Part shown: positions 1-64,000 of the stretch, one piece after another
Layout: every line of letters begins with the position of its first letter
How positions within the stretch are numbered: the stretch's first letter is position 1
Assembly (NCBI RefSeq): GCF_002441935.1
Contig: NZ_CP023668.1
Location: 682,001-746,000 of the forward strand
Source of the DNA: Mesoplasma lactucae ATCC 49193
Lineage (GTDB): Bacteria; Bacillota_I; Bacilli_A; Mycoplasmatales; Mycoplasmataceae
Length of the DNA stretch: 64,000 nucleotides
Reading direction: 5' to 3'
Program-made: the position numbers and the translations under genes
Notes under the pieces: generated by a model
The model's database searches: none
The model's input: the letters and a program-made list of their open reading frames with translations, nothing else
Told to the model about the DNA's origin: nothing

Positions 1-812
1 GTCCTGGTTTCGATAATGAAATCATGGATTCAACAAAATATAAACAATATGGAAAAATAGTTGCTATAGTAATTCAAACAGCTATTTTAGGATTTGGAAT
101 TTGATGAGTTCATTGCAAAATGACCAGAAAGCAAGATTTCTGATTCCAAGAATATTGAGTTGATGCAATCAAAGCCCTATTCTTCTTCGCTTTAACTTAC
201 TTAATAATTGCCGTTTTAAAATGAATGTTTGGTCGTGTTTACTACTACAACGTTGATTTTGGAAATCTGTATCAAGAATTAGGACAAAGAACTGGGGAAT
301 ATAGACCTGGTCATTTATATTCAGACGCATATAATTGATATGCAAACCAAGACGCCAGAAAATGAGGTTTCTATGATCCAACTTCAAATCATTGAGATGC
401 TAATGGTACTGGAGAATATCCTTGATGAAAATTAAATGGTTTCTTCGTTAGACCAGAAGATTCCCCTCAGTTTGCTTTACCAGTTAACTATGCTTTCCCT
501 TCTGGACATGTTAATGCTACTTATTGTGTTCTTGCAGTTTTCTTCTTATTACTAGGAAGAAAAAGACATAGAACTTTTGGTAAATTAATGAAAACATTTA
601 CAATAATTTGTTTATTACATTTATTATCAATGAACTTTGCTGTTGTTGTTATGAGATGACACTGATTCTCAGATACATCATTTACAAACATTTTAGCAAT
701 CTTCTCTTACTTCTTTGTAGCATGATGTGTAGATAGATTAAAATGATTAGTTATGAAAAAACATAACTTAAAAGATATTGCCATCTATGGAGACAAAGAA
801 CTTAATAGATAA
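1..812 (+). CDS. PAP2-superfamily membrane phosphatase (5' end outside window)
   Basis: The 3' part of a gene, read from base 3; 269 codons are visible and the start lies upstream. The protein is hydrophobic with several membrane segments. It carries the type 2 phosphatidic acid phosphatase signatures in order: a K-x4-G-R stretch near visible residue 73-78, PSGH at 166-169, and R-W-H-x3-D at 218-224, which hold the catalytic histidines. The family dephosphorylates lipid phosphates such as phosphatidate or phosphatidylglycerol phosphate; the substrate here cannot be told. Six or more TGA codons fall at Trp positions, for example in the final motif. The stop codon lies in a terminator hairpin shared with the convergent permease gene. 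Confidence 0.85.
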
Positions 813-843
813 AAAATATGACTATATGTGTAGTCATATTTTT
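812..843. terminator. Bidirectional terminator shared by convergent genes
   Basis: A perfect 13-bp stem (812-824 with 831-843) around a 6-base loop, with A-runs on the left and T-runs on the right. It serves the phosphatase gene on the plus strand and the permease gene on the minus strand. The outer bases of the hairpin belong to the stop codons of both genes. Confidence 0.85.
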
Positions 844-3800
844 TAATTTTCTTCTTGAGGTTTTACATCAATTTTTTCAATTAGTTTATTAGAACTTATA
901 GCCCCAATTGCTAAGATAGTCATCATTGCTACAAAGACAATACCTAAAGCCCATCAACTGAATGGGTTTGTTACAACCATGTTTGATTCCATTAATAGAA
1001 TTGAAGTTGCTCCTCATCAAATTAGATAACTTATACCTAAACTAATAAAGACTGTAATAGCTTCACTTGTGAAGTATTTACCAATCAATCCCATATTAAT
1101 TTTACGGTTAGTGTAACCCATAGCTTTAAAGGTTGAGATTAAGTTACGTCTTTCATTAATGTTTACTAATACGAATACTAGATAAAGAATTAAGACAACT
1201 ATAATAGTCATACCAATTAACATATCAATTAAGATATAAAATTCTTTAACTTTAGATTTTGCTAACCCTTCATTAAAACTAATATTGTTGAAGTTAGGAG
1301 TATTAACATTTGCTAAGTTAACAAATGGTGATACTTGTCTAAAGTCAGTCATAAAGTCATTTACCTTAACAACTTCATCTTTATAAGTTGGATAAAAGAA
1401 GTTGTAGTAAGGAGTTGATACTTTAGCGCTTAAGAAGTCTTTAGCATCTTTTAATGTTATGAAATCTCTTTTAGTAAAGATCTCATTGTAATAAGTAACA
1501 TCTGGTCTTTTATTATGAATGTAATTAGTTGTAAACACTTGGTGGTCTGCATAGATATTATTTGTATAGTTATCATTATTATTAATTCCAACTATTTTTA
1601 ATTTTAAATAAGTATCATAGTCAGCTTCTGGTAAGGAAATTTTTAAAGTTGAACCAACTTTTAAATTATTTAACACTGCCATGTGTCTACTAATAATTAC
1701 TGGTAAAGCATTATATTCGCTGGCGAAATTGTTCATTAATTCCATGTTTTTACTTTTCTTTCCAGAGAAGTTAAACATGTCATAACTGTAATCTTCTAGT
1801 AAATATATTTTTCAATCATTACTTGCTCTATACCCTCTTTTAGCAGGATTTACTTTTAAGTTTAAAACTGGGAAATCCACATCGTTTTGAACAAAAGCAT
1901 TGTTTAAAGTAATTCAAGGATCTTTGTTTTCTTTTTGTGCCATTTCATTTAAGACATCAAAGTAAGGAATAACTTTTTCTTCACCAAAGCTTACAAGTTT
2001 ATCTAAACCAGGAATTTGGTTTAATTCTGCATTTGAATTGTGATAGTCATAATCTAATTGGTGAATAAAGTCTTCTAATAAACTTAATCTTACTGAAACA
2101 TTATTAATGTTTGAATTTAAGATTCTCATTAAGATTACTTCTTTAGATCTTCCATTGCTTGCATTGTTATAGCTTTCTAGTAATGAAGTCATAGTCATAC
2201 TTGGTGTCATATTAGAATATCTTTCATCATTTGAACCTAAAATAATATTTTCTAATTCTTCATTACTATCATAATTAATATAGTTCATGTTATATCTTTC
2301 ACGATCAGTGAAAGTATATTTATCATCATCTAATTGGGATCATTTAAATTGATAACCATCACTAATTGATGAGTTAACATTTTTACCATAAACGTTTCCT
2401 CAACTATTAATAATATTGTTAGTAAACGTTCTAGCATTGATTTCTAAGATAATAACTAAGTTTGCTAAGATTAATAAAATACTTACTAAAATAGTTTTTA
2501 AACTATCACGAATAACAACTTTATTACTTGAGATTTTATAAGACATGTTAGCTGATAAAATATTAAATCTATGAACTTTAGCACTTTTTACAGAATCAAA
2601 GTTTGTTAATTCTAATGGTTTTTTCTTCAAGTATCTATTTAAAGAAATAAACGATACCCCAGATAAAATTCCTGGAATAATTACAACAATGGTTACTACG
2701 AATCATCAAGATAATAAGTATTTATTAATTGTTACTAAACAGTTAACAATCATAATATTATTTACTAATCCTTGGATTGGTAAACTAGCTAAGAATCCTA
2801 AACCAAAACCAATAAACATCATTAACAATACTCTTGTTCAGAATGGGAAAATTAATTCTTCAGAAGAATAACCATTAGCTTTTAAAACTCCAATTGGAGA
2901 AGCTACTTGATCTAATTCTTTCTTTAAACAATAGTTAATAAAGATTGTTGCTAAGGTTAACATAATTAAACCAATCATGATAAAAATTGCAGCTTCAATA
3001 ACATAAACATCGATTGTTTTAACGAAGTTTAAATCAGAGTATTTATCTACAACAAGTTGTTTTGAACTGAACATAACATCTTGTTCAACGACTGCATTTA
3101 AAAGCTTATTAAAGTTTTTATTACCATCTGTTTTAATTCTAGTTGTTGTAAAGATATCACCTTTGATAGTGTTAACTTTAGTTGGTGAAACAGCATAGTT
3201 ATTATGTTTATAGAAGTAATTTATATATTTATCCATTTCACTTTTAGTTAAATAAACATATAAAGTATTACTAATTTTTTCATAATCATTATTTAATTGA
3301 TTATCTAAAAAGACGTTATTGATTTTAGTTCCAAATCCAATAACTTCGTATTGTTTAACAAAAGAATTAGTTCCATCAGGGTTGATAAAATCATTTAAAG
3401 TAATTTTATCTCCAAGTTTTATATTATTAATTTCAGCATACTTAGGATTGATGATAACTTGGTTATCTTTCATTTCATCTAAAGTATTAATGCTTCTTTT
3501 TAAGGTAACTACATTATTAGTTTTATGTAGGTTTATAGGTTCGATATTAAAGAAAGTTTCTGGTTTATTAACGTTTGCTCAAGTATAGTTAATAATAAAA
3601 TTGTAGTCAATTTTAATTTCAGGAAGATTTACATTTTTTGGTAAATCACTAAAAATTTGTTGAACAAATTGATCATAGTTATTTAATCCTCATTGATTTC
3701 ATTTTGGATTAATTAAATCACTAAGTTCTACAATTGATTGATAATTGGCATTCTTCGAATCCCTATCTGGTCAGGGAAGATTGACTTGTCTATTATATAA

Positions 3801-4235
3801 ATTATCAAAACTCAAGATTGTGTCTCGGATGAAATCTCCAATGAAGTCTGGTTTAGCTTCATTTCATTTATTTTGTTTGTTACCTTGTGTTAAATATAAT
3901 TTATTAAAATATTCGTCCAATGTTAAACCATATACTTTTACATCATGATTTAATAAATTTTCACCAATACTATTTTGGTATTCTCCATTGTCATCTTTTT
4001 CTTCAAAATATTTGTATAAATATTTTCCTTGATAGTCATCTAGATAAGGTCTTGTATTAAAATCTCATTTAGTTTGAGCATGATTTATCTTTGAAGTTTC
4101 GTTAACAATTTGGATTGGAGTAGCAACAATTCCTGTTGTGATTCCAGCAAATAGAAAGATGAAAATTGTAAAGGCGAACGCTTGAAGTCAACGGTATCAA
4201 CTTATGTTGTAGAACGCTTTAAATAATTGCGCCAT
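843..4235 (-). CDS. Very large FtsX-type ABC transporter permease
   Basis: A 1130-aa membrane protein, read through many TGA (Trp) codons. It has an N-terminal membrane segment at about residues 18-40, a long polar extracytoplasmic region to about 410, and a first FtsX-like membrane block (about 415-600) with the typical cytoplasmic K-A-N-G-Y motif. A second polar domain follows (about 610-990), then a second FtsX block (about 1000-1130) with the matching motif K-A-M-G-Y. This is the MacB/LolC-type layout of permeases that move lipids, lipoproteins or peptides mechanically rather than through a channel. The ABC ATPase gene just upstream on the same strand is the likely partner. A hairpin and a TATAAT box lie between them, so the permease probably also has its own promoter. 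The substrate is unknown. Confidence 0.85.
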
Positions 4236-4271
4236 TCTACTCGTTCTCTTTCTTTATATTCTCATAATGAA

Positions 4272-4277
4272 ATTATA
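4272..4277 (-). promoter_or_regulatory. -10 box (TATAAT) for the large permease gene
   Basis: An exact TATAAT on the minus strand, about 37 bases upstream of the permease start. It lies downstream of the terminator that follows the ATPase gene, which would allow separate transcription. No convincing -35 box was found at 16-18 bases. Confidence 0.5.
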
Positions 4278-4316
4278 TATTATTGTTTCAAAAAAACACT
4301 ATTTTAAAAAGCAACA

Positions 4317-4345
4317 AAAAAGAGCATTTTTACATGCTCTTTTAT
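4317..4345 (-). terminator. Terminator after the ABC ATPase gene
   Basis: Stem 4319-4327 with 4334-4342 (AAAGAGCAT arm), 6-base loop, and a T-run on the minus strand side. It sits between the ATPase gene and the permease gene, so it may attenuate read-through. Confidence 0.75.
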
Positions 4346-4357
4346 TATTAATATAAA

Positions 4358-5908
4358 TTATGATCAATCAATTGTTGCTGGGTCAGCTGGGTGTTCATTG
4401 TGTTCCAAACTGTCAATCAATCCGTTCTTAATGTGGATAATTGTGTTCCCAATTTTAGCAATGTTAGGGTTGTGAGTAACAACAATAACAGTTGTTTTGT
4501 ATTTTTGGTTTACTTGTACTAAAATTTCTAGAACTTTACGTCCCATTTCTTCATCTAATGCTCCAGTAGGTTCATCAGCAAATAGAATGTCTGGGTTTTT
4601 AGCTAACGCACGCGCGATAGACACACGTTGTTGTTGTCCCCCTGACATTTGGTGAGGGTATTTGTTCATTTGTTCTTTCATACCAATTGTTTCAAAAATA
4701 TCTTCAATAGTCATATCTGGATGTTTTTGAGTTGATAAATTTTCCCCAACTTCAGCATTTTCTTTAGCTGTTAAGTTAGTTAACAAGTTGTATTGTTGGA
4801 AAATAAATCCGACGTGTTTACGTCTAAATTTAGTTAAGTGTGAATCTTTTAAAAGAGTTAAGTTGTACCCTAAAACGAATACATCTCCTTTAGAAGCTTT
4901 ATCTAATCCTGAAATTGTATTTAAGAAAGTAGTTTTCCCAGAACCAGATGGCCCTAAGATAACAATAAAGTCTGATTTGTTTAATTTAATGTCAATACCT
5001 TTTAAAACTTGAGTTTCAACATCTCCTGTTAAATAAGATTTTGTTACATCATGTAATTCAATTACGTGTTTTTCTAAATCAGGTTCGTAATCAGTTGTAG
5101 TAACAACTGCTCCATCTAAAATACGTTTTGAGTATTTAGAAGTTAATTTCTTTTGACGTTTTTCTAATTGTTTTAAAGCTTTAACACCAGTATCTTGAAT
5201 TGGTGGTAAATCAACTTTAACAAAATCTGTATTTGCAGCTACACGTGTAAAGTCTTCAACTTCTTTACGTTCAGCTCTTGATTCTTTACGTAATTCTTGT
5301 TTTTGTTTTTTATCAAGTTCTTTAGTTTCGACATCAATTTCTTGGTCTATTTCTTCAGTCTTTTTACGAGCTTCTTTTTCTTTAGCTTCTTTAGCTTTAC
5401 GTTCAGCTTCGTCTTTTTCGTGTTTTTGTTTGAAATCTAAATCAGTGTCTAGTTCATCTTTATCGTGTTTGTCCATTTTAGGAGTCCCACCTTTCATTTC
5501 GCTATCCATTTTTGAAGATTCTTTTTTAGAGTCTTCTTTGTTAGATTCATTTCTAATTTCAGTTTCTTTTTTGGTTTCAACAACAGGTGAAACTGTTTTT
5601 ATCTCAGGTTTTTCAACAACTGCTTCAGTTACAACTTCAACAGTTTTATCATTTGTTGTTGGTTTGGTTTTAGTACTTCTTTTGTCTTCTTTATCTAAAT
5701 CGTTTAAGTTATTTTCTAATGTACCAATTTGTTTGATATCAGTACTCATAGCTTTTTCGATTTGTTCAACAAGACTTTGTTTTGTTTTTAGAAGAGATTC
5801 TTCAGTTTCCTGACGGTTTCACTCTTCTGTAAATTGATCGATATTATCTAATTTATCATTAACGTCTTTTAACATGCGTTTAAGACGGTTAACGTAATTT
5901 TGACCCAT
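4358..5908 (-). CDS. ABC transporter ATPase (MacB/LolD type) with long charged N-terminal extension
   Basis: A 516-aa protein; its last 250 or so residues form the ATPase. Walker A (GPSGSGKT) is near 319-326, the Q-loop in F-I-F-Q-Q near 370, the signature SGGQQQR near 422, Walker B L-F-A-D-E-P-T near 444, and the switch histidine in V-T-H-N near 478. The first 250 residues are rich in Glu, Lys, Asp and Ser with few hydrophobic residues and look like a disordered or coiled-coil tail, which LolD/MacB ATPases normally lack. The start at 5908 is chosen because GGGAGGA lies just upstream; the next ATG at 5749 has no such site. It most likely powers the large FtsX permease downstream. Confidence 0.85.
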
Positions 5909-6022
5909 CGAGTCCTCCCACATAAATAAAAAATTCTAAAACAATGTCTTTATTATTTTAGCATATTAAATTTAGTTTACTAACATATGAGTGTATTAAT
6001 AAAAGTTCTATTTTGAGAAATA

Positions 6023-6048
6023 AAAAAGTAGATTTACTCTACTTTTCT
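6023..6048 (-). terminator. Terminator overlapping the hslO stop codon
   Basis: Inverted repeat around AAAAGTAGA / TCTACTTTT with a 5-base loop; the TAG stop of hslO lies inside the hairpin and a T-run follows on the minus strand. Confidence 0.7.
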
Positions 6049-6914
6049 GTCTTTTCTGAAATGATTTCTTTTGGGTCAATGTCGTAACTTGTTTTACAAA
6101 AATCACAAGTAACTTCAATTGGTTTCCCAGCCTCAACAATTTCTTCAACTGTTTGTTTATCTAATAAACGAACTGCATTAATTGTTTTTTCTCTTGAACA
6201 AGTACATTCAAATTTTAATTCTTTTGTTTCTAACACAATTGCATCTTCAGCAATATCTTCTGCTAAGGCAGTATAGTTAGTTGTTTTAAATAAGATTTCT
6301 GAAATAAATCTTGTACTTCCAATAGTTGTTGCAAGATAATCTAAATCTTCTTGAGTGTGTTCTGGGAATAATTGAATTAAGATTCCGACTGCTTTTTTAA
6401 CACCTAAGTTATCATCTAAAACTACATTAGTAGCGATAAATGAAGTAATTTGATTTGATGTTTTTAAATATGACATATAATCTAAATCAATTGATCCATC
6501 TACTAAACTAACACGTGAAACATAAGGTTCACCTTTTAATGTTGATTGAGAAACAGTTAATACTCCATCAATTCCAACAACTTGTCCTAATAATTTGTTC
6601 ATGTCTTTTTCTTGAGTAATTTCGTTTACATCAAATTGTGGATTAGAAATAAAACTACGAACTCTGTCTCCCTGGAATTCAGAAATAATAGTTTTTGCTA
6701 GCCCATCGTTTGTTGTAAAGTTTGAAGTTGTCATTTCGTGGTTTTTTAATTCTAATCCGATTAAGGCATTGGCAATTGTAATTTTTCCTAAAGCAATTGT
6801 TGCTAAAGGATTAGTTTTTTGCAATTTAGTAATTTTATCAATAGATTCAGTTAAATCTACGATAGAAATTTTCATATTATGTTTTGAGCTTATTGCTCTT
6901 AAAGAAACGTCCAT
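6039..6914 (-). CDS. hslO: Redox-regulated chaperone Hsp33
   Basis: A 291-aa protein that matches Hsp33 in length and layout. The zinc-binding redox switch lies near the C-terminus as C-T-C followed by C-D-F-C about 30 residues later. In Hsp33 these four cysteines hold zinc when reduced, and form disulfides that activate holdase function under oxidative stress. The ATG at 6914 is preferred over the upstream in-frame ATG at 6944 because AGGAGA stands 6-8 bases before it and the protein then begins directly at the family's N-terminus. It follows ftsH on the same strand but is separated by a strong terminator hairpin. Confidence 0.92.
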   Translation of the reverse strand: MDVSLRAISSKHNMKISIVDLTESIDKITKLQKTNPLATIALGKITIANALIGLELKNHEMTTSNFTTNDGLAKTIISEFQGDRVRSFISNPQFDVNEITQEKDMNKLLGQVVGIDGVLTVSQSTLKGEPYVSRVSLVDGSIDLDYMSYLKTSNQITSFIATNVVLDDNLGVKKAVGILIQLFPEHTQEDLDYLATTIGSTRFISEILFKTTNYTALAEDIAEDAIVLETKELKFECTCSREKTINAVRLLDKQTVEEIVEAGKPIEVTCDFCKTSYDIDPKEIISEKTEK

Positions 6915-6929
6915 ATATTCTCTCCTATT

Positions 6930-6961
6930 AAAATAACGAAACAATTATGTTTCGTTATTTT
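6930..6961 (-). terminator. Strong terminator after ftsH
   Basis: A perfect 14-bp stem (6930-6943 with 6948-6961), a 4-base loop and flanking A/T runs. It separates ftsH from hslO. Confidence 0.85.
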
Positions 6962-6967
6962 ATTCTA

Positions 6968-9136
6968 TTATTTGTCTTTTTTATCATCAGAAGATTCATC
7001 TTTTGATTTATCTTCTTTTGGTGTTTTAGGTTTTTTAGTTTCAGCTTTTTTAGTAGAATCTTCAACTTTATCAGTTTTCTTTTCTGCCTTTTCTTTTGCT
7101 TCTTCTTTTTCGCCTTCAGCGATTAATTCATCATTACGTTTTTTAGCAACAGTTTCTTCTTTAGCGATGTCATCAATATCAATATCTAAGATATCTCCAT
7201 TTTCTTTACGTTTTTCATCATTATCGAATTTTGCTTTTGCTTCTTTAACATCATCTGGTAAAGCTAAATTTTTATCAATGAATTCAATTTGTTCAGCTGT
7301 AATAGTTTCCATAACTCTTAATGATTCAGCTAATAATTCTAATTCAGTCATGTTTTCATTAATGATTTTAATTGCTAATGCATAAGCATCATTTAAGATT
7401 TTGCTTACTTCTTCATCAATTTCAGCAGCAGTTTTATCAGAATATGCTCCAGTTGTACGGCCATAACTTTGATCTTCGTTTGTTAACAATTTAGTCATAC
7501 CAACTTTATCACTCATACCAAAACGAGTAACCATTTGGCGAGCAATATGAGTTGCTTTTTCTAAGTCGTCATCAGCGCCAGTAGTTACATTATCAGCTCC
7601 AAAGATGATTGCTTCAGCAGCTCTACCACCCATAAATCCTGCGATTGACGCGTATAAATCTTGTTTAGTTTGGAATACACTTTCATCACTTGGTGTAGTA
7701 ATTGTATATCCTCCAGCGTTTCCACGAGGGATAATTGTAACTTTTTGGACTTTACTTGCAGATTCTAATTTTAATCCGATTAAAGCATGCCCTGATTCGT
7801 GGTATGAAACAATGTCTTTATCTTTTGTTGTCATAACACGAGATTTTTTAGCAGGTCCAGCAACTACTCTATCGATTGCTTCATCGATCTCAGTAATTGT
7901 AATATCTTTTTTATTTTCACGAACAGATAAAATTGCAGCTTCGTTTAATACGTTTTCAAGTTGAGCTCCTGAGAATCCAGGAGTACGTTGAGAAATTCTG
8001 TATCAATCAATTGAAGGATCAACATGTTTGTTACGTGCATGTAATTTAAGAATTGCTTCACGTTCTTTAATATCAGGTAATGAAACTTGAATTGTACGGT
8101 CAAAACGTCCAGGACGTAATAACGCAGGGTCAAGAACATCAACACGGTTTGTTGCGGCCATGATAATAACTCCTGAGTTAGTATCAAATCCGTCCATTTC
8201 AACTAAAAGTTGGTTTAATGTTTGGTCATTTGTTCCAGCAACACTTGAAGTTCTTTTACGAGCTAAGGCATCAATTTCATCGATGAAAATAATACATGGT
8301 GCATTCATTTTTGCATCATTAAACATTTCACGAATTCTTGAAGCCCCTAATCCAACGAACATTTCATCAAATTCAGATCCTGAAGTTGCATAAAAGTTAA
8401 CTCCAGCTTCTCCAGCAACAGCTTTAGCTAATAAAGTTTTCCCAGTTCCAGGTGGCCCTTCTAAAAGAACACCTTTCGGAATTCTAGCTCCAGCTTCTTG
8501 GTATTTTTGAGGGTGTTTCATATAGTCTACTAATTCAACAACTTCAGTTTTTTCTTCATTAATACCAGCAACGTCACTAAATTTAACAGTTGATTTAGTT
8601 AATTTAGCTTTATTTTTGCTCATACCGAAGATACCATTAGCACCTCCAGCTCCTCCAGCTCCCATTGATTTAAATAAGAATCAGAATAAGAATACATAAA
8701 TCAAGATCATTACAACTAATGGAACAACAGTTCCAACAATTGCAGCAGTTTGGTCTGTTGCTAATTCTGTAATACCTTCAAATCCTTTTAAATGACGAAC
8801 TTGTTCAACAATTGCAAAGTCATTAGGATACATATCTTTATTACTTAAAACTTGAACAGGAATTGAGTTAACTATAAATGAATGCAAGTTTCCATTTGTA
8901 TCTCGATAAGTCCCTTTAATTACAAATTTAGAAATATCGGTTTCGAAGTGTGCACTATTAATATCGTTTGAATTTAGTTTTGATTGTAATTCATCAACAC
9001 TTAATACATCAGCGCTACCTTTTAAGAAGATTGAGGCAACAATAATAGCAATAATAATGATAATTACTAAAATAAGTCAGATTCAAACTCCGCCTTTTTT
9101 GTTTTTCTTCTTTTGGTTATTGTTTTGATTTCCCAT
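6968..9136 (-). CDS. ftsH: Membrane-bound ATP-dependent zinc metalloprotease FtsH
   Basis: A 722-aa protein. Order: a Lys-rich N-terminus, membrane segment at about 18-38, an extracytoplasmic domain, a second membrane segment at about 145-165, and an AAA+ domain with Walker A GPPGTGKT and Walker B I-I-F-I-D-E. The second region of homology (R-x5[11 protein letters not shown]) and the protease motif HESGH (HEXXH) follow. The last 85 residues or so are a highly charged Lys/Glu/Asp tail, longer than usual. FtsH degrades misassembled membrane proteins and some cytosolic regulators. The ATG at 9136 is supported by AGAGAGG 7-8 bases upstream. Four TGA codons split the gene when read with the standard code. 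Confidence 0.95.
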
Positions 9137-9247
9137 AAATTACCTCTCTTCTTTGTTTGATTAATTTATTTATATTAAATAATACGTGAAAAAATTATAA
9201 AAAATAACATAGTAATATTACCATAGTTATATATCAATTTTACTGTT

Positions 9248-10441
9248 TTAAAAACTCTTATAGTTAACTATTTTATCATTGTTTAGGCTAATAACAGCTG
9301 GTTTTTCATAACGTAGTTTATAAGTAACTTTTTTATCAATGAAATATCGATTAGTTTTTTTCTTATCACAATAGCTTTTTAGCTTATAAGAATCATAATC
9401 ATTACTAATTAAATAAGGGAATTTGAAGCCATCTTCATCCATTACTCTTTGTAAATAAATGGTTTCTTGTAAGAAATTTAATTTACTAAAGTCTTCACGA
9501 TTGTTAATTTCAATTGAATAAGTTTTAAATCATTCTTCTTTTACAAAATAAATTCGGTCATAATCTTTAACTAAAAAATAATCTTTGCACTTAATTTTTA
9601 AGAATGTTTTCTTAGTATCTAAAAGTTCGGTAGCTATTTCTTTTAAAAAGTTACCATTGTAATCAAGAAGTTTTTCATCTAGTTTTAAATAATTAGCGTA
9701 ATAAATAATGATAAACATTACTTGTTTTAAATCTTGTTTGTGAAAATTTTCAGTAAGGATTAAATCCTTTGCAGTTAGATTATTGTTTACATAAAACTTT
9801 GCAAAAGTTTTTAATTTTTCGTTTTCTAGATTTGCTTCTTTGATTTCCTTTTCATATTTAGGAAAATCAGCTTCAGAGATTTGAGATCTAATTTTATTTC
9901 TCTTGTATCTAATATCTGAATTTGTTTGGTCAATAACAAACGGGATATTAAGTTCTTTATCTTTTTCAAGAATTGTGCTTTTCAACATATTCAATAAGGG
10001 ACGAACGACTATTAATCCTTTATAGTCAGATACAAACTTAAGTCCATAGTAAGAAACTATAGACCCTCTTTCTTCTTGTAGCAAGAAAGTTTCTATAGAA
10101 TCATTCTTATTATGGGCTATGAATAGATACTTAGCATTATTTTTTCTTGCTACGTCTGCAAAAAAATTGTATCTTATATTTCTTGCGTATTTTTCAAAAT
10201 TTTCATTTAGTTTTTTATAGATAGAACTATCTATATTTTTAACCTGTAGTTCTATATTATTCTTGCTACAGTACTCTTTGACTAATTCTTCATCTTTAAT
10301 TGAATTTTCCCTATAGTTATAGTTTACGTGACAAGCAATAATGTTTTTATAGCCTTGTTCTTTTAAACTATTTAAAAGATACATACTATCAGGCCCACCT
10401 GAAACACCAACTAAAATTCTCTCGTTTGATTTAATCATCAT
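9248..10441 (-). CDS. tilS: tRNA(Ile)-lysidine synthase
   Basis: A 397-aa protein with the PP-loop ATP-binding motif SGGPDS at residues 14-19. TilS adds lysine to C34 of the tRNA(Ile) that carries a CAU anticodon, so that it reads AUA and not AUG. The C-terminal part beyond a TGA (Trp) at 9530-9532 continues to a TAA at 9248 and corresponds to the usual C-terminal domain. The start is ATG at 10441, directly followed by a second ATG, with AGGTGA 6-8 bases upstream. It lies 10 bases after the methyltransferase gene and is probably in one operon with dnaX-recR-tmk-holB. Confidence 0.93.
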
Positions 10442-10451
10442 TGTTTATCAC

Positions 10452-11174
10452 CTAATCTCTAAATAGATCTAATACTTGTTGAGTATAAGTTTCATCAACA
10501 TTATGAGCGATGATTGCTGGAAGTATAGTCATTCCTTTATTTCCTTGCTTCTCACCTTCAATTAATACAGTTTTGGCATCATAACCAGGTTTAGAATAAA
10601 TGAATTGCATCTTTTTAGGAGTAATTTTGTATTTATTAAATAGTTCAATAATTTCTCCAATTCTTTCTGCTCTATGAACCATAGCAAAAGTTCCACCATT
10701 ATTTAAGCAAAGACCTGCAGACTTAACAATTCCATCTAAATTAATTAAGGTTTCATGACGGGCATTAACAACTTCTTGGCTAATTTCACGAGTTTTTGTT
10801 TTTTCACCGACTTCGAAGAAAGGTGGATTACAAATAACTACATCAAATTGATGTACGTTTTCTTTTGCAAAATCTGCAATATCATTTTGAACAATTTTTA
10901 TTTGTGATTGAAGTTCATTTAAATCAACGTTTTCTTTAGCTAGTTCAACAGCTTTAGGTTGAATTTCTACCCCAGTAATATTAGCATTTGTATATTTACT
11001 TATTATTAAAGGAATTACAGCATTATTTGTTCCAAAATCTACAATTCTTTTTTTCTTTGCATTAAGACTTACAAAGCGAGCTAATAAAATACTGTCTAAT
11101 GTGAAGTTAAACATTTCTGTATCTTGATAGATATGTCTATCCTTGTAACCTAGTAAGTTATTAAGTTCTTTCAT
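10452..11174 (-). CDS. trmN6: tRNA1(Val) (adenine(37)-N6)-methyltransferase-like enzyme
   Basis: A 240-aa Rossmann-fold methyltransferase. SAM motif I is D-F-G-T-N-N at 46-51, an acidic motif II residue is at G-V-E (68-70), and the catalytic NPPF is at 116-119, typical of N6-adenine methyltransferases of the TrmN6/YfiC group. The start overlaps the holB stop by one base (…CATTAA on the plus strand), so translation is probably coupled, and AGAGGTGA lies upstream. The exact tRNA target is inferred from family membership. Confidence 0.8.
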   Translation of the reverse strand: MKELNNLLGYKDRHIYQDTEMFNFTLDSILLARFVSLNAKKKRIVDFGTNNAVIPLIISKYTNANITGVEIQPKAVELAKENVDLNELQSQIKIVQNDIADFAKENVHQFDVVICNPPFFEVGEKTKTREISQEVVNARHETLINLDGIVKSAGLCLNNGGTFAMVHRAERIGEIIELFNKYKITPKKMQFIYSKPGYDAKTVLIEGEKQGNKGMTILPAIIAHNVDETYTQQVLDLFRD

Positions 11175-11920
11175 TAAATCACCTCTGCTATTTTAATCAC
11201 GAAGCGGTCTATAGCTAGATTTGGATTATTTGAAAACTTCAAATCGTTATAAAATTCTAATAAATTTTCATATATTTCTATAGCACAATTTTTTAAGAAA
11301 GAGTTCATGCTATTTTTAACTATATCTTGTAGTTCGTTTTTATCTAGGTTTTTCATTTTATTATTCATTAATAGAATACTATCTTTATTTTTGGTTTTTA
11401 TAATTTTAACAATAAAAGTTTCTTCACTCATGTTTTCTTTTTCATTAGATAATGATAATAGTTTTGCTCTAGATTTTATAGTTGGTAAAATAGAGTTTCT
11501 GTCATTTGTTTCTATAAAGAAATACGTATCTTTAGTTGGTTCTTCCAAGAACTTAAGTAAAGAGTTTGCTGCATCTACTTTTAAGTCTTCGCCATTTCTA
11601 ATGATTGTTATCTTAGGTTTTCCTTGTTCCATAGCTGAATAACTAAGTTCATCAATAGTATTCTTGATTAATTCTTTTTTAATAAGATCATTATGATTAC
11701 CGATTATTCTAAAATCTAAGATTCCTTGATTATCGAATTTTTCACATCATTCACAACCATCATCAGTTAATGAAAGATTTTCACAATATAACATTCTCGC
11801 TACATCAGTTGTTAAATCTTCTAGAGCATTATTATCTTCAGCATCAAATAAAATACTTTCAAACATTTTATTTTGTATATAGGCAGATTTTATATATTCT
11901 AAGATTTTATTTTTTTTCAT
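11174..11920 (-). CDS. holB: DNA polymerase III delta' subunit (clamp loader)
   Basis: A 248-aa protein. It contains the conserved clamp-loader block A-A-N-S-L-L-K-F-L-E-E-P, followed by an S-R-A-K motif in place of the arginine finger S-R-C. A Walker A motif is absent, as usual for delta'. Three cysteines between residues 48 and 62 recall the zinc module of the gamma/tau and delta' family. The first part is only seen if the TGA in C-E-W-C is read as Trp. Start 11920 lies 14 bases inside the end of tmk. With dnaX upstream in the same cluster, it supplies the sliding-clamp loader. Confidence 0.87.
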
Positions 11921-12533
11921 TTTTTAATTTTTCATCCACAATTCTTATAGCTTGTTTTAATACATTATCTTTATCTTTATTTGCATCAACTACTTCGAAT
12001 CTTTCTGGGTGTTTTTTAATTAAATCTTTATAGCCAGAAATTACTTTCTTTTTATAGTCATTATTTTCTTCATCTAAACGATTCTTGCTTTCATCTCGTG
12101 TGTTCATTCGAGCATTAGCAACATCGATATCAACATTGAAGTATAAAGTTAAATTAGGAACTCATTCACCAAGTACAATGTGTTGTACTTCATCGATATC
12201 GTTAACTTTTAACCCTCTTCCAGCTCCTTGATATGCACTAGTTGAATCCATGTATCTATCACATATGACAATGTATCCATCTTTTAATGCAGGAATAATA
12301 ACATCAACTAAATGTTGTTTTCTAGAAGCAATGAATAACAAAGCTTCAGTTCAGGGATCCATTTTTTCATCACGTTTCTTTAATAAAACGTTTCTAATTT
12401 CTTCAGATATTTTAGTTCCTCCAGGTTCCCTAGTGACTAAAACTTTATATCCTTCATCTTCTAAGTGTTTTTTTAATGGTTCTACGACTGTGGTTTTACC
12501 TGAACCATCTGGTCCTTCTAAAGTTATAAACAT
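11907..12533 (-). CDS. tmk: Thymidylate kinase
   Basis: A 208-aa P-loop kinase. Walker A is GPDGSGKTT at 8-16, followed by REPGGT near 37-42 and the D-R-Y-x-D-S-T motif near 95. It phosphorylates dTMP to dTDP for DNA synthesis. A perfect AGGAGG stands 6-7 bases before the ATG at 12533 and is partly formed by the end of recR. Its last 14 bases overlap the start of holB. One TGA is read as Trp at M-D-P-W-T. Confidence 0.93.
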
Positions 12534-12544
12534 ACTATTGCCTC

Positions 12545-13129
12545 CTAATCGTCTTTTTTTCTATTTTTTAATGCATCTGAAAGAGTTTTTTCATCGACGT
12601 AATCCAAAACTCCTCCCACCGGTATTCCTCTAGCAAGTCTTGTGTATTTAATGCCTCTTTGTCTTGCTATGTCTCTTATATAATTAGCAGTTAATTCTCC
12701 ATTGAAAGTGGAATTTAGAGCTAATATTAATTCTGTATTTTTATTAGTTCTATTAAAAAGCTTATCTATAGTAAGTTTGTCAGGTGTTATATTCTTTGAA
12801 AGATTAATCTCCCCATTTAATACAGCATATGCCCCGTTATAATCATGAATTTCTTCTATAGTCATAGCATCTGACATAGTAGAAACTACAGCTATAAGAT
12901 TTTTATCTCTATCAGGGTCTGAGCAAATAGGACAAACATTATCTATAGTCATATAAAAACAAGTAGGACATTGACCTAAATCATTTTTAATGATGTCTAA
13001 TGCTTCTTGCGCATTTTCAATTTTGTTATTTTTGTTAACCAAATCTATAGCCATACGCTTAGCGGATTTTTTAGTTACTCCATCAAGAAATCTTAATTTT
13101 TCAACAACTTCATCAAATTTATTTTCCAT
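12545..13129 (-). CDS. recR: Recombination mediator RecR
   Basis: A 194-aa protein, close to the usual RecR length. An N-terminal helix-hairpin-helix region precedes a C4 zinc finger (C-P-T-C … C-P-I-C, about residues 53-68) and a Toprim domain. RecR acts with RecO/RecF to load RecA at gaps. The order dnaX-recR is widely conserved in Firmicutes, though the small yaaK gene usually between them is absent here. Four copies of CTATAG lie in this short gene. GGAGAA precedes the start, which lies 2 bases after the dnaX stop. Confidence 0.93.
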
Positions 13130-13131
13130 AG

Positions 13132-15111
13132 TTATTCTCCAAAGTTAATATCATCTAAATCAAATAACTTAGATGCGTTCTTTAACAATTCTTTATCTTC
13201 TTCTGAATTTTTACCATTGATAACATTTTTGTTATTTAAATAAAAGTTTTTGACGTCTTCTCTGGAATAAATTGGCAATAAATTTTGTTTTTTAAGTTCT
13301 GAGAATGTTATCTTAGATTCTTTTCAATAATTAGCACTAATCGCATACACAACATATTCTTGTCCTAATAAATTATTTAATTCTTTTCTGAAACTGTCAT
13401 TAAGTAATTCATGATTAATTAAATCAGCTTGTGAGTTTGTATCAGTAATTATTATTATTTCATTATTGTTTGCAGCTGTTACTTTTGTATTGAAGAATGA
13501 TGCTAAAGAATTTGCTTTATCTTTATTTATAAATTCATCAGAATCATCGACTTCAAAGATTGAATCAATTTTATCGGTTAATTCGTGGCGTAATTCTGGG
13601 CGTTTGTCTTCAATTACACCCATTAAAACATTAATAAGATCACTTATTAAATATTTAATATGTGTTTTGTTAGCAACCTTTTTCGCCTTTTCGGATTGCG
13701 TTTCAATTAATTCATTTTTGTTGTTTGCAATTTTATTAGCATCGATAACAGCCTTTGTTTCAGCAGTAAAGCTTAAACTGTCAAAGGTTAGACTTTCGTC
13801 TTCAGGACTTTCTGAAGCAATTGTTTTTTCAGTATTTTTTTCTATTTCTTCAAAAGAATCATCTTGATTCAATTCAATTGGTTCTTCTTCTATAGCCATA
13901 GCAGGTTCTTGAACTGCTTTTGTAGCTATAATCAGTTCATTATCTATAGCTGGAATTTGTTCAAATTTAACTACAGGTTTTTCTATTTCATTTACATTTG
14001 GTTTAGTATCTATAGATATCTTTTTGTCTTTGTTATCTATAGACTTTAAAATACTTAATAATATGTAATCGAATGAAGCGGTATTATTCTTTGTTTTAAT
14101 ATATGCATCTGTTAAATTGTCAGCTATAGTAAATAATTTTTCTATAGGAACATTTTTAAACTCTTGTGCATCATCTTCGTTAATATCTTCAAGTAATTTG
14201 CTATCACCAGTTAACTTAAATTCAATAAGCTCTTTAATAATCTTAATTAAAGCTAATGTAAGCACATCGAAATTCATTCCTTGTTGTTTATTCTTTTCAA
14301 AATAATCAATAATTGTTGTATATTCTCCGTTAATAACATTTTTGATGATATTTACCTTTTCATCTTTTGTAGCTACGTAAAATATTTCTTTAACCTTATT
14401 TATATCAATATTCTTAGTGTCATTAGAGATAATCATTAATTGTTCTAAAACATTTAATGCATCTCTTAAAGATCCTTCTGATAAAGAATATATTTCATTA
14501 GCAGCTTCTTCAGTTATTGTATAACCCTCTTCTTTGGCAATAAAATTAATTCTTTCTTTTAATGCATCATTAGATATCTTTTTAAAACTAAAAGTTTGAC
14601 ATCTTGAAATGATAGTCTGAGGAATTTTATCGTATTCAGTTGTAGCAAGAATAAATACTACATGAGCGGGTGGTTCTTCTAAAGTTTTTAGTAGTGCATT
14701 AAAGGCTGCTTTGGAAAGCATATGTACTTCATCGATTATGTAAACTTTATATTTTCCAGCTATAGGTAAAGTTTGAACTGCATTTGTTATGTTACGAATT
14801 TCGTCCACTCCGTTGTTTGAAGCAGCATCTATTTCATAGATATCTGGAAATTGATTTTGATTAAATGAAACACAATTATCACATTCATCACAAGGATTAC
14901 CGTCTTGTAAATTTTGGCAATTAATAGCTTTTGCTAAAATTCTTGCTATAGAAGTTTTACCTGTACCTCTTTGTCCGGCAAATAAATATGCATGACCAAA
15001 AGAATTATTTTTTAATTCTGAAGTCAAGATTTCAACTATATTTTTATGTCCTGCAACATCCTTAAAATTAGAAGGACGGTAGGTACGATATAAAGAATTA
15101 TGTTTCTCCAT
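13132..15111 (-). CDS. dnaX: DNA polymerase III subunits gamma/tau
   Basis: A 659-aa protein. The AAA+ domain has Walker A GQRGTGKT near 46-53, four zinc cysteines at about 65, 74, 77 and 80, the DEVH Walker B, and a sensor region. A long acidic linker follows, then a C-terminal tau-like domain. A TGA (Trp) at 13324 is followed by 63 more codons to a TAA at 13132. Start: ATG at 15111 is chosen because GGGGTG lies 6-8 bases upstream; a GTG at 15120 is also in frame. Eight CTATAG palindromes occur in the gene, far more than in most neighbours. It heads the dnaX-recR-tmk-holB-trmN6-tilS cluster. No slippery A-run frameshift site was evident. Confidence 0.94.
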
Positions 15112-15134
15112 TGTTAACACCCCGTTATCATTTA

Positions 15135-15140
15135 ATTATA
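15135..15140 (-). promoter_or_regulatory. -10 box of the dnaX operon
   Basis: TATAAT on the minus strand, 24-29 bases upstream of the chosen dnaX ATG. The -35 side (TAAAGA at 17 bases) is weak. Confidence 0.5.
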
Positions 15141-15170
15141 ATATATTTTGCTTCTATTCTTTAACCCGAC

Positions 15171-15266
15171 TAGTTAATAACTAATTTAAAAACATGAACC
15201 TATTTTATTAAACAATCAATTAAAAACGGTGTAAAATCGAGAATATAGATGCGTACTTACAATAAG
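15171..15266. promoter_or_regulatory. hxlR promoter and two palindromes in the divergent hxlR-dnaX gap
   Basis: The gap holds a perfect inverted repeat TAGTTAATAACTA (15171-15183), a plus-strand promoter with TAAACA (15209-15214) and TGTAAAAT (-10 TAAAAT at 15232-15237, 17-base spacer), and CTTACAATAAG (15256-15266) just downstream of the expected start point. These are plausible operator sites for the HxlR protein encoded next to them; binding is inferred. Confidence 0.45.
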
Positions 15267-15286
15267 ATAGTTAGGAGATCTTTAAA

Positions 15287-15622
15287 ATGCAAAAATATGC
15301 TAGAAGTAACGACGAGTTCTGTCCAGTAGCTAAAACACTGGAAATGATTGGAACACCATGAAAAGTAATGATAGTTTATCGTCTTTTAAACGGTAAACTA
15401 CGTTTTAATGAGTTTAAAAAAGAAATCCCTAACATTAGTGAAAAAATGTTAAGTTGTTCTTTAAAAGACTTAGAAAAAGACAAGATAATAATCAGAACTG
15501 AATATCACGATGGTCCGATTCGTGTTGAATATGAACTTTCAACAGAAGGTAAACAATTAAAACCTTTGATTGATGAAATGATTAATTTCGGAAACCGTTA
15601 TACAAATTGCAAAAAAAACTAA
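15287..15622 (+). CDS. HxlR-family winged-helix regulator
   Basis: A 111-aa protein with the HxlR signature: C-P-V at residues 12-14, then the winged helix (G-T-P-W-K-V near 23-28, R-F-N-E-F-K near 43-48, L-x4-L-E-K-D-K near 64-73). The single early cysteine at about 12 matches the redox-sensing Cys of YodB/HypR-type members, which respond to quinones, aldehydes or thiol stress. A TGA codon encodes the Trp in the motif, so a standard-code reading begins only at residue 28. TTAGGAGATC precedes the ATG. It is the only plus-strand gene in the left arm and is divergent from dnaX. Confidence 0.88.
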
Positions 15623-15646
15623 GGAAGCTAAATTCCTTAGTTTTTT
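15615..15646. terminator. Bidirectional terminator between hxlR and tadA
   Basis: A 12-bp stem AAAACTAAGGAA / TTCCTTAGTTTT with a 6-base loop, followed by T-runs. It ends the plus-strand hxlR gene and probably also the convergent tadA gene. Confidence 0.8.
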
Positions 15647-16080
15647 TAACGAATATTTTGATTAAAGAATTCAGAAAGAATAGTTTGATATTCTTCTTCT
15701 TGTTCTTTGGTGGTGTTTTTATTTAATGAAAGATAGTTATCATGTAAAGCAAAGCTTCTAGTTACATCGTTTTTGTCGTTATTAAGAATGTAATCAACTG
15801 ACTTAATTTTAGCTTGTCTAATGGCTGAATAGCACATTCCACAAGGTTCTAAAGTTGTATAAATGACACAATCATTTAATTTTGTATTATCTTTTAAAGC
15901 TTGATTAATGGCATTAATCTCAGCGTGACCACTTATTGTATTGTTTTTAACTCGATCATTATAACCTTCAGCGATTATATTACCGTTCTTATCAACAATT
16001 AAAGCACTCACAGGAATATCATTGTTAGCCAATGGTATTTTTATTAATTCCATCAATCTTTCATAATATTTATCTTCCAT
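15646..16080 (-). CDS. tadA: tRNA-adenosine deaminase (TadA-like cytidine/deoxycytidylate deaminase family)
   Basis: A 144-aa zinc deaminase with the catalytic H-A-E at about residues 52-54 and P-C-G-M-C near 79-83. TadA converts A34 of tRNA(Arg) to inosine so that one tRNA can read several CGN codons. Length and the H-A-E-I…E-P-C spacing fit TadA; a nucleoside or guanine deaminase of the same fold is the alternative. AAGGAAAC precedes the ATG. It follows the SRP RNA on the same strand. Confidence 0.8.
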   Translation of the reverse strand: MEDKYYERLMELIKIPLANNDIPVSALIVDKNGNIIAEGYNDRVKNNTISGHAEINAINQALKDNTKLNDCVIYTTLEPCGMCYSAIRQAKIKSVDYILNNDKNDVTRSFALHDNYLSLNKNTTKEQEEEYQTILSEFFNQNIR

Positions 16081-16106
16081 TACTTTGTTTCCTTAATAAA
16101 TAAAAA

Positions 16107-16184
16107 ACCAATATACAAGACACAGATCCTTATAGCTGCTACCTTCCGGTCCTGACTAGGTTCAGACGTTATCTTTATACTGGC
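16107..16184 (-). ncRNA. ffs: Signal recognition particle RNA (4.5S-like, small form)
   Basis: The minus strand contains the conserved SRP domain IV sequence GTCAGGACCGGAAGGTAGC (16136-16156 region), which binds Ffh. Its flanks pair (CTGAACC… side with …AGC side), and the ends CCAGTATA and TATATTGG form the closing stem. The total is about 78 nt, a compact Alu-less form. A good promoter precedes it and a T-run follows at 16101-16107. It sits between serS and tadA, a common location in this group. Confidence 0.92.
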
Positions 16185-16190
16185 AAAATT

Positions 16191-16219
16191 ATTTTAACAT
16201 TTTTTAATAAGTTCAGTAA
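16191..16219 (-). promoter_or_regulatory. Promoter of the SRP RNA gene
   Basis: On the minus strand: -35 TTACTG (16214-16219), a 17-base spacer, -10 TAAAAT (16191-16196) and a predicted start at the G of 16184. It lies directly after the serS stop. Confidence 0.7.
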
Positions 16220-16222
16220 AAC

Positions 16223-17491
<1,269 letters not shown>

Positions 17492-17606
17492 TTTCCCTCT
17501 CCTAAATCATTTAAGTATAAGTAATTGAGATAATAATTTATCTCTATTTACCTTTTATTATAGCGTTTTTATACCTTATATAAATGTTTATTTTATTAAC
17601 ATAAAG

Positions 17607-18572
17607 TTAATCAAAGTCATCGTATAAATCAAAAGGAATCAACATATTTTGTGATTCGAAATAAAATGCTGCAACTTTTCTAATCTTGTCTATAACTTTT
17701 TGAGCAACATTGTGACCAGATCAAGCAACTCCACTAAAGTCTAAAACATCATAGTGGTAAGGAACTTCTTGTTCTCTCATGTCTCTTCACAATACTGATG
17801 CATTACCGTCGTTAAAAAACACTCTATTAGTTCCTAAGAAGTATTTCCCACTTGCGAATCCATCTATAACTTTTGGTTGAAACAATTTATACATTTGCAT
17901 TTGGTTTCATCCTGTAGCTCTATAGTTTTTATTAAATTCGATTGATTCTGAAACAAAAAATCCATCTTTATTTCTGGTTTTTCTTGCTACGAATTCGATA
18001 GGGTCATAGCCATCAAGTTTTTTAGCAGTGCTATCTAATTGATACTTAAGAATGTAAACTCAATAAGTTTCGCTTACTCTTTTACCATCAGAATTTGTAA
18101 CTGTTCTTGTTCTTTGTTCTTTATCTTGATTTAAAGCAAATCTCACTTCTTCATTGTTTAATTTAAAAGAAAGACCATTTATTCCTCTATAGACTTTGCC
18201 TCTATTAATACCTTCATATTTAAAATTGATTGAACTGTCTACAAGTCCTTGTGTATTATCAAAATATATTTGATAAAGTTTTTCAACAATTGGTCCTAGA
18301 GCGCTGCTATTTTTCATAGCCACTTTTTTCTTATAGGCACCATGTAAAGTACTAACTATAAATATAGTTAATGAGGCTATAACAAAAGCTACAATAATAG
18401 GCACAAATGTTTTTGAAAACCCCATAGCAATTTGAATAATTACAGCTATGATTGTTAATAACGCACCACCACCTATAACTCATCAATAATTTTTATTGAA
18501 TACAGGTTCTTCAATTTCTACTTTATCTATTTCTTTTCTCATAAGCTCGCAAGCTTTTTCGTCATTTATCAT
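17607..18572 (-). CDS. Membrane protein of the DUF3137 type, downstream of lemA
   Basis: A 321-aa protein. After a charged N-terminus (about 30 residues) come two adjacent membrane segments (about 33-70), then a soluble domain. The soluble part contains F-N-K-N-Y…M-Q-M-Y-K-L-F-Q-P-K, which resembles DUF3137, a family often found beside LemA. AGGAGGAAAAAA precedes the ATG. Function is unknown; pairing with LemA suggests a shared membrane role. The assignment rests on recognition by eye of a short motif and on context. Confidence 0.6.
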
Positions 18573-18588
18573 TTTTTCCTCCTATAAC

Positions 18589-18626
18589 AAAAAAATACAA
18601 CGGTTCCTAATCGGAAGTCGTTGTAA
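18589..18626 (-). terminator. Terminator after lemA
   Basis: Outer stem ACAACG / CGTTGT, an inner TTCC/GGAA pairing, then a T-run on the minus strand. It lies between lemA and the DUF3137-like gene and may be only partly effective. Confidence 0.6.
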
Positions 18627-18643
18627 GTATGATTTTGTTTCTA

Positions 18644-19255
18644 TTAAAAACCTAAATCCATTTTTACATCTTTTCTTTCTTCAGGTGTTGATTCAAAGAA
18701 AGGTTTTGAAGATAAGTGTTTTTGTGAAGCAATAACATTATCAGGATATTGGGTAATTGTTTGATTGTAAATAGATACGTTTGAGTTGTAGATTCTTCTT
18801 GAAGCTGCAATATTTTGTTCACAATCAGTAATTGATTTTTGTAAACTCTTAACATTTTGAGTAGCTGTTAAGTTTGGATATGCTTCCATTTGAATATTAA
18901 TACTTCTTTGTAATTGAGTCATTTTGTCGTTTAAGTCTGCTTTTTCTTCAGTACTTAAACCGTTTACGTTTGTGTTTCTTAATCTAGTTACTTCTGTTAA
19001 TGTACTTTGTTCATATTTCATTGCTTGTCTTGTTACATCAACTAATTTAGTTAAACTATCAGATCTTTGAGTTAATTGAGTATCAATTCCAGAATCTGCT
19101 TCATTAATTTTTACTAAATATTTATTTAATTTATTTGAAATTCCAATTGAAATAAAAATTGGAATAATAAATATAAAAGAAAGGTATCAAAAGAATTTAC
19201 CAACTCCACTTGCTGTAGCTGGTTTTTCTTGATTAAAGTCTTTTTGGACTGCCAT
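18644..19255 (-). CDS. lemA: LemA family protein
   Basis: A 203-aa protein with one N-terminal membrane segment (about 19-40) and a helical extracellular or cytoplasmic domain. The LemA pattern is visible: N-E-A-D-S-G-I-D-T-Q-L-x-Q-R at about 55-70, E-A-Y-P-N-L near 120, then E-x2-I-x2-S-R-R-x-Y-N. The family is a small helical bundle of unknown function. The start at 19255 is supported by GAGGAAC and needs a TGA read as Trp. It may form a unit with the DUF3137-like gene downstream. Confidence 0.9.
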
Positions 19256-19334
19256 TTTATGTTCCTCGTTTTCGTTTTTTCCATAACTATATTTTATAAT
19301 TTTGATTTTTAAATACAACGAAATTAAAAAAGAA

Positions 19335-19356
19335 AAAAGAGCTTGAGCTCTTTTAA
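19335..19356 (-). terminator. Terminator after gyrA
   Basis: Stem AAAAGAGC / GCTCTTTT with a 4-base loop TTGA and a T-run on the minus strand, placed 10 bases after the gyrA stop. Confidence 0.8.
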
Positions 19357-19366
19357 AATTATTTTC

Positions 19367-21844
19367 TTAATCTTCTTCGAAGTCTTGGTTTTCTTCACCA
19401 TGTTTACGGTATTCTAACGATACTGATGTTATAACATCTTTACCAGCTAATCTAATACCTCTAACTCCAGCAGCAGTTCTAGATAATGTAGGAACGTCAC
19501 TAACTCTTGTTTTAATTAGATTACCGTCAGATGAAATAATTAACAACAAGTCAGATTCTCTAGTTCCAAGAATTGCTTTGAAGTCACCATCATGTAAATT
19601 CATAACTTTAACTCCTTTAGCATTTCTTCCACTAATTCTGTATTCACTAATCTTAGTTTTCTTGAAGTTTCCTTTTGATGAGATTGTTGTGATTTCATCA
19701 ACTCCAAATGAAGTAGTTGCACCAACAACCGCATCACCTTCTTCAAGCTTAATACCTTTAACTCCAGTAGCAGTTCTTGATAGCGGTCTAATTTTTGATT
19801 CATCAATTCTGATAACTTTACCATCTTTTGTAGCAATGAAGATTGTTTCTTCGCCAGTTGTTGGTAATACAGAAACTAAACGATCATCATCTTTTAAGTT
19901 AATAGCGATTTTACCGTTTTTGTTAACTCTATCAAAGTTTTCGATGTCAGTTTTCTTAATGATTCCATCACGTGTAACGAAGTTTAAATATTTGAATTTA
20001 CCTTTATCATTTCTGATTGGTAAAATAGCTGTAATTGTGTCATCTTTAGTTAGTCCATCCAAGAAGTTGACTACAGGAATACCTTTGTTGGTACGTGAGT
20101 ATTGTCTAATTCCATAAGCTTTTGTTCTGAATACTTTACCAGTATCAGTAAACATCATAACTCAGTCTCTTGTTTTTCCCATAGCAGAAAGAACAATTGG
20201 GTCATCTGGGTTATTATCAATTGAAATTCCACGACCACCACGTTTTTGAACTCTAAATTCGTTTGGATCTAAACGGCGAATATTTCCTTCTTTTGAAAGA
20301 ACGATCATCATTTTAACGTCAGGAATTAACTCTTCATTATCAATGTCTAACATTGCATCTGGAATTGTTTCTGTACGACGGTCGTCTCCGAATTTTTCAT
20401 TAATTTCTTCTAATTGAGCAATAAGAACTTGGTTTTGTTCTTCTCTATCTGAAATTAATTTATTTAGATAATCTAAACGAGAAGAAATTTCATCCATTTC
20501 TGTTTGAAGTTTTTCTCTTTCTAAGCCAACTAAACGTTGTAAAGTCATAGCAAGAATTGCTTTAACTTGATCTTCGTCAAATCCATATTTAGCCATTAAG
20601 CTTTGGCGCGCTTCTTCAGTACTATTAGAATTACGGATAATGTGAATAATATTATCGATATCATCTAATGCTTTGTGTAGCCCTTCAAGAATATGATGTC
20701 TTGCTTGTTTTTTGTCTCGTTCAAAAATAGAACGTTTTACAATAATGCTAATTTGATATTCTACATAGAATTTAATAATACTTTTTAAATCTAATAGAAC
20801 AGGAATTTGATTATGTAAAGTTAACATGTTAATTGAAAAACTTGTTTGTAAAGGAGTATATCTGTAAAGTTGTGATAATACTAAATCGGGATTAGCATCA
20901 CGTTTTAAATCAATAACAATTTTGATTCCTTCTTTTAAGTTTGATTCATCACGAATATCTGAAATTTCAGTAATTTGTTTAGTCTTAACTAGTTCAACAA
21001 TTTTTTCAATAATTTTTACTTTGTTAGTTTGGTAAGGGATTTCACTAACAACCAAACGTTCATGTTGTCCATGTTCTTCAGTTCTGATTTTGGCACGCAT
21101 TCTGACGCTACCTTTACCAGTCTTATAACCTTCACGCATTGAAGGACCATTTGTCATTAATGCTCCAGTTGGGAAGTCAGGTCCTTGAATGTAGTTATCT
21201 AAAATTTCATCTATGGTAATGTCGTTATTTTTAACATAAGCAATAACAGCATCATTAACTTCTCGTAAGTTATGAGGTGGAATGTTTGTAGCCATACCGA
21301 CTGCAATTCCCATAGCCCCATTTACTAATAGGTTTGGAAAATATCCAGTTAAATATGATGGTTCAGTTTCTGTAGCATCATAGTTATCTACAAACGGAAC
21401 TGTATCCATATCAATATCTTTGATTAAGTAGTCAGATATTTTTGCTAAACGTGCTTCTGTATAACGCATAGCGGCTGCTCCATCACCATCAATTGAACCA
21501 AAGTTTCCGTGACCATCAATTAGAGGGTATCTGTATGAGAAATCTTGAGCCATTCTAACCATGGCTTCATAAACAGAACTATCACCATGTGGGTGGTACT
21601 TCCCGATAACTTCCCCAACAATACGAGCTGATTTTTTGTAAGGTTGGTCATGAGTCATTTTCAATTGATTCATAGCATAGATAATACGTCTATGAACAGG
21701 TTTTAATCCGTCACGTAAATCAGGTAATGCCCTTGAAACAATAACACTCATTGAATATTCTAGGAAGTCACGACGAACTTCTGTAGAAACATCAATGGGT
21801 AATATACGACCATGACCAAAATCTATTTCTTCTTTTTCACTCAT
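19367..21844 (-). CDS. gyrA: DNA gyrase subunit A
   Basis: An 825-aa protein. The breakage-reunion domain has the catalytic tyrosine at Y128 in A-A-A-M-R-Y-T-E, and the quinolone-determining region [10 protein letters not shown] at about 84-93. The C-terminal beta-pinwheel contains the gyrase-box motif Q-K-R-G-G-R-G-I near 535-542. The gyrase box distinguishes it from ParC. An acidic tail closes the protein. One TGA (Trp) near 20162 splits the gene under the standard code. It works with GyrB to introduce negative supercoils; an unrelated salvage gene lies between the two. Confidence 0.95.
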
Positions 21845-21862
21845 CTTTTAATTACTTCCTTT

Positions 21863-22435
21863 TTATTTATTAAATCCGTGGTAAACATCATTTGTTTGTT
21901 TGTATAAATCTTTGATGTCAAATCTTTCACGGTAGTTTTTTGTATCTCCAGTTAAGATAGCTTTAATTGCTTCACGAGCAGATTTATGAGAATCAACAAC
22001 AGTTAGTTGAGGAACGTCTCCTTTATTTAAATCTTTGTCGTAGAAAGCTCCAGTAATCATTTCGTTTAGTCCAAATCCTACGATTTCTCCATGAATAACA
22101 CCTTGTTTATATCTGAAGTCAGAAATAATTGGGAACACTAATTTTGAAGGATCGTTTTTAGCCATTTCAACAACTAATCCAAATTCCATATGTGTTCCAG
22201 AATCTCATCCATCCATTTCAAGAATAACGATGTCTGATTCTTTAATTCCTTTGTAGTCTAATGCAAAAATTTCTTCATTAGTTGGTGCAGTTCCTTGATT
22301 GGTATCAAAGTCTACAGGGTTTTTAATTGTGTAGTCTGGGAACATTTTTCTAAGTTCTTCACCTTCACGTTTTCTTGCATCTCATTGTGCTTCGTTGAAC
22401 ATTGATCCAGCATTGTAAATGATTTTATTTTTCAT
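21863..22435 (-). CDS. Nucleoside 2-deoxyribosyltransferase family protein
   Basis: A 190-aa protein. It starts with a Rossmann-like strand and a glycine turn (Y-N-A-G-S-M-F-N near 7-14), then D-I-V-I-L-E-M-D near 78-85 and D-S-G-T-H-M-E-F near 88-95; the glutamate there corresponds to the catalytic nucleophile. The family swaps bases between deoxyribosides and serves purine/pyrimidine salvage. In mollicutes, which cannot make nucleotides de novo, such an enzyme is useful. It lies between gyrB and gyrA on the same strand, probably in their transcript. AAGGAAAAAG precedes the start. Confidence 0.82.
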
Positions 22436-22458
22436 AATTCTTTTTCCTTATCTAATAA

Positions 22459-24399
<1,941 letters not shown>

Positions 24400-24435
24400 C
24401 TAAAATGAAAGACTAGATAGTCTTTCTTTGTACTA

Positions 24436-24444
24436 ATTATATCA
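24436..24444 (-). promoter_or_regulatory. Extended -10 promoter of gyrB
   Basis: The minus strand shows TGATATAAT, an extended -10 (TGnTATAAT), about 58 bases upstream of the gyrB start and downstream of the ksgA terminator. Confidence 0.55.
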
Positions 24445-24511
24445 TAATTAGCATTATTTTAGCCGTTGTAAAGGTTTAAAGGCATATGAAAAAAACCACT
24501 AGAAAATGAAA

Positions 24512-24556
24512 AAAACCTTAAAATGCGTTGTTTTTTTCGCAAATTTTAAGGTTTTA
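24512..24556 (-). terminator. Terminator after ksgA
   Basis: A long hairpin whose arms AAACCTTAAAA and TTTTAAGGTTT enclose an inner GCG/CGC pairing and an A-rich loop, followed by seven T's on the minus strand. Confidence 0.8.
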
Positions 24557-24581
24557 GGTTGAAATTATTTATTTTTTCTCA

Positions 24582-25391
24582 CTAATAAGAGTTGTTATAT
24601 AAATTTATATATTGGTCTAAATCAATGTTTTCTGGTCTTAAGTTTTCAGATATTTGGGTTTTATTTAAAACATCTTTCGCTTTTTCTTTGTCTCCTAGAA
24701 CTCTACCTAGATTATTTAAGATTGTTTTACGTCTATTATTAAAAAGTTGTCTTACAAACGAAATGAACTTTTGTGGGTCTTTTACATCATTAACATGATC
24801 ATTATTGAAAGTTAAACTAACAATTGCGCTGTCTACTTTTGGTATAGGTCTAAACATTTTTTTAGGCACTGTGAATTCATATTTTGTAGTTGCATAAAAA
24901 TCACACGCTATAGATAGATTATTATAGTTATTTTCATTTACTTTAGCACATACTCTTGTAGCCACTTCTTTTTGCATCATGAATACAGCTTTAGTTAATA
25001 AGTCATGTACATCTAAGGTATTGAATAAAATTTCACTTGTTATGTAGTAAGGCATATTAGAAATTAAAAAAACATTCTTATAGTCATATTTTTTATTTTC
25101 TCCAGCTATAAGTTCTCGTAGGTCAACTTCTAAAGCATCTTTAATAATTAGTTCAAAATTTTCACTATTTATTTCTTTATTTAAGATATCCTCCATATCT
25201 CTATCAATTTCTATAGCTATAACTTTTTTAAATCTTTTCACTAATTGTTTGGTTAGAGCTCCTTTACCAGGACCGATTTCTATGACTAAACTATCTTTTT
25301 CATTACCTAATAAGTCAACAATCTTTGTAATTAAATTTGGATCACTAATAAAGTTTTGTCCAAATTGTTTTTTTGCATTAATTTGTTCCAT
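24582..25391 (-). CDS. ksgA: 16S rRNA dimethyladenosine transferase
   Basis: A 269-aa SAM-dependent methyltransferase. It begins with the family pattern K-K-Q-F-G-Q-N-F at about 7-14. Motif I is E-I-G-P-G-K-G-A-L-T near 39-48, and the catalytic N-M-P-Y-Y-I-T is near 113-119 (usual form N-L-P-Y). It dimethylates two adjacent adenines in the 3' hairpin of 16S rRNA. The start lies within the last 14 bases of rnmV, and its AGAAGGA site is inside rnmV, so the two are coupled. Confidence 0.94.
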   Translation of the reverse strand: MEQINAKKQFGQNFISDPNLITKIVDLLGNEKDSLVIEIGPGKGALTKQLVKRFKKVIAIEIDRDMEDILNKEINSENFELIIKDALEVDLRELIAGENKKYDYKNVFLISNMPYYITSEILFNTLDVHDLLTKAVFMMQKEVATRVCAKVNENNYNNLSIACDFYATTKYEFTVPKKMFRPIPKVDSAIVSLTFNNDHVNDVKDPQKFISFVRQLFNNRRKTILNNLGRVLGDKEKAKDVLNKTQISENLRPENIDLDQYINLYNNSY

Positions 25392-25932
25392 TGTTTTTTC
25401 CTTCTATAATTTTCTTTACGTCTTCTACGTTATTTCCCATTCAATTTAATCATTTAAATAATGTTTTTGAGCTAGTTTTTGAATCAAAACTATAGTAATT
25501 ACAAATGATTGTTCTGTTTTCTTTTAAATAGAAATCATTATCCAAATATTCATGTCACGAAATAGTTTGATTATCATTATTAAATTCAATTAAATTGTCT
25601 AAAGCATCTCTAATAGCTTCTTCAGTCGCTTCAGCAATACCAATCTTTTTCTTTCCTTCAACCATATCTTGTTTGGTGATAAATGCATTCTTAACTTTCC
25701 CAGGGAATTCTAAGTTAATTCTTTCTCTTATTTTCTTTCCAGGGCCATCTGGATCAGTAAAGACAATAATTTCGTTATTTTTAGACGCTTTTTTAATGTT
25801 GTTTAATATTTTGTCGTTTATTCCAGCTCCAGAAGTCTCGATTGTCTTAATAGAGTCTCCATAAATTTTCTTTAGCTTCTGAGTGTCAGTTTTTCCTTCA
25901 ACTATTATTAAACTATTCTTAAGTTCTTCCAC
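25378..25932 (-). CDS. rnmV: Ribonuclease M5 (5S rRNA maturase)
   Basis: A 184-aa Toprim protein with I-V-E-G-K-T-D at about 9-15 and the metal-binding T-D-P-D-G-P-G-K near 59-66. RNase M5 trims 5S rRNA precursors in Gram-positive bacteria and mollicutes. The start is GTG at 25932 with AGGTG 7 bases upstream. A TGA (Trp) at position 126 is followed by 58 more codons to TAA at 25378. The order dnaN-rnmV-ksgA is typical of Mesoplasma and the M. mycoides group. Confidence 0.9.
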
Positions 25933-25939
25933 TTATAGC

Positions 25940-26135
25940 ACCTATTTTCTATTGTTATAGTCATATTTTTATTACTAAACCCTTTATTTATAATGGTTTT
26001 TATAGTCATACTAATTTTATATCCATAGCAATATTTTTATATTCCTATAGTCGTATTTTTTACAATCTATAGCTATAATTCTTGCTATAGATATAATCTA
26101 TAGTCATATTTTATATTATTTAATCGCAACTTACG
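25940..26135. repeat. Non-coding gap with a cluster of CTATAG / TATAGTCATATTTT repeats
   Basis: This 196-base stretch has four CTATAG palindromes within about 60 bases (26045, 26067, 26085 and 26098) and several related short repeats of the form TATAG-TCATA-TTTT (near 25958, 26008, 26048 and 26099). No ORF was found. The repeats are seen directly; their role is unknown. Confidence 0.7.
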
Positions 26136-26143
26136 TAATAAAA

Positions 26144-26168
26144 AAACCTAGACTTTTGCTAGGTTTTA
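26144..26168 (-). terminator. Terminator overlapping the dnaN stop
   Basis: Stem AAAACCTAG / CTAGGTTTT with a 7-base loop; the dnaN TAA lies in the right arm and a T-run follows on the minus strand. Confidence 0.75.
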
Positions 26169-27302
26169 TCCAATTGATAACGGTAAGACAAGTTGTCTTA
26201 AGCTTTTATCAGTGGTTGTGTTCTCAATTTCTAAAGGTTTAACTGAAGAAATTAGGTTTACAGATACTTTATCATCTTCAAAAGTTCTAAAGGCATCTAA
26301 TAAATACTTGATATTAAAACTAATCTTTTGTTCTTTACCTTCAAATTCAAATCCTGTTAATGTTTCAGAATAGTTCCCGACGTCTGGGCTATTTGATGAT
26401 AAATCAATTTTATCATCATCAATTTCAAGAGTAACAATGGGGGTCATGCCTTCTTCGCTAGTTAAATTGGCTCTCCCTAAGGCTTTAATTATCTTTTGAC
26501 GTTCAATTACTAACTTAGTTTCAAAGTTGTCAGGGAACGCACGTTCAACGTTTGGATATTTCCCTTCAATCAATGTTGTTTGGAATAAAGCATTATGATC
26601 TAAATCAAAAGTGATATATCCATCCAAAATATACATTTTTAGCTCATTTGCGCCATCTAGTAGACGAATTAGCTCATTTAATGTTTTGTAAGTAATAGTG
26701 AACTCAATATCTTCATTTAAAGGGCTTTTTAAGTTCAATTTCTTTGTTGAAATTCTATAAGAATCTGTTGTAAAGACCTTTAAAAATGAATCTCCTTGTT
26801 TTCCTTGGAAATTCATTCCTGTGAAAATCAATTTTTTATTATATTCATCAACAGAAACCATTGTTTGTTGAATCGCTTTTTTCAATTCTTTTGGATTTAT
26901 TTCAAGTTCAGCGCCAGTTTCTCTAAAACCGATTAATGGATAACTCTCAGCATCCAAGATTTGAAGGTTAAATCTTACTTTTGAAGTCTTAATTACAAGC
27001 TCATTGTTTTCAACTTTGCTTAATTCAACGATCTCATCGTCAATCTTTCTTAATACTTCAATTAAAAATCGTCCTTTAATTAAAATATTTCCAACCGATT
27101 CAACTTCAAAATTTTCATCAGTACTTTTATTCACTCTTGCTTTTCAGTTCATGTTCCCATTAGAACTTAAAAGAGTGATGCTATCATTCTCAACACTTAT
27201 ATAAACTCCAAGCAATTCAGGATTAACAGCCTTAGGGTCGATAATCTTGTTTGCTTTAGATATTTCATCTAAGAGAATAGAACGAGTCATTTTTAACTTC
27301 AT
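26166..27302 (-). CDS. dnaN: DNA polymerase III beta subunit (sliding clamp)
   Basis: A 378-aa protein with the three-fold beta-clamp layout and the C-terminal clamp ending R-Q-L-V-L-P-L-S-I-G, close to the usual M-P-M/L-P-x3. Neighbouring dnaA and rnmV confirm the call. Start: ATG at 27302 with GAGGTT upstream; a GTG at 27134 after a TGA (Trp) codon is internal. The clamp tethers the polymerase loaded by the dnaX/holB products. It is the second gene leftward from the origin. Confidence 0.95.
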
Positions 27303-27590
27303 TTTATAACCTCTTTTACATTTACTTATATTTTAATGGAACAAACAACTTTATAAAACTAAAAAGGTAAATAAAAACAAAGTTCTCTAAATGCAAAATC
27401 AAAAGAAGAGAAGAAAATACTTTTCCTTTACTTTCTTGTTTTCTTTCTTTTGTTATTGTTGTGCCGTGGATTTGTGGATAACTTTAAAAATTGTGATAAA
27501 TAAAGGGTTTTATAAACCTAATTAACTTTTAATAAATATCCAAAAAACACAATAAAAAAAGTAACTTTTTAGTTACTTTAACAATCATAT
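27303..27590. other. oriC: dnaA-dnaN gap: second part of the origin region
   Basis: AT-rich stretch with one perfect DnaA box (TGTGGATAA, 27473-27481) and a near match TTGTGATAA about 12 bases later. It also has a purine tract (27399-27416) followed by a long C/T tract (27420-27452) and the dnaA terminator at 27557-27580. In Spiroplasma and mycoplasmas the origin often spans both sides of dnaA; here this side is the weaker one. Confidence 0.55.
27556..27580 (-). terminator. Terminator after dnaA
   Basis: Stem AAAGTAACT / AGTTACTTT, 4-base T loop, and a T-run on the minus strand. Confidence 0.8.
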
Positions 27591-28910
27591 TTAATTTGTT
27601 GTAATGTCATTTTTTAATTTCATAATAACTTTTTTGAAATCTTTGTCATTATCCATGCGATCTTGGATTTTATTGACTGCATTTAAGACAGTGGTGTGGT
27701 CTTTTCCACCAAATTCATGACCAATTTGTACGTAACTGATATTCAAAATATCCTTTGTTAAGTACATTGCAACGTGTCTAGCATTAGTAACAACACTAGT
27801 TCTTGTTTTACCTTCAATTTGTTTTCTTGAGACTCCGTATTTATCTCCAACGATGTCTTTAATCTTGTTAGAATTTAGCTTTCCAACAACGTTTGGTTGC
27901 AATCCATCAAGCATTTTTTCTTGTAACATGCTTAAAGTAATTGGTCCTGGTTCATCATCGAAGTAGAATCCAAATCTATTAACTATTTGTTGGATTTTAC
28001 GAACATCACTAGCATAATAAGAAGCAATATAATCTAAAGCTTCATTGGTGATGTTTCATTCTTTATCAGTATCTTTTAAAGCTTCGTCTAAAATATGACG
28101 AGCTGTATCGACATCTGGCGTTTGAATATCAACGCTTAAACCATAATTTAATCTAGTAATAATACGTTTATCAAACCCATTTAGATCTTCTGGTCCTTTA
28201 TCACTTGTGATGATGATTTGTTTATTTTCTTCCAGATAATAGTTAAAAATTGAGAAAAGTATTTCATTTGTCTTATCTTTATCTTTTAAAAATTGGATGT
28301 CATCAATTAAAAGCACATCATATTGCATAATGCCTTCTTTAAAGGCTTCGATTTCATGATAACCCTTTAAAATCACATCGACTGCTTCGTTTCCGAACTT
28401 TTCTGCAGTGACATAATAGCATTTTAAACCTTCGAAGTTTTCTTCGATTTGGTTTTGAGCTGCTTTTAAGAGGTGAGTTTTACCTAAACCAGAATCTCCG
28501 TAAATAAATAACGGATTGTATCTAGATCCAAGTTCTTCGCTGACCTCATTTGTGGCTTTAAAGGCCTTTTTATTGCTGTTTCCAACTACAAAGTTATCAA
28601 AGCTTTTAATATTTTTCCCAGTTTTTTTAGCTTTGGTTTGTGTTTTTCTTATTTCATTATATTCATTAACCCCAAGAACGTTTAAATTAACGTTATGTCC
28701 AAGTTCACGTTTGATTACTTCATTTATTTTGGGTAGAGCCGCCATAACGAAGTTTTTTCCAACTGAAGATCTTGCAACAACAAAGTATGACATTTCATCT
28801 TCTTTAGCTAATTCACTTGATGCAATATACGATTTGAACGCGTTATTGTCGATATCTGAATCAACTGCAAGAGTATCTTTGATTTTTTCTCAAAGTGTAT
28901 CTGTCTGCAT
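27591..28910 (-). CDS. dnaA: Chromosomal replication initiator DnaA
   Basis: A 439-aa protein. Domain I is at about 1-80, then a Lys-rich linker, and AAA+ domain III with Walker A GDSGLGKTH near 138-146 and Walker B L-L-I-D-D-I-Q near 200. Domain IV has the DnaA signature G-G-K-D-H-T-T-V-L-N-A-V near 400-412. It binds DnaA boxes and melts the origin. AAGGGGGTT is upstream of the ATG at 28910. A DnaA box lies inside the promoter, which points to self-repression. Confidence 0.96.
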
Positions 28911-28942
28911 TTTGTTAATAACCCCCTTAACTCATAGATATT

Positions 28943-28970
28943 ATTATATCTTTTTTATCCACATAGTGAA
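28943..28970 (-). promoter_or_regulatory. dnaA promoter containing a DnaA box
   Basis: On the minus strand: -35 TTCACT (28965-28970), a 16-base spacer and -10 TATAAT (28943-28948). The exact DnaA box 28955-28963 fills the spacer, so DnaA bound there would block RNA polymerase. Confidence 0.65.
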
Positions 28971-29210
28971 TTGAAAAGTGAATAAAAACTGTTTATTCAC
29001 AATGCTTTAACATAGTTATACACATTAATTAACATTATTTATTAACACTATTTTAAAGTTATCCACATTTCCACATAAGGTTATTTTTAGGTGTGGAAAA
29101 CTTTCCACAGTTATCCACAGGAGAAATTTGATTTTTGCGCCTATTTTCTCTTACTGTTAATTAATGAAATTATTTTTTCTTAAAACGTATAAAAAACCGT
29201 ATTTATAAGA

Positions 29211-29216
29211 TATAAT
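29211..29216 (+). promoter_or_regulatory. -10 box upstream of rpmH
   Basis: TATAAT about 44 bases before the rpmH ATG. The -35 region is poor (TATAAA at 17 bases). Confidence 0.5.
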
Positions 29217-29259
29217 CTTTTTTGAAATTGTCTTGAAAGAAAAAGGAGAGTGTTAACAA

Positions 29260-29394
29260 ATGAAAAGAACTTGACAACCAAGTAAAATTAAAACTGCTCA
29301 CACTCATGGTTTTAGAGCTAGAATGGCTTCTAAAAACGGGAGAAAAGTTATCAAAGCTCGTAGAGCAAAAGGTAGAGCAAAATTAAGTGCTTAA
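29260..29394 (+). CDS. rpmH: Ribosomal protein L34
   Basis: A 44-aa basic protein with the L34 pattern: M-K-R-T-W-Q-P-S, H-G-F-R-A-R-M near 16-22, and G-R-x-V-I-x-A-R-R-x-K-G-R. The Trp at position 5 is TGA, so a standard-code reading loses the start. AAAGGAGAG precedes the ATG. The order dnaA-rpmH-rnpA-yidC is one of the most conserved in bacteria. Confidence 0.97.
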
Positions 29395-29431
29395 TTTGTT
29401 TAAGGCAAATTAAGCTTTTTTAATATTTACG

Positions 29432-29773
29432 ATGAAAAATCAAAGAATCATTAAAAACAATTATGAATTTCAGTCAATCATAAACAAAAAGAACGTTAAA
29501 CAAAGCAAATCTTATATTGCCTATTACGTACCAAATGATCAAAACAATGGTTTAAAGTATGGAATTAGCGTTGGTAAAAAGCTTGGAAATGCAATTTTAC
29601 GTAATAAAGTTAAGAGACAAACTAGACATATGATAAATGAATTGCTTCCAAAGTATGAAAATCTGAATTTTAAAATTATAATTATTGTGAGAAAAAACTT
29701 TTTAAGTAATAATTATGAAATAAACCTTAAGAATTTAGAGTATATTCTTAAGAATCTCAAAAATGAAAAATAA
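29432..29773 (+). CDS. rnpA: Ribonuclease P protein component
   Basis: A 113-aa basic protein with the RNR motif region N-A-I-L-R-N-K-V-K-R-Q-T-R near 55-67. It binds the RNase P RNA and aids 5' maturation of tRNAs. It lies 37 bases after rpmH on the same strand and 26 bases before yidC. The RNase P RNA gene is not in this window. Upstream ribosome-binding sequence is weak. Confidence 0.94.
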   Translation: MKNQRIIKNNYEFQSIINKKNVKQSKSYIAYYVPNDQNNGLKYGISVGKKLGNAILRNKVKRQTRHMINELLPKYENLNFKIIIIVRKNFLSNNYEINLKNLEYILKNLKNEK

Positions 29774-29799
29774 ATTAACTGCAAAGGAGGGGAAAGACT

Positions 29800-31014
29800 T
29801 TGTATAAACAGAGCGGAAATGGGAATAATTCCCGCGTTCTTGACTACTTTAACCCCAAACAAAGTAACGAACCTAAATCAAAAAAGGTTTGAAAAAACAT
29901 TTGGAAATGAACAAAAATCTTAGGATTCCTGTTTATTGTTGTTTCTATGCTATGGGGTTGTGTACAAATGTACCAATCTGATTACATGGTTTCTCAAGTT
30001 ACAGATATGACAGGAAGCAAAGTCTTTGCACCTGGTACTACATTCGAAATTGCGATTCGTTCGCTTGGTGATGAGCCGTCTAAAATGTTTTTAGATAACA
30101 ATGCCGGCATCGATAATTTCGCTGGTTATGCTTATAACCCGATTGGAAGTTGAAAAGAGGCCTTTACGGTTACTAAATCACCATTCTATGGTTTCTTCGT
30201 TTATCCAATGGCCTTTATCCTTGTAGGATTAGCTAAAGGATTCTCAGGAACTGTTAGTCCAGGATTAGATCCTCATTCACAAAAAGTATTTGGAGTATCA
30301 ATTTTCTTCGCTTTATTCTTCACTGTGTTCTTCGTGCGTTGTATCACATTAGCCTTCTCATGAAAATCACAAATGAATCAAGGGAAAATGCAAGATATGC
30401 AAGCTAAACAAGCTGAAATTCAAGCAAAATATAAAGATAAAAAAGATAAAGTTTCAAGACAAAAAATGACTATGGAAATGCAAGCGTTATACAAAAAAGA
30501 AGGAATCTCACCTATGAGTTCCTTAGGTAGTGCTTTTGCTCCATTACCATTCTTGTTTGCGATTTATGCTGTTGTTAGATCAACAAGAGTTATGAAAATC
30601 GCTAATATTGGTGCCATTTCATTAATTGAACAACCTTGACACCAAGTTACACATGGTCACCCAGTGTACCTAGCGTTATTACTAACTTACTTGCCATTAC
30701 AAATTGTTTCTATGTTATTACCAACATTCTTACAATACCGTAGACAAAAAGGACAACCTTTATCTGCAGCGCAAAGAAAAGCTAGAAAACGTAACTTAAT
30801 CATTCAATGTGTAATGATTGTAGTATTCATCTTCGTTGTTGCGTCAATCGCATCTGGAGTTGCAATTTACTGAATTCTTTCATCAGGATTCCAAATTGCT
30901 CAAACCCTAGGTTTCTATTTCTATAACCAAAAGAAATCTAAACATGGTTCACAAGAACGTGATAGACGTTTACGTCAACAAGAAAAACGCAAAGCAAAAA
31001 CTGATAAACATTAG
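29800..31014 (+). CDS. yidC: Membrane protein insertase YidC/OxaA
   Basis: A 404-aa membrane protein. After about 30 polar residues it has an N-terminal membrane segment, an extracytoplasmic part of about 60 residues, and the conserved membrane core containing the K-Q/K-x2-M-x3-Q-A-x3-I-x3-Y-K-D region near 190-225 and the K-E-G-I-S-P near 232. A Lys/Arg-rich C-terminal tail follows. It inserts proteins into the membrane with or without SecYEG. The start is TTG at 29800, supported by AAAGGAGGGG 10 bases upstream; no in-frame ATG lies near. No lipobox was seen. Confidence 0.92.
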
Positions 31015-31030
31015 TTTTAAATAATTAATT

Positions 31031-31057
31031 AAATCCGCTAAAAATGCGGATTTTTTT
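31031..31057 (+). terminator. Terminator after yidC
   Basis: Stem AAATCCGC / GCGGATTT with a 7-base loop and seven T's. It closes the rpmH-rnpA-yidC unit. Confidence 0.85.
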
Positions 31058-31075
31058 GTTTTTAATTGTTAAACT

Positions 31076-31104
31076 TTGTTTCATTTTCTAATAAAGGTTA
31101 AAAT
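31076..31104 (+). promoter_or_regulatory. Promoter of mnmE
   Basis: -35 TTGTTT (31076-31081), 17-base spacer, -10 TAAAAT (31099-31104), located between the yidC terminator and the mnmE start. Confidence 0.6.
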
Positions 31105-31166
31105 AAAAGTTAGTTAACAAAAATGAATTAAAGTACTATTTTATAAAGTAATAAAGAGGTGAAAAT

Positions 31167-32528
31167 ATGGCTCAAATTAACGATACAATCGTAGCTCCTG
31201 CAACTAATATAGCTACTCAAGCTATATCCTTGATCAGAATCAGTGGAGAAGATGCTAGAGAAATAACTAATAAAATGACTAAAAAACCAGTTCCTGACAA
31301 ACGTGGATTCTATTTACGCAAGTTATATGAAGGTTCTGAACTAGTTGATGAAGTAGTTATTAACTTCTATAACGCACCTAATTCTTTCACTGGTGAAGAA
31401 GTCGTCGAAATTGCCTGTCACGGGGGTATTTTAAACACAAACCATATAATTAACGTAATTCTTAAAAACGGCGCAAGAATGGCCCTTAAAGGCGAATTCT
31501 CGCAACGTGCGTTCCTAAACGGAAAGATAGATTTAATTCAAGCTGAAGGAATCAATGATTTGATTCATGCTTCAAATGATTTAGCTTTAAAAATTGGTAT
31601 CGATAATATGAGCGGAAGTCATAATAAAGCTGTTTTAATTCTTAAAGAAAAATTAATGGACATAATCTCAAGAATTCAAGTTTCTATAGACTATCCCGAC
31701 TATGATGATGTAGAAGGTTCTTCTCATGAAGACCTAATTTTATTACTACAACAAATCGCTAATGATGTAGATGGAATTATTAAACGTTCTAAAATGGCTG
31801 TGAAGTCTGTAGACGGAATTAATACAGCTATAATTGGTGAAACCAATGTAGGTAAATCTTCATTATTAAACGCTTTAATCAATGAAGATAAAGCTATAGT
31901 CACAGATGTTCCTGGTACAACCAGGGATATTGTAGAAGGAAAAATCAATTTAGGCAATACGACTATAAATCTTATAGACACTGCTGGAATTCGTGAAACT
32001 ACAGATGTCGTTGAAAACATAGGTATTAATAAGTCGAAAGAATATATAAAGAAAGCTGATCTTGTTTTATATGTTGTTAACTATGACAACTATAAAGATA
32101 AACAAAATCAAGCTATGTACAATCTGTTAAAAGATAAACAACATATTATTATTCTTAACAAATCAAAAGACTTAACTTCAGAACAAATAAAAGAAGTTAA
32201 CAATTACTTCGGAGAAAAAGTAGTTACTACAAACGCTCTATATGGAGATATTGATAACTTAATCAACTTGATAGAAGATAAATATAATAATGAAGAAATC
32301 TTAAAAGAAGATAGCCTGGTGCTAATCAATTTAAACCAAATTTCATTATTAGAAAAGGTATCAAGTAATGTTCACAAAGCTCTTGATAATATCAAAGCAG
32401 ATTTCCCTATTGATATAGTTAATGTAGATCTTTATGAAGCATGAAACTATTTAGGTGAATTGATTGGTGAACAATATGATGAAGAAATCATTGATAACAT
32501 TTTTAGAAAGTATTGCTTAGGTAAATAA
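31167..32528 (+). CDS. mnmE: tRNA modification GTPase MnmE
   Basis: A 453-aa protein. The N-terminal folate-binding domain is followed by a helical domain that carries an inserted G domain: G1 GETNVGKSS at 224-232, G3 D-T-A-G near 272, and G4 L-N-K-S-K-D near 332 (usual form N-K-x-D). It ends with C-L-G-K, matching the family's C-[IL]-G-K. With MnmG, encoded at 48.3 kb, it places the carboxymethylaminomethyl group on U34 of certain tRNAs. GAGGTGAAAAT precedes the ATG. tatD begins 2 bases after the stop. Confidence 0.95.
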
Positions 32529-32530
32529 AT

Positions 32531-33337
32531 ATGCTAAAAGAAGACTTAACAAAAATTTATGATGCTCATACTCATTTCAATGATTCTAGCTATGAAGAAA
32601 ATGGTATAGCTATAAAAACTATAGTAGAAGATGCTGAAAAAGAAGGCGTAGGTTACTTCAATGATGTAGCTTTCGATTTAGATTCATCTATTCTTGCTAT
32701 AGAACAAGCTAAACAATTTGATAACGTATTTGCTACAGTTGGAATTCATCCGACTGAAATCGAAACTCTAACAAATGAAGTTTATGACCAATTAAATATT
32801 CTTGCTATGGATACAAAAGTTGTAGCTATAGGCGAAGTTGGTATAGATTATTTCTATACAAAAGAAACTAAAGAACAGCAAGCTATAGGTTTTCAAAAAA
32901 TGATTGATTTAGCTATAGCTAGAAATAAAACATTAATGATGCATATACGTGACGAAAGAAATGTCTATACAGCCTATGATGACGCTATAGCTATACTTTC
33001 TAGAAACTCTATAGCTAGAAAAGTTGTTCATTGTTTTTCTGCTAATGTCGATTATGCTAAGAAATTCCTAAATTTAGGATGCTATATAGAAATCGGCGGA
33101 GCAGTTACTTTTAAGAATGCTAAAGAATTACAAGAAGCTGTTAAAGTTATACCTCTCGAAAGAATGCTTGTTGAAACAGATGCACCATATTTAACACCAC
33201 ACCCTCATAGAGGTGAAATGAATTTCTCAAAGAACATTGTTCTTACTGTCGAAAAGATTGCCGAACTTAAAAATGTTTCTAAAGAAGAAGTTATTGCTAA
33301 AACTACCGAAAACGCATTTAACTTGTTTTTAAAATAA
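32531..33337 (+). CDS. TatD-family metal-dependent nuclease (copy 1)
   Basis: A 268-aa TIM-barrel hydrolase. The metal ligands are seen as H-T-H at about 13-15, E in A-I-G-E-V-G near 100, H in M-H-I-R near 138, H in V-H-C-F near 163, and D in V-E-T-D-A-P-Y near 215. The family are 3' exonucleases or deoxyribonucleases acting on damaged DNA or tRNA. It follows mnmE with a 2-base gap and is probably translated by coupling. Seven CTATAG palindromes lie in 807 bases, the densest gene in the window, while the paralogue at 34070 has none. Confidence 0.9.
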   Translation: MLKEDLTKIYDAHTHFNDSSYEENGIAIKTIVEDAEKEGVGYFNDVAFDLDSSILAIEQAKQFDNVFATVGIHPTEIETLTNEVYDQLNILAMDTKVVAIGEVGIDYFYTKETKEQQAIGFQKMIDLAIARNKTLMMHIRDERNVYTAYDDAIAILSRNSIARKVVHCFSANVDYAKKFLNLGCYIEIGGAVTFKNAKELQEAVKVIPLERMLVETDAPYLTPHPHRGEMNFSKNIVLTVEKIAELKNVSKEEVIAKTTENAFNLFLK

Positions 33338-33374
33338 TCATTTCATGTACTCTAAATAAAAGGAGAACTATATA

Positions 33375-33941
33375 ATGTGATATCTACATACATTAGACAA
33401 ATATAACTATCTAGTTACTGAACTAGAATGAAAAAACTTCGTTAATGGTTATAAACCTAACGAGCAAAAGGGATTGGAAAAACTTTATAAAAGACTTACT
33501 GCTTCAGATAAAAGTACTGTTCGTGGATTAAGAATTTTATTAGACATTATCGAAAACGATCCTAAAATGAAAAAAGAACTTGGAATTAATCCTTTTAACT
33601 TAGCTCCAATTGGATTAGAAAGTTATGTAAACTTTGCAGATGAACTCAACTTAGTTGTTTATAAAGTTAATGACTTTACTCAATCTGGTTCTTTGTTTTC
33701 GAATGAAAAATCAAAAAACGCAGCAATTTATACTGAAAAAGAATTAATTGCTAAGATTGATGAAAAATTAGATTCTGATTACAATTACTTAAAAAATTTC
33801 CCAACATCATACATCATTATTCTTTTACCAAGCACCATGGATGAATCAAAAACCAACATTGCTAAAAAGGTTCAAGAATTAAAAATGAAAAGCTATGATT
33901 ATGATAAAAAAACAAACATAGTAAAAATTATTGTTAAATAA
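33375..33941 (+). CDS. Hypothetical protein between two tatD genes
   Basis: A 188-aa protein not recognised. It starts M-W-Y-L-H with a TGA as the second codon, so the standard code hides the start. It is mixed polar, with no clear membrane segment, signal or cysteine pair. One hydrophobic strand (S-Y-I-I-I-L-L-P near 146-153) suggests a globular cytosolic fold. AGGAGAACT stands 7 bases upstream. It is in line with mnmE-tatD and followed by a terminator, so it is probably the last gene of that unit. Confidence 0.75.
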
Positions 33942-33950
33942 TCCAATCTA

Positions 33951-33984
33951 AAAAGACAGCCTTTCTACTAGGTTGTCTTTTATT
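33951..33984 (+). terminator. Terminator after the hypothetical gene
   Basis: A 12-bp stem (33951-33962 with 33970-33981, one G-T pair) with a 7-base loop, followed by a T-rich run. Confidence 0.8.
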
Positions 33985-34069
33985 TCGCTTTTTTATACCT
34001 ATAATAATTCAAAAACTATATTTTAGTTTTCTTTTAGTTATAAAATTAAAATATATGGAGGGATTTAAA

Positions 34070-34864
34070 ATGGCAGGAATTTATGACACACACGTCCATT
34101 TAAATGATCAAATTTACTTAGACTTAGATGTAACTTCAGCTGATATTGTCAAATCAGCAACCCAAGCAGGAGTATCAATTATGAATGTTGTTGGTTATGA
34201 TGTTAAATCATCTAAAATCGCATTAAGATATGCAAACGAATATCCAAATTTATATGCAGTTATTGGTATTCACCCAAATGAAGCACAATACTTTACAAAA
34301 GAAGCAATTCATTCTTTAGAAGATTGAGCTAATGGTGACAATGTAGTTGCTATTGGAGAAACTGGATTAGACTATTCTAAATCAAAAGAATTTGCAAAAA
34401 ATCAAAAAGAAACTTTTGAAGCCCAAATTGATATAGCACTAAACCTAGGATTACCAGTTGTTTTACACATTAAAGATGTTGACGGATCATTTGAAGCTTA
34501 TGATGATACTATTGAAATCTTAAAAGCTAAGAAAGTTAAAAAAGCAGTAGTTCACTCTTATGAAGGCGACTTAGCTCATGCAAAAGAATTATTTGCGATG
34601 GGTTATTATTTATCATTTTCAGGAGTAATTACTTATAAAGAAAATGCTGAACTATTAAATGTAGTTAAAGCTTCGCCAATCAATCAAATTATGATTGAAA
34701 CTGATTCACCTTATTCTGCACCAGTTCCATTTAAAGGAAAAGTAAACTATCCTAAAAATGCTGTAATTGTAGCTGATGCTGTAGCAAAAGCTAAAAATAT
34801 GGATGTAGATGATTTGATATCAGCTACAAGAACAAACGCACAAAAATTATTTAATGTAGACTAA
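34070..34864 (+). CDS. TatD-family metal-dependent nuclease (copy 2)
   Basis: A 264-aa paralogue of the gene at 32531. Ligands: H-V-H at 8-10, E in I-G-E-T-G-L-D-Y near 98, H in L-H-I-K-D near 135, H in V-H-S-Y near 160, and D in E-T-D-S-P-Y near 210. The start at 34070 is preferred over an in-frame ATG at 34055 because GGAGGGATT lies between them at the right distance and the protein then begins at the first motif. It has its own TATAAAAT box upstream. Codon choice differs from copy 1 even in the shared A-I-G-E motif. Confidence 0.9.
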
Positions 34865-34884
34865 AATCTATAGCAAGAAAAAAA

Positions 34885-34921
34885 GAAAAAATACCCATAG
34901 TATTACTACGGGTATTTTTTT
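34885..34921. terminator. Bidirectional terminator between tatD copy 2 and marR
   Basis: An extended hairpin with outer arms AAAAAATACCC / GGGTATTTTTT and an inner TAGT/ACTA pair. A- and T-runs on both sides suit both convergent genes. Confidence 0.85.
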
Positions 34922-34936
34922 ACGTTTCGTTAGTTA

Positions 34937-35338
34937 TTAATTTGCTTTACTTAAACTTGCTAAAATTTGTTTCAATTTGTCTTCATCTTCTGAAGGAATA
35001 ATTTGGTTGAAAAGTTTAATTGTGTCTTCATAAACTTTTTTACCTTTTGGGGTAGAAAAGATATTATTTTGACGACGGTTCTTTTTGTCTTGACGACGTT
35101 CAACGAATCCTTCTTCTTCTAAAGTATTTAAAGTTCTAGCAACTTTAGATTTGTTTACTCATAAAGTTTCACCAATTTTTTCTTGGTTTAATCCTTCATT
35201 AGCAACTACTACTAAAATATAAAATAGGTTGTCTCCACCAATTTTATATTTGTTGTTAATACTTTTTTGAATTTTTTTAATCAAGTTATAAGAGTTTAAA
35301 GCATAATTAGTAACAACAGAAAAATTTTTATCGTCCAT
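34937..35338 (-). CDS. MarR-family winged-helix regulator
   Basis: A 133-aa protein. Helices frame a winged HTH: L-N-Q-E-K-I-G-E-T-L-W-V-N-K-S-K-V-A-R-T at about 51-70, then L-E-E-E-G-F-V-E-R-R and a basic wing D-K-K-N-R-R-Q. This is the classic MarR pattern. The Trp in the recognition region is TGA. The gene lies 72 bases after the ABC-F gene on the same strand and is likely co-transcribed with it. MarR proteins usually repress their own operon; a perfect palindrome lies at the operon's promoter. Confidence 0.85.
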
Positions 35339-35410
35339 AAAAATTCCTCTCCTTATTTCTAATCTTATTTCTTTGAGATAGAGTCTGAAATCAGTTTAGG
35401 TTTCTTATGT

Positions 35411-36946
35411 TTAAACTAAATCTTCGAAGTTTAAGACTTTATCAGCCCAGTTAGTTTCGAAATTTATATCATGGGTTGTTAGAAGAACAGTACCTTCAAA
35501 AGCATTGATAGCTTCTAAAAGTGCTTCTTTTGCAAGAACATCGATGTGGTTAGTAGGTTCATCTAATATCAATAAACTAGATGGAACTAAACTTAACGCA
35601 GCTAAACGAACTTTTGTTTGTTCTCCCCCGGATAACAATTTCATCGGGTTATTCATTAAATTCGATTTGATACCAAAACGGCCAATAGTAGCGCGAATTT
35701 CACCATCCAACATATTTGGATATTCGCGTTTTAAGAATTGGACAGGTGTTTCATCACCTGCATGTTCAACTTGGTGGAAGAATGCCACTTCTACACCATT
35801 ACCAAGTTCAACTTTTCCATCTATTGGTTTTATCTCTCCAGCTAAAGTTTTTAAGAATGTAGTTTTACCAATACCGTTGTACCCTTTAACAATTGCCTTT
35901 TCACCTTCTCTAAGTTCGAAGTTTAAAGGATTTTGTAGTAGGGGAAAATCATAACCTATTTCTAGATCTTGAATTTCTGCTACAACACTTGCTGCAGGTC
36001 TTTTGTATTTAAAACTCATGTTAGGCTTAACTAGATCTTTGCGTTCTTCTAACACATTCATTTTATCTAATTGTTTTTGTCTTGATTGAGCACTCTTTGC
36101 AGTTGATGCTCTTGCCTTGTTTTTATTTACATATTCTTGTAACTTAGCAATTTGTTGTTGTTGAGACACGACAGCCTTATCATATTGTTCTTTTCTTAAT
36201 TCTGATAGCTCTAAATATTTTTCATAATTACCAACATAGCGATTTATTTGTTGATTTTCTATTGCATAGATAATATCAACAGTTTTGTTTATAAAGTCGT
36301 TATCGTGAGATACCAATAAGAAAGAATTTTCATAAGATTGTAAAAATCTTGCTAATCATTCTACTTGTTCAATATCTAAAAAGTTTGTTGGTTCATCTAG
36401 AAGAATGAAATCATCATTTTGTAGCAATAATCTTGCTAACAAGATTTTTCCTCTCTGTCCTCCAGATAATTGTCCAAGCTTTTTGTTCATATTTTCAGGA
36501 TCGATTCCCAATCCTGAGACTAAGTTCCCGATTTGTTTATCGATTGTGTCGAAACCTTTTAAATCTAGTTCTTCTTGTAAAGCTAATGCTTTGACTAGAT
36601 CCTCTTCTTTATATTCAATTGCCATTTCTTGGTAAATGTTTTGGATTTGATCATTTATCTTGTACAAGTCCGCAAATGCGCCTTTTAAGTAGTCTTCTGA
36701 ACTAATTGACATATCTACGTCTTGGTGTTGATCTAAATAACCCATTTTTGCCTTTGGGTGTATTTCGATAGTTCCGTGGTCAGGTTGATCCTTACCACTT
36801 ATAAGATTCAATAATGTAGTTTTACCAGCACCGTTAGCCCCTAATAAGGCAACGTGTTCACCTTTGTTAACTCTCAAGGTTGAATCTTTGTATAGTAACT
36901 TGTCACCATTTGCATGACTTAAGTTTTCTACAAATACTATACTCAT
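35411..36946 (-). CDS. ABC-F family ATPase (ribosome-associated, two ABC domains)
   Basis: A 511-aa protein with two ABC domains and no membrane segments. Domain 1 has Walker A GANGAGKTT near 34-42 and L-S-G-G-Q-R-G-K near 154; domain 2 has GYNGIGKTT near 345-353 and L-S-G-G-E-Q-T-K near 436. A charged helical linker of about 80-90 residues (about 235-320) joins them, typical of ABC-F. These proteins bind the ribosomal E site; some give antibiotic protection, others (EttA, Uup, YbiT types) regulate translation. The start ATG at 36946 with GAGGGAG is preferred over one at 36994. Which subgroup it belongs to cannot be decided here. Confidence 0.9.
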
Positions 36947-36978
36947 GAATATTGCTCCCTCGTTATTGCATAACACAA

Positions 36979-37002
36979 ATTGTATACAATACATCTATTA
37001 TA
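36979..37002 (-). promoter_or_regulatory. Promoter and perfect palindrome of the ABC-F/marR operon
   Basis: The minus strand has TATAAT (36997-37002), then after 6 bases the 12-bp perfect palindrome ATTGTATACAAT (36979-36990), covering the expected start point. The core TTGTATACAA is the kind of site that MarR-family dimers bind. A second copy of the core is at 59502-59511. Confidence 0.55.
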
Positions 37003-37334
37003 ATTTATCTAGGCTCTTTTTAAACATTTTGAAACAGTTTTAAAAAAACACATTTTTAAATAAAAACTCTTTATCAAAAAGAGGTTTATTTTTATAAACC
37101 CTTTATTTTAAATAGTTTTTTCTCTCAATTTATTTTTATTATTTAATGTTTTCCATTTTTAAAAAAAGTTGTCTTCTTACAAATTAAACAATATTTTCAT
37201 ACTTATTTATAGTGGGAAACAAATTAAATTGATAAATGTTCTTATTAATACTTCTAAGAAGAATTTTTAGCCCTTATTTTCTCATAATTATAATTAAAAT
37301 ATTAGCTAAATGTTTTTTAAATTTTTTATTACGT

Positions 37335-37340
37335 TATAAA
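37335..37340 (+). promoter_or_regulatory. -10-like box directly before the MATE gene
   Basis: TATAAA (in TATAAAAT) ends only 10 bases before the ATG at 37351, and no ribosome-binding sequence lies between them. The transcript may be leaderless or nearly so. A -35 box is not clear. Confidence 0.4.
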
Positions 37341-37350
37341 ATTAAAGAAT

Positions 37351-39423
37351 ATGGAAGAACAAAAGCACAAGAAAAAAGAGATTCCTTGGTATGATAAACC
37401 ATTTTTTAAATGACTTTATTCAACTAAAAAACCAAGTAAACAAACTTCAACTCTAACACCAGAACAACAAGCACAACTAGTGAAGTTAAATGGTGGTTGA
37501 TATGAAGATGAATTATTTATTCCCATGATGACTAAACGTGAAGCAATGTTACGCTATGCTAGCACTTGAAAAGCCATCTGATTTTTTTGTATTCCAACAA
37601 TCATTTTAATGGTCGTACAAGGACTTTATAACATTGTCGATAAATCATTATCTCTTGTTTATGTAACCCCACATGCGGTTAAAAACCTTGATTATATGAA
37701 ATATATGATTATGGGTGATGGTAATGGAAATCACACGATTTTACTTGATGCATTGCAACATACAAGCAATATTAATATACCTGCAGATATTGCTAAAATA
37801 ATTCCAAATTATTTAGCTGTAAATCCAGATAAAGCAATGGAAATAGCTACAAATTTCTTCACATTTGATAACAATGGACTTGTTCAATACAAAAACAATA
37901 ATGGACAAGCGTTGTTAGATTATCTAAATAATGAACATATTGAAATTTCTTCTTCAAAAATGAAGGAGTATATTAACGTTTCAACGCAATATACGGTGCA
38001 ATCTTATAATATCGTACTTTCATTCACTCAAATCTTAGCAATCGGTGCTGGAATGCATTATTCAACCGAATTTGGGAAAAGAAATAAAGAAAAACTAAAA
38101 GAAATTGCTGGAAATGGAATTACTTATAGCTTTATTGCTTCTATTTTAGTTGGATTCTTATTATTTTCACTTTCTTTTAGACCTTGAGGACAAGTTTTAA
38201 TTTCTTCACAAATGGGTTCTCACAGAAACTTAATTGTTGAAGAAATGGCTTGAAAAGATGTTGAACCATTGATTTATGGAATTAGTGCAATTTTCTTAGC
38301 TTACTTAACAATGAATATGTTAAGAAGTGAAGGAAAAATGATTCATATTATGATCATGACAATTACTAGTTTAGTTGTTAAATTTGTTACTTCAATTTTA
38401 TTAATGAAATATACTTCATTAGAATTAACTGGAGCACAAATGGGAACTATCTTTTCATTCCTATATCAGTTTATATATTGTTTATTTGTCATGTTCTTTA
38501 GTAAAGTTACTTATTCTAATTTCACTTGAAGAAACTTATGAGACTTAAAAATATCAAACCTTACTTATTCATTAAAAGCAGGATTTCCAAACTTTATTAA
38601 CTACTTTGCATTCGTAGTTAATGGTTATGTTTCAACTGCTTTAGTGATTAGATTGCCTGAATCAAAAGCAGGACCTAGTGTTGTTGAAAACGGTGGAGTT
38701 TCAATTAACCAACAACTAATTTCAGCAATCACCCCATGAAACGACTTCATTCTTTCTGCTTGTGTTGGATTAAATCAAGGAGTTAGAACCATGATTGCTT
38801 ACAACAATGGTGCTGGTAAAAATGAACGTATTTTAGAAATCTTAAAACGTTCTAGTTGATTAATGTTTGGATGATTCTGTTTCATTCTTGTGATGATCTT
38901 TGCGATTGGGCCTTACATGTTAAGATTATTTGCTTTCCCAGCTCAATATGCTCACTATGGAAACGTATTCTATTGATACTTAGTCTTATTCTTCATGTTT
39001 TATCCTTTAGCTTGCTTTACTTATATTGATTTAGGTTTATTCCAAGGTAAAGGAAGAACAGTTGCTGCAACTATTTCTTCATCATTAAGAGCTTTAGTTA
39101 TCTTTGTACCGTTAACATTTATTGGATGAGCAGTTGCAAGAGCTACTGGTAATCCAATTTGATACTTCTTCTTTATTGGTTTAACTGATTTAGTTTCAGC
39201 CTTTATCTTAGTACCAATGTTAATTGGATTCTATATTCAACAAAAACGTACAAATCAAATTCATGACAAACGTGATGATGATATTACCCTAGCAAGTTAC
39301 TATAAGCTACTTATTGATACTTCAAAAGATAAAAAAGAAGTTGAAAATTACAAACGTGATTATGATTTAAAAATTCAAAAAATTACAAACGAACATAATG
39401 CGCAAATAGCAAAATTACAATAA
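37351..39423 (+). CDS. MATE-family efflux transporter with a large insert
   Basis: A 690-aa membrane protein, much longer than usual MATE proteins (about 450). After about 75 polar residues comes transmembrane helix 1 with V-Q-G-L-Y-N-I-V-D near 88-96, a MATE hallmark. About 105 polar residues then intervene before helix 2 (F-T-Q-I-L-A-I-G-A-G near 223-232). The second half repeats the pattern (N-D-F-I-L-S-A-C-V-G-L-N-Q-G). A charged C-terminal tail follows. MATE proteins export drugs or metabolites using Na+ or H+. The helix 1-2 loop faces outside. Upstream there is no good ribosome-binding site. Confidence 0.85.
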
Positions 39424-39464
39424 AAAAATAGAGTTTAGATTAATCTTTCTAAACTCTATTTTTT
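39423..39464. terminator. Bidirectional terminator between MATE and a convergent gene
   Basis: A perfect 17-bp stem (39423-39439 with 39448-39464) with an 8-base loop and A/T flanks. It includes the stop codon of the minus-strand gene. Confidence 0.88.
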
Positions 39465-40163
39465 ATTATTATCTGTCGAATTTTGGTTATTATCAGCATT
39501 TGGTGCTGGTGGCATGGTTGTATTTGGTGATTCAACTTTCACAGAAACTGATTCTTTTTCTTTTTTTCTTTTTGGAATAATCATCAATTTGGGAATATTT
39601 AAACGATCTTTTAATTGTCTTCAAAGCACATGTTCACGTAAGTAAACAGCAATTTCTTTGGTGTCAGTATATTTGTGATACTCACTTAAAGCAAAGACAA
39701 TTAATAATGAACTAATAAAGTCAAAAATGATTCCAAAACCAGTTACTAATTTAGATACATCATCATTTTTGAATGGTGTAATTGTTAATAAAGAAGTAAT
39801 TCCACAACCAAAACCAATTACCCCAATAATGAATGCTGCCATATCAAATTGGAATGATTTCTTTTCATGTTCTACTAGTTTTCTTTTGATTAAGTCAGTT
39901 TCATGCTTATTCAAGGAAACATAAATTTTATATCCATAAATAAATGAAATTAAAGCTGACATTAAACTGATGAAGTCAACACATAAAGTTACTATAGTAA
40001 AGATTGTTGAATCTTTTGTTCTTGTAGCTTCTGATTCACTTCAGAAATCAACTAAAGCAAATAAACTTAATAATCCAAAAAGTACTCCACATAAACCAAA
40101 CGATAATGATATTCAGTCGGCTATGGAGACTACTTTTTTGTTTTTCTTGCTATTGTTATGCAC
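39456..40163 (-). CDS. Membrane protein of unknown function (four helices)
   Basis: A 235-aa protein starting at GTG (40163) with GGAGGG 5 bases upstream. Four hydrophobic segments are seen at about 15-37, 52-76, 108-130 and 140-163. The C-terminal 60 residues are polar with K/E-rich and Pro/Asn-rich parts. No known family was recognised. It stands alone on the minus strand and converges on the MATE gene, sharing its terminator. Confidence 0.75.
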
Positions 40164-40440
40164 AATATCCCTCCAAAAAATCTCACATAAATATATATAA
40201 TAATCAAAAAAACAAAAAAAGATAGTTTTTCTTCATTTTAAAGAATTAGTTAGTTTTTATATAAGACTTCTTTTCTTTTTAATTTCTTAAAAGAATAATA
40301 AAATAACTTCTAATTGAGAAGTTATTTAACAAAATCTAAGAATATTAACACTATTATAATTCTTTCAAATCTCGGTTTGTTAAAACTTCTTACACTTTTG
40401 TTATAATTTTTAAGATTAAAGTTTCAAGGAGATATAGGGA

Positions 40441-41073
40441 ATGTTTAAAAAAAAGAATCAACTAAACAGTTTAAACAATGAAATAAATAATGAAGTTAAA
40501 ACCTTTAATAAGAAATTTGGTAAAAAAGTAAAACATAAGGTAGCTACTAAATCAATTGCAGAAATTCAACAAGAATTGTTTAATAATGGCTGAAGAAATG
40601 ACACTCTTTCACCATTATCAACTAAACCTTATTGACTATTAGCCGACGATTTAATTCCTAAAAAAGAAACTGTTTTATCAGCTTTATTTGCAACAAATTC
40701 TTCATATGCTCCAACTAAGAGAAATTTTTGTTTAATCTTAACTAATAAAAAAATCTATCAAGCTTCTAATATTGGAGATTATAGTAAATCTGTTAAATCT
40801 TATTCACCAGAAAAATATAATGGAATGAGATTATGACAAGATAAGTGACTAGAATCATGAATTTATATTGATATTTACTTTTCAAGACTAAGAGTTTGAA
40901 AAATTGAAACTGCTGATTCAACATCTTCAATTCACTTTAAATCTCAAGTTTTAAAACAAAGAAAGAAACCTTGAAAAATCAATTCAAATCCAGCAAAACA
41001 AGTAGATATGGTAGCTTTAAAAAATGAACTTCGTTTAGATAGCTACAAGATCCCTGGAGAAAAACGTAAATAA
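40441..41073 (+). CDS. Hypothetical TGA-rich protein, possibly PH-like
   Basis: A 210-aa basic protein with seven TGA (Trp) codons, which hides it from a standard-code reading. The central part contains F-C-L-I-L-T-N-K-K-I-Y followed by W and I-Y-I-D-I-Y-F-S, which recalls the L-T-N-x-R beta-strand pattern of bacterial PH-like domains; this is a weak inference. No membrane segment is seen. AAGGAGATATAGGGA lies before the ATG. It is a single-gene unit ending in a terminator. Confidence 0.7.
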
Positions 41074-41114
41074 CTATAACTTGCTATAGAAAAAAATAAC
41101 AATATTGACTATAT

Positions 41115-41145
41115 AAAATGGCGTTTTAAAAGGCGTCATTTTTTG
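41115..41145 (+). terminator. Terminator before prs
   Basis: Stem AAAATGGCG / CGTCATTTT (one G-T pair) with a 10-base loop and a T-run. The T-run leads directly into the prs extended -10 box. Confidence 0.75.
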
Positions 41146-41152
41146 CTAAAAT
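41144..41152 (+). promoter_or_regulatory. Extended -10 promoter of prs
   Basis: TGCTAAAAT (extended -10, hexamer 41147-41152) about 45 bases before the prs ATG. Confidence 0.5.
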
Positions 41153-41196
41153 TAGAACATAATATTCAAAACAGAACATAGAGGTAAAGAAGAATA

Positions 41197-42246
41197 ATGG
41201 ACTTTAATAAAGGCAAAAACGAAGAAATCAATATTTTTGGTTTAAGTGCTTCACAAGAACTTACAAATGAAATTTGTAATATTTTAGGAATTGAGCAAAA
41301 AAGGGCAAAAACTTTAAAATTCGCTGATGGAGAAATCTTAGTACAATCACTTGATTCAGTACGTGGTAAAGAAATCTATGTTGTTCAATCAACAAATCAG
41401 CCAGTTAATGAAAACTTAATGGAATTATTAATTGCAATTGATGCATTTAAGAGAGCAAGTGCAGCAAAAATTAATGTTGTAATTCCATATTATGGATATG
41501 CAAGACAAGATCGTAAGGCAGGATCACGTCAACCAATTACTGCTAAGTTAGTAGCAGACTTACTAACTACAGCTGGAGCTAATCGCGTAATAACTGTTGA
41601 TATCCACTCAACACAAACAATGGGATTCTTTGATATTCCGTTTGATAATTTCCAAACTGCACAAACTATTTCAGAAGCAATTATCGATACTATTATTGAT
41701 AATCATTTAGATTACAAAAACTGTATTTTAGTTTCACCAGATCACGGGGGATTAACTAGAGTTCATAAAGTTGATGAATTTACAAAAGGATTAACTAACG
41801 GAGTTGCAGTTATTGCTAAAAGAAGACCAGAACCAAATAAAGCTGAAGTTGAATTCGTTCTTGGAGATATTGAAGGAAAAACTTGTTTCGTAGTTGATGA
41901 CATGATTGATACTGGAGGAACTATTATCAATGCTGCTAAAGCATTAAAAGATAATGGTGCTAAAGATGTTTATATCTTTGCTTGCCACGGTTTATTTAAT
42001 GGACCTGCAAAACAAAGAATGGAAGATGCTATTAAATCAGGAGTTGTAAAAGAAATTGTTGTTACAAATACAATTGATATTCCACAAGAAAAACGTTTTG
42101 ATGGATTAAAAATTATTTCAGTTGCCAACTTAATTGCCCCAATGATTAAAGCAAGCGTTCACGATGAATCTTTATCAGATGTTTATGATGATGCCAAAGA
42201 CCGTATTCATGAAAAAGTAACTGAATATATTAAGAAGCAAAAATAA
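41197..42246 (+). CDS. prs: Ribose-phosphate pyrophosphokinase
   Basis: A 349-aa protein. Conserved blocks are Y-Y-G-Y-A-R-Q-D-R-K near 98-107, V-D-I-H-S-T-Q near 134-140, and the PRPP-binding V-V-D-D-M-I-D-T-G-G-T near 231-241. It makes PRPP from ribose 5-phosphate and ATP for nucleotide salvage. It contains no TGA codon. AGAGGTAAAGAAG precedes the ATG. pth begins 2 bases after the stop. Confidence 0.96.
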   Translation: MDFNKGKNEEINIFGLSASQELTNEICNILGIEQKRAKTLKFADGEILVQSLDSVRGKEIYVVQSTNQPVNENLMELLIAIDAFKRASAAKINVVIPYYGYARQDRKAGSRQPITAKLVADLLTTAGANRVITVDIHSTQTMGFFDIPFDNFQTAQTISEAIIDTIIDNHLDYKNCILVSPDHGGLTRVHKVDEFTKGLTNGVAVIAKRRPEPNKAEVEFVLGDIEGKTCFVVDDMIDTGGTIINAAKALKDNGAKDVYIFACHGLFNGPAKQRMEDAIKSGVVKEIVVTNTIDIPQEKRFDGLKIISVANLIAPMIKASVHDESLSDVYDDAKDRIHEKVTEYIKKQK

Positions 42247-42248
42247 TA

Positions 42249-42830
42249 ATGAAATTAGTTGTTGGATTAGGAAATCCTGGCAAAGAATACGAAAACACCC
42301 GCCACAATGCGGGTTTTATCGCAATTAATTTACTTTTAAAAAAATACGGTTATCAAACAAATAAAACTGAATTTAAAGCTGAAACTTACTATTCAACTGT
42401 TAATGGTGAAAAAGTAGTCTTTATGAAACCTCAAACCTTTATGAACCTTTCTGGAGAAGCTATTAGACCTTTTATGGATTATTACAAAGTAAAAGAGGAA
42501 GATATAGTTATCATTTATGATGAAAAAGATTTTCCAATAGGAAAAGATCAAATGAAACAATCTGGTTCAGCTGGTGGACATAACGGAATTAAATCAATTA
42601 TCCAACAAGTAGGGAATCAAAATTTTAATCGCATTAGAATTGGTGTTGGACAACCAAAACCTGGCTATAGTCTAGTTGATTGAGTTCTATCACACTTTAC
42701 TTCTGAAGAATTAAATTTATTAGAATCAACTTTTGAAAAAATGATTAATTTCGTTAATGATTGAACTAACGGAGATAACTTCAACAAGATTATGAGTAAA
42801 TATAATCCAATCGTTGAAGCTAAAAAATAA
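42249..42830 (+). CDS. pth: Peptidyl-tRNA hydrolase
   Basis: A 193-aa protein beginning V-V-G-L-G-N-P-G. The catalytic His is in N-T-R-H-N-A-G-F near 17-24, F-M-K-P-Q-T-F-M-N near 59-67, and I-Y-D-E-K-D-F-P-I-G near 93-102, followed by G-S-A-G-G-H-N-G. It recycles tRNA from dropped peptidyl-tRNA. The C-terminal 48 residues follow a TGA (Trp). It is coupled to prs. Confidence 0.95.
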
Positions 42831-42850
42831 AATACTTGGGAGAGAATTAA

Positions 42851-44386
42851 ATGAACAATAAAAAAACATTTTATGTAACAACGCCAATCTACTATCCTAG
42901 TGGTGAATTACACATTGGTCATGCCTACACAACCACATTAGCAGACATTTTAAACCGCTATAAGAAAAATGACGGCTATGAAACTTTCTTTTTAACAGGA
43001 AGTGATGAACATGGTGAAAAGATTGAAATTAAATCTGCTGAAATGGGATTACCACCATTACAATTCTTAGAAGAAAAAGTTAATAAATTCAAAGAATTAT
43101 GAAAAGCTTTAGGAATTCATTATTCAAAATTTATTCGTACAACTGATAAATATCATGAAGATGCTGTAAAAAGAATCTTTACTAAATTATTAGAACAAGG
43201 TGATATTTATAAAGGTTTCTATGAAGGAAAATATTGTATTTCTTGTGAAGAATTTCTGACTACAGAACAAATCGATGAAAATGGATTTTGTAAAATTTCA
43301 CATACTTTACCAACCGATGTTAAAGAAGAAACTTATTTCTTAAAAACTTCTGCATACCAAGAATTTATTACTGATTTATTAAACTCAAACTTTATTATTC
43401 CTGACTATAGAAAAAACGAAATGTTAAAAAACTTCGTTGAACCAGGATTAAAAGATCTTTCAGTTACAAGAATTTCTTTCAAATGAGGAATTCCAATTAC
43501 TGAAGATCCAAAACACGTTATTTACGTATGACTTGATGCTTTAACAAACTATATTACTGCATTAGGTTACATGCAAAAAAATCATGAACTATTTGATAAA
43601 TTCTGAAGTGAAGATACTGAAATTGTTCAATTAGTTGGAAAAGAAATTACTCGTTTCCATTCAATTTATTGACCAATTATTTTAAAAATGTTAGATCTTC
43701 GTATTCCTAACAAATTAGTTAGCCATGGATGAATTTTAAGTAATAACGATAAAATGTCTAAATCATTAGGAAACGTTGTTAACCCAATGGATTATATTGA
43801 AGAATTTGGTGCAGATGGATTACGTTTCTATATTGCAAACGAATTACCAATCGATAAAGATGGTAACTTTAGTCGTGAAATGTTCATTGAATCATACAAT
43901 GCTTATTTAGCAAATAATATTGGAAACCTTATTTCAAGAGTTAACAATATGATTACAAAATACTTCGACGGACATTTAGGTGATGATTTATCAGTTTCTG
44001 ATGAATTCATTGATAGCAAAATTAGCCAATTAATCGACGACTACAAAGCAAATATGGACAAATATGATATTTATACAGCTACAAGAAAAATCGTTGAATT
44101 CTCAGCTATTTGTAACAAATACATTGAAGACAAAGAACCTTGAAATTTAGACAAAGAAAATAAAACAGAAGAATTAAGAACTGTTTTAATGAGTTTACAA
44201 AAAGCAATTACTGTAATTAGCTTTTTATTAAAACCAATCTTAGTTTTCACATATGATGACATGATTGAACAAACAGGAATTAAAGATCCTGAAAACTTAA
44301 CTTATGGAGCATTAAAAACCTTTGATAATTTAAGTTTTAACAAATTAGGGGATAAAAAAGTTTTATTCCAAAGAATCAAGAAATAA
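42851..44386 (+). CDS. metG: Methionyl-tRNA synthetase
   Basis: A 511-aa class I synthetase. HIGH is at about 21-24 (L-H-I-G-H-A-Y), a zinc knuckle begins C-I-S-C near 129-132, and K-M-S-K-S is near 302-306. The C-terminal anticodon-binding helical domain is present, but no EMAP-type dimerisation domain. Seven or more TGA codons encode Trp. GGGAGAG precedes the ATG. No T-box leader was seen; the gap to pth is only 20 bases. Confidence 0.96.
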
Positions 44387-44479
44387 ACCTTTCTTCTCCT
44401 AAAGTTGAAACTTAAAAGTTATATAATATAGGGGAAAATAAACAAATTTTACTATTTTATAGATTGAAGGGAAAAAGAA

Positions 44480-44983
44480 ATGGATCAAAATAATAACAAT
44501 CGTACAAGCGATAAAGATATCCAACAAAAAACAGCTATTTTCTTACAAATAGTTTATATCTTTTTAGAAATCATCGTTGGTTTCCCATTAATGGTGATTG
44601 GAGCAGTTGCTTTATCTCACCCAGATAATTGAGAACATGAAGCAAGACCTGTTAATACTTCTGCACATGGAAGTTATGTTGCAATGGTAGTAGTTGGGGT
44701 ATTAATCATTTGTTTAATGGCATATTCAATTTATGTTTTATACCGCATGCTACATGAAAGAAAAGAAAACAATGACATTTCTTTAACAACAGCTACAATG
44801 GCCGCTACTTGCTTAAATTTCTATGGATTTACTTTAATTCGTGAATCACACGGAATCATTTCAAAAATGAAACAAAGAAAAATCGCTAAGAAAGCTGCTA
44901 AAAAAGAAAAAGCAGCTCAAAAACAAGCAGCAAAAGCTCAAAAACAAGCTAAACCAAAAGTTGCTAAAGCAGCAGTTAAATAA
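44480..44983 (+). CDS. Small membrane protein with Lys/Ala-rich tail
   Basis: A 167-aa protein with two membrane segments (about 22-45 and 68-95) and a short loop between. The last 45 residues are almost only Lys, Ala and Gln, suggesting a cytoplasmic helix that could bind nucleic acid or the membrane surface. No family was recognised. GAAGGGAAAAAG precedes the ATG and a strong terminator follows. Confidence 0.75.
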
Positions 44984-44994
44984 TATTGACAAAC

Positions 44995-45022
44995 AAAAAC
45001 ACGCAAGAGATTGCGTGTTTTT
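44995..45022. terminator. Terminator between the small membrane protein and the lipoprotein gene
   Basis: A perfect 12-bp stem AAAAACACGCAA / TTGCGTGTTTTT with a GAGA loop; it suits both convergent genes. Confidence 0.88.
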
Positions 45023-45029
45023 GTTTTAT

Positions 45030-47753
45030 CTATCAATAATTTTTCGTAGATAATTTTGGTAATCCTTGTGGACCTGTTGCGTCAGTGTAATAATTTAACA
45101 TAAGTTGATTAATCATTCCATCGTCTTTAACACCAAATTGTTTTATTTGTGACATAACGGTTTGTTTGTCTAAATCGCTCCCACTTCTGAATGTGACTAA
45201 TTGTCAACCATCTTTCATTGGTGTTGTCATTGCAGACAAGATTCTAAAATAGTTACCTTTTTTAGAATATAGTTGAACTGATTTATAAGACCCATCTTCT
45301 AGTTTTCCAAATTCAATATAAGAAACAGTTCTAATATAATTTCCTCGAGAGTCAGTTACATCTACAGTATAAATTTTTCAAGTATAAACTTTTAATTGTT
45401 CTTCTAAATCATTAACTTGCTTTTGTAAATTTCTAACTTGCTTTTGTGAATCTTTTAATTGCCCATTTAATTTATCAATTGTGGACTGTTGTTCTTTAAT
45501 TGTTTGATTTTTATTTTCAATATCAATTTTGTAATCACGAATTTGATTTTGATAATTAATAATTTGATTTCCTAGATCAGCTATTTTTAGATTATCGGCT
45601 TCAATTTCATCTTGAGCATCTTTTAATTTTGCAGCTGCGTCATTTAAATCTTTTGTTAATTGATCATTTTTTCTAGTTAAATCATTAACTTGCTTTTGTA
45701 ACTTGTTTTTGTCAGCAGTTAATCTCTTGTTATCCGCTAAAGCACTGTTCAAATCACTAGTTGTTTTGGTTAATTTATCTTTAGTGCTTTGTAATTCTAT
45801 TGATTGATCATCATATTTCTTTTGTAATGTCTTTAATTCATCACTTAATTTATCACGATCATTAGTTACATCTTCAAGTTGCTGACCAACTTTTTCTAAG
45901 TCTGCTTCTAATTGATCTTTAGCATTAGTTAAAGCAATCTTTTCTTTATTTAATTGTTCAGCTTTTTGTTCTGAAGTTTTTAAATCTTTTTTAGTATTTT
46001 CTAAATCAGTTTGTGAAGCTTTTAAATCTTTTGTTAATTCATTGTTTTCACTAGTTAATTTATTAACTTGTTTAGTTAATTCATTTTTGTCATTAGTTAA
46101 ATCAATGATTTGTTGTTTTGCATTTGCTAAATCTTTGTTGGCTTCTTCTAATGCTTTTTTAGTATTAGTTAATTCAGTAGATTGATCATCATATTTCTTT
46201 TGTAATGCCTTTAATTCATCACTTAATTCATCACGATCATTAATTACATCTTCAAGTTGTTGACCAACTTTTTCTAAGTCTGCTTCTAATTGATCTTTAG
46301 CATTAGTTAAAGCAATCTTTTCTTTATTTAATTGTTCAGCTTTTTGTTTTTCAACTTTTAATTCATTTTTAGTTTGAGTTAATTCAGCTTCTGAAGCTTT
46401 TAATGCTTTGTCTAATCTATTAACTTCAGCTTCTGAAGATTCTAATTGGCTTTGTTTATCTTTTAATTGGTTAGTTAAACTAGCAATTTTTTCTTGTGCT
46501 TCTTTATCATTCTTGTCAGCACTATTAATTAAGTTTTGAATTGTTCCCTCAAGAACTTTAATTTCGGTATTTAAACGTGAATTAGTTTCACGTTCTTTTG
46601 CTAATTTGTTTTCTGCATCAGCTCTTTCTTGATCTAATTGAGTTGCTTTATTTTCTAATCTATTACGTTGAGCTTCAACACCAAGAAGTTCTTTTTTAGT
46701 GTTTTCTAATTGAATAGATTGGTTATCATAATTGTCTTTTAATGTGTCATAACTTGTTTGTAATTCATTTTTTTGTTGAGTTACATCTTCAAGTTGTTGA
46801 CCAACTTTTTCTAAGTCTGCTTCTAATTGATCTTTAGCATTAGTTAAAGCAATCTTTTCTTTATTTAATTGTTCAACTTCGCTTTCAAGGTTCTTATTAT
46901 TTGCAGTTAATTTATTAACTTGTTTAGTTAACTCATCGCGTTCACTAGTTAAACTATTGATTTGTTCATCTTTTTGTTTAATTTGAATACCTAAAGTTTT
47001 AATTACTTCTTCAAGTATTAAAGCGTTATTTGTTAATGTTTCGTTTATTTTTTGGCTTTCTGCTAAATCATTTTTGGCTTCTGCTAAATCATTTTTAGCA
47101 ATAGTTAATTGATCTTGTAAATCATTTTTATCTTTAGTTAAATCGATAATTTGTTGTTTAGCTTTTGTTAAAGCATTGTTTGTTTCATCCAAACCAACTT
47201 TTAAATCAGCAATAGTTTTTTCTTGAGTTTTGTTAGTATCTTTTAAAGTTTGGTTTTCTGATCTTAATCATCAAATTAAAATATCTGATTGAGTAAGTTT
47301 GTCGCTTAAATTATTGATTGTTTTATTTAAGCTTTCAATTTCACTTTTTTGTTTATCAATTTCACTTTCGTTATCTTCAACTTGTTTTGTTAATTTATTT
47401 TTATCGTCAGTTAATTCACTGTTCTTTTTAATCAAGTCATTTTTTTGAATTAAAAGTCCTCTAATTGCTAAAGTGTTATTTTCAATTTCATTATTTAAAT
47501 TAAGAATTTCCTTAGCTGCTGCTTGATTTTGACTAGTTAAAAAATCAATTCTTGTTTGTTTATATTCTAATTGAACTTTAGCATCTGTTAATTGGTCAGA
47601 TAAATCGCTGTTTTCTTTTTTTAAACGTTTTACTTCTGATTCTCAGTTGTCATTAGGTGATGATTTTATTGAAGTAGTACCACAAGCAACAACAGCACTA
47701 GCTGAAGTAGCGGTAATCCCAATTGCACCTAAAATTGATAGTAATTTCTTCAT
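45030..47753 (-). CDS. Large coiled-coil surface lipoprotein with internal repeats
   Basis: A 907-aa protein. The N-terminus is a lipoprotein signal: K-K-L-L then a hydrophobic stretch ending S-A-V-V-A-C near residue 24, the lipobox form common in Entomoplasmatales. Residues about 40-790 are nearly all heptad-like coiled coil rich in Leu, Lys, Glu, Asn and Gln. Three near-identical segments (A-L-T-N-A-K-D-Q-L-E-A-D-L-E-K-V-G-Q-Q) recur within it. The last 115 residues form a different, aromatic-rich domain. It is exported and lipid-anchored, and probably projects from the cell as a rod, fit for adhesion or shielding. AGAGAGGAG precedes the ATG. Confidence 0.88.
45868..45968 (-). repeat. Coiled-coil repeat copy 1 (lipoprotein gene)
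   Basis: About 101 bases nearly identical to copies at 46246 and 46783. The distance to copy 2 is 378 bases (126 codons, 18 heptads), so the copies stay in frame and in heptad phase. Confidence 0.85.
46246..46346 (-). repeat. Coiled-coil repeat copy 2 (lipoprotein gene)
   Basis: About 101 bases, differing from copy 1 only by a few bases. Confidence 0.85.
46783..46876 (-). repeat. Coiled-coil repeat copy 3 (lipoprotein gene)
   Basis: About 94 bases matching copies 1 and 2; the 537-base distance from copy 2 keeps the reading frame but not an exact heptad count. Confidence 0.85.
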
Positions 47754-48310
47754 AAAATAATCTCCTCTCTAGTACTTTTAAATGTTTCTCACACACTTAA
47801 AAAACTAAGTTTATTTATATATAAAAGTATTTGTTGTTAATCTTTAGTTTTTGTTAGTTTTAAAGCTCTTCCCAAAGCTTTAAAACTGGTATGTTAATTT
47901 ATTTCATAAACCATAAAAAAGAATCCGAACAAAATCGGATTCTTAATTAAAAGGTTATAATTTGAACCTCTAACGCTTCTTTTTGTAATTAAGTCTCTCG
48001 TCAAAATATTAAAATAAAGGTTATCGGTTGGAAATTGAATATATTCTCTCTTTGAAAACGTTTTTCAATAACATAAATTATTATATTAGTTTAAAACTGT
48101 TTTTAAATAAAATTGTTGCATTAAAAAAATGCGTTTTTTTTATTAATTTTCTTTAATTATTTCTTCTCTTTTTAAGGATTATTTAAAACCTTGATTTTAT
48201 GCTAAAATTTATCTAGTTTTGATTGTCAAAGAGTTAAAACTTTTTCTAAGTTATATGTCAAAGATATAACTTTTCTAAAAATAAAATTATAAAAATATTT
48301 AAGAAAAGAA
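47754..48310. other. 557-base non-coding gap between lipoprotein and mnmG
   Basis: AT-rich, with no gene-sized ORF. It holds a minus-strand TATAAT (48080-48085), an inverted repeat TTGAAAAACGTTTTCAA (48052-48068 region), a hairpin AGAGGTT / AACCTTT (47957-47978 region) and a minus-strand terminator hairpin (47914-47944). These fit a short RNA gene. The last 50 bases before mnmG are almost only A and T. Confidence 0.6.
47914..47944 (-). terminator. Orphan minus-strand terminator
   Basis: A perfect 10-bp stem AAGAATCCGA / TCGGATTCTT with a 6-base loop and a six-base T-run on the minus strand only. No annotated gene ends here, which suggests a small RNA upstream. Confidence 0.75.
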
Positions 48311-50227
48311 ATGAGAATCAATAATATGAATGACAAAAATTATGATGTCGTTGTTGTTGGTGGTGGACATGCAGGAGTTGAAGCTGCCTTAGCTTCAGCT
48401 AGAATTGGGAAAAAGACTGCTTTAATCAATTTATATGATGACAAGATCGCAACAATGCCATGTAACCCTTCTGTTGGAGGACCTGCTAAAGGAATCGTCG
48501 TAAGAGAAATCGATGCTTTAGGTGGAGAAATGGGTAAAGCAGCAGATGCTACTGCTTTACAAACTAAATTACTAAATTCATCACGTGGACCTGGAGTTTG
48601 AGCTTTAAGAGTCCAATCTGATAAATTGGAATATTCAAAATATATGGAAAACAAAGTTAAATCTACAGAGAACTTAGATTTAATTGTTGGGGCTTGTGAA
48701 GATTTAATCGTTGATAAAGATACAATGACAGTTAAAGGAATCGTTTTACAAGACGGAAGTAAGATTATGGCTAAAGCTGTAGTTTTAACTACTGGTACTT
48801 ATTTAAAATCACAAGTTTTATTAGGACATGATTCACATGAATCAGGACCTAATGGAGAAATTACAACAAGTGGAATTTCTAAAGCTTTAAAAGACTTAGG
48901 ATTAGAGTTATATCGCTTTAAAACTGGTACTCCACCAAGGGTTTATCAAGATTCAGTAGATTTATCAAAGGCTACTAAAGAACCTGGAACTGATGCTAAA
49001 TTAGCTTTCTCAAGTAGTACAAAAGAATTTACACCAGTTGAAGATCAAGAATTATGTTATTTAATTCATTCAACTCCAGAAACTAAAAAGATTGTTGAAG
49101 AAAACTTACAAAAATCAGCTATGTATTCTGGTAAAAAAGTTGGAACAGGACCAAGATATTGTCCAAGTTTTGAAGATAAAATCGTTCGTTTTAATTCCAA
49201 AGAAGAACACCAAATCTTCATCGAACCTGAATCATTAAGTTTAAATACTTGATATGTTCAAGGGTTTTCAACATCAATGCCGATTGATGTTCAAGATAAA
49301 ATGTTAAGAAGTTTACCTGGATTTGAAAACGTTAAAGTTCATAAATGAGCTTATGCAATTGAATATGATTGCATCGATCCTCAACAATTAAAAAGAAGTT
49401 TAGAATTAAAAAATGTTCATGGTTTATTTACAGCTGGACAAATTAACGGGACTTCTGGTTATGAAGAAGCTGCTGGACAAGGATTAATGGCTGGTATTAA
49501 TGCTGCAAGATTAGTTGATGGTTTAGAACCATTAATCTTAAAACGTGATGAAGCATACATTGGAGTTATGATTGATGACTTAGTTAATAAAGGAGTTTGA
49601 GAACCTTATAGATTATTAACTAGTCGTGCTGAACACAGACTATTATTAAGAAATGATAATGCAGAAGAACGTTTAAAAGAATTTGGACATGATGTTAACT
49701 TAGTTAAAGAAGATGAATGAAACGAATATTTAGATAATCAAGCTAAAGTTGCTAAAGCAACTCAAGACTTAAAAGATATTCGTTTCTCACCAAAATCAGA
49801 ATTAGCCATTGAATTAGTTAATAATGGTGAAGCTGTTATTAACCAAGGATTAAGTGCTTATGAAATTTTAAAACAACCAAAAGTTGATATTAATAAATTC
49901 AAAGCATATGTTCCTAGTTTAAATGATCTTTCAGATACCTTGTTACAATCAGTTTTAATTAACTGTCGTTTTGAAGGCTATGTTAAAAATGAAAAGAAAC
50001 AAGCTGAACGTTTTAACAAACTAGAACAAAAATTAATCCCAAATGATATTAACTATGACTTAGTTGAAAATCTGGCTACAGAAGCTAGACAAAAACTAGA
50101 AAAAGTAAGACCTTCATCAATTGGTCAAGCTTCAAGAATTACTGGAGTTAATCCAGCAGATATTCAAATGTTATTATTCTACTTAAAGAATAATTATGCA
50201 GATGACGCTAAGAATAATCGCAATTAA
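48311..50227 (+). CDS. mnmG: tRNA uridine 5-carboxymethylaminomethyl modification enzyme MnmG
   Basis: A 638-aa FAD protein. It begins with the dinucleotide-binding G-G-G-H-A-G near 18-23, followed by the family motif [11 protein letters not shown] near 54-64 and later [16 protein letters not shown]. With MnmE it modifies U34 of tRNAs. ATG at 48311 is used; a second in-frame ATG at 48326 is also possible, and neither has a clear ribosome-binding site. Several TGA codons encode Trp. In contrast to mnmE it has no CTATAG. Confidence 0.95.
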
Positions 50228-50260
50228 AAAATTTATTCTAAAAATAAAATAATTTATCAA

Positions 50261-50296
50261 AACATACGTTTGTTATAAAATAAACGTATGTTTTTA
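50261..50296 (+). terminator. Terminator after mnmG (copy A of a duplicated hairpin)
   Basis: An 11-bp stem (50261-50271 with 50282-50292) around the loop GTTATAAAAT, with T's after it. Nearly the same hairpin, with the identical loop, occurs at 52078. Confidence 0.8.
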
Positions 50297-50422
50297 TTTA
50301 GTTTTAAATAAAAAAGAAGGATTTATATTAGAAAACTTATAAATTGGGTTTTAATCTAAAATAATTTATATTAGTATAAAGAATATTAAAAAATAAAATA
50401 AGTAATAAATGAAAGGGAAAAG

Positions 50423-52054
50423 ATGAAGAAAAAAGGTAATAGGAAAGCATTTGAGTTTTTAACTTTATTTGTTATGGTTATTGGTTCTGTAATTGGTGCT
50501 GGTATTTATATTAAAAATAGTAGTATCGTTAAAGAAACGGGAAATCCAATCATAGCCATAATTTTATGAGTTATAGTCGGAATAATTTGTACATTAGCTA
50601 TTATTGTTTTCATGGAAATAGCATCAGCTACAAAAGATGTTGGTAATGGTACAGCTCCAAACTGAGCTAAGATTTTTATCAACCGCAAGACTGCTTCATT
50701 TTTTAGTTTAGTTTATACAATTATTCTTTGACCTTCTTATTATTCTTTATTTGCAGGAACTTTTGTCTACTACATGTTAGTTTTAATTGGAGTAGATTTA
50801 TCTGCTGGTAGCCAACTAGCAATTTATTTAAGTTTAGGAATCTTTTTATTAGTAGGGTTCTACTTATTTAATGGATTATTACCAAAATACTCTAAATGAG
50901 TTCAAATTGGTGGAAACATCTTTAAATTCATTCCTTTATTAATTGCACTTGTAGCAGGATTTTGTATGATTGATAGCAACTCTGCAATGTTCAATGGGGG
51001 ATTTAACGGAGCTGAATGATCTGAAAAACAATGAGAAGCTTCAAGTTTCTTTAGAGGGTTTGGTGGAATCTTATTATCATTTGATGCCTTTTATTTCATA
51101 GCCAATTCACAAAAAACAGCAAAGAATAAAGATGTTGTTCCTAAAGCTTTATTTGTTGGAATGGTCTTTGCAGCATTATTTTATGTATTAATGGCTGTGT
51201 CATTATTCTTAGGTTCACCTGATGGATCAATCTTTGAACTATTTGCAAAAATGTTTGGAGAAGATTCTAAAGTATCTGCTATCTTACCTCCAGTATTAAT
51301 GATGATAATTTGCCTATTATCCATCAATATGTTTACAGCATTTGGAATGGCTAACTTAGAATCTGATGTAGAAGCTAAACTTGTTTATGTTGGAAAACGT
51401 AGAGGAAAAGTAAGTTTATTTAAATGCGGAAGCGTACAAATCATTTTTACAGTTATAGTTTATGTAGCCTTTACTTTAATGGGATTCTTTATACCTAGAG
51501 CAGGATACTCATGAGGAAGTTTTTCTAACTATAATAAAGATGGAATTCTTGCTATAGCAGACCAACCTACAGACTTCTTAAGTATCATGGGTTCTGTAGC
51601 CGCAATTCTTTCATTCGTAATGGTAGATATTTTAATCTTTGCTTGCTTAGTAAATAGAAAAACAAATAAAGTTAAAGTCGACAGATACAAAGGTGTACCA
51701 GTTTTAGGTACTATCTCTGGTATAGCTATAGCCGTATTTATTATAGGTGGTCTATACACATATATCGATGTAGACCCTAAACATGTAACGCCATTTAAAG
51801 ACACTATAGGTCTATACTTCTTAATATTATTTATAGCTATGCTAGCTATAGTAACAATCGCATTCTTTATTCAAGAAGCCTTATTCAAGAAATATCCATT
51901 TAAAGATGGATTTGACGGTTACTTAGAAGGCGAAGATCCTATTCCGTTCTTCTTTAAAATAAACCCAATTCAAAACTATTTCACTAAAAAAGGTGAAGAA
52001 GAAATCTATGATGATGAACATCCTAGATCCCATAAACGTTCTAATAATAAGTAA
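50423..52054 (+). CDS. APC-superfamily amino-acid permease (copy 1)
   Basis: A 543-aa protein with about 12 membrane segments. Helix 1 carries the APC substrate-binding motif G-S-V-I-G-A-G-I-Y near 22-30, and helix 6 has F-R-G-F-G-G-I-L-L-S-F-D near 213-224. A charged C-terminal tail ends it. The family imports amino acids or related compounds; which ones cannot be told. It has a close paralogue directly downstream. AAAGGGAAAAG precedes the ATG. Four CTATAG sites lie in its last third only. Confidence 0.87.
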
Positions 52055-52077
52055 ATAACCTATGATTAGAATTTTAC

Positions 52078-52112
52078 ATATACGTTTGTTATAAAATAAA
52101 CGTATATTTTTT
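52078..52112 (+). terminator. Terminator between the two permeases (copy B of a duplicated hairpin)
   Basis: A 10-bp stem (52078-52087 with 52098-52107) around the loop GTTATAAAAT and a T-run; it matches the hairpin at 50261 in loop and inner stem. Confidence 0.8.
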
Positions 52113-52145
52113 ATATAATATTATTCAAATAGAAAGCTGCAATAT

Positions 52146-53762
52146 ATGAAGAAATTCTCAAACACAAAAGCATTTGAGTTTATGACTTTGTTCGTAATGG
52201 TTATTGGTACTGTAATTGGTGCTGGTATATACATTAAAAACACTGAAGTTCTTAAAGCAACACAAAACCCCATTATTGGGATTATCTTATGAGCTATAGT
52301 TGGTATAGTCTGTGTTTTATGTGTTCTTGTGTTTATGGAAATTTCTTCTGCAACAAAACATTTTGGTAATGGTACTATAGCTAACTGAGCCAAAATATTT
52401 GTTAATAGAAAAACTGCATCTTACTTTAGTCTTTTATACACAATTATTATTTGGCCAGCTATGTATTCTTTATTTGCTGGAACATTTATATTCTATTTAC
52501 TTAAATTAATGAATGTAGAAATGTCTAGTGGAACTCAATTAGCCATTTACTTAGGATTAGGAATCTTCTCAATGATTATGCTATTCCTATTCAATGCCTT
52601 TTTACCTGCTGGTTCTAAATGAGTTCAAGTAATTGGTAATGCATTTAAGTTCATTCCATTATTCGTAGCTCTTATAGCTGGATTTTGTATGATTAATGAT
52701 AACTCTGCAATGTTTAATAATGGATACAAAGATAGTACTTGATCAACTAGTGACTGAGAACCATCTAGTTTCTTTAGAGGGTTTGGAGGAATCTTATTAT
52801 CATTCGATGGATTCTATTTAATTGCTAACTCTCAGAAAACTGCTAAACATAAAGAAGTTGTACCTAAAGCGTTAATGGCTGGTATGACATTCGCTGCATT
52901 ATTCTATGTATTAATGGCTGTATCGTTATTCTTAGGTTCACCAGATGGTTCAATTTTTGAACTCTTCGCTAAGATGTCTGGTGGAAATGCCACTGTAGCA
53001 AGAGTTATTCCTGCAATAATTATGATGCTTATTTGTTTATTAAATTTAAACTCATTCACAATGTTTAGTATGTCTAACCTAGAATCAGACGTTGAAGCTA
53101 AACTTGTTTATACAGGTGTGCGTAGAGGAAAAATTAGTAACTTTAAATCTGGGTTAGTTCAATTGACTGCTTCAATAATAAGTTATTCAATTTATATCTT
53201 AATGGGATTCTTTATTACAAGAAATGGCTATGGTGGTTGAGATAGCGCAAAACATGCTATAGACCAAGCTGTAACGGATTACACAGGGATCATGGGTTCT
53301 GTAGCCGCAATTCTTTCATTCGCAATGGTAGATATCTTAATCTTTGCTTGCTTAATTAATAGACGTACAAACAAAGTAAAAGTTGAGAAATATAAAGGAG
53401 TTACAATATTAGGAACTATCTCTGGTATAGCTATAGCTATATTCGTTATTTGTGGTATTTATACTTTTATTGATAGTGATCCAACTCATAGCACTAAATT
53501 TAGTGATACAACAGGAATGTACTTCTTGATATTGTTTATAGTCATGATGGTTTTTGTGACTATAGTATTCTTTATACAAGAAGCCCTGTTCAAGAAATAT
53601 CCATTCAAAGATGGATTTGGAGGTTACTTAACAGAAGAAGACCCAATGCCTTTATTAATTGCAATCAATCCAATTAAAAACTACTTCACTAAAAAAGGCC
53701 AAGAAGAAGTTAAACAATACGAACAACAAGATAAGCCTAAGAACAAAAGAAAACGAAATTAA
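52146..53762 (+). CDS. APC-superfamily amino-acid permease (copy 2)
   Basis: A 538-aa paralogue of the gene at 50423, alike along its whole length. G-T-V-I-G-A-G-I-Y is in helix 1 and F-R-G-F-G-G-I-L-L-S-F-D in helix 6. Blocks such as G-S-P-D-G-S-I-F-E-L-F-A-K-M are identical. The two differ most in loops and the charged tail, so they may have distinct substrates. Five CTATAG sites occur. The ribosome-binding site is weak (AGAAAG). Confidence 0.87.
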
Positions 53763-53770
53763 GAAAATAA

Positions 53771-53826
53771 TAACCACCTTCTATCATGATAAAATTAACT
53801 TATTATGAATAAGGTGGTTTTTTAAT
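53771..53826 (+). terminator. Terminator after permease 2, with 3' arm that may serve pgsA
   Basis: Outer stem AACCACCTT / AAGGTGGTT with an inner CATGATAA / TTATTATG stem, then T's. The 3' arm contains AGGTGG, placed about 11 bases before the pgsA ATG. Confidence 0.7.
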
Positions 53827-53828
53827 TT

Positions 53829-54512
53829 ATGCGTATGAATTGACCTAATCGTTTAACATTATTGCGATTATTACTTGTTCCTGTGGTTGTAGCCCTAATT
53901 TTAGTTTCTTACTATGCAGAAATTAATTCAGGAACTGGTGTTTGAAAATGATATTTCCAAAGTGGTGACTATCAGTTACCTAAATTAATGATGGCGGCAG
54001 GAATTGTGTTTATTGTTGCTTCATTTACAGATTTCCTAGATGGATATCTAGCAAGAAAATATAATCAAGTAACTGACTTTGGTAAGTTCTTTGATCCCAT
54101 TGCAGATAAATTATTAGTTAACTCTGTATTAATCTTATTTGCCGTAACAAAAATGTTACCAGTTTGAATGACATTGATTCTTATCTTGAGAGACATCTTT
54201 GTCGACTTTATTAGAATGACTTTAGCAAAGAAAAATGTTACTCTGGCAGCAGGAATTTATGGAAAACTAAAAACTGTATTCCAAATGGTAGGGTTATCAC
54301 TTTTATTCTTTGTTAACTATACATACTTCGAATTATCTTCAAACGCTGGTTTATCAAGCGAATACGGATGAATGAACCAAGTTGTAATGATTCCAATGTA
54401 CTTAGCAACATTCTTCAGTATCTTTAGTGGTTGTGTTTACTTCAAAAATGGTTATAAATACTTATTTAAAGATGGAGAAAAACAAAATGGAACAAAAAAA
54501 TCAACAAAATAA
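53829..54512 (+). CDS. pgsA: CDP-alcohol phosphatidyltransferase (probably phosphatidylglycerophosphate synthase)
   Basis: A 227-aa membrane protein with the family signature D-x2-D-G-x2-A-R-x8-G-x3-D-x3-D at about 76-98, which binds CDP-diacylglycerol and metal. N-terminal N-x-L-T-L-x-R fits PgsA, which makes phosphatidylglycerol phosphate, the precursor of the main mollicute phospholipids. The C-terminal 26 bases overlap rsmG. The only ribosome-binding sequence is AGGTGG in the terminator arm upstream. Confidence 0.9.
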
Positions 54513-55221
54513 TACTTTCGATAATTGAAGTATTTTTGATGAATGTAAAAACATTAATTTAACTGATGATATTAAAAAACAATTAAATGATTACTATAAC
54601 TTAGTTGTAGAAGAAAATAATAAATACAACTTAACTAGAATCACTGATGAAAATGACTTCTATGAAAAACATATCGTAGACTCATTATTATTCACAAACG
54701 TTTATCCAATCTATGATCAAAAGATGGCAGATATTGGATCTGGAGCAGGGTTTCCTGGAATTGTATTAAAAATATTCTTCCCAGAAACAAAAATAACTTT
54801 AATTGAATCAAACAATAAAAAAGCAAACTTTTTAAATCTAGCTATTTCTAGATTAGGTTTAAAAGATATTGAAGTATCAAGTGAGAGAGCGGAAGTATTT
54901 TCAGTAGAACATAAAGAAGAATTTGACGTAGTTATTTCAAGAGCTGTAGCTTATCTAGATATCATTCTAGAAATCGGAGTTCAAATGCTTAAAGTTGATG
55001 GAGTTTATATTCTATTAAAAGGACCACGTGCACAAGAAGAAATGAATAATAGCGGTAATTTACCAACTAAACTAAATTTAAGCTTGAAAGATACACAAAT
55101 TTTAAGCGATACAGGGTTTGGAACAAGAGTAAATCTGTTCTACCAAAAGAATGGTCATACAGATGCAAAATACCCACGTAAATACGCAACTATTAAAAAA
55201 GAAAGCGGAATTAATAAATAG
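54487..55221 (+). CDS. rsmG: 16S rRNA (guanine(527)-N7)-methyltransferase
   Basis: A 244-aa methyltransferase. It begins with helices, has K-Y-N-L-T-R near 42-47, then SAM motif I D-I-G-S-G-A-G-F-P-G near 82-91 and I-S-R-A-V-A near 147. It methylates G527 of 16S rRNA, a streptomycin-linked site. The start lies 26 bases inside pgsA, with GGAGA upstream, so expression is coupled. The first 79 codons follow the start only if TGA is Trp. Confidence 0.93.
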
Positions 55222-55299
55222 TCAGGTCTTAAAATAACTTGGCTATTATTTTAAATGCGATAAACTAAATAGAGTAAAAGTAGAGAAAGAGGAAATAAA

Positions 55300-56397
55300 A
55301 TGGCATTAAAAGTAGGAATCGTTGGTTTACCAAATGTTGGTAAATCTACTTTATTTAACGCAATTACCAATTCAAAAGTCGAAGCTGCAAACTATCCTTT
55401 TGCAACTATCGAACCAAACGTTGGAGTTGTAGAAGTACCTGACAAAAGAATTGATTTTTTAGCTGAAAAATTTGGTTCTAAAAAAATATTAAGAACAACA
55501 ATTGAATTCGTAGATATTGCTGGTTTAATTGCTGGGGCATCTAAAGGAGAAGGTTTAGGTAATGCCTTCTTAGCAAATATTCGTGAAACTGACGCAATTT
55601 GTGAAGTTGTTCGTTGTTTTGATGATAAAGATATTACACACGTGGAAGGTAGTGTTGATCCTATCCGTGATATTCAAATCATCAACTTAGAATTAATGTA
55701 TGCTGATGAAGCTACAATTGACAAAAGAATGGCAAAAGTATTACCAAAAGTTAAATCTAATACCGATAAAGATGCTAAAGCAGAATATGCGTTATTAGAA
55801 AAATGTAAACAAACATTAACTGATGGTAAATTATTAAATACTTTAGAACTTTCTGATGAAGAAAACAAAATACTAAAAGGTTTCCAATTATTAACTGCTA
55901 AACCATTTATTTATGTAGCAAACGTTGGTGACGATGACTTAGCTGAAGATAATAAATATGTAAAAGAAGTTCGTCAATTTGCAGAAGAAAACAATGCAAA
56001 AGTTGTTAAGATTTGTGCAAAAATTGAAGAAGACTTAACAGAAGCTTCTGATGAAGAAAAAAGAGAATTCTTAAAAGACCTTGGTGCTAACCAAACTGGA
56101 TTAGATGAATTAATTCAAGTAGCATACCAAACTTTAGGATTAATTACTTACTTTACTGCAGGTCCTCAAGAAGCACGTGCATGACAAATTAAACAAGGTT
56201 GAACAGCTCCACAAGCTGCAGGAGCAATTCATACTGATTTTGAAAAAGGATTTATCAAAGCTGATGTTTACTCATATGCTGACTTTGAAAAACTAGGTTC
56301 AGAAAAAGCTGTTAAAGATGCTGGAAAAATGCGTCTAGAAGGAAAAGGTTATGTAGTTGAAGATGGAGACGTATGTTTCTTCAAATTCAATAGATAA
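55300..56397 (+). CDS. ychF: Redox/ribosome-associated GTPase/ATPase YchF (Obg family)
   Basis: A 365-aa protein. P-loop G-L-P-N-V-G-K-S-T is at 9-17, then F-V-D-I-A-G-L near 68-74, a helical coiled domain and a C-terminal TGS domain (T-Y-F-T-A-G near 286). YchF prefers ATP over GTP and binds ribosomes. GAAAGAGGAAAT precedes the ATG. The last 70 residues follow TGA (Trp) codons. Confidence 0.95.
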
Positions 56398-56414
56398 TCT
56401 TGCTATAGGATAAT

Positions 56415-56454
56415 AAAAAATACTTGCTATAAGAACTTATAGCAAGTATTTTTT
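56415..56454. terminator. Bidirectional terminator between ychF and topA
   Basis: A perfect 19-bp inverted repeat (56415-56433 with 56436-56454) with almost no loop, the longest hairpin in the window. It serves both convergent genes. Confidence 0.9.
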
Positions 56455-56455
56455 A

Positions 56456-58693
56456 TTATTTAGCTTTCTTTGTAGCTGGTTTTTTCTTTTTAGTTGTAGT
56501 CTTACGTTTTTTAATTGTTTTCTTTTTAGGTTTGTCATCTTCATCAGTTTTTTCTGGGATAACGTATTCTTTTCAAGAACCATCTGATTGTTCATATTCT
56601 CTATATGAACATCCTGTAATAGGGAAGTTTGAACATCCTCTACCACGGTTGAAGTAAGAACGAATGAATACTAAATGACCTTCGTGACACTTAGGACAAA
56701 TTTCATCACTTTCTTCTACAGCTTTTTCTTTTTCTTCTACAACTTTTACAGATAAGTTATCGTAGATATTTTTTAATCATGGTTTATATTCCATTTTACC
56801 TTCAGCAATCTTATCTAAAGTTTCTTCCATTTCAGCAGTATAGTCTAAGTTAAATTCTTCTGGGAATTCTTTGTATAGATAATCATCTGCAATATATCCA
56901 AAGCGTTCAACTTGAATTGGTTTACCTTTGTGGTATTTAACATATGAACGATCTTGTAATTTAGAAAGAATAGGGTTGTAAGTAGAAGGTCTACCAATTC
57001 CTAATTTCTTTAATTCTCTAATTAAAGAAGCTTGGTTATACATGTTTGGTGGAGAAGTTTTTGCATCTTCTTCAACAATCTTGCTTGGGTCAATCTTAAT
57101 TACAAAACCTTTATCTTGTGCTAATTGAGGTGCTGTTTCATTATTTTTTACAACAATTTCATCATTGTCATCTAATTCAATGTTTTCATCACTTTTATCA
57201 ATTGAAAGTTCTTGATAACCTAAGTTTTTAACTTCTTGTCATGATTGTTTAAATTCATAGCCATTGTTATCAAAAGTTCATCTGTGGTTAACTCCACTAG
57301 GACCATGCATTAATGATTTCAAAGTATTTCATCAAATTAAGTTATAAACACGTTTTTGTAAATCGTTTTCTAATTTATGATCAACTAATCACGGTGCATC
57401 AGAAATGTGAGTTGGACGAATAGATTCGTGGGCATCTTGAGTATTTGCTTGTTTACCTTTTGGTTTTAAAGGATATGCAAATAATTCTTCTTTATAGTTT
57501 TTAGCAATATAGTTTTTTGCTTCATGAATAAAGTCATCACTATATCTTTGTGAATCTGTACGGATATATGTAATTAATCCTTCTTCATATAGTTTTTGAG
57601 CAGACATTGTAACTTGTGCTGCACTTAAACGTAATTTAGTAAATCCATCTTGTAGTAATCCAGCGGTTGAATAGGGTTTGAATGATCTTGTTTCAAATTC
57701 AGTTCCTTTGTAATCAACACAGTTGTAATCTTCTGTTAAAGCATCAAGAACTTCTTCATCTTTTGGTGGAACTAAATAATAAGTATCAGGTTTATTAATT
57801 AAAAGCCCTTCATCATCTTTATTTAAATCCAGGTGAATGTTTTTAGATTCATCAATTACTTTAATTCTTTTATATTTAATTTCTTCAAAGGCTTTAATTT
57901 CTCTGTCTCTATCAACAACAAGTTTTAAAGCAGGTGTTTGCACACGTCCAGCACTTAAAAGTCCTGTAGCTTTTTGTAAAACTCCTGAAACTAAGAAACC
58001 AATAATCTTATCTAACATTTGTCTTGAGATAGCAGCATTTACTAAATCCATATCAATTTCTCTTAAATGATCAAAAGCATCTAAAACAGCTTCTTTAGTA
58101 ATTTCATCAAAAGTCATACGTTTGATGTTTTTATTCTCACCATCAAATAAGTTCTTTAAGTGTCAAGCAATTGCTTCCCCTTCACGGTCAGGGTCGGAAG
58201 CTAGAATAATTAAGTCAGCTTTTTTACCAGCTTTTTTAATTGCATTAATTTGTTTAGTTTTTGAACGGTCATTAATAAAGATTGGTGTCATTGTTTCTGT
58301 ATCAATCCCTAAGTTATTTTTCCCTCTGTTAGCAATTTTAGTAATGTGTCCAACACTTGCTAAAACTTCAAATTCATCTTCTGGATGTCCTTCTTCTAAG
58401 AACCCTTTGATTTTGGCAACTTTAGTTGGTGATTCGACTAATACTAAAATTTTTGGTTTTTTAGCATTAGAAACAAACTTCACACCTTCATTAGTTAACT
58501 TGTTAACAACATCATTAACTTCATCATCACTAATGTTTGTAAAAACTGTGTGTAAGGCATCAATTAAATCTTCTTTAGCAATAGTATTGTCATTCATATC
58601 TAAAAAAGTTTTTACATATTCTAAGAATTGATCTAAAGTTTTAATTCCTTTTAATCTTGTCTTCACGTTTAATTTTTTCATTTTTGTTGGCAT
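56456..58693 (-). CDS. topA: DNA topoisomerase I with an extra N-terminal domain
   Basis: A 745-aa type IA topoisomerase. The Toprim domain starts near residue 80 (L-V-E-S-P-T-K) with D-P-D-R-E-G-E near 165. The active-site tyrosine is in Y-I-R-T-D-S near 376. A C4 zinc ribbon (C-P-K-C … C-S … G-C) lies near the C-terminus, then a Lys-rich tail. Bacterial TopA normally begins directly with the Toprim domain; here about 75 extra residues precede it and resemble sigma-70 region 1.1. AAAGGAGC precedes the ATG. TopA relaxes negative supercoils made by gyrase. Confidence 0.94.
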
Positions 58694-58715
58694 ATTAAGC
58701 TCCTTTTAAAATTAG

Positions 58716-58734
58716 TTACTTACTACGTAAGTAA
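58716..58734. promoter_or_regulatory. Perfect palindrome upstream of topA
   Basis: TTACTTACTACGTAAGTAA, two 8-base arms around a 3-base centre, 23-41 bases upstream of the topA ATG. It may be an operator or a leader hairpin. The half-site TACTTAC also occurs next to the hxlR promoter (15253-15259). Confidence 0.45.
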
Positions 58735-58892
58735 GGAAACGTTTATTCATTATTTAAAATGATAAATCGAAAATTTTCTCTCTTTTGGTTTCGATAGCGC
58801 TATTTTAATTGTGTATTTTTTAAAAATCAAGCATAAATTATTTTTTTAATATTTTACCTAAGTTCTTAGCCATTGTTTTTATTTATAAATAA

Positions 58893-58918
58893 AAAACTTC
58901 CAATAGGGAAGTTTTCTT
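58893..58918 (-). terminator. Terminator after the 164-aa hypothetical gene
   Basis: Stem AAAACTTCC / GGAAGTTTT with a 5-base loop and a T-run on the minus strand. Confidence 0.7.
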
Positions 58919-58924
58919 TAAATA

Positions 58925-59419
58925 TTAACGTCAATATTTCTTTCTTTTGTTATGAGTTCTAATCCCCAGAATGTCATCAACTGATTTTGGCAAATCAAAG
59001 AAATCTTTATAACGATTTAAGATTGTACCTCATCTCATATTCGCAGCATCTCTAAATTCACCAATTTTTCTCTCAACTTCATAATCGGTTAAATCATAAT
59101 CAATGTCATGAGTTTCTGGTAGTAAGATTCATGACTTTCTTTCAAATCCATTATCGGTTGTTACTTCAATATAAGCATTTTGATTAAAGATGTCTTTAAT
59201 ATAATCTGCTAAATCATCTAAAAGATATTCATCTTGATAATTAGTTTTTGGAGCTTCTTGGATTTGTAAAGCTACAAAAACATCATCAAAAGTTTCGATG
59301 ATTAAAAAAGGATCTGCAACGATATTTCCGTTTCTGTCCTTATGATCCATGATGATAATGTCACCAGGAGTTATTGCTTGTTCTCTTAATAAAGTAATTT
59401 TTCTATTTAAACTTTCCAT
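58925..59419 (-). CDS. Hypothetical protein, possibly SH3-barrel (MazF/PemK-like) at its N-terminus
   Basis: A 164-aa protein of unknown function. Residues about 16-55 read P-G-D-I-I-I-M-D…D-P-F-L-I-I-E-T-F-D-D-V-F-V-A-L-Q-I, which recalls the P-G-D-I-V-x-V…R-P-x-L-V-I pattern of MazF-type barrels, but the key Arg is replaced; the link is weak. The C-terminus is rich in Arg/Trp/Lys. ATG at 59419 is preferred over 59428 because the ribosome-binding GAGGA is 9 bases away. One TGA (Trp) splits it. No antitoxin partner is seen. Confidence 0.7.
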
Positions 59420-59501
59420 ATAAACCATTCCTCACTATTTACTTAAAATTATAAACTTTAACCCTTAAATATGAGAAAATATAAGAATTTTTTAATCGTA
59501 A

Positions 59502-59526
59502 TTGTATACAAAAAAGAACTATTATA
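59502..59526 (-). promoter_or_regulatory. Second TTGTATACAA palindrome beside a minus-strand -10 box
   Basis: TTGTATACAA (59502-59511) lies 9 bases downstream of TATAAT (59521-59526) on the minus strand, an arrangement like that at the ABC-F/marR promoter. It sits between the 164-aa hypothetical gene and the YfcC-like transporter. Confidence 0.45.
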
Positions 59527-59632
59527 GGATAATTACTAAATTAATACAGCTATAAGTTTTTACTTTAATAAAAAAATCCGAAGTATACTTAGGCTATAAA
59601 TAGCTCTTAAAAAAACAGAAAGGAGCAAATCA

Positions 59633-61372
59633 ATGACTGAACAACAGACACCAACAGAATGTAATGGTGAATCTCAAAATAATGGTATTAACATAGATCC
59701 TAAAGTTGAGATGGAAGAAGAACAAAACCTCTTCCCTGAAGATGGAATTAAAGAACAAGAACAATTAAACCCTGGAGCTCCTCAAGGCAAGAAAAAGAAA
59801 AAACATTTTAAAATGTTATCTGCTTTTTCAATTATTTTTATTGTTATTGCTTTACTAGTTTTAGTAACTTGAATCCTACACTGAGCTGGAGTTACAGCTG
59901 ATTTACCAAAAAGGGAAGTTAATGAAAAGGGTCAACCGCTATTCGACCCGCTTACAGGTCAACCGCTATTCGTACCCGGAGTATATGAATCGGTACCAAT
60001 TCAACCTATGGGTATCTTGGATATTTTCTTCTCAGTTTTCAAAGGATTTGAAAACCAAGCTGGAATTATTATTTTTCTTCTATCGATTGGAGCTTTTGTT
60101 TTAATTGTAGTTAATTCAAAATCTTTAGATGGCTTTGCTCAATTAATCACTAGAAAATTAAAAGGAAACGAAATCTGAGCTATAGTCCCATTAATGTTAT
60201 TCTTTTCTATTTGTGGAACTGTAGAAGGTTTTGCAGAAGAAACATTAGGGTTCTATATGATTTGTATCCCATTAATGTTAATGGCTGGATTTGATGTCTT
60301 TACAGGACTATTAGTAATCTTACTTGGAGCTGGTTCAGGTGTTTTAGCTTCTACAGTTAACCCCTTTGTTATTACTACAGCTATATCAGGATTAAACCAA
60401 GGAGCTGGATATCAATTTATTTCAGTTGGTGATGGTTTAGTGTGAAGACTAGTTTGTTGAATCATTATGTTAAGTGCCTCAATTTGTGCTGTAATGTTAT
60501 ATGCTTGAAGAATTAAAAAGAATCCTCAAAAATCAGTTACTTTCGATACTTATGAAGCTGATAAAACTTATTTCTTAAATGAAACCGAAGAACAAATTGA
60601 TTTAAATTGAAGAAGAAAAACAACCTTAGTTATCTTCTTATTAACTTTTATAATCATGATTATTTATTTAATTTCATGAGATAGTATTTTAAATACGCAT
60701 GCTTTTGAAAATGCTGGAGAAGAAGTAAATAAAAAAGCACCATACTTAACTGCTTTAATTCCTGGATTTGGACAAGGTGAATTAATCTATGTTGCTGCTT
60801 TCTTCTTAATCGCTTCAATTATTCTAGGATTTGTAAATGGTCTTGGAGAAGAAGGATTTATTAAACAATATATGGATGGAGCAGCAGACATCTTAAGTGT
60901 TTGTTTAATTATTGGTACTGCTGCTGGAGTTGGTGTTATTCTTCGTGAATCACACATGCAAGAATTATTTGTTAAAGGATTAGCAGGTTCAGTTGGAGGA
61001 ATTAACCCAATTGGAAGAATTATTGTTCTTTACTTATTATTTATTCCATTATCATTTGTAATTCCTTCATCATCAGGATTTGCAACTGCAGTGTTCCCAT
61101 TATTAGCTGGAACGGTTTCAGTTGATCCTAATGCCGCTGTATTACAAGCAGATGCTGTTGCTGGTTCTGGCTCAATCTTAGCCTTTTCATTTGGTTCAGG
61201 ATTCTTGAACTTATTCTCTCCAACTTCTGGAGTTGTAATGGGTGCTTTAGGAATTGCTAGAATTAACTATGGAAAATTCTTAAAAGGAATTTGACCATTC
61301 CTATTAATGTACTTTGTTTTATCACTTGCTTTATTAGCAATCGGTGGAGCAATCGGTGGAAGCATCGCTTAA
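59633..61372 (+). CDS. YfcC/DcuC-type membrane transporter
   Basis: A 579-aa membrane protein with about 12 segments. It resembles the YfcC branch of the DcuC/short-chain carboxylate or peptide-linked carrier group: F-A-E-E-T near 202-206 and S-S-S-G-F-A-T-A near 482-489 are characteristic. The substrate is unknown. An acidic, soluble N-terminal head of about 60 residues ends in a Lys cluster before helix 1. A 9-residue tandem repeat (G-Q-P-L-F-x-P) lies in the loop after helix 1. AGAAAGGAGC precedes the ATG. Confidence 0.8.
59930..59972 (+). repeat. In-frame 16-base direct repeat
   Basis: GGTCAACCGCTATTCG occurs at 59930-59945 and 59957-59972, 27 bases (9 codons) apart, coding G-Q-P-L-F twice. 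Its G+C content is clearly above the surroundings. Confidence 0.85.
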
Positions 61373-61390
61373 AAATATATCTAAATAAGC

Positions 61391-61421
61391 AAAAACTCGT
61401 TACCTAGTGGCGAGTTTTTCT
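61391..61421 (+). terminator. Terminator after the YfcC-like gene
   Basis: Stem AAAAACTCG / CGAGTTTTT with an 11-base loop that may pair further, followed by T's. Confidence 0.8.
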
Positions 61422-61502
61422 TTTCAAAGTGTTAAACTTAGATAAACATTTAAAAGTGTAATTACCTTTAAATGAAACAATATAGGAGGTCATTTACCAA
61501 AA

Positions 61503-62207
61503 ATGATAGAAATAAAAAATGTCACTAAGAGTTATGGACCAAATACAGGAAACTTTGATGTAAACATCAGCATAAAAGATGGAGAAATTTATGGTTTGCT
61601 AGGACCAAATGGTGCTGGTAAAACCACTTTAATTCGTCAAATGATGGGGTTTATTAAACCTGATTCAGGAACAATTAGTATCCTTGGTTTAGATTCTTGG
61701 AAACAGCATAAAGAAATTATGACTAGTTTAGGATATCTTGAAGGAGAAGTTGAACTATTCGATAACTTAAAAGGAATGCAATACATTAAGATGGTTGCTG
61801 ATTTAAAAGGAATGAAAGATTTACAAGAAGCCGAAAGATTAATTTCTTATTTCCAATTAAATGCCAATACTAAAATTAAGAAAATGTCTAAAGGGATGAA
61901 ACAAAAGATTGCCATCATTTGTGCAGTTATGAACAAACCTAAAGTTTTAATTTTAGATGAACCAACTTCTGGATTAGACCCATTAATGCAAAATCAATTT
62001 AATGAATTAATTAAATCTTTAAATAAACAAGGAACAACAATTTTCTTAAGTTCACACATCTTCCAAGATGTAGCTCAACTATGTAATCGTGTTGGTTTCT
62101 TACGCGATGGAAAACTAATTAAAGAAGAAACTATTAAAGATAGAAATATTGAAGCGTTACAAAAAGAATTCTTATCACTTTACAAAACAAAGGATGCTAA
62201 GGATTAG
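61503..62207 (+). CDS. ABC-2 type transporter ATPase
   Basis: A 234-aa ATPase. Walker A is G-P-N-G-A-G-K-T-T near 35-43, the signature is M-S-K-G-M-K-Q-K near 128-135 (S-x-G-M variant, as in bacitracin/antibiotic exporters), Walker B L-I-L-D-E-P-T near 150, and the switch His in S-S-H-I near 185. It pairs with the permease that starts 2 bases after its stop. AGGAGGTCA lies 11 bases before the ATG. Confidence 0.92.
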   Translation: MIEIKNVTKSYGPNTGNFDVNISIKDGEIYGLLGPNGAGKTTLIRQMMGFIKPDSGTISILGLDSWKQHKEIMTSLGYLEGEVELFDNLKGMQYIKMVADLKGMKDLQEAERLISYFQLNANTKIKKMSKGMKQKIAIICAVMNKPKVLILDEPTSGLDPLMQNQFNELIKSLNKQGTTIFLSSHIFQDVAQLCNRVGFLRDGKLIKEETIKDRNIEALQKEFLSLYKTKDAKD

Positions 62208-62209
62208 TT

Positions 62210-64000
62210 ATGAAACAAACAAATACAAATATTAAAGAAAGAGAATTTGATAAGAAGTTTTCACCTTCAAAATCATTTTGAAAAGTAGTCAAATTTGAAC
62301 TAACAAATAGTTGAAAATTTACCTTATTCTTCGGATTGATTTGATTAATGGTGTTGATACTATTCGTGCCATTAATGATCAATGTAAAACCAACAATTAA
62401 TGGTTATCCGGGATTCAAAGTTTCAGATTATGCACCGTCAATTTCTGGTGTTAACTTTGAAGCAGACAATGGAGCAAACACTATTGGTTTAGGAACTATG
62501 GCTAGTTTTTGAATATATAGTGGTGTGGCTGTTGCTTATTTCTCTATTTACTCAGTTATTTTAATTAATAAATCAATAAATTCACAAATGAATAACGGAC
62601 AAATCAATATGTGAATGTCTATGCCCTTAACTCGTAGAGAAATTATGAATGGTAAAGTTGCTACAATCATTTTTAACCAATTAATTGTTTGATTTCCAGT
62701 GTTTGTAGTTACTTTAATCATGGGTGCTTGTGTGCATCATACTAGTTCTGAAATGGGTAATTTATTCTTCTATGGAATTGAATACATTATCTTTATGATT
62801 GCTTTAACAACAATCTTTACAATGGTTTATATTGCTTTAGTAAACCATACTGTTATAGCTAATGTTTTAGCTTCAATATTTATTGTTTATGTTTTGGTGA
62901 CTTGAGTTTTATCAATGTTATACACAGACATGAATATGCAAAACTTAGCATTTGCTAAGTATATTTCTCCTTCTAATTTAATCCTAAATGTCTTAGCTAT
63001 TGAAAATGGAGACAATCCAATTTATAGCAATGGTGTTGGTGGAAAAGGGGTTGACTTTCCAAAAGAAGGAGCAACAAAACCTTGAGAAAAAGTTACTGTC
63101 GGAGTCTATGCTTATAAATCTTATAGTGTTGGGTTAGCTGTATTTTTCCCAATCTTAGGAATTGCAGTTTCTATTCTATGTTTCTGAGGAACAACTGAAG
63201 TTTTTGTAAAAAGAAGTTCAGGTAACACTCGCAAAGAAAGAAAAATGAATAACTCTTCTAAAGATGATAGTGAGTCAATTGAAACAGGTTATGTAGCTCC
63301 AAATTCCAAAGATCTTTCAGTTAAATTTCACAAGAAAAATGAATTTGGAAAAGTAATTCGATATGAACTTTTAAATTATTGAAAATATATTCTATTCTTC
63401 GGAATAGCTTGATTATTAGTTACAGCAATTCTTGTTCCTGTAATGAGTGGTTTTGGACCAGAAGAATTTGGACCATTTAAAAAAGCTGATTACATGCCAA
63501 GTATTGCAAATATCTCTTTAGCTATAAGTAAAAAGGGAGAAAATATTGGAAATTCTAGTGAAGTCGTGAACGGTATCGGTGATGTTATGACATGAATCTT
63601 TTTCGTGGGACCGGCAGCAGTGTTTTTCTCAGCCTTTGCCATTGTTTTAATTAACAAAAGTATAAATACTCAAGTAAAAAATGGTGAAATGACCACTTGA
63701 TTATCTATGCCTTTAACTCGTAGAAAAATTATGTCAGGTAAAATAGCAACAATCTTAATTAGTCAATTAATTGTCTTTGTTCCATCATTCATAATAATTT
63801 TAATTATTGGTGGAGTTTCACACCATACAAGCGAAGAATTCTGAAATCTATTCTTATATGGGATACAATTTATATTATTTATATTTGCTTTATCAATGTT
63901 GTATTCTTTAATCTCTATTGCGCTTGTTGAAAAAACAACTATCGCTATTATGACTAATTCAATCATTGCGACATATATTCTAGTCGTTTATATAATGACA
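62210..64000 (+). CDS. ABC-2 type permease with internally duplicated halves (3' end outside window)
   Basis: 597 codons are visible without a TAA or TAG; the gene runs off the window. The protein has two homologous units: residues about 20-350 and about 380 onward. Each starts with F-x-K-V-x-x-[FY]-E-L, then a helix, a polar exterior loop, helices, and the shared block M-P-L-T-R-R-[EK]-I-M-x-G-K-[VI]-A-T-I. A charged linker (about 345-380) joins the halves. ABC-2 permeases usually act as dimers of one such unit, so this looks like a fused dimer. The substrate is unknown; the ATPase directly upstream powers it. Confidence 0.87.

Follow-up and report, generated by a model that had tools for sequence, protein, structure and literature searches.

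The tatD paralogues and their CTATAG sites

Why would one of two neighbouring paralogues be crowded with a palindromic hexamer that the other lacks altogether? The window (i.e. the whole 64,000-base stretch that was analysed, bases 682001-746000 of the 837,471-base single-contig genome G000, in whose genes TGA is read as Trp) contains two tatD genes separated by 717 bases, of which the upstream one harbours seven CTATAG sites and the downstream one none. Direct listing of the sites confirmed these counts and the spacing (about 700 bases) as reported in the initial annotation, together with the codons that it had quoted for the V-A-I-G-E motif common to both copies (GTA GCT ATA GGC GAA in tatD1, GTT GCT ATT GGA GAA in tatD2). 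The features of the locus are as follows:

32531..33337, + strand: tatD copy 1 (tatD1), TatD-type DNase (Pfam PF01026, E 2.6e-70)
32619..32624: tatD1 CTATAG site 1, ACT ATA GTA
32697..32702: site 2, GCT ATA GAA
32826..32831: site 3, GCT ATA GGC, in the V-A-I-G-E motif
32883..32888: site 4, GCT ATA GGT
32913..32918: site 5, GCT ATA GCT
32985..32990: site 6, GCT ATA GCT
33009..33014: site 7, TCT ATA GCT
33375..33941, + strand: 188-aa ORF between the copies, no Pfam family, ATA 1/15, no CTATAG
34055..34864, + strand: tatD copy 2 (tatD2) (Pfam PF01026, E 3e-74), no CTATAG

At the protein level both copies are ordinary members of the TatD family of DNases (PF01026 scores of 237.1 bits in tatD1 and 250.1 bits in tatD2, both over the curated cut-off of 27), in which nothing unusual was seen. 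Their genes differ in the share of Ile encoded by ATA (14/24 in tatD1 versus 2/20 in tatD2), and their proteins in the room offered to the hexamer: tatD1 possesses seven places ([ASPT]-Ile-[VADEG]) that allow CTATAG, all of them used, whereas tatD2 has two in frame 1 and two in frame 2, of which none is used. When synonymous codons were shuffled with the protein and the codon counts held fixed (10,000 shuffles), the expectation for tatD1 was 2.98 sites (P 0.0006 for the seven observed), i.e. its ATA codons explain about three of the seven sites and about four lie beyond the yield of its own codons. For tatD2 the codon shuffles gave 0.10 sites (P(0)=0.90), so that its zero is predicted by its own codons and needs no explanation. 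The proposal that the difference lies in the DNA and not in the proteins is thus only partly right, since the two proteins also permit unequal numbers of places. The 188-aa ORF between the copies had no match in the sampled stretches of the genus mate (G001), G003 or G020, and in the 11 relatives measured the tatD copies lie 31-475 bases apart.

The two genes had also been put forward as a natural test pair, for which they are poorly suited, since the paralogues are ancient (36% identical), two TatD matches occur in 19/60 genomes searched in the family (G000 among them), and the contrast lies mostly in Ile codon choice and in the number of permitted places. In a tree of 41 TatD rows, each copy of G000 groups with its counterpart in G001 (99/96 for copy 1, 100/98 for copy 2), which indicates that the duplication predates the genus and that both copies were vertically inherited; vertical descent is likewise seen in 12 of 12 gene quartets, all of which joined G000 with G001. 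The check recommended in the initial annotation, i.e. the conservation of CTATAG in tatD1 orthologues, revealed no excess, an outcome that it had itself named as refuting: all 29 orthologues carry either no site or one (two in total, at 2/63 permitted frame-1 places), from which we infer that the excess arose in the G000 lineage after its split from G001. Site conservation was rejected for dnaX as well (25 relatives: 6 CTATAG versus 8.1 expected, 6/70 places used). Pooled over 11 relatives (copy-2 rows L013, L018 and L030 being excluded), the ATA share was 84/274 for copy 1 as compared to 55/247 for copy 2.

An excess of the hexamer across the sampled genome

The window as a whole contains 53 CTATAG, as compared to a mean of 12.7 (maximum 21) in 100 dinucleotide shuffles. 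The larger sample of G000 comprised 304 kb (the window and 12 further stretches) with 224 ORFs, taken from a purely mechanical call (table 4, minimum 110 aa) and including a few spurious ones; the stretches were picked partly for CTATAG clusters or gaps, and only three (L132-L134) blind to site positions. Under a codon-fixed null (synonymous codons shuffled within each gene, with the protein and every codon count kept) we observed 109 CTATAG versus 45.2 expected, the maximum of 300 null sets being 66. By observed/expected ratio (2.4x) the hexamer ranks first among the 2600 with an expectation of at least 20, and by z-score first to third of all 4096, depending on the run. When a further 52 kb, consisting largely of restriction-modification loci, were added (356 kb in all), the count was 116 versus 52, which is sixth by z, yet by far first among palindromes. 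The excess was retained under a junction-dinucleotide null (116 versus 52.5, range 39-61 in 20 sets) and under a 40-codon block null (116 versus 66.7, range 54-77 in 40 sets). As other, non-palindromic hexamers break the codon null too (e.g. TTCTTT, 271 versus 154), the z-scores are not exact. A similar ratio recurs across many stretches, including the three blind ones (17 versus 6.4), and intergenic DNA holds 17 CTATAG versus 7.1 (maximum of 200 shuffles 15). A wider motif, CTRYAG, was discarded (just 253 versus 222), as was an origin-proximal chromosome motif as the full account: the blind stretches show their excess outside the window, and the low-ATA genes inside it have 2 frame-1 sites versus 2.1.

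The bias presupposed by the initial annotation is therefore real, and it extends beyond ATA codons. Besides the sites read as NCT ATA GNN (frame 1: 72 versus 32-33 in the 304 kb, codon-fixed), those read as NNC TAT AGN, which need no ATA codon, are in excess (frame 2: 37 versus 12-13); a frame-0 CTATAG would include the stop TAG. Among window genes rich in ATA, this codon is chosen in 37/42 CT_ATA_G contexts as compared to 10/29, 60/153 and 95/334 (28-39%) in the others, and the preceding codon is NCT in 37/42 cases before ATA-G as compared to 2/8 to 13/39 (25-33%) before ATT/ATC. In ATA-poor genes elsewhere, Ser is encoded by AGY in 19/30 cases after C-TAT versus 15/77 after T-TAT; TCN and AGY are unconnected by any single synonymous change, which argues against one mutational habit. 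The flanks matter as well: CTATAG without a flanking G stands at 41/26.1 (observed/expected), with a G on at least one side at 68/18.7, and as GCTATAGC (G/C on both sides) at 19/3.5, the strongest form (5.5x). This preference is symmetric (AGCTATAG 27/5.3, CTATAGCT 21/4.6), adjacent half-sites (TATAGCTATA) number 13 versus 1.0, and the one-mismatch neighbours of CTATAG are neither uniformly raised nor uniformly lowered. Two reading frames, symmetric flanks and intergenic DNA together show that the excess acts on the DNA sequence itself and not on the codon.

Among relatives, the codon-fixed ratio of CTATAG (in the largest sample of each) ranged from 0 to 1.48 in all 31 genomes, with 0.44 in the genus mate; the values were 0 to 1.10 in 21 relatives and 0.36 to 1.48 in ten further ones, and for G032 the ratio was 1.10 when 40 kb were sampled and 1.32 with 60 kb. 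By raw counts of GCTATAGC in 248 genomes of the order, G000 (32) is exceeded by G083 (59), G038 (51), G195 (43) and G032 (35), whose codon-fixed CTATAG ratios do not exceed 1.43 in the largest samples. Taken together, these observations show that the CTATAG excess is real, lineage-specific, exerted at the DNA level and strongest as GCTATAGC.

Four genomes with many GCTATAGC (G195, G160, G133 and G105) had appeared mildly raised in CTATAG in 20-40 kb (1.4-2.0) and were dropped at 60-160 kb (1.1-1.5). In these same genomes, which belong to two other families, CTGCAG stands at about twice its codon-fixed expectation (37/19.7, 63/28.2, 31/16.6 and 18/9.3, respectively; stretches L212-L213, L220-L221 and L224-L244).

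Filling of permitted places along the window

The genes of the window were identified by profile (dnaX, recR, holB, tmk, tilS, ksgA, a yidC-like gene and mnmE) or are presumed from gene order (dnaN, dnaA, gyrA, gyrB, ftsH, serS and rnmV). Those relevant to the distribution of CTATAG are:

9248..10441, - strand: tilS, 3 CTATAG (2/3 frame-1 places and one in frame 2)
11174..11920, - strand: holB, 2 CTATAG (2/3 places)
12545..13129, - strand: recR, 4 CTATAG (4/4 places)
13132..15120, - strand: dnaX, 8 CTATAG (8/10 frame-1 places)
24582..25391, - strand: ksgA/rsmA, 2 CTATAG (2/3 places)
26045..26103: intergenic cluster of four CTATAG (59 bp), flanked by dnaN and the rnmV-ksgA pair
31167..32528, + strand: mnmE, ATA 16/58, 2 CTATAG in 4 permitted frame-1 places
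35411..36994, - strand: ABC-F-like ATPase gene, ATA 14/36, 0/8 places used
50423..52054, + strand: amino-acid permease-like gene, 4 CTATAG (4/6 frame-1 places)
52146..53762, + strand: amino-acid permease-like gene, 5 CTATAG (5/5 frame-1 places)

The density of CTATAG climbs with the ATA share of a gene: genes in the lowest bin carry 0.09 per kb and those in the highest 2.43 per kb. tatD1 is one of a set of ATA-rich, vertically inherited genes (tatD1, dnaX, recR, tilS, holB, ksgA, mnmE and the two permeases) in which most or all of the permitted places are filled. Among the 67 ORFs with at least four frame-1 places only tatD1, the 5/5 permease and recR are full, and all three lie in the window; ATA-rich genes outside it (many of them restriction-modification or hypothetical) have a frame-1 count of only 11 versus 8.5. 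Upstream of the rnmV-ksgA pair (25940-26118) several TATAGTCATATTTT-like repeats were also observed.

DNA methyltransferases, restriction and repair

G000 encodes at least seven DNA methyltransferases: one of the Dam family, two D12 enzymes followed by an AlwI-like nuclease (L134 17251-19207 with L201 85-759; likely a type II restriction system), three C5 enzymes (two adjoining a type II nuclease-like protein) and one of Eco57I type, which adjoins a 265-aa protein without a family. None of the enzymes found has a known CTATAG specificity; PF01555 was not found in the genome and PF02384 matched a TrmN-like gene only. The Eco57I-type enzyme, weighed together with its neighbour as a candidate for the CTATAG enzyme, has M.BseCI as its nearest named structure and full-length relatives in G012 and G014 (the CTATAG ratio of G012 being only 0.12), and plasmid records gave weak methylase matches to it and none to its 265-aa partner. 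The MutS_I domain (PF01624) was detected in 0/25 genomes, G000 included, and in 11 of the 14 controls.

Recognition sequences of restriction systems are usually avoided in genomes. CTATAG resembles such sites in being a six-base palindrome in a genome with several type II systems, and differs from them in being enriched. In the 356 kb of G000, GATC (0.68), GTAC (0.65) and TCGA (0.72) fall under their codon-fixed expectations and TTCGAA is depleted (44 versus 82 expected), which may be the mark of active restriction systems.

Comparison with iterated palindromes and M.MpnI

The closest parallel that we know is found in the highly iterated palindromes (HIPs) of cyanobacteria, which have been known since 1995 without an agreed cause (Elhai 2015, PMC4390886). 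As described there, HIP1 (GCGATCGC) is an over-represented sequence in which G and C flank the hexamer of a methyltransferase, alternate HIPs (e.g. GGCGCC) occur in some genomes carrying matching methyltransferases, and the ratchet proposed for their accumulation requires mismatch repair. G000 resembles this picture in having a palindrome that is over-represented beyond composition and codons (109 versus 45, first by ratio of 2600 hexamers), in several frames and in intergenic DNA (72 versus 32, 37 versus 13 and 17 versus 7.1), and in a lineage-specific manner; furthermore, GCTATAGC is a hexamer core with G and C flanks (as in G-CGATCG-C) in a genome with methyltransferases. It differs in density, with 222 CTATAG (265/Mb) and 32 GCTATAGC (38/Mb) in 837,471 bases as compared to the roughly 1000-2000 copies per million bases given for HIPs (PMC4390886), and in composition, as its core is AT-rich (G or C at 2/6 positions in CTATAG and 4/8 in GCTATAGC), whereas HIPs other than HIP1 are put there at a minimum of 75% GC with one exception at 50%. 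Moreover, the enriched octamer is GCTATAGC and not GCGATCGC, the phenomenon was seen in one species of a mollicute order, and that species has no MutS and no methyltransferase of known matching specificity. On account of the lower density, the lower GC content and the lack of MutS we do not file GCTATAGC as HIP1; at best, judging by analogy, it would function like a HIP.

Within the mollicutes, a further parallel is M.MpnI of Mycoplasma pneumoniae and M. genitalium, which methylates CTAT (PMC3536716): CTATAG consists of two overlapping CTAT sites, and M.MpnI likewise belongs to mollicutes, ones with solitary adenine methylation. CTAT itself, however, shows no excess in G000 (1316 versus 1582, 0.83 of expectation). 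In a literature search of titles and abstract openings, which covered few subscription papers, no description of such a CTATAG excess was found.

Weighing the explanations

Our first choice, at a probability of roughly 0.4, is that the excess represents an iterated palindrome specific to this lineage, built like cyanobacterial HIP1 (G-hexamer-C) and probably linked to a DNA methyltransferase. One rival account is ATA codon use alone, under which weakly expressed genes use ATA freely and GCT ATA G runs yield the hexamer. Window genes and their G001 orthologues have correlated ATA shares (rho 0.48, p 0.003, n 36), which suggests that gene expression, or some such shared property of genes, may set the tolerance for ATA; the climb of CTATAG density with ATA share and the three or so tatD1 sites expected from codons fit as well. 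This account is nevertheless very unlikely and, as a full one, refuted (ATA use is a partial cause), given that the 2.4x excess remains at fixed codon counts, that frame 2 has its surplus without ATA, that ATA is favoured only with both CT before and G after, and that relatives with more ATA show no excess. Selection at the codon-pair or mRNA (translation) level for GCT-ATA-G would suit the place of strongest saturation, frame 1 of ATA-rich genes (37/42), but frame 2 and intergenic DNA show the same hexamer and the flank preference is symmetric, which makes it highly improbable. Least credible of all is the import of segments from a CTATAG- and ATA-rich lineage, for which an unsampled lineage inside the genus would be a conceivable source. 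The rich genes do occur in blocks, rnmV (window 25378-25932) is nearer by identity to G020 (60%) than to the genus mate (52-53%), and the inner branch shared with G001 is shorter for tatD1 (0.20) than for tatD2 (0.39); the TatD tree, for both copies, and all 12 quartets nevertheless join G000 with G001 (leaving an origin outside the genus unsupported), those window genes that have matches are grouped on one G001 contig (C3), and richness in CTATAG was seen in none of the 31 relatives tested.

Two further accounts carry more weight. A non-functional, context-dependent bias of mutation or repair that happens to end at CTATAG would be in keeping with the presence of the excess in intergenic DNA, its similar ratio in many stretches and the lack of site conservation between species; we regard it as doubtful, albeit a serious contender, as different changes (the third base of Ile, the preceding third base, Ser TCN to AGY) converge on the same hexamer and its one-mismatch neighbours are not uniformly shifted. 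Selected binding sites of a sequence-specific DNA-binding protein (nucleoid or regulatory), with no role for methylation, would be consistent with local arrays such as the four CTATAG in 59 bp upstream of rnmV-ksgA, with the adjacent half-sites and with the clusters in dnaX-recR-holB-tilS, mnmE-tatD1 and the permease pair. Most sites nonetheless lie within coding regions, where their placement is set by protein capacity, many genes with such capacity leave it unused and no candidate protein was found, so that we deem this account unlikely.

Under the methyltransferase-linked reading, CTATAG would be recognised by some agent, in all likelihood a DNA methyltransferase (alone or with a partner), that gives the sites an advantage or biases repair towards them, as proposed for HIPs. 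Avoidance of ATA would keep frame-1 sites down in strongly expressed genes, weakly constrained native genes would go to near saturation, and recently acquired genes would lag in filling. The ABC-F-like ATPase gene, native and ATA-rich with 0/8 places used, is a counter-example to this reading. The lack of MutS rules out the published ratchet through mismatch repair for G000, and direct selection for the sites or another repair path would be needed.

A bolder version, which we hold only tentatively and as a possibility, is that a mollicute lacking MutS evolved a HIP of its own (GCTATAGC), separately from the cyanobacteria, by a methyltransferase-linked drive under which almost all permitted places become filled (the saturation in weakly constrained native genes and the lag in recently gained ones being part of it). 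If true, GCTATAGC would be a separate natural case bearing on how and why HIPs come about, set in a small genome devoid of MutS, lineage-specific, near saturation in identifiable genes and accompanied by a genus mate without excess. Such a case would separate explanations based on selection for the sites from those in which HIPs are a by-product of mismatch repair.

Elsewhere in the genome, at 11900-13300 of the stretch G000:325001-345000 (L128), we observed a region of about 1.4 kb in which no ORF reaches 70 aa and no Rfam match comes near threshold; it contains many inverted repeats with loops reading GAGAGA and may represent either repeats or a large structured RNA.

Follow-up and report, generated by a model that had tools for sequence, protein, structure and literature searches.

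What are the roughly 75 residues that precede the usual start of topoisomerase I at this locus, and what might they do there? We analysed a stretch of 64,000 nt (G000:C1:682001-746000), here called the window, from the genome of a wall-less bacterium; this genome of 837,471 bases forms a single contig and reads TGA as Trp. The preliminary description of its sequence had pointed to these residues, and the comparison bears it out: the TopA proteins of relatives open directly at M(A/S)K-ILVLLESP. Window positions 58445-58693 (minus) encode TopA residues 1-83 under code 4.

The topA gene and its fused product

The gene, the enzyme core, the joint between extension and enzyme, and the ribosome-binding sequence were placed as follows.

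56456..58693, minus strand: topA, 745 codons plus stop under genetic code 4 (open frame under table 4); the product consists of an N-terminal region 1.1 domain, a type IA topoisomerase core, one Zn ribbon and a Lys-rich tail
56459..58453, minus strand: TopA core, residues 81-745 (invariant columns in 17 TopAs; family scans)
58454..58474, minus strand: fusion joint, residues 74-80 (V-S-N-A-K-K-P; alignment with the TopA of the congener, G001, and codon listing)
58700..58705, minus strand: Shine-Dalgarno sequence AAGGAG, 6 nt ahead of the ATG of the fused gene (sequence read directly)

Judged by its sequence, TopA is a complete bacterial topoisomerase I that has retained its catalytic motifs. 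Family scans returned Topoisom_bac (PF01131, E=2e-87) and Toprim (E=9e-20), and the score against TIGR01051 (467.4 bits) exceeded the curated cut-off of 456.4. The catalytic residues E87, D167-x-D169-x-E171 (Toprim) and Y376 (in TYIRTD) are invariant across 17 TopAs, and a C4 Zn ribbon starts at about residue 666. This is the sole type IA topoisomerase of the source genome.

At the joint, N-A-K-K-P-K-ILVLVESPTK of the fused protein aligns with M-G-K-Q-K-N-ILVLVESPTK of the congener. Asn76 stands opposite Met1 of the congener, from which we conclude that the old TopA start methionine has been replaced. Among the first 140 codons, ATG, GTG or TTG occurs only at codons 1, 5, 10, 33 (ATG), 71 (GTG) and 135, leaving no start codon between 71 and 135, and direct reading of the sequence revealed no suitably spaced Shine-Dalgarno sequence for GTG71. 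The codon signal of the extension was 0.49 bits per codon in frame, whereas the other two frames gave -1.19 and -0.94. Because a Shine-Dalgarno sequence lies ahead of codon 1, the old start is lost and the codon usage is coding-like, translation must yield the fused protein. The linker between the N-terminal domain and the Toprim domain is about six residues long.

The occurrence of the fusion in one genome only would also fit a chimeric assembly or the mistaken joining of an upstream frame to TopA. The probability of such an artefact is negligible. The genome is a single contig, the upstream non-coding DNA is unrelated, and both the in-frame coding signal and the Shine-Dalgarno sequence ahead of codon 1 speak against it. 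Moreover, the copy has diverged from rpoD at half its residues, so that a chimera with the rpoD locus is already refuted.

A gene of 167 aa lies upstream of topA (window 58925-59428, minus); it matched no Pfam or NCBIfam family, and the congener has arcA at this place.

Homology of the extension to region 1.1 of RpoD

The preliminary description had likened the extension by eye to sigma-70 region 1.1, on the strength of the pattern I-x-x-E-D-L-x-D-A-L ... I-S-D-D-E-V ... L-x-x-x-G-V-K-F-V. The pattern is present in the TopA N-terminus, and the relationship goes beyond likeness: the domain is homologous to region 1.1 of the genome's own RpoD, of which it is a paralogue. It comprises the following parts.

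58475..58687, minus strand: TopA residues 3-73, region 1.1 domain homologous to own RpoD residues 2-72 (BLASTP; RpoD-only profile)
58637..58693, minus strand: basic N-terminal tail, residues 1-19 (MPTKMKKLNVKTRLKGIKT), common to the RpoD of both genus members
58472..58636, minus strand: folded core, residues 20-74, with helices at 20-33, 40-50 and 56-68 and strands at 37-39 and 72-74 (AlphaFold2)

In BLASTP, residues 3-73 of TopA aligned gap-free with residues 2-72 of RpoD at 35/71 identities (49%; E = 3e-20). The alignment score of the two N-termini was 186, compared with a mean of 30 and a maximum of 60 in 5,000 shuffles (z = 27.9). When the genome was queried with its own fused TopA, the second match (residues 3-75, E = 9e-16) was rpoD, which adjoins dnaG on its downstream side. 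A profile built from RpoD N-termini only matched the TopA domain with 78 bits (E = 7.7e-23). With both genus members left out, the profile of the relatives' RpoDs still gave 67.5 bits (E = 1.9e-19), while 2,000 shuffles did not exceed 12.4 bits. On these alignments we consider it close to certain that the TopA N-terminal domain is a homologue of RpoD region 1.1.

The homology reaches into the basic tail, a part that the preliminary description left unmentioned. K6, K7, L8, N9, K11, L14, K15, I17, K18 and T19 are invariant in the alignment of the three sequences. The tail is identical to that of own RpoD at 7 of 11 polar positions, and in the folded part 9 of 15 acidic positions have stayed acidic. 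Conservation of the tail, most of which falls outside the predicted core, is thus no lower than that of the folded part, suggesting that a surface, beyond the fold, is under selection. The net charge of TopA residues 19-75 is -8 (own RpoD equivalent: -13) and that of the whole stretch 1-75 is -1. The TopA copy lacks the acidic linker found after region 1.1 in RpoD.

The AlphaFold2 model of the isolated domain (pLDDT 79) was compact, made up of three main helices plus a small hairpin. Identical secondary-structure elements appeared in a model of full-length TopA whose alignment contained no RpoD rows; this model was built from TopAs alone, as a mixed alignment of TopAs and RpoD fragments misaligned them. 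The domain is thus predicted to fold independently. Small helical domains seldom give significant matches in Foldseek. The structural comparison, proposed in the preliminary description, yielded nothing significant against PDB or BFVD, but sigma-A (TM 0.52, rmsd 3.1) was among the few alignments above TM 0.5 with rmsd near 3.

Sequence searches also turned up a competing identity, a pair of calcium-binding EF-hands, or else some other helical domain in place of region 1.1. The top PDB sequence matches were calmodulins (phmmer E = 7e-4, profile E = 3e-6). However, the candidate loop, L-D-M-N-D-N-T-I-A-K-E-D, has no acidic ligands at positions 1 and 3, and there is one loop-like stretch instead of two. 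The predicted fold is a single helix-strand-helix-helix-strand unit. In Foldseek, where all E-values were poor, calmodulins and EF-hands mostly gave TM 0.34-0.45 and rmsd 4-11, less close than sigma-A. The profile of canonical Bacilli region 1.1 likewise picked up an EF-hand protein, indicating that the pattern is shared, and the direct homology to RpoD is decisive. We therefore give an EF-hand or other helical domain only a very slight probability.

The Pfam model of region 1.1 (PF03979) matched neither the TopA domain nor own RpoD in the Pfam scan. The divergence of the lineage leaves it blind to both copies. The matches that Pfam and NCBIfam did return for the extension were dismissed as noise (Phage_TAC_15, 4e-4; mannitol dehydrogenase, 1.5e-3; RpoD PRK09210, 0.015). 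A profile search without a sigma-1.1 match was what the preliminary description had named as grounds for giving up the likeness. Such a search is negative with PF03979 and with PDB, where the best, weak matches are calmodulin, and positive only with profiles of the relatives' RpoDs. Applied as it stood, this criterion would have been misleading.

Is the N-terminus of RpoD in this family region 1.1 at all? The segment sits N-terminal to regions 1.2-4 of the housekeeping sigma factor. We compared an alignment of 18 family RpoD N-termini plus the TopA domain (A2) with 16 Bacilli region 1.1 sequences matched by PF03979 (A3). Using hhalign, the score was 35.2 over 59 columns (probability 91.6, E = 8e-7), and 33.4 when A2 was restricted to its RpoD rows. 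In the controls, 200 column-shuffled alignments scored 10.4 on average and 18.1 at most, and a reversed alignment scored 19.5. By this profile comparison, the family RpoD N-termini are genuine region 1.1, of a diverged Mollicute branch. PF03979 misses this family's region 1.1 (A2), which moreover gives false calmodulin matches (E 3e-6); automated annotation will overlook or misname it.

The TopA domain resembles region 1.1 of RpoD/SigA (PF03979) in being N-terminal and homologous, in its folded part, acidic though less so than that of own RpoD, and in its three predicted main helices plus hairpin. Unlike in sigma factors, region 1.1 here is carried by TopA, with neither the acidic linker nor promoter-binding regions; like that of own RpoD, it lies below Pfam detection. 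Family scans found no sigma region 1.2, 2, 3 or 4 in the fused protein, the remainder of which is TopA. In terms of sequence the domain is region 1.1 of a diverged Mollicute branch, and the architecture of the protein is that of TopA plus a new module at the N-terminus.

Distribution and origin of the fusion

In the order, 310 of 320 genomes were matched and, among the matches listed, a TopA matched from residue 1 only in the source genome; the listing ran from the highest score downwards, and a fused TopA would be expected near its top. A region 1.1 model applied to 60 genomes of the family found RpoD almost everywhere and TopA only in the source genome. The TopA of the congener has no N-terminal region 1.1 domain. 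Among 156 TopA-like frames, drawn from the order as well as from diverse phyla, no further match to the domain was detected, nor did a contig scan of 80 loci among the matches listed, located by the conserved Toprim part, reveal it. A literature search, whose coverage excluded most subscription journals, returned no report of a fusion of sigma region 1.1 to TopA.

Apparent N-terminal extensions of TopA in G202 (from residue 9), G106 and G104 (from residues 36-47) were rejected as read-through of stops or neighbouring DNA. PF03979 matches in unusually long frames of class genomes were also discarded: that in G329 was a chance match and that in G364 an ordinary RpoD with a large insert. The latter, the housekeeping RpoD of G364 (L235:722-3277, minus strand; 851 aa), probably has its regions 1.2 and 2 separated by a very large insert.

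In trees of the domain, the TopA copy grouped with the RpoDs of its own genus, just outside the two, with support of 94/91 and 95/92 under two models. Its branch was longer than that of either genus RpoD. From this grouping, the source is the rpoD of the same lineage. AU tests did not reject copying after the species split (p = 0.087; 0.42 and 0.06). We propose that the 5' end of rpoD, from the start codon to just past region 1.1, was duplicated onto topA within the genus lineage. The fragment would have joined topA in frame with the old TopA start, and the copy would since have persisted at the N-terminus of the sole type IA topoisomerase as a folded domain.

Chance recombination could by itself have given topA the start region of rpoD; once the old start was lost, the domain could not be dropped, and on this reading it would have no specific role. 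The restriction to one genome, the lost start codon, and the identity of 49% to own RpoD on a branch longer than that of either RpoD are all in keeping with such a tolerated fusion. Yet the fold, the core and many polar positions were retained despite this divergence, and a useless segment would be expected to decay or to be shortened through use of ATG33 or GTG71 as the start. An apparent second, separate recruitment of region 1.1 in related Spiroplasma-like genomes also argues against mere tolerance, which we consider rather unlikely.

This second region 1.1-like domain is weaker (E 5e-13 to 1e-8 with the RpoD-only profile). It starts uncharacterised proteins of 483-502 aa in the Spiroplasma-like genus g7, at these positions.

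L176:4937-6385, plus strand: region 1.1-like protein, genome G186
L177:3166-4665, minus strand: region 1.1-like protein, genome G022
L178:2711-4216, minus strand: region 1.1-like protein, genome G007
L179:2891-4375, minus strand: region 1.1-like protein, genome G191

The one g7 protein that was scanned had no Pfam, NCBIfam or PADLOC match. The g7 genes adjoin a gene for a DUF4011/AAA_11/AAA_12/REase helicase of about 1,240 aa, similar to the anti-phage proteins ProA/Hhe/PDC-S37. These matches suggest that the region 1.1 module left sigma more than once.

The scans of the family also showed that type IA topoisomerase (PF01131) is absent from 22 of the 60 genomes (g5, g6, g10, g12 and 15 of the 20 of g11), many of them complete. 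In the 12 of these that were scanned with TIGR01051, the model gave noise at most. The same genomes each contain four to six Toprim matches, whose frame sizes and places fit GyrB, ParE, DnaG and RNase M5/RecR. It looks from these scans as if topA was lost several times in the family.

Possible function of the TopA region 1.1 domain

Region 1.1 is an inhibitor of DNA binding in free sigma-A and sigma-70, and in the polymerase it occupies the main channel (PMC11156646). The N-terminal domain of the delta subunit (HARE-HTH, PF05066) is reportedly similar to the globular domain of region 1.1; its docking site on the polymerase is the beta' shelf/jaw (PMC7749165). Unlike delta, the TopA domain is RpoD-derived in sequence, and PF05066 had no match in TopA (E up to 10) or in the source genome. 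Contacts between TopA and polymerase differ by species (E. coli, mycobacteria, pneumococcus) and evolved repeatedly (PMC9352719; PMC8115823). Taken together, these contacts, the place of region 1.1 in the main channel and the docking of delta make a polymerase-recognised domain on TopA our best guess.

The region 1.1 domain may be a docking or competition module directed toward the transcription machinery. As RNA polymerase already recognises region 1.1, the fusion would recruit TopA to the enzyme at promoters or close to them. Negative supercoils arise there, and the DNA channel of polymerase that is free or initiating is unfilled. The module would then correspond to the C-terminal contact of E. 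coli TopA with the polymerase, having evolved independently of it. The two proteins are alike in being complete type IA enzymes (TIGR01051) with catalytic motifs, a Zn ribbon and, possibly, a polymerase link. Unlike in E. coli TopA, whose polymerase-binding module is C-terminal, the extra module here is N-terminal and sigma-derived, and the C-terminus is short, as in relatives.

Conservation of the tail and of many polar positions, beyond the core, speaks for a retained function. Against docking on the polymerase stand the lower acidity, the missing acidic linker, the restriction to one genome and the fact that the congener manages without the domain. It also counts against docking that DNA fills the main channel of elongating polymerase, and that region 1.1 alone is not known to bind core polymerase strongly.

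The domain could alternatively act in cis, as an acidic DNA mimic that occupies or guards the DNA groove of TopA. Until displaced by a partner, it would keep relaxation or non-specific binding low. The suppression of DNA binding by region 1.1 in free sigma-A and sigma-70 (PMC11156646), the net charge of -8 of the folded part and the very short linker to Toprim would suit such a gate. However, the domain is less acidic than that of RpoD, its tail is basic, and relatives need no such gate; we think this reading unlikely. Linkage to RNA polymerase and transcription is our first choice of function, ahead of gating in cis and of a tolerated fusion. We infer tentatively, at somewhat less than an even chance, that the region 1.1 captured by duplication of a piece of sigma couples the sole type IA topoisomerase to RNA polymerase, or to competition for its DNA channel. 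Taken jointly, the identity of the domain and a docking or competition mechanism fall just short of an even chance.

The fusion suggests a new way to link or gate DNA relaxation and transcription. As a natural in-frame joining of a sigma domain to TopA, it offers a clean test of region 1.1 working outside sigma, and of whether bringing TopA to the polymerase suffices for coupling. The couplings known from several bacteria each rely on a different, non-homologous contact. It also indicates that region 1.1 is able to move between proteins, a mobility hidden by the divergence of this lineage from the Pfam model. If the proposed coupling is true, region 1.1 would be a portable polymerase-targeting module, acquired separately by a putative defence protein in Spiroplasma-like genomes.
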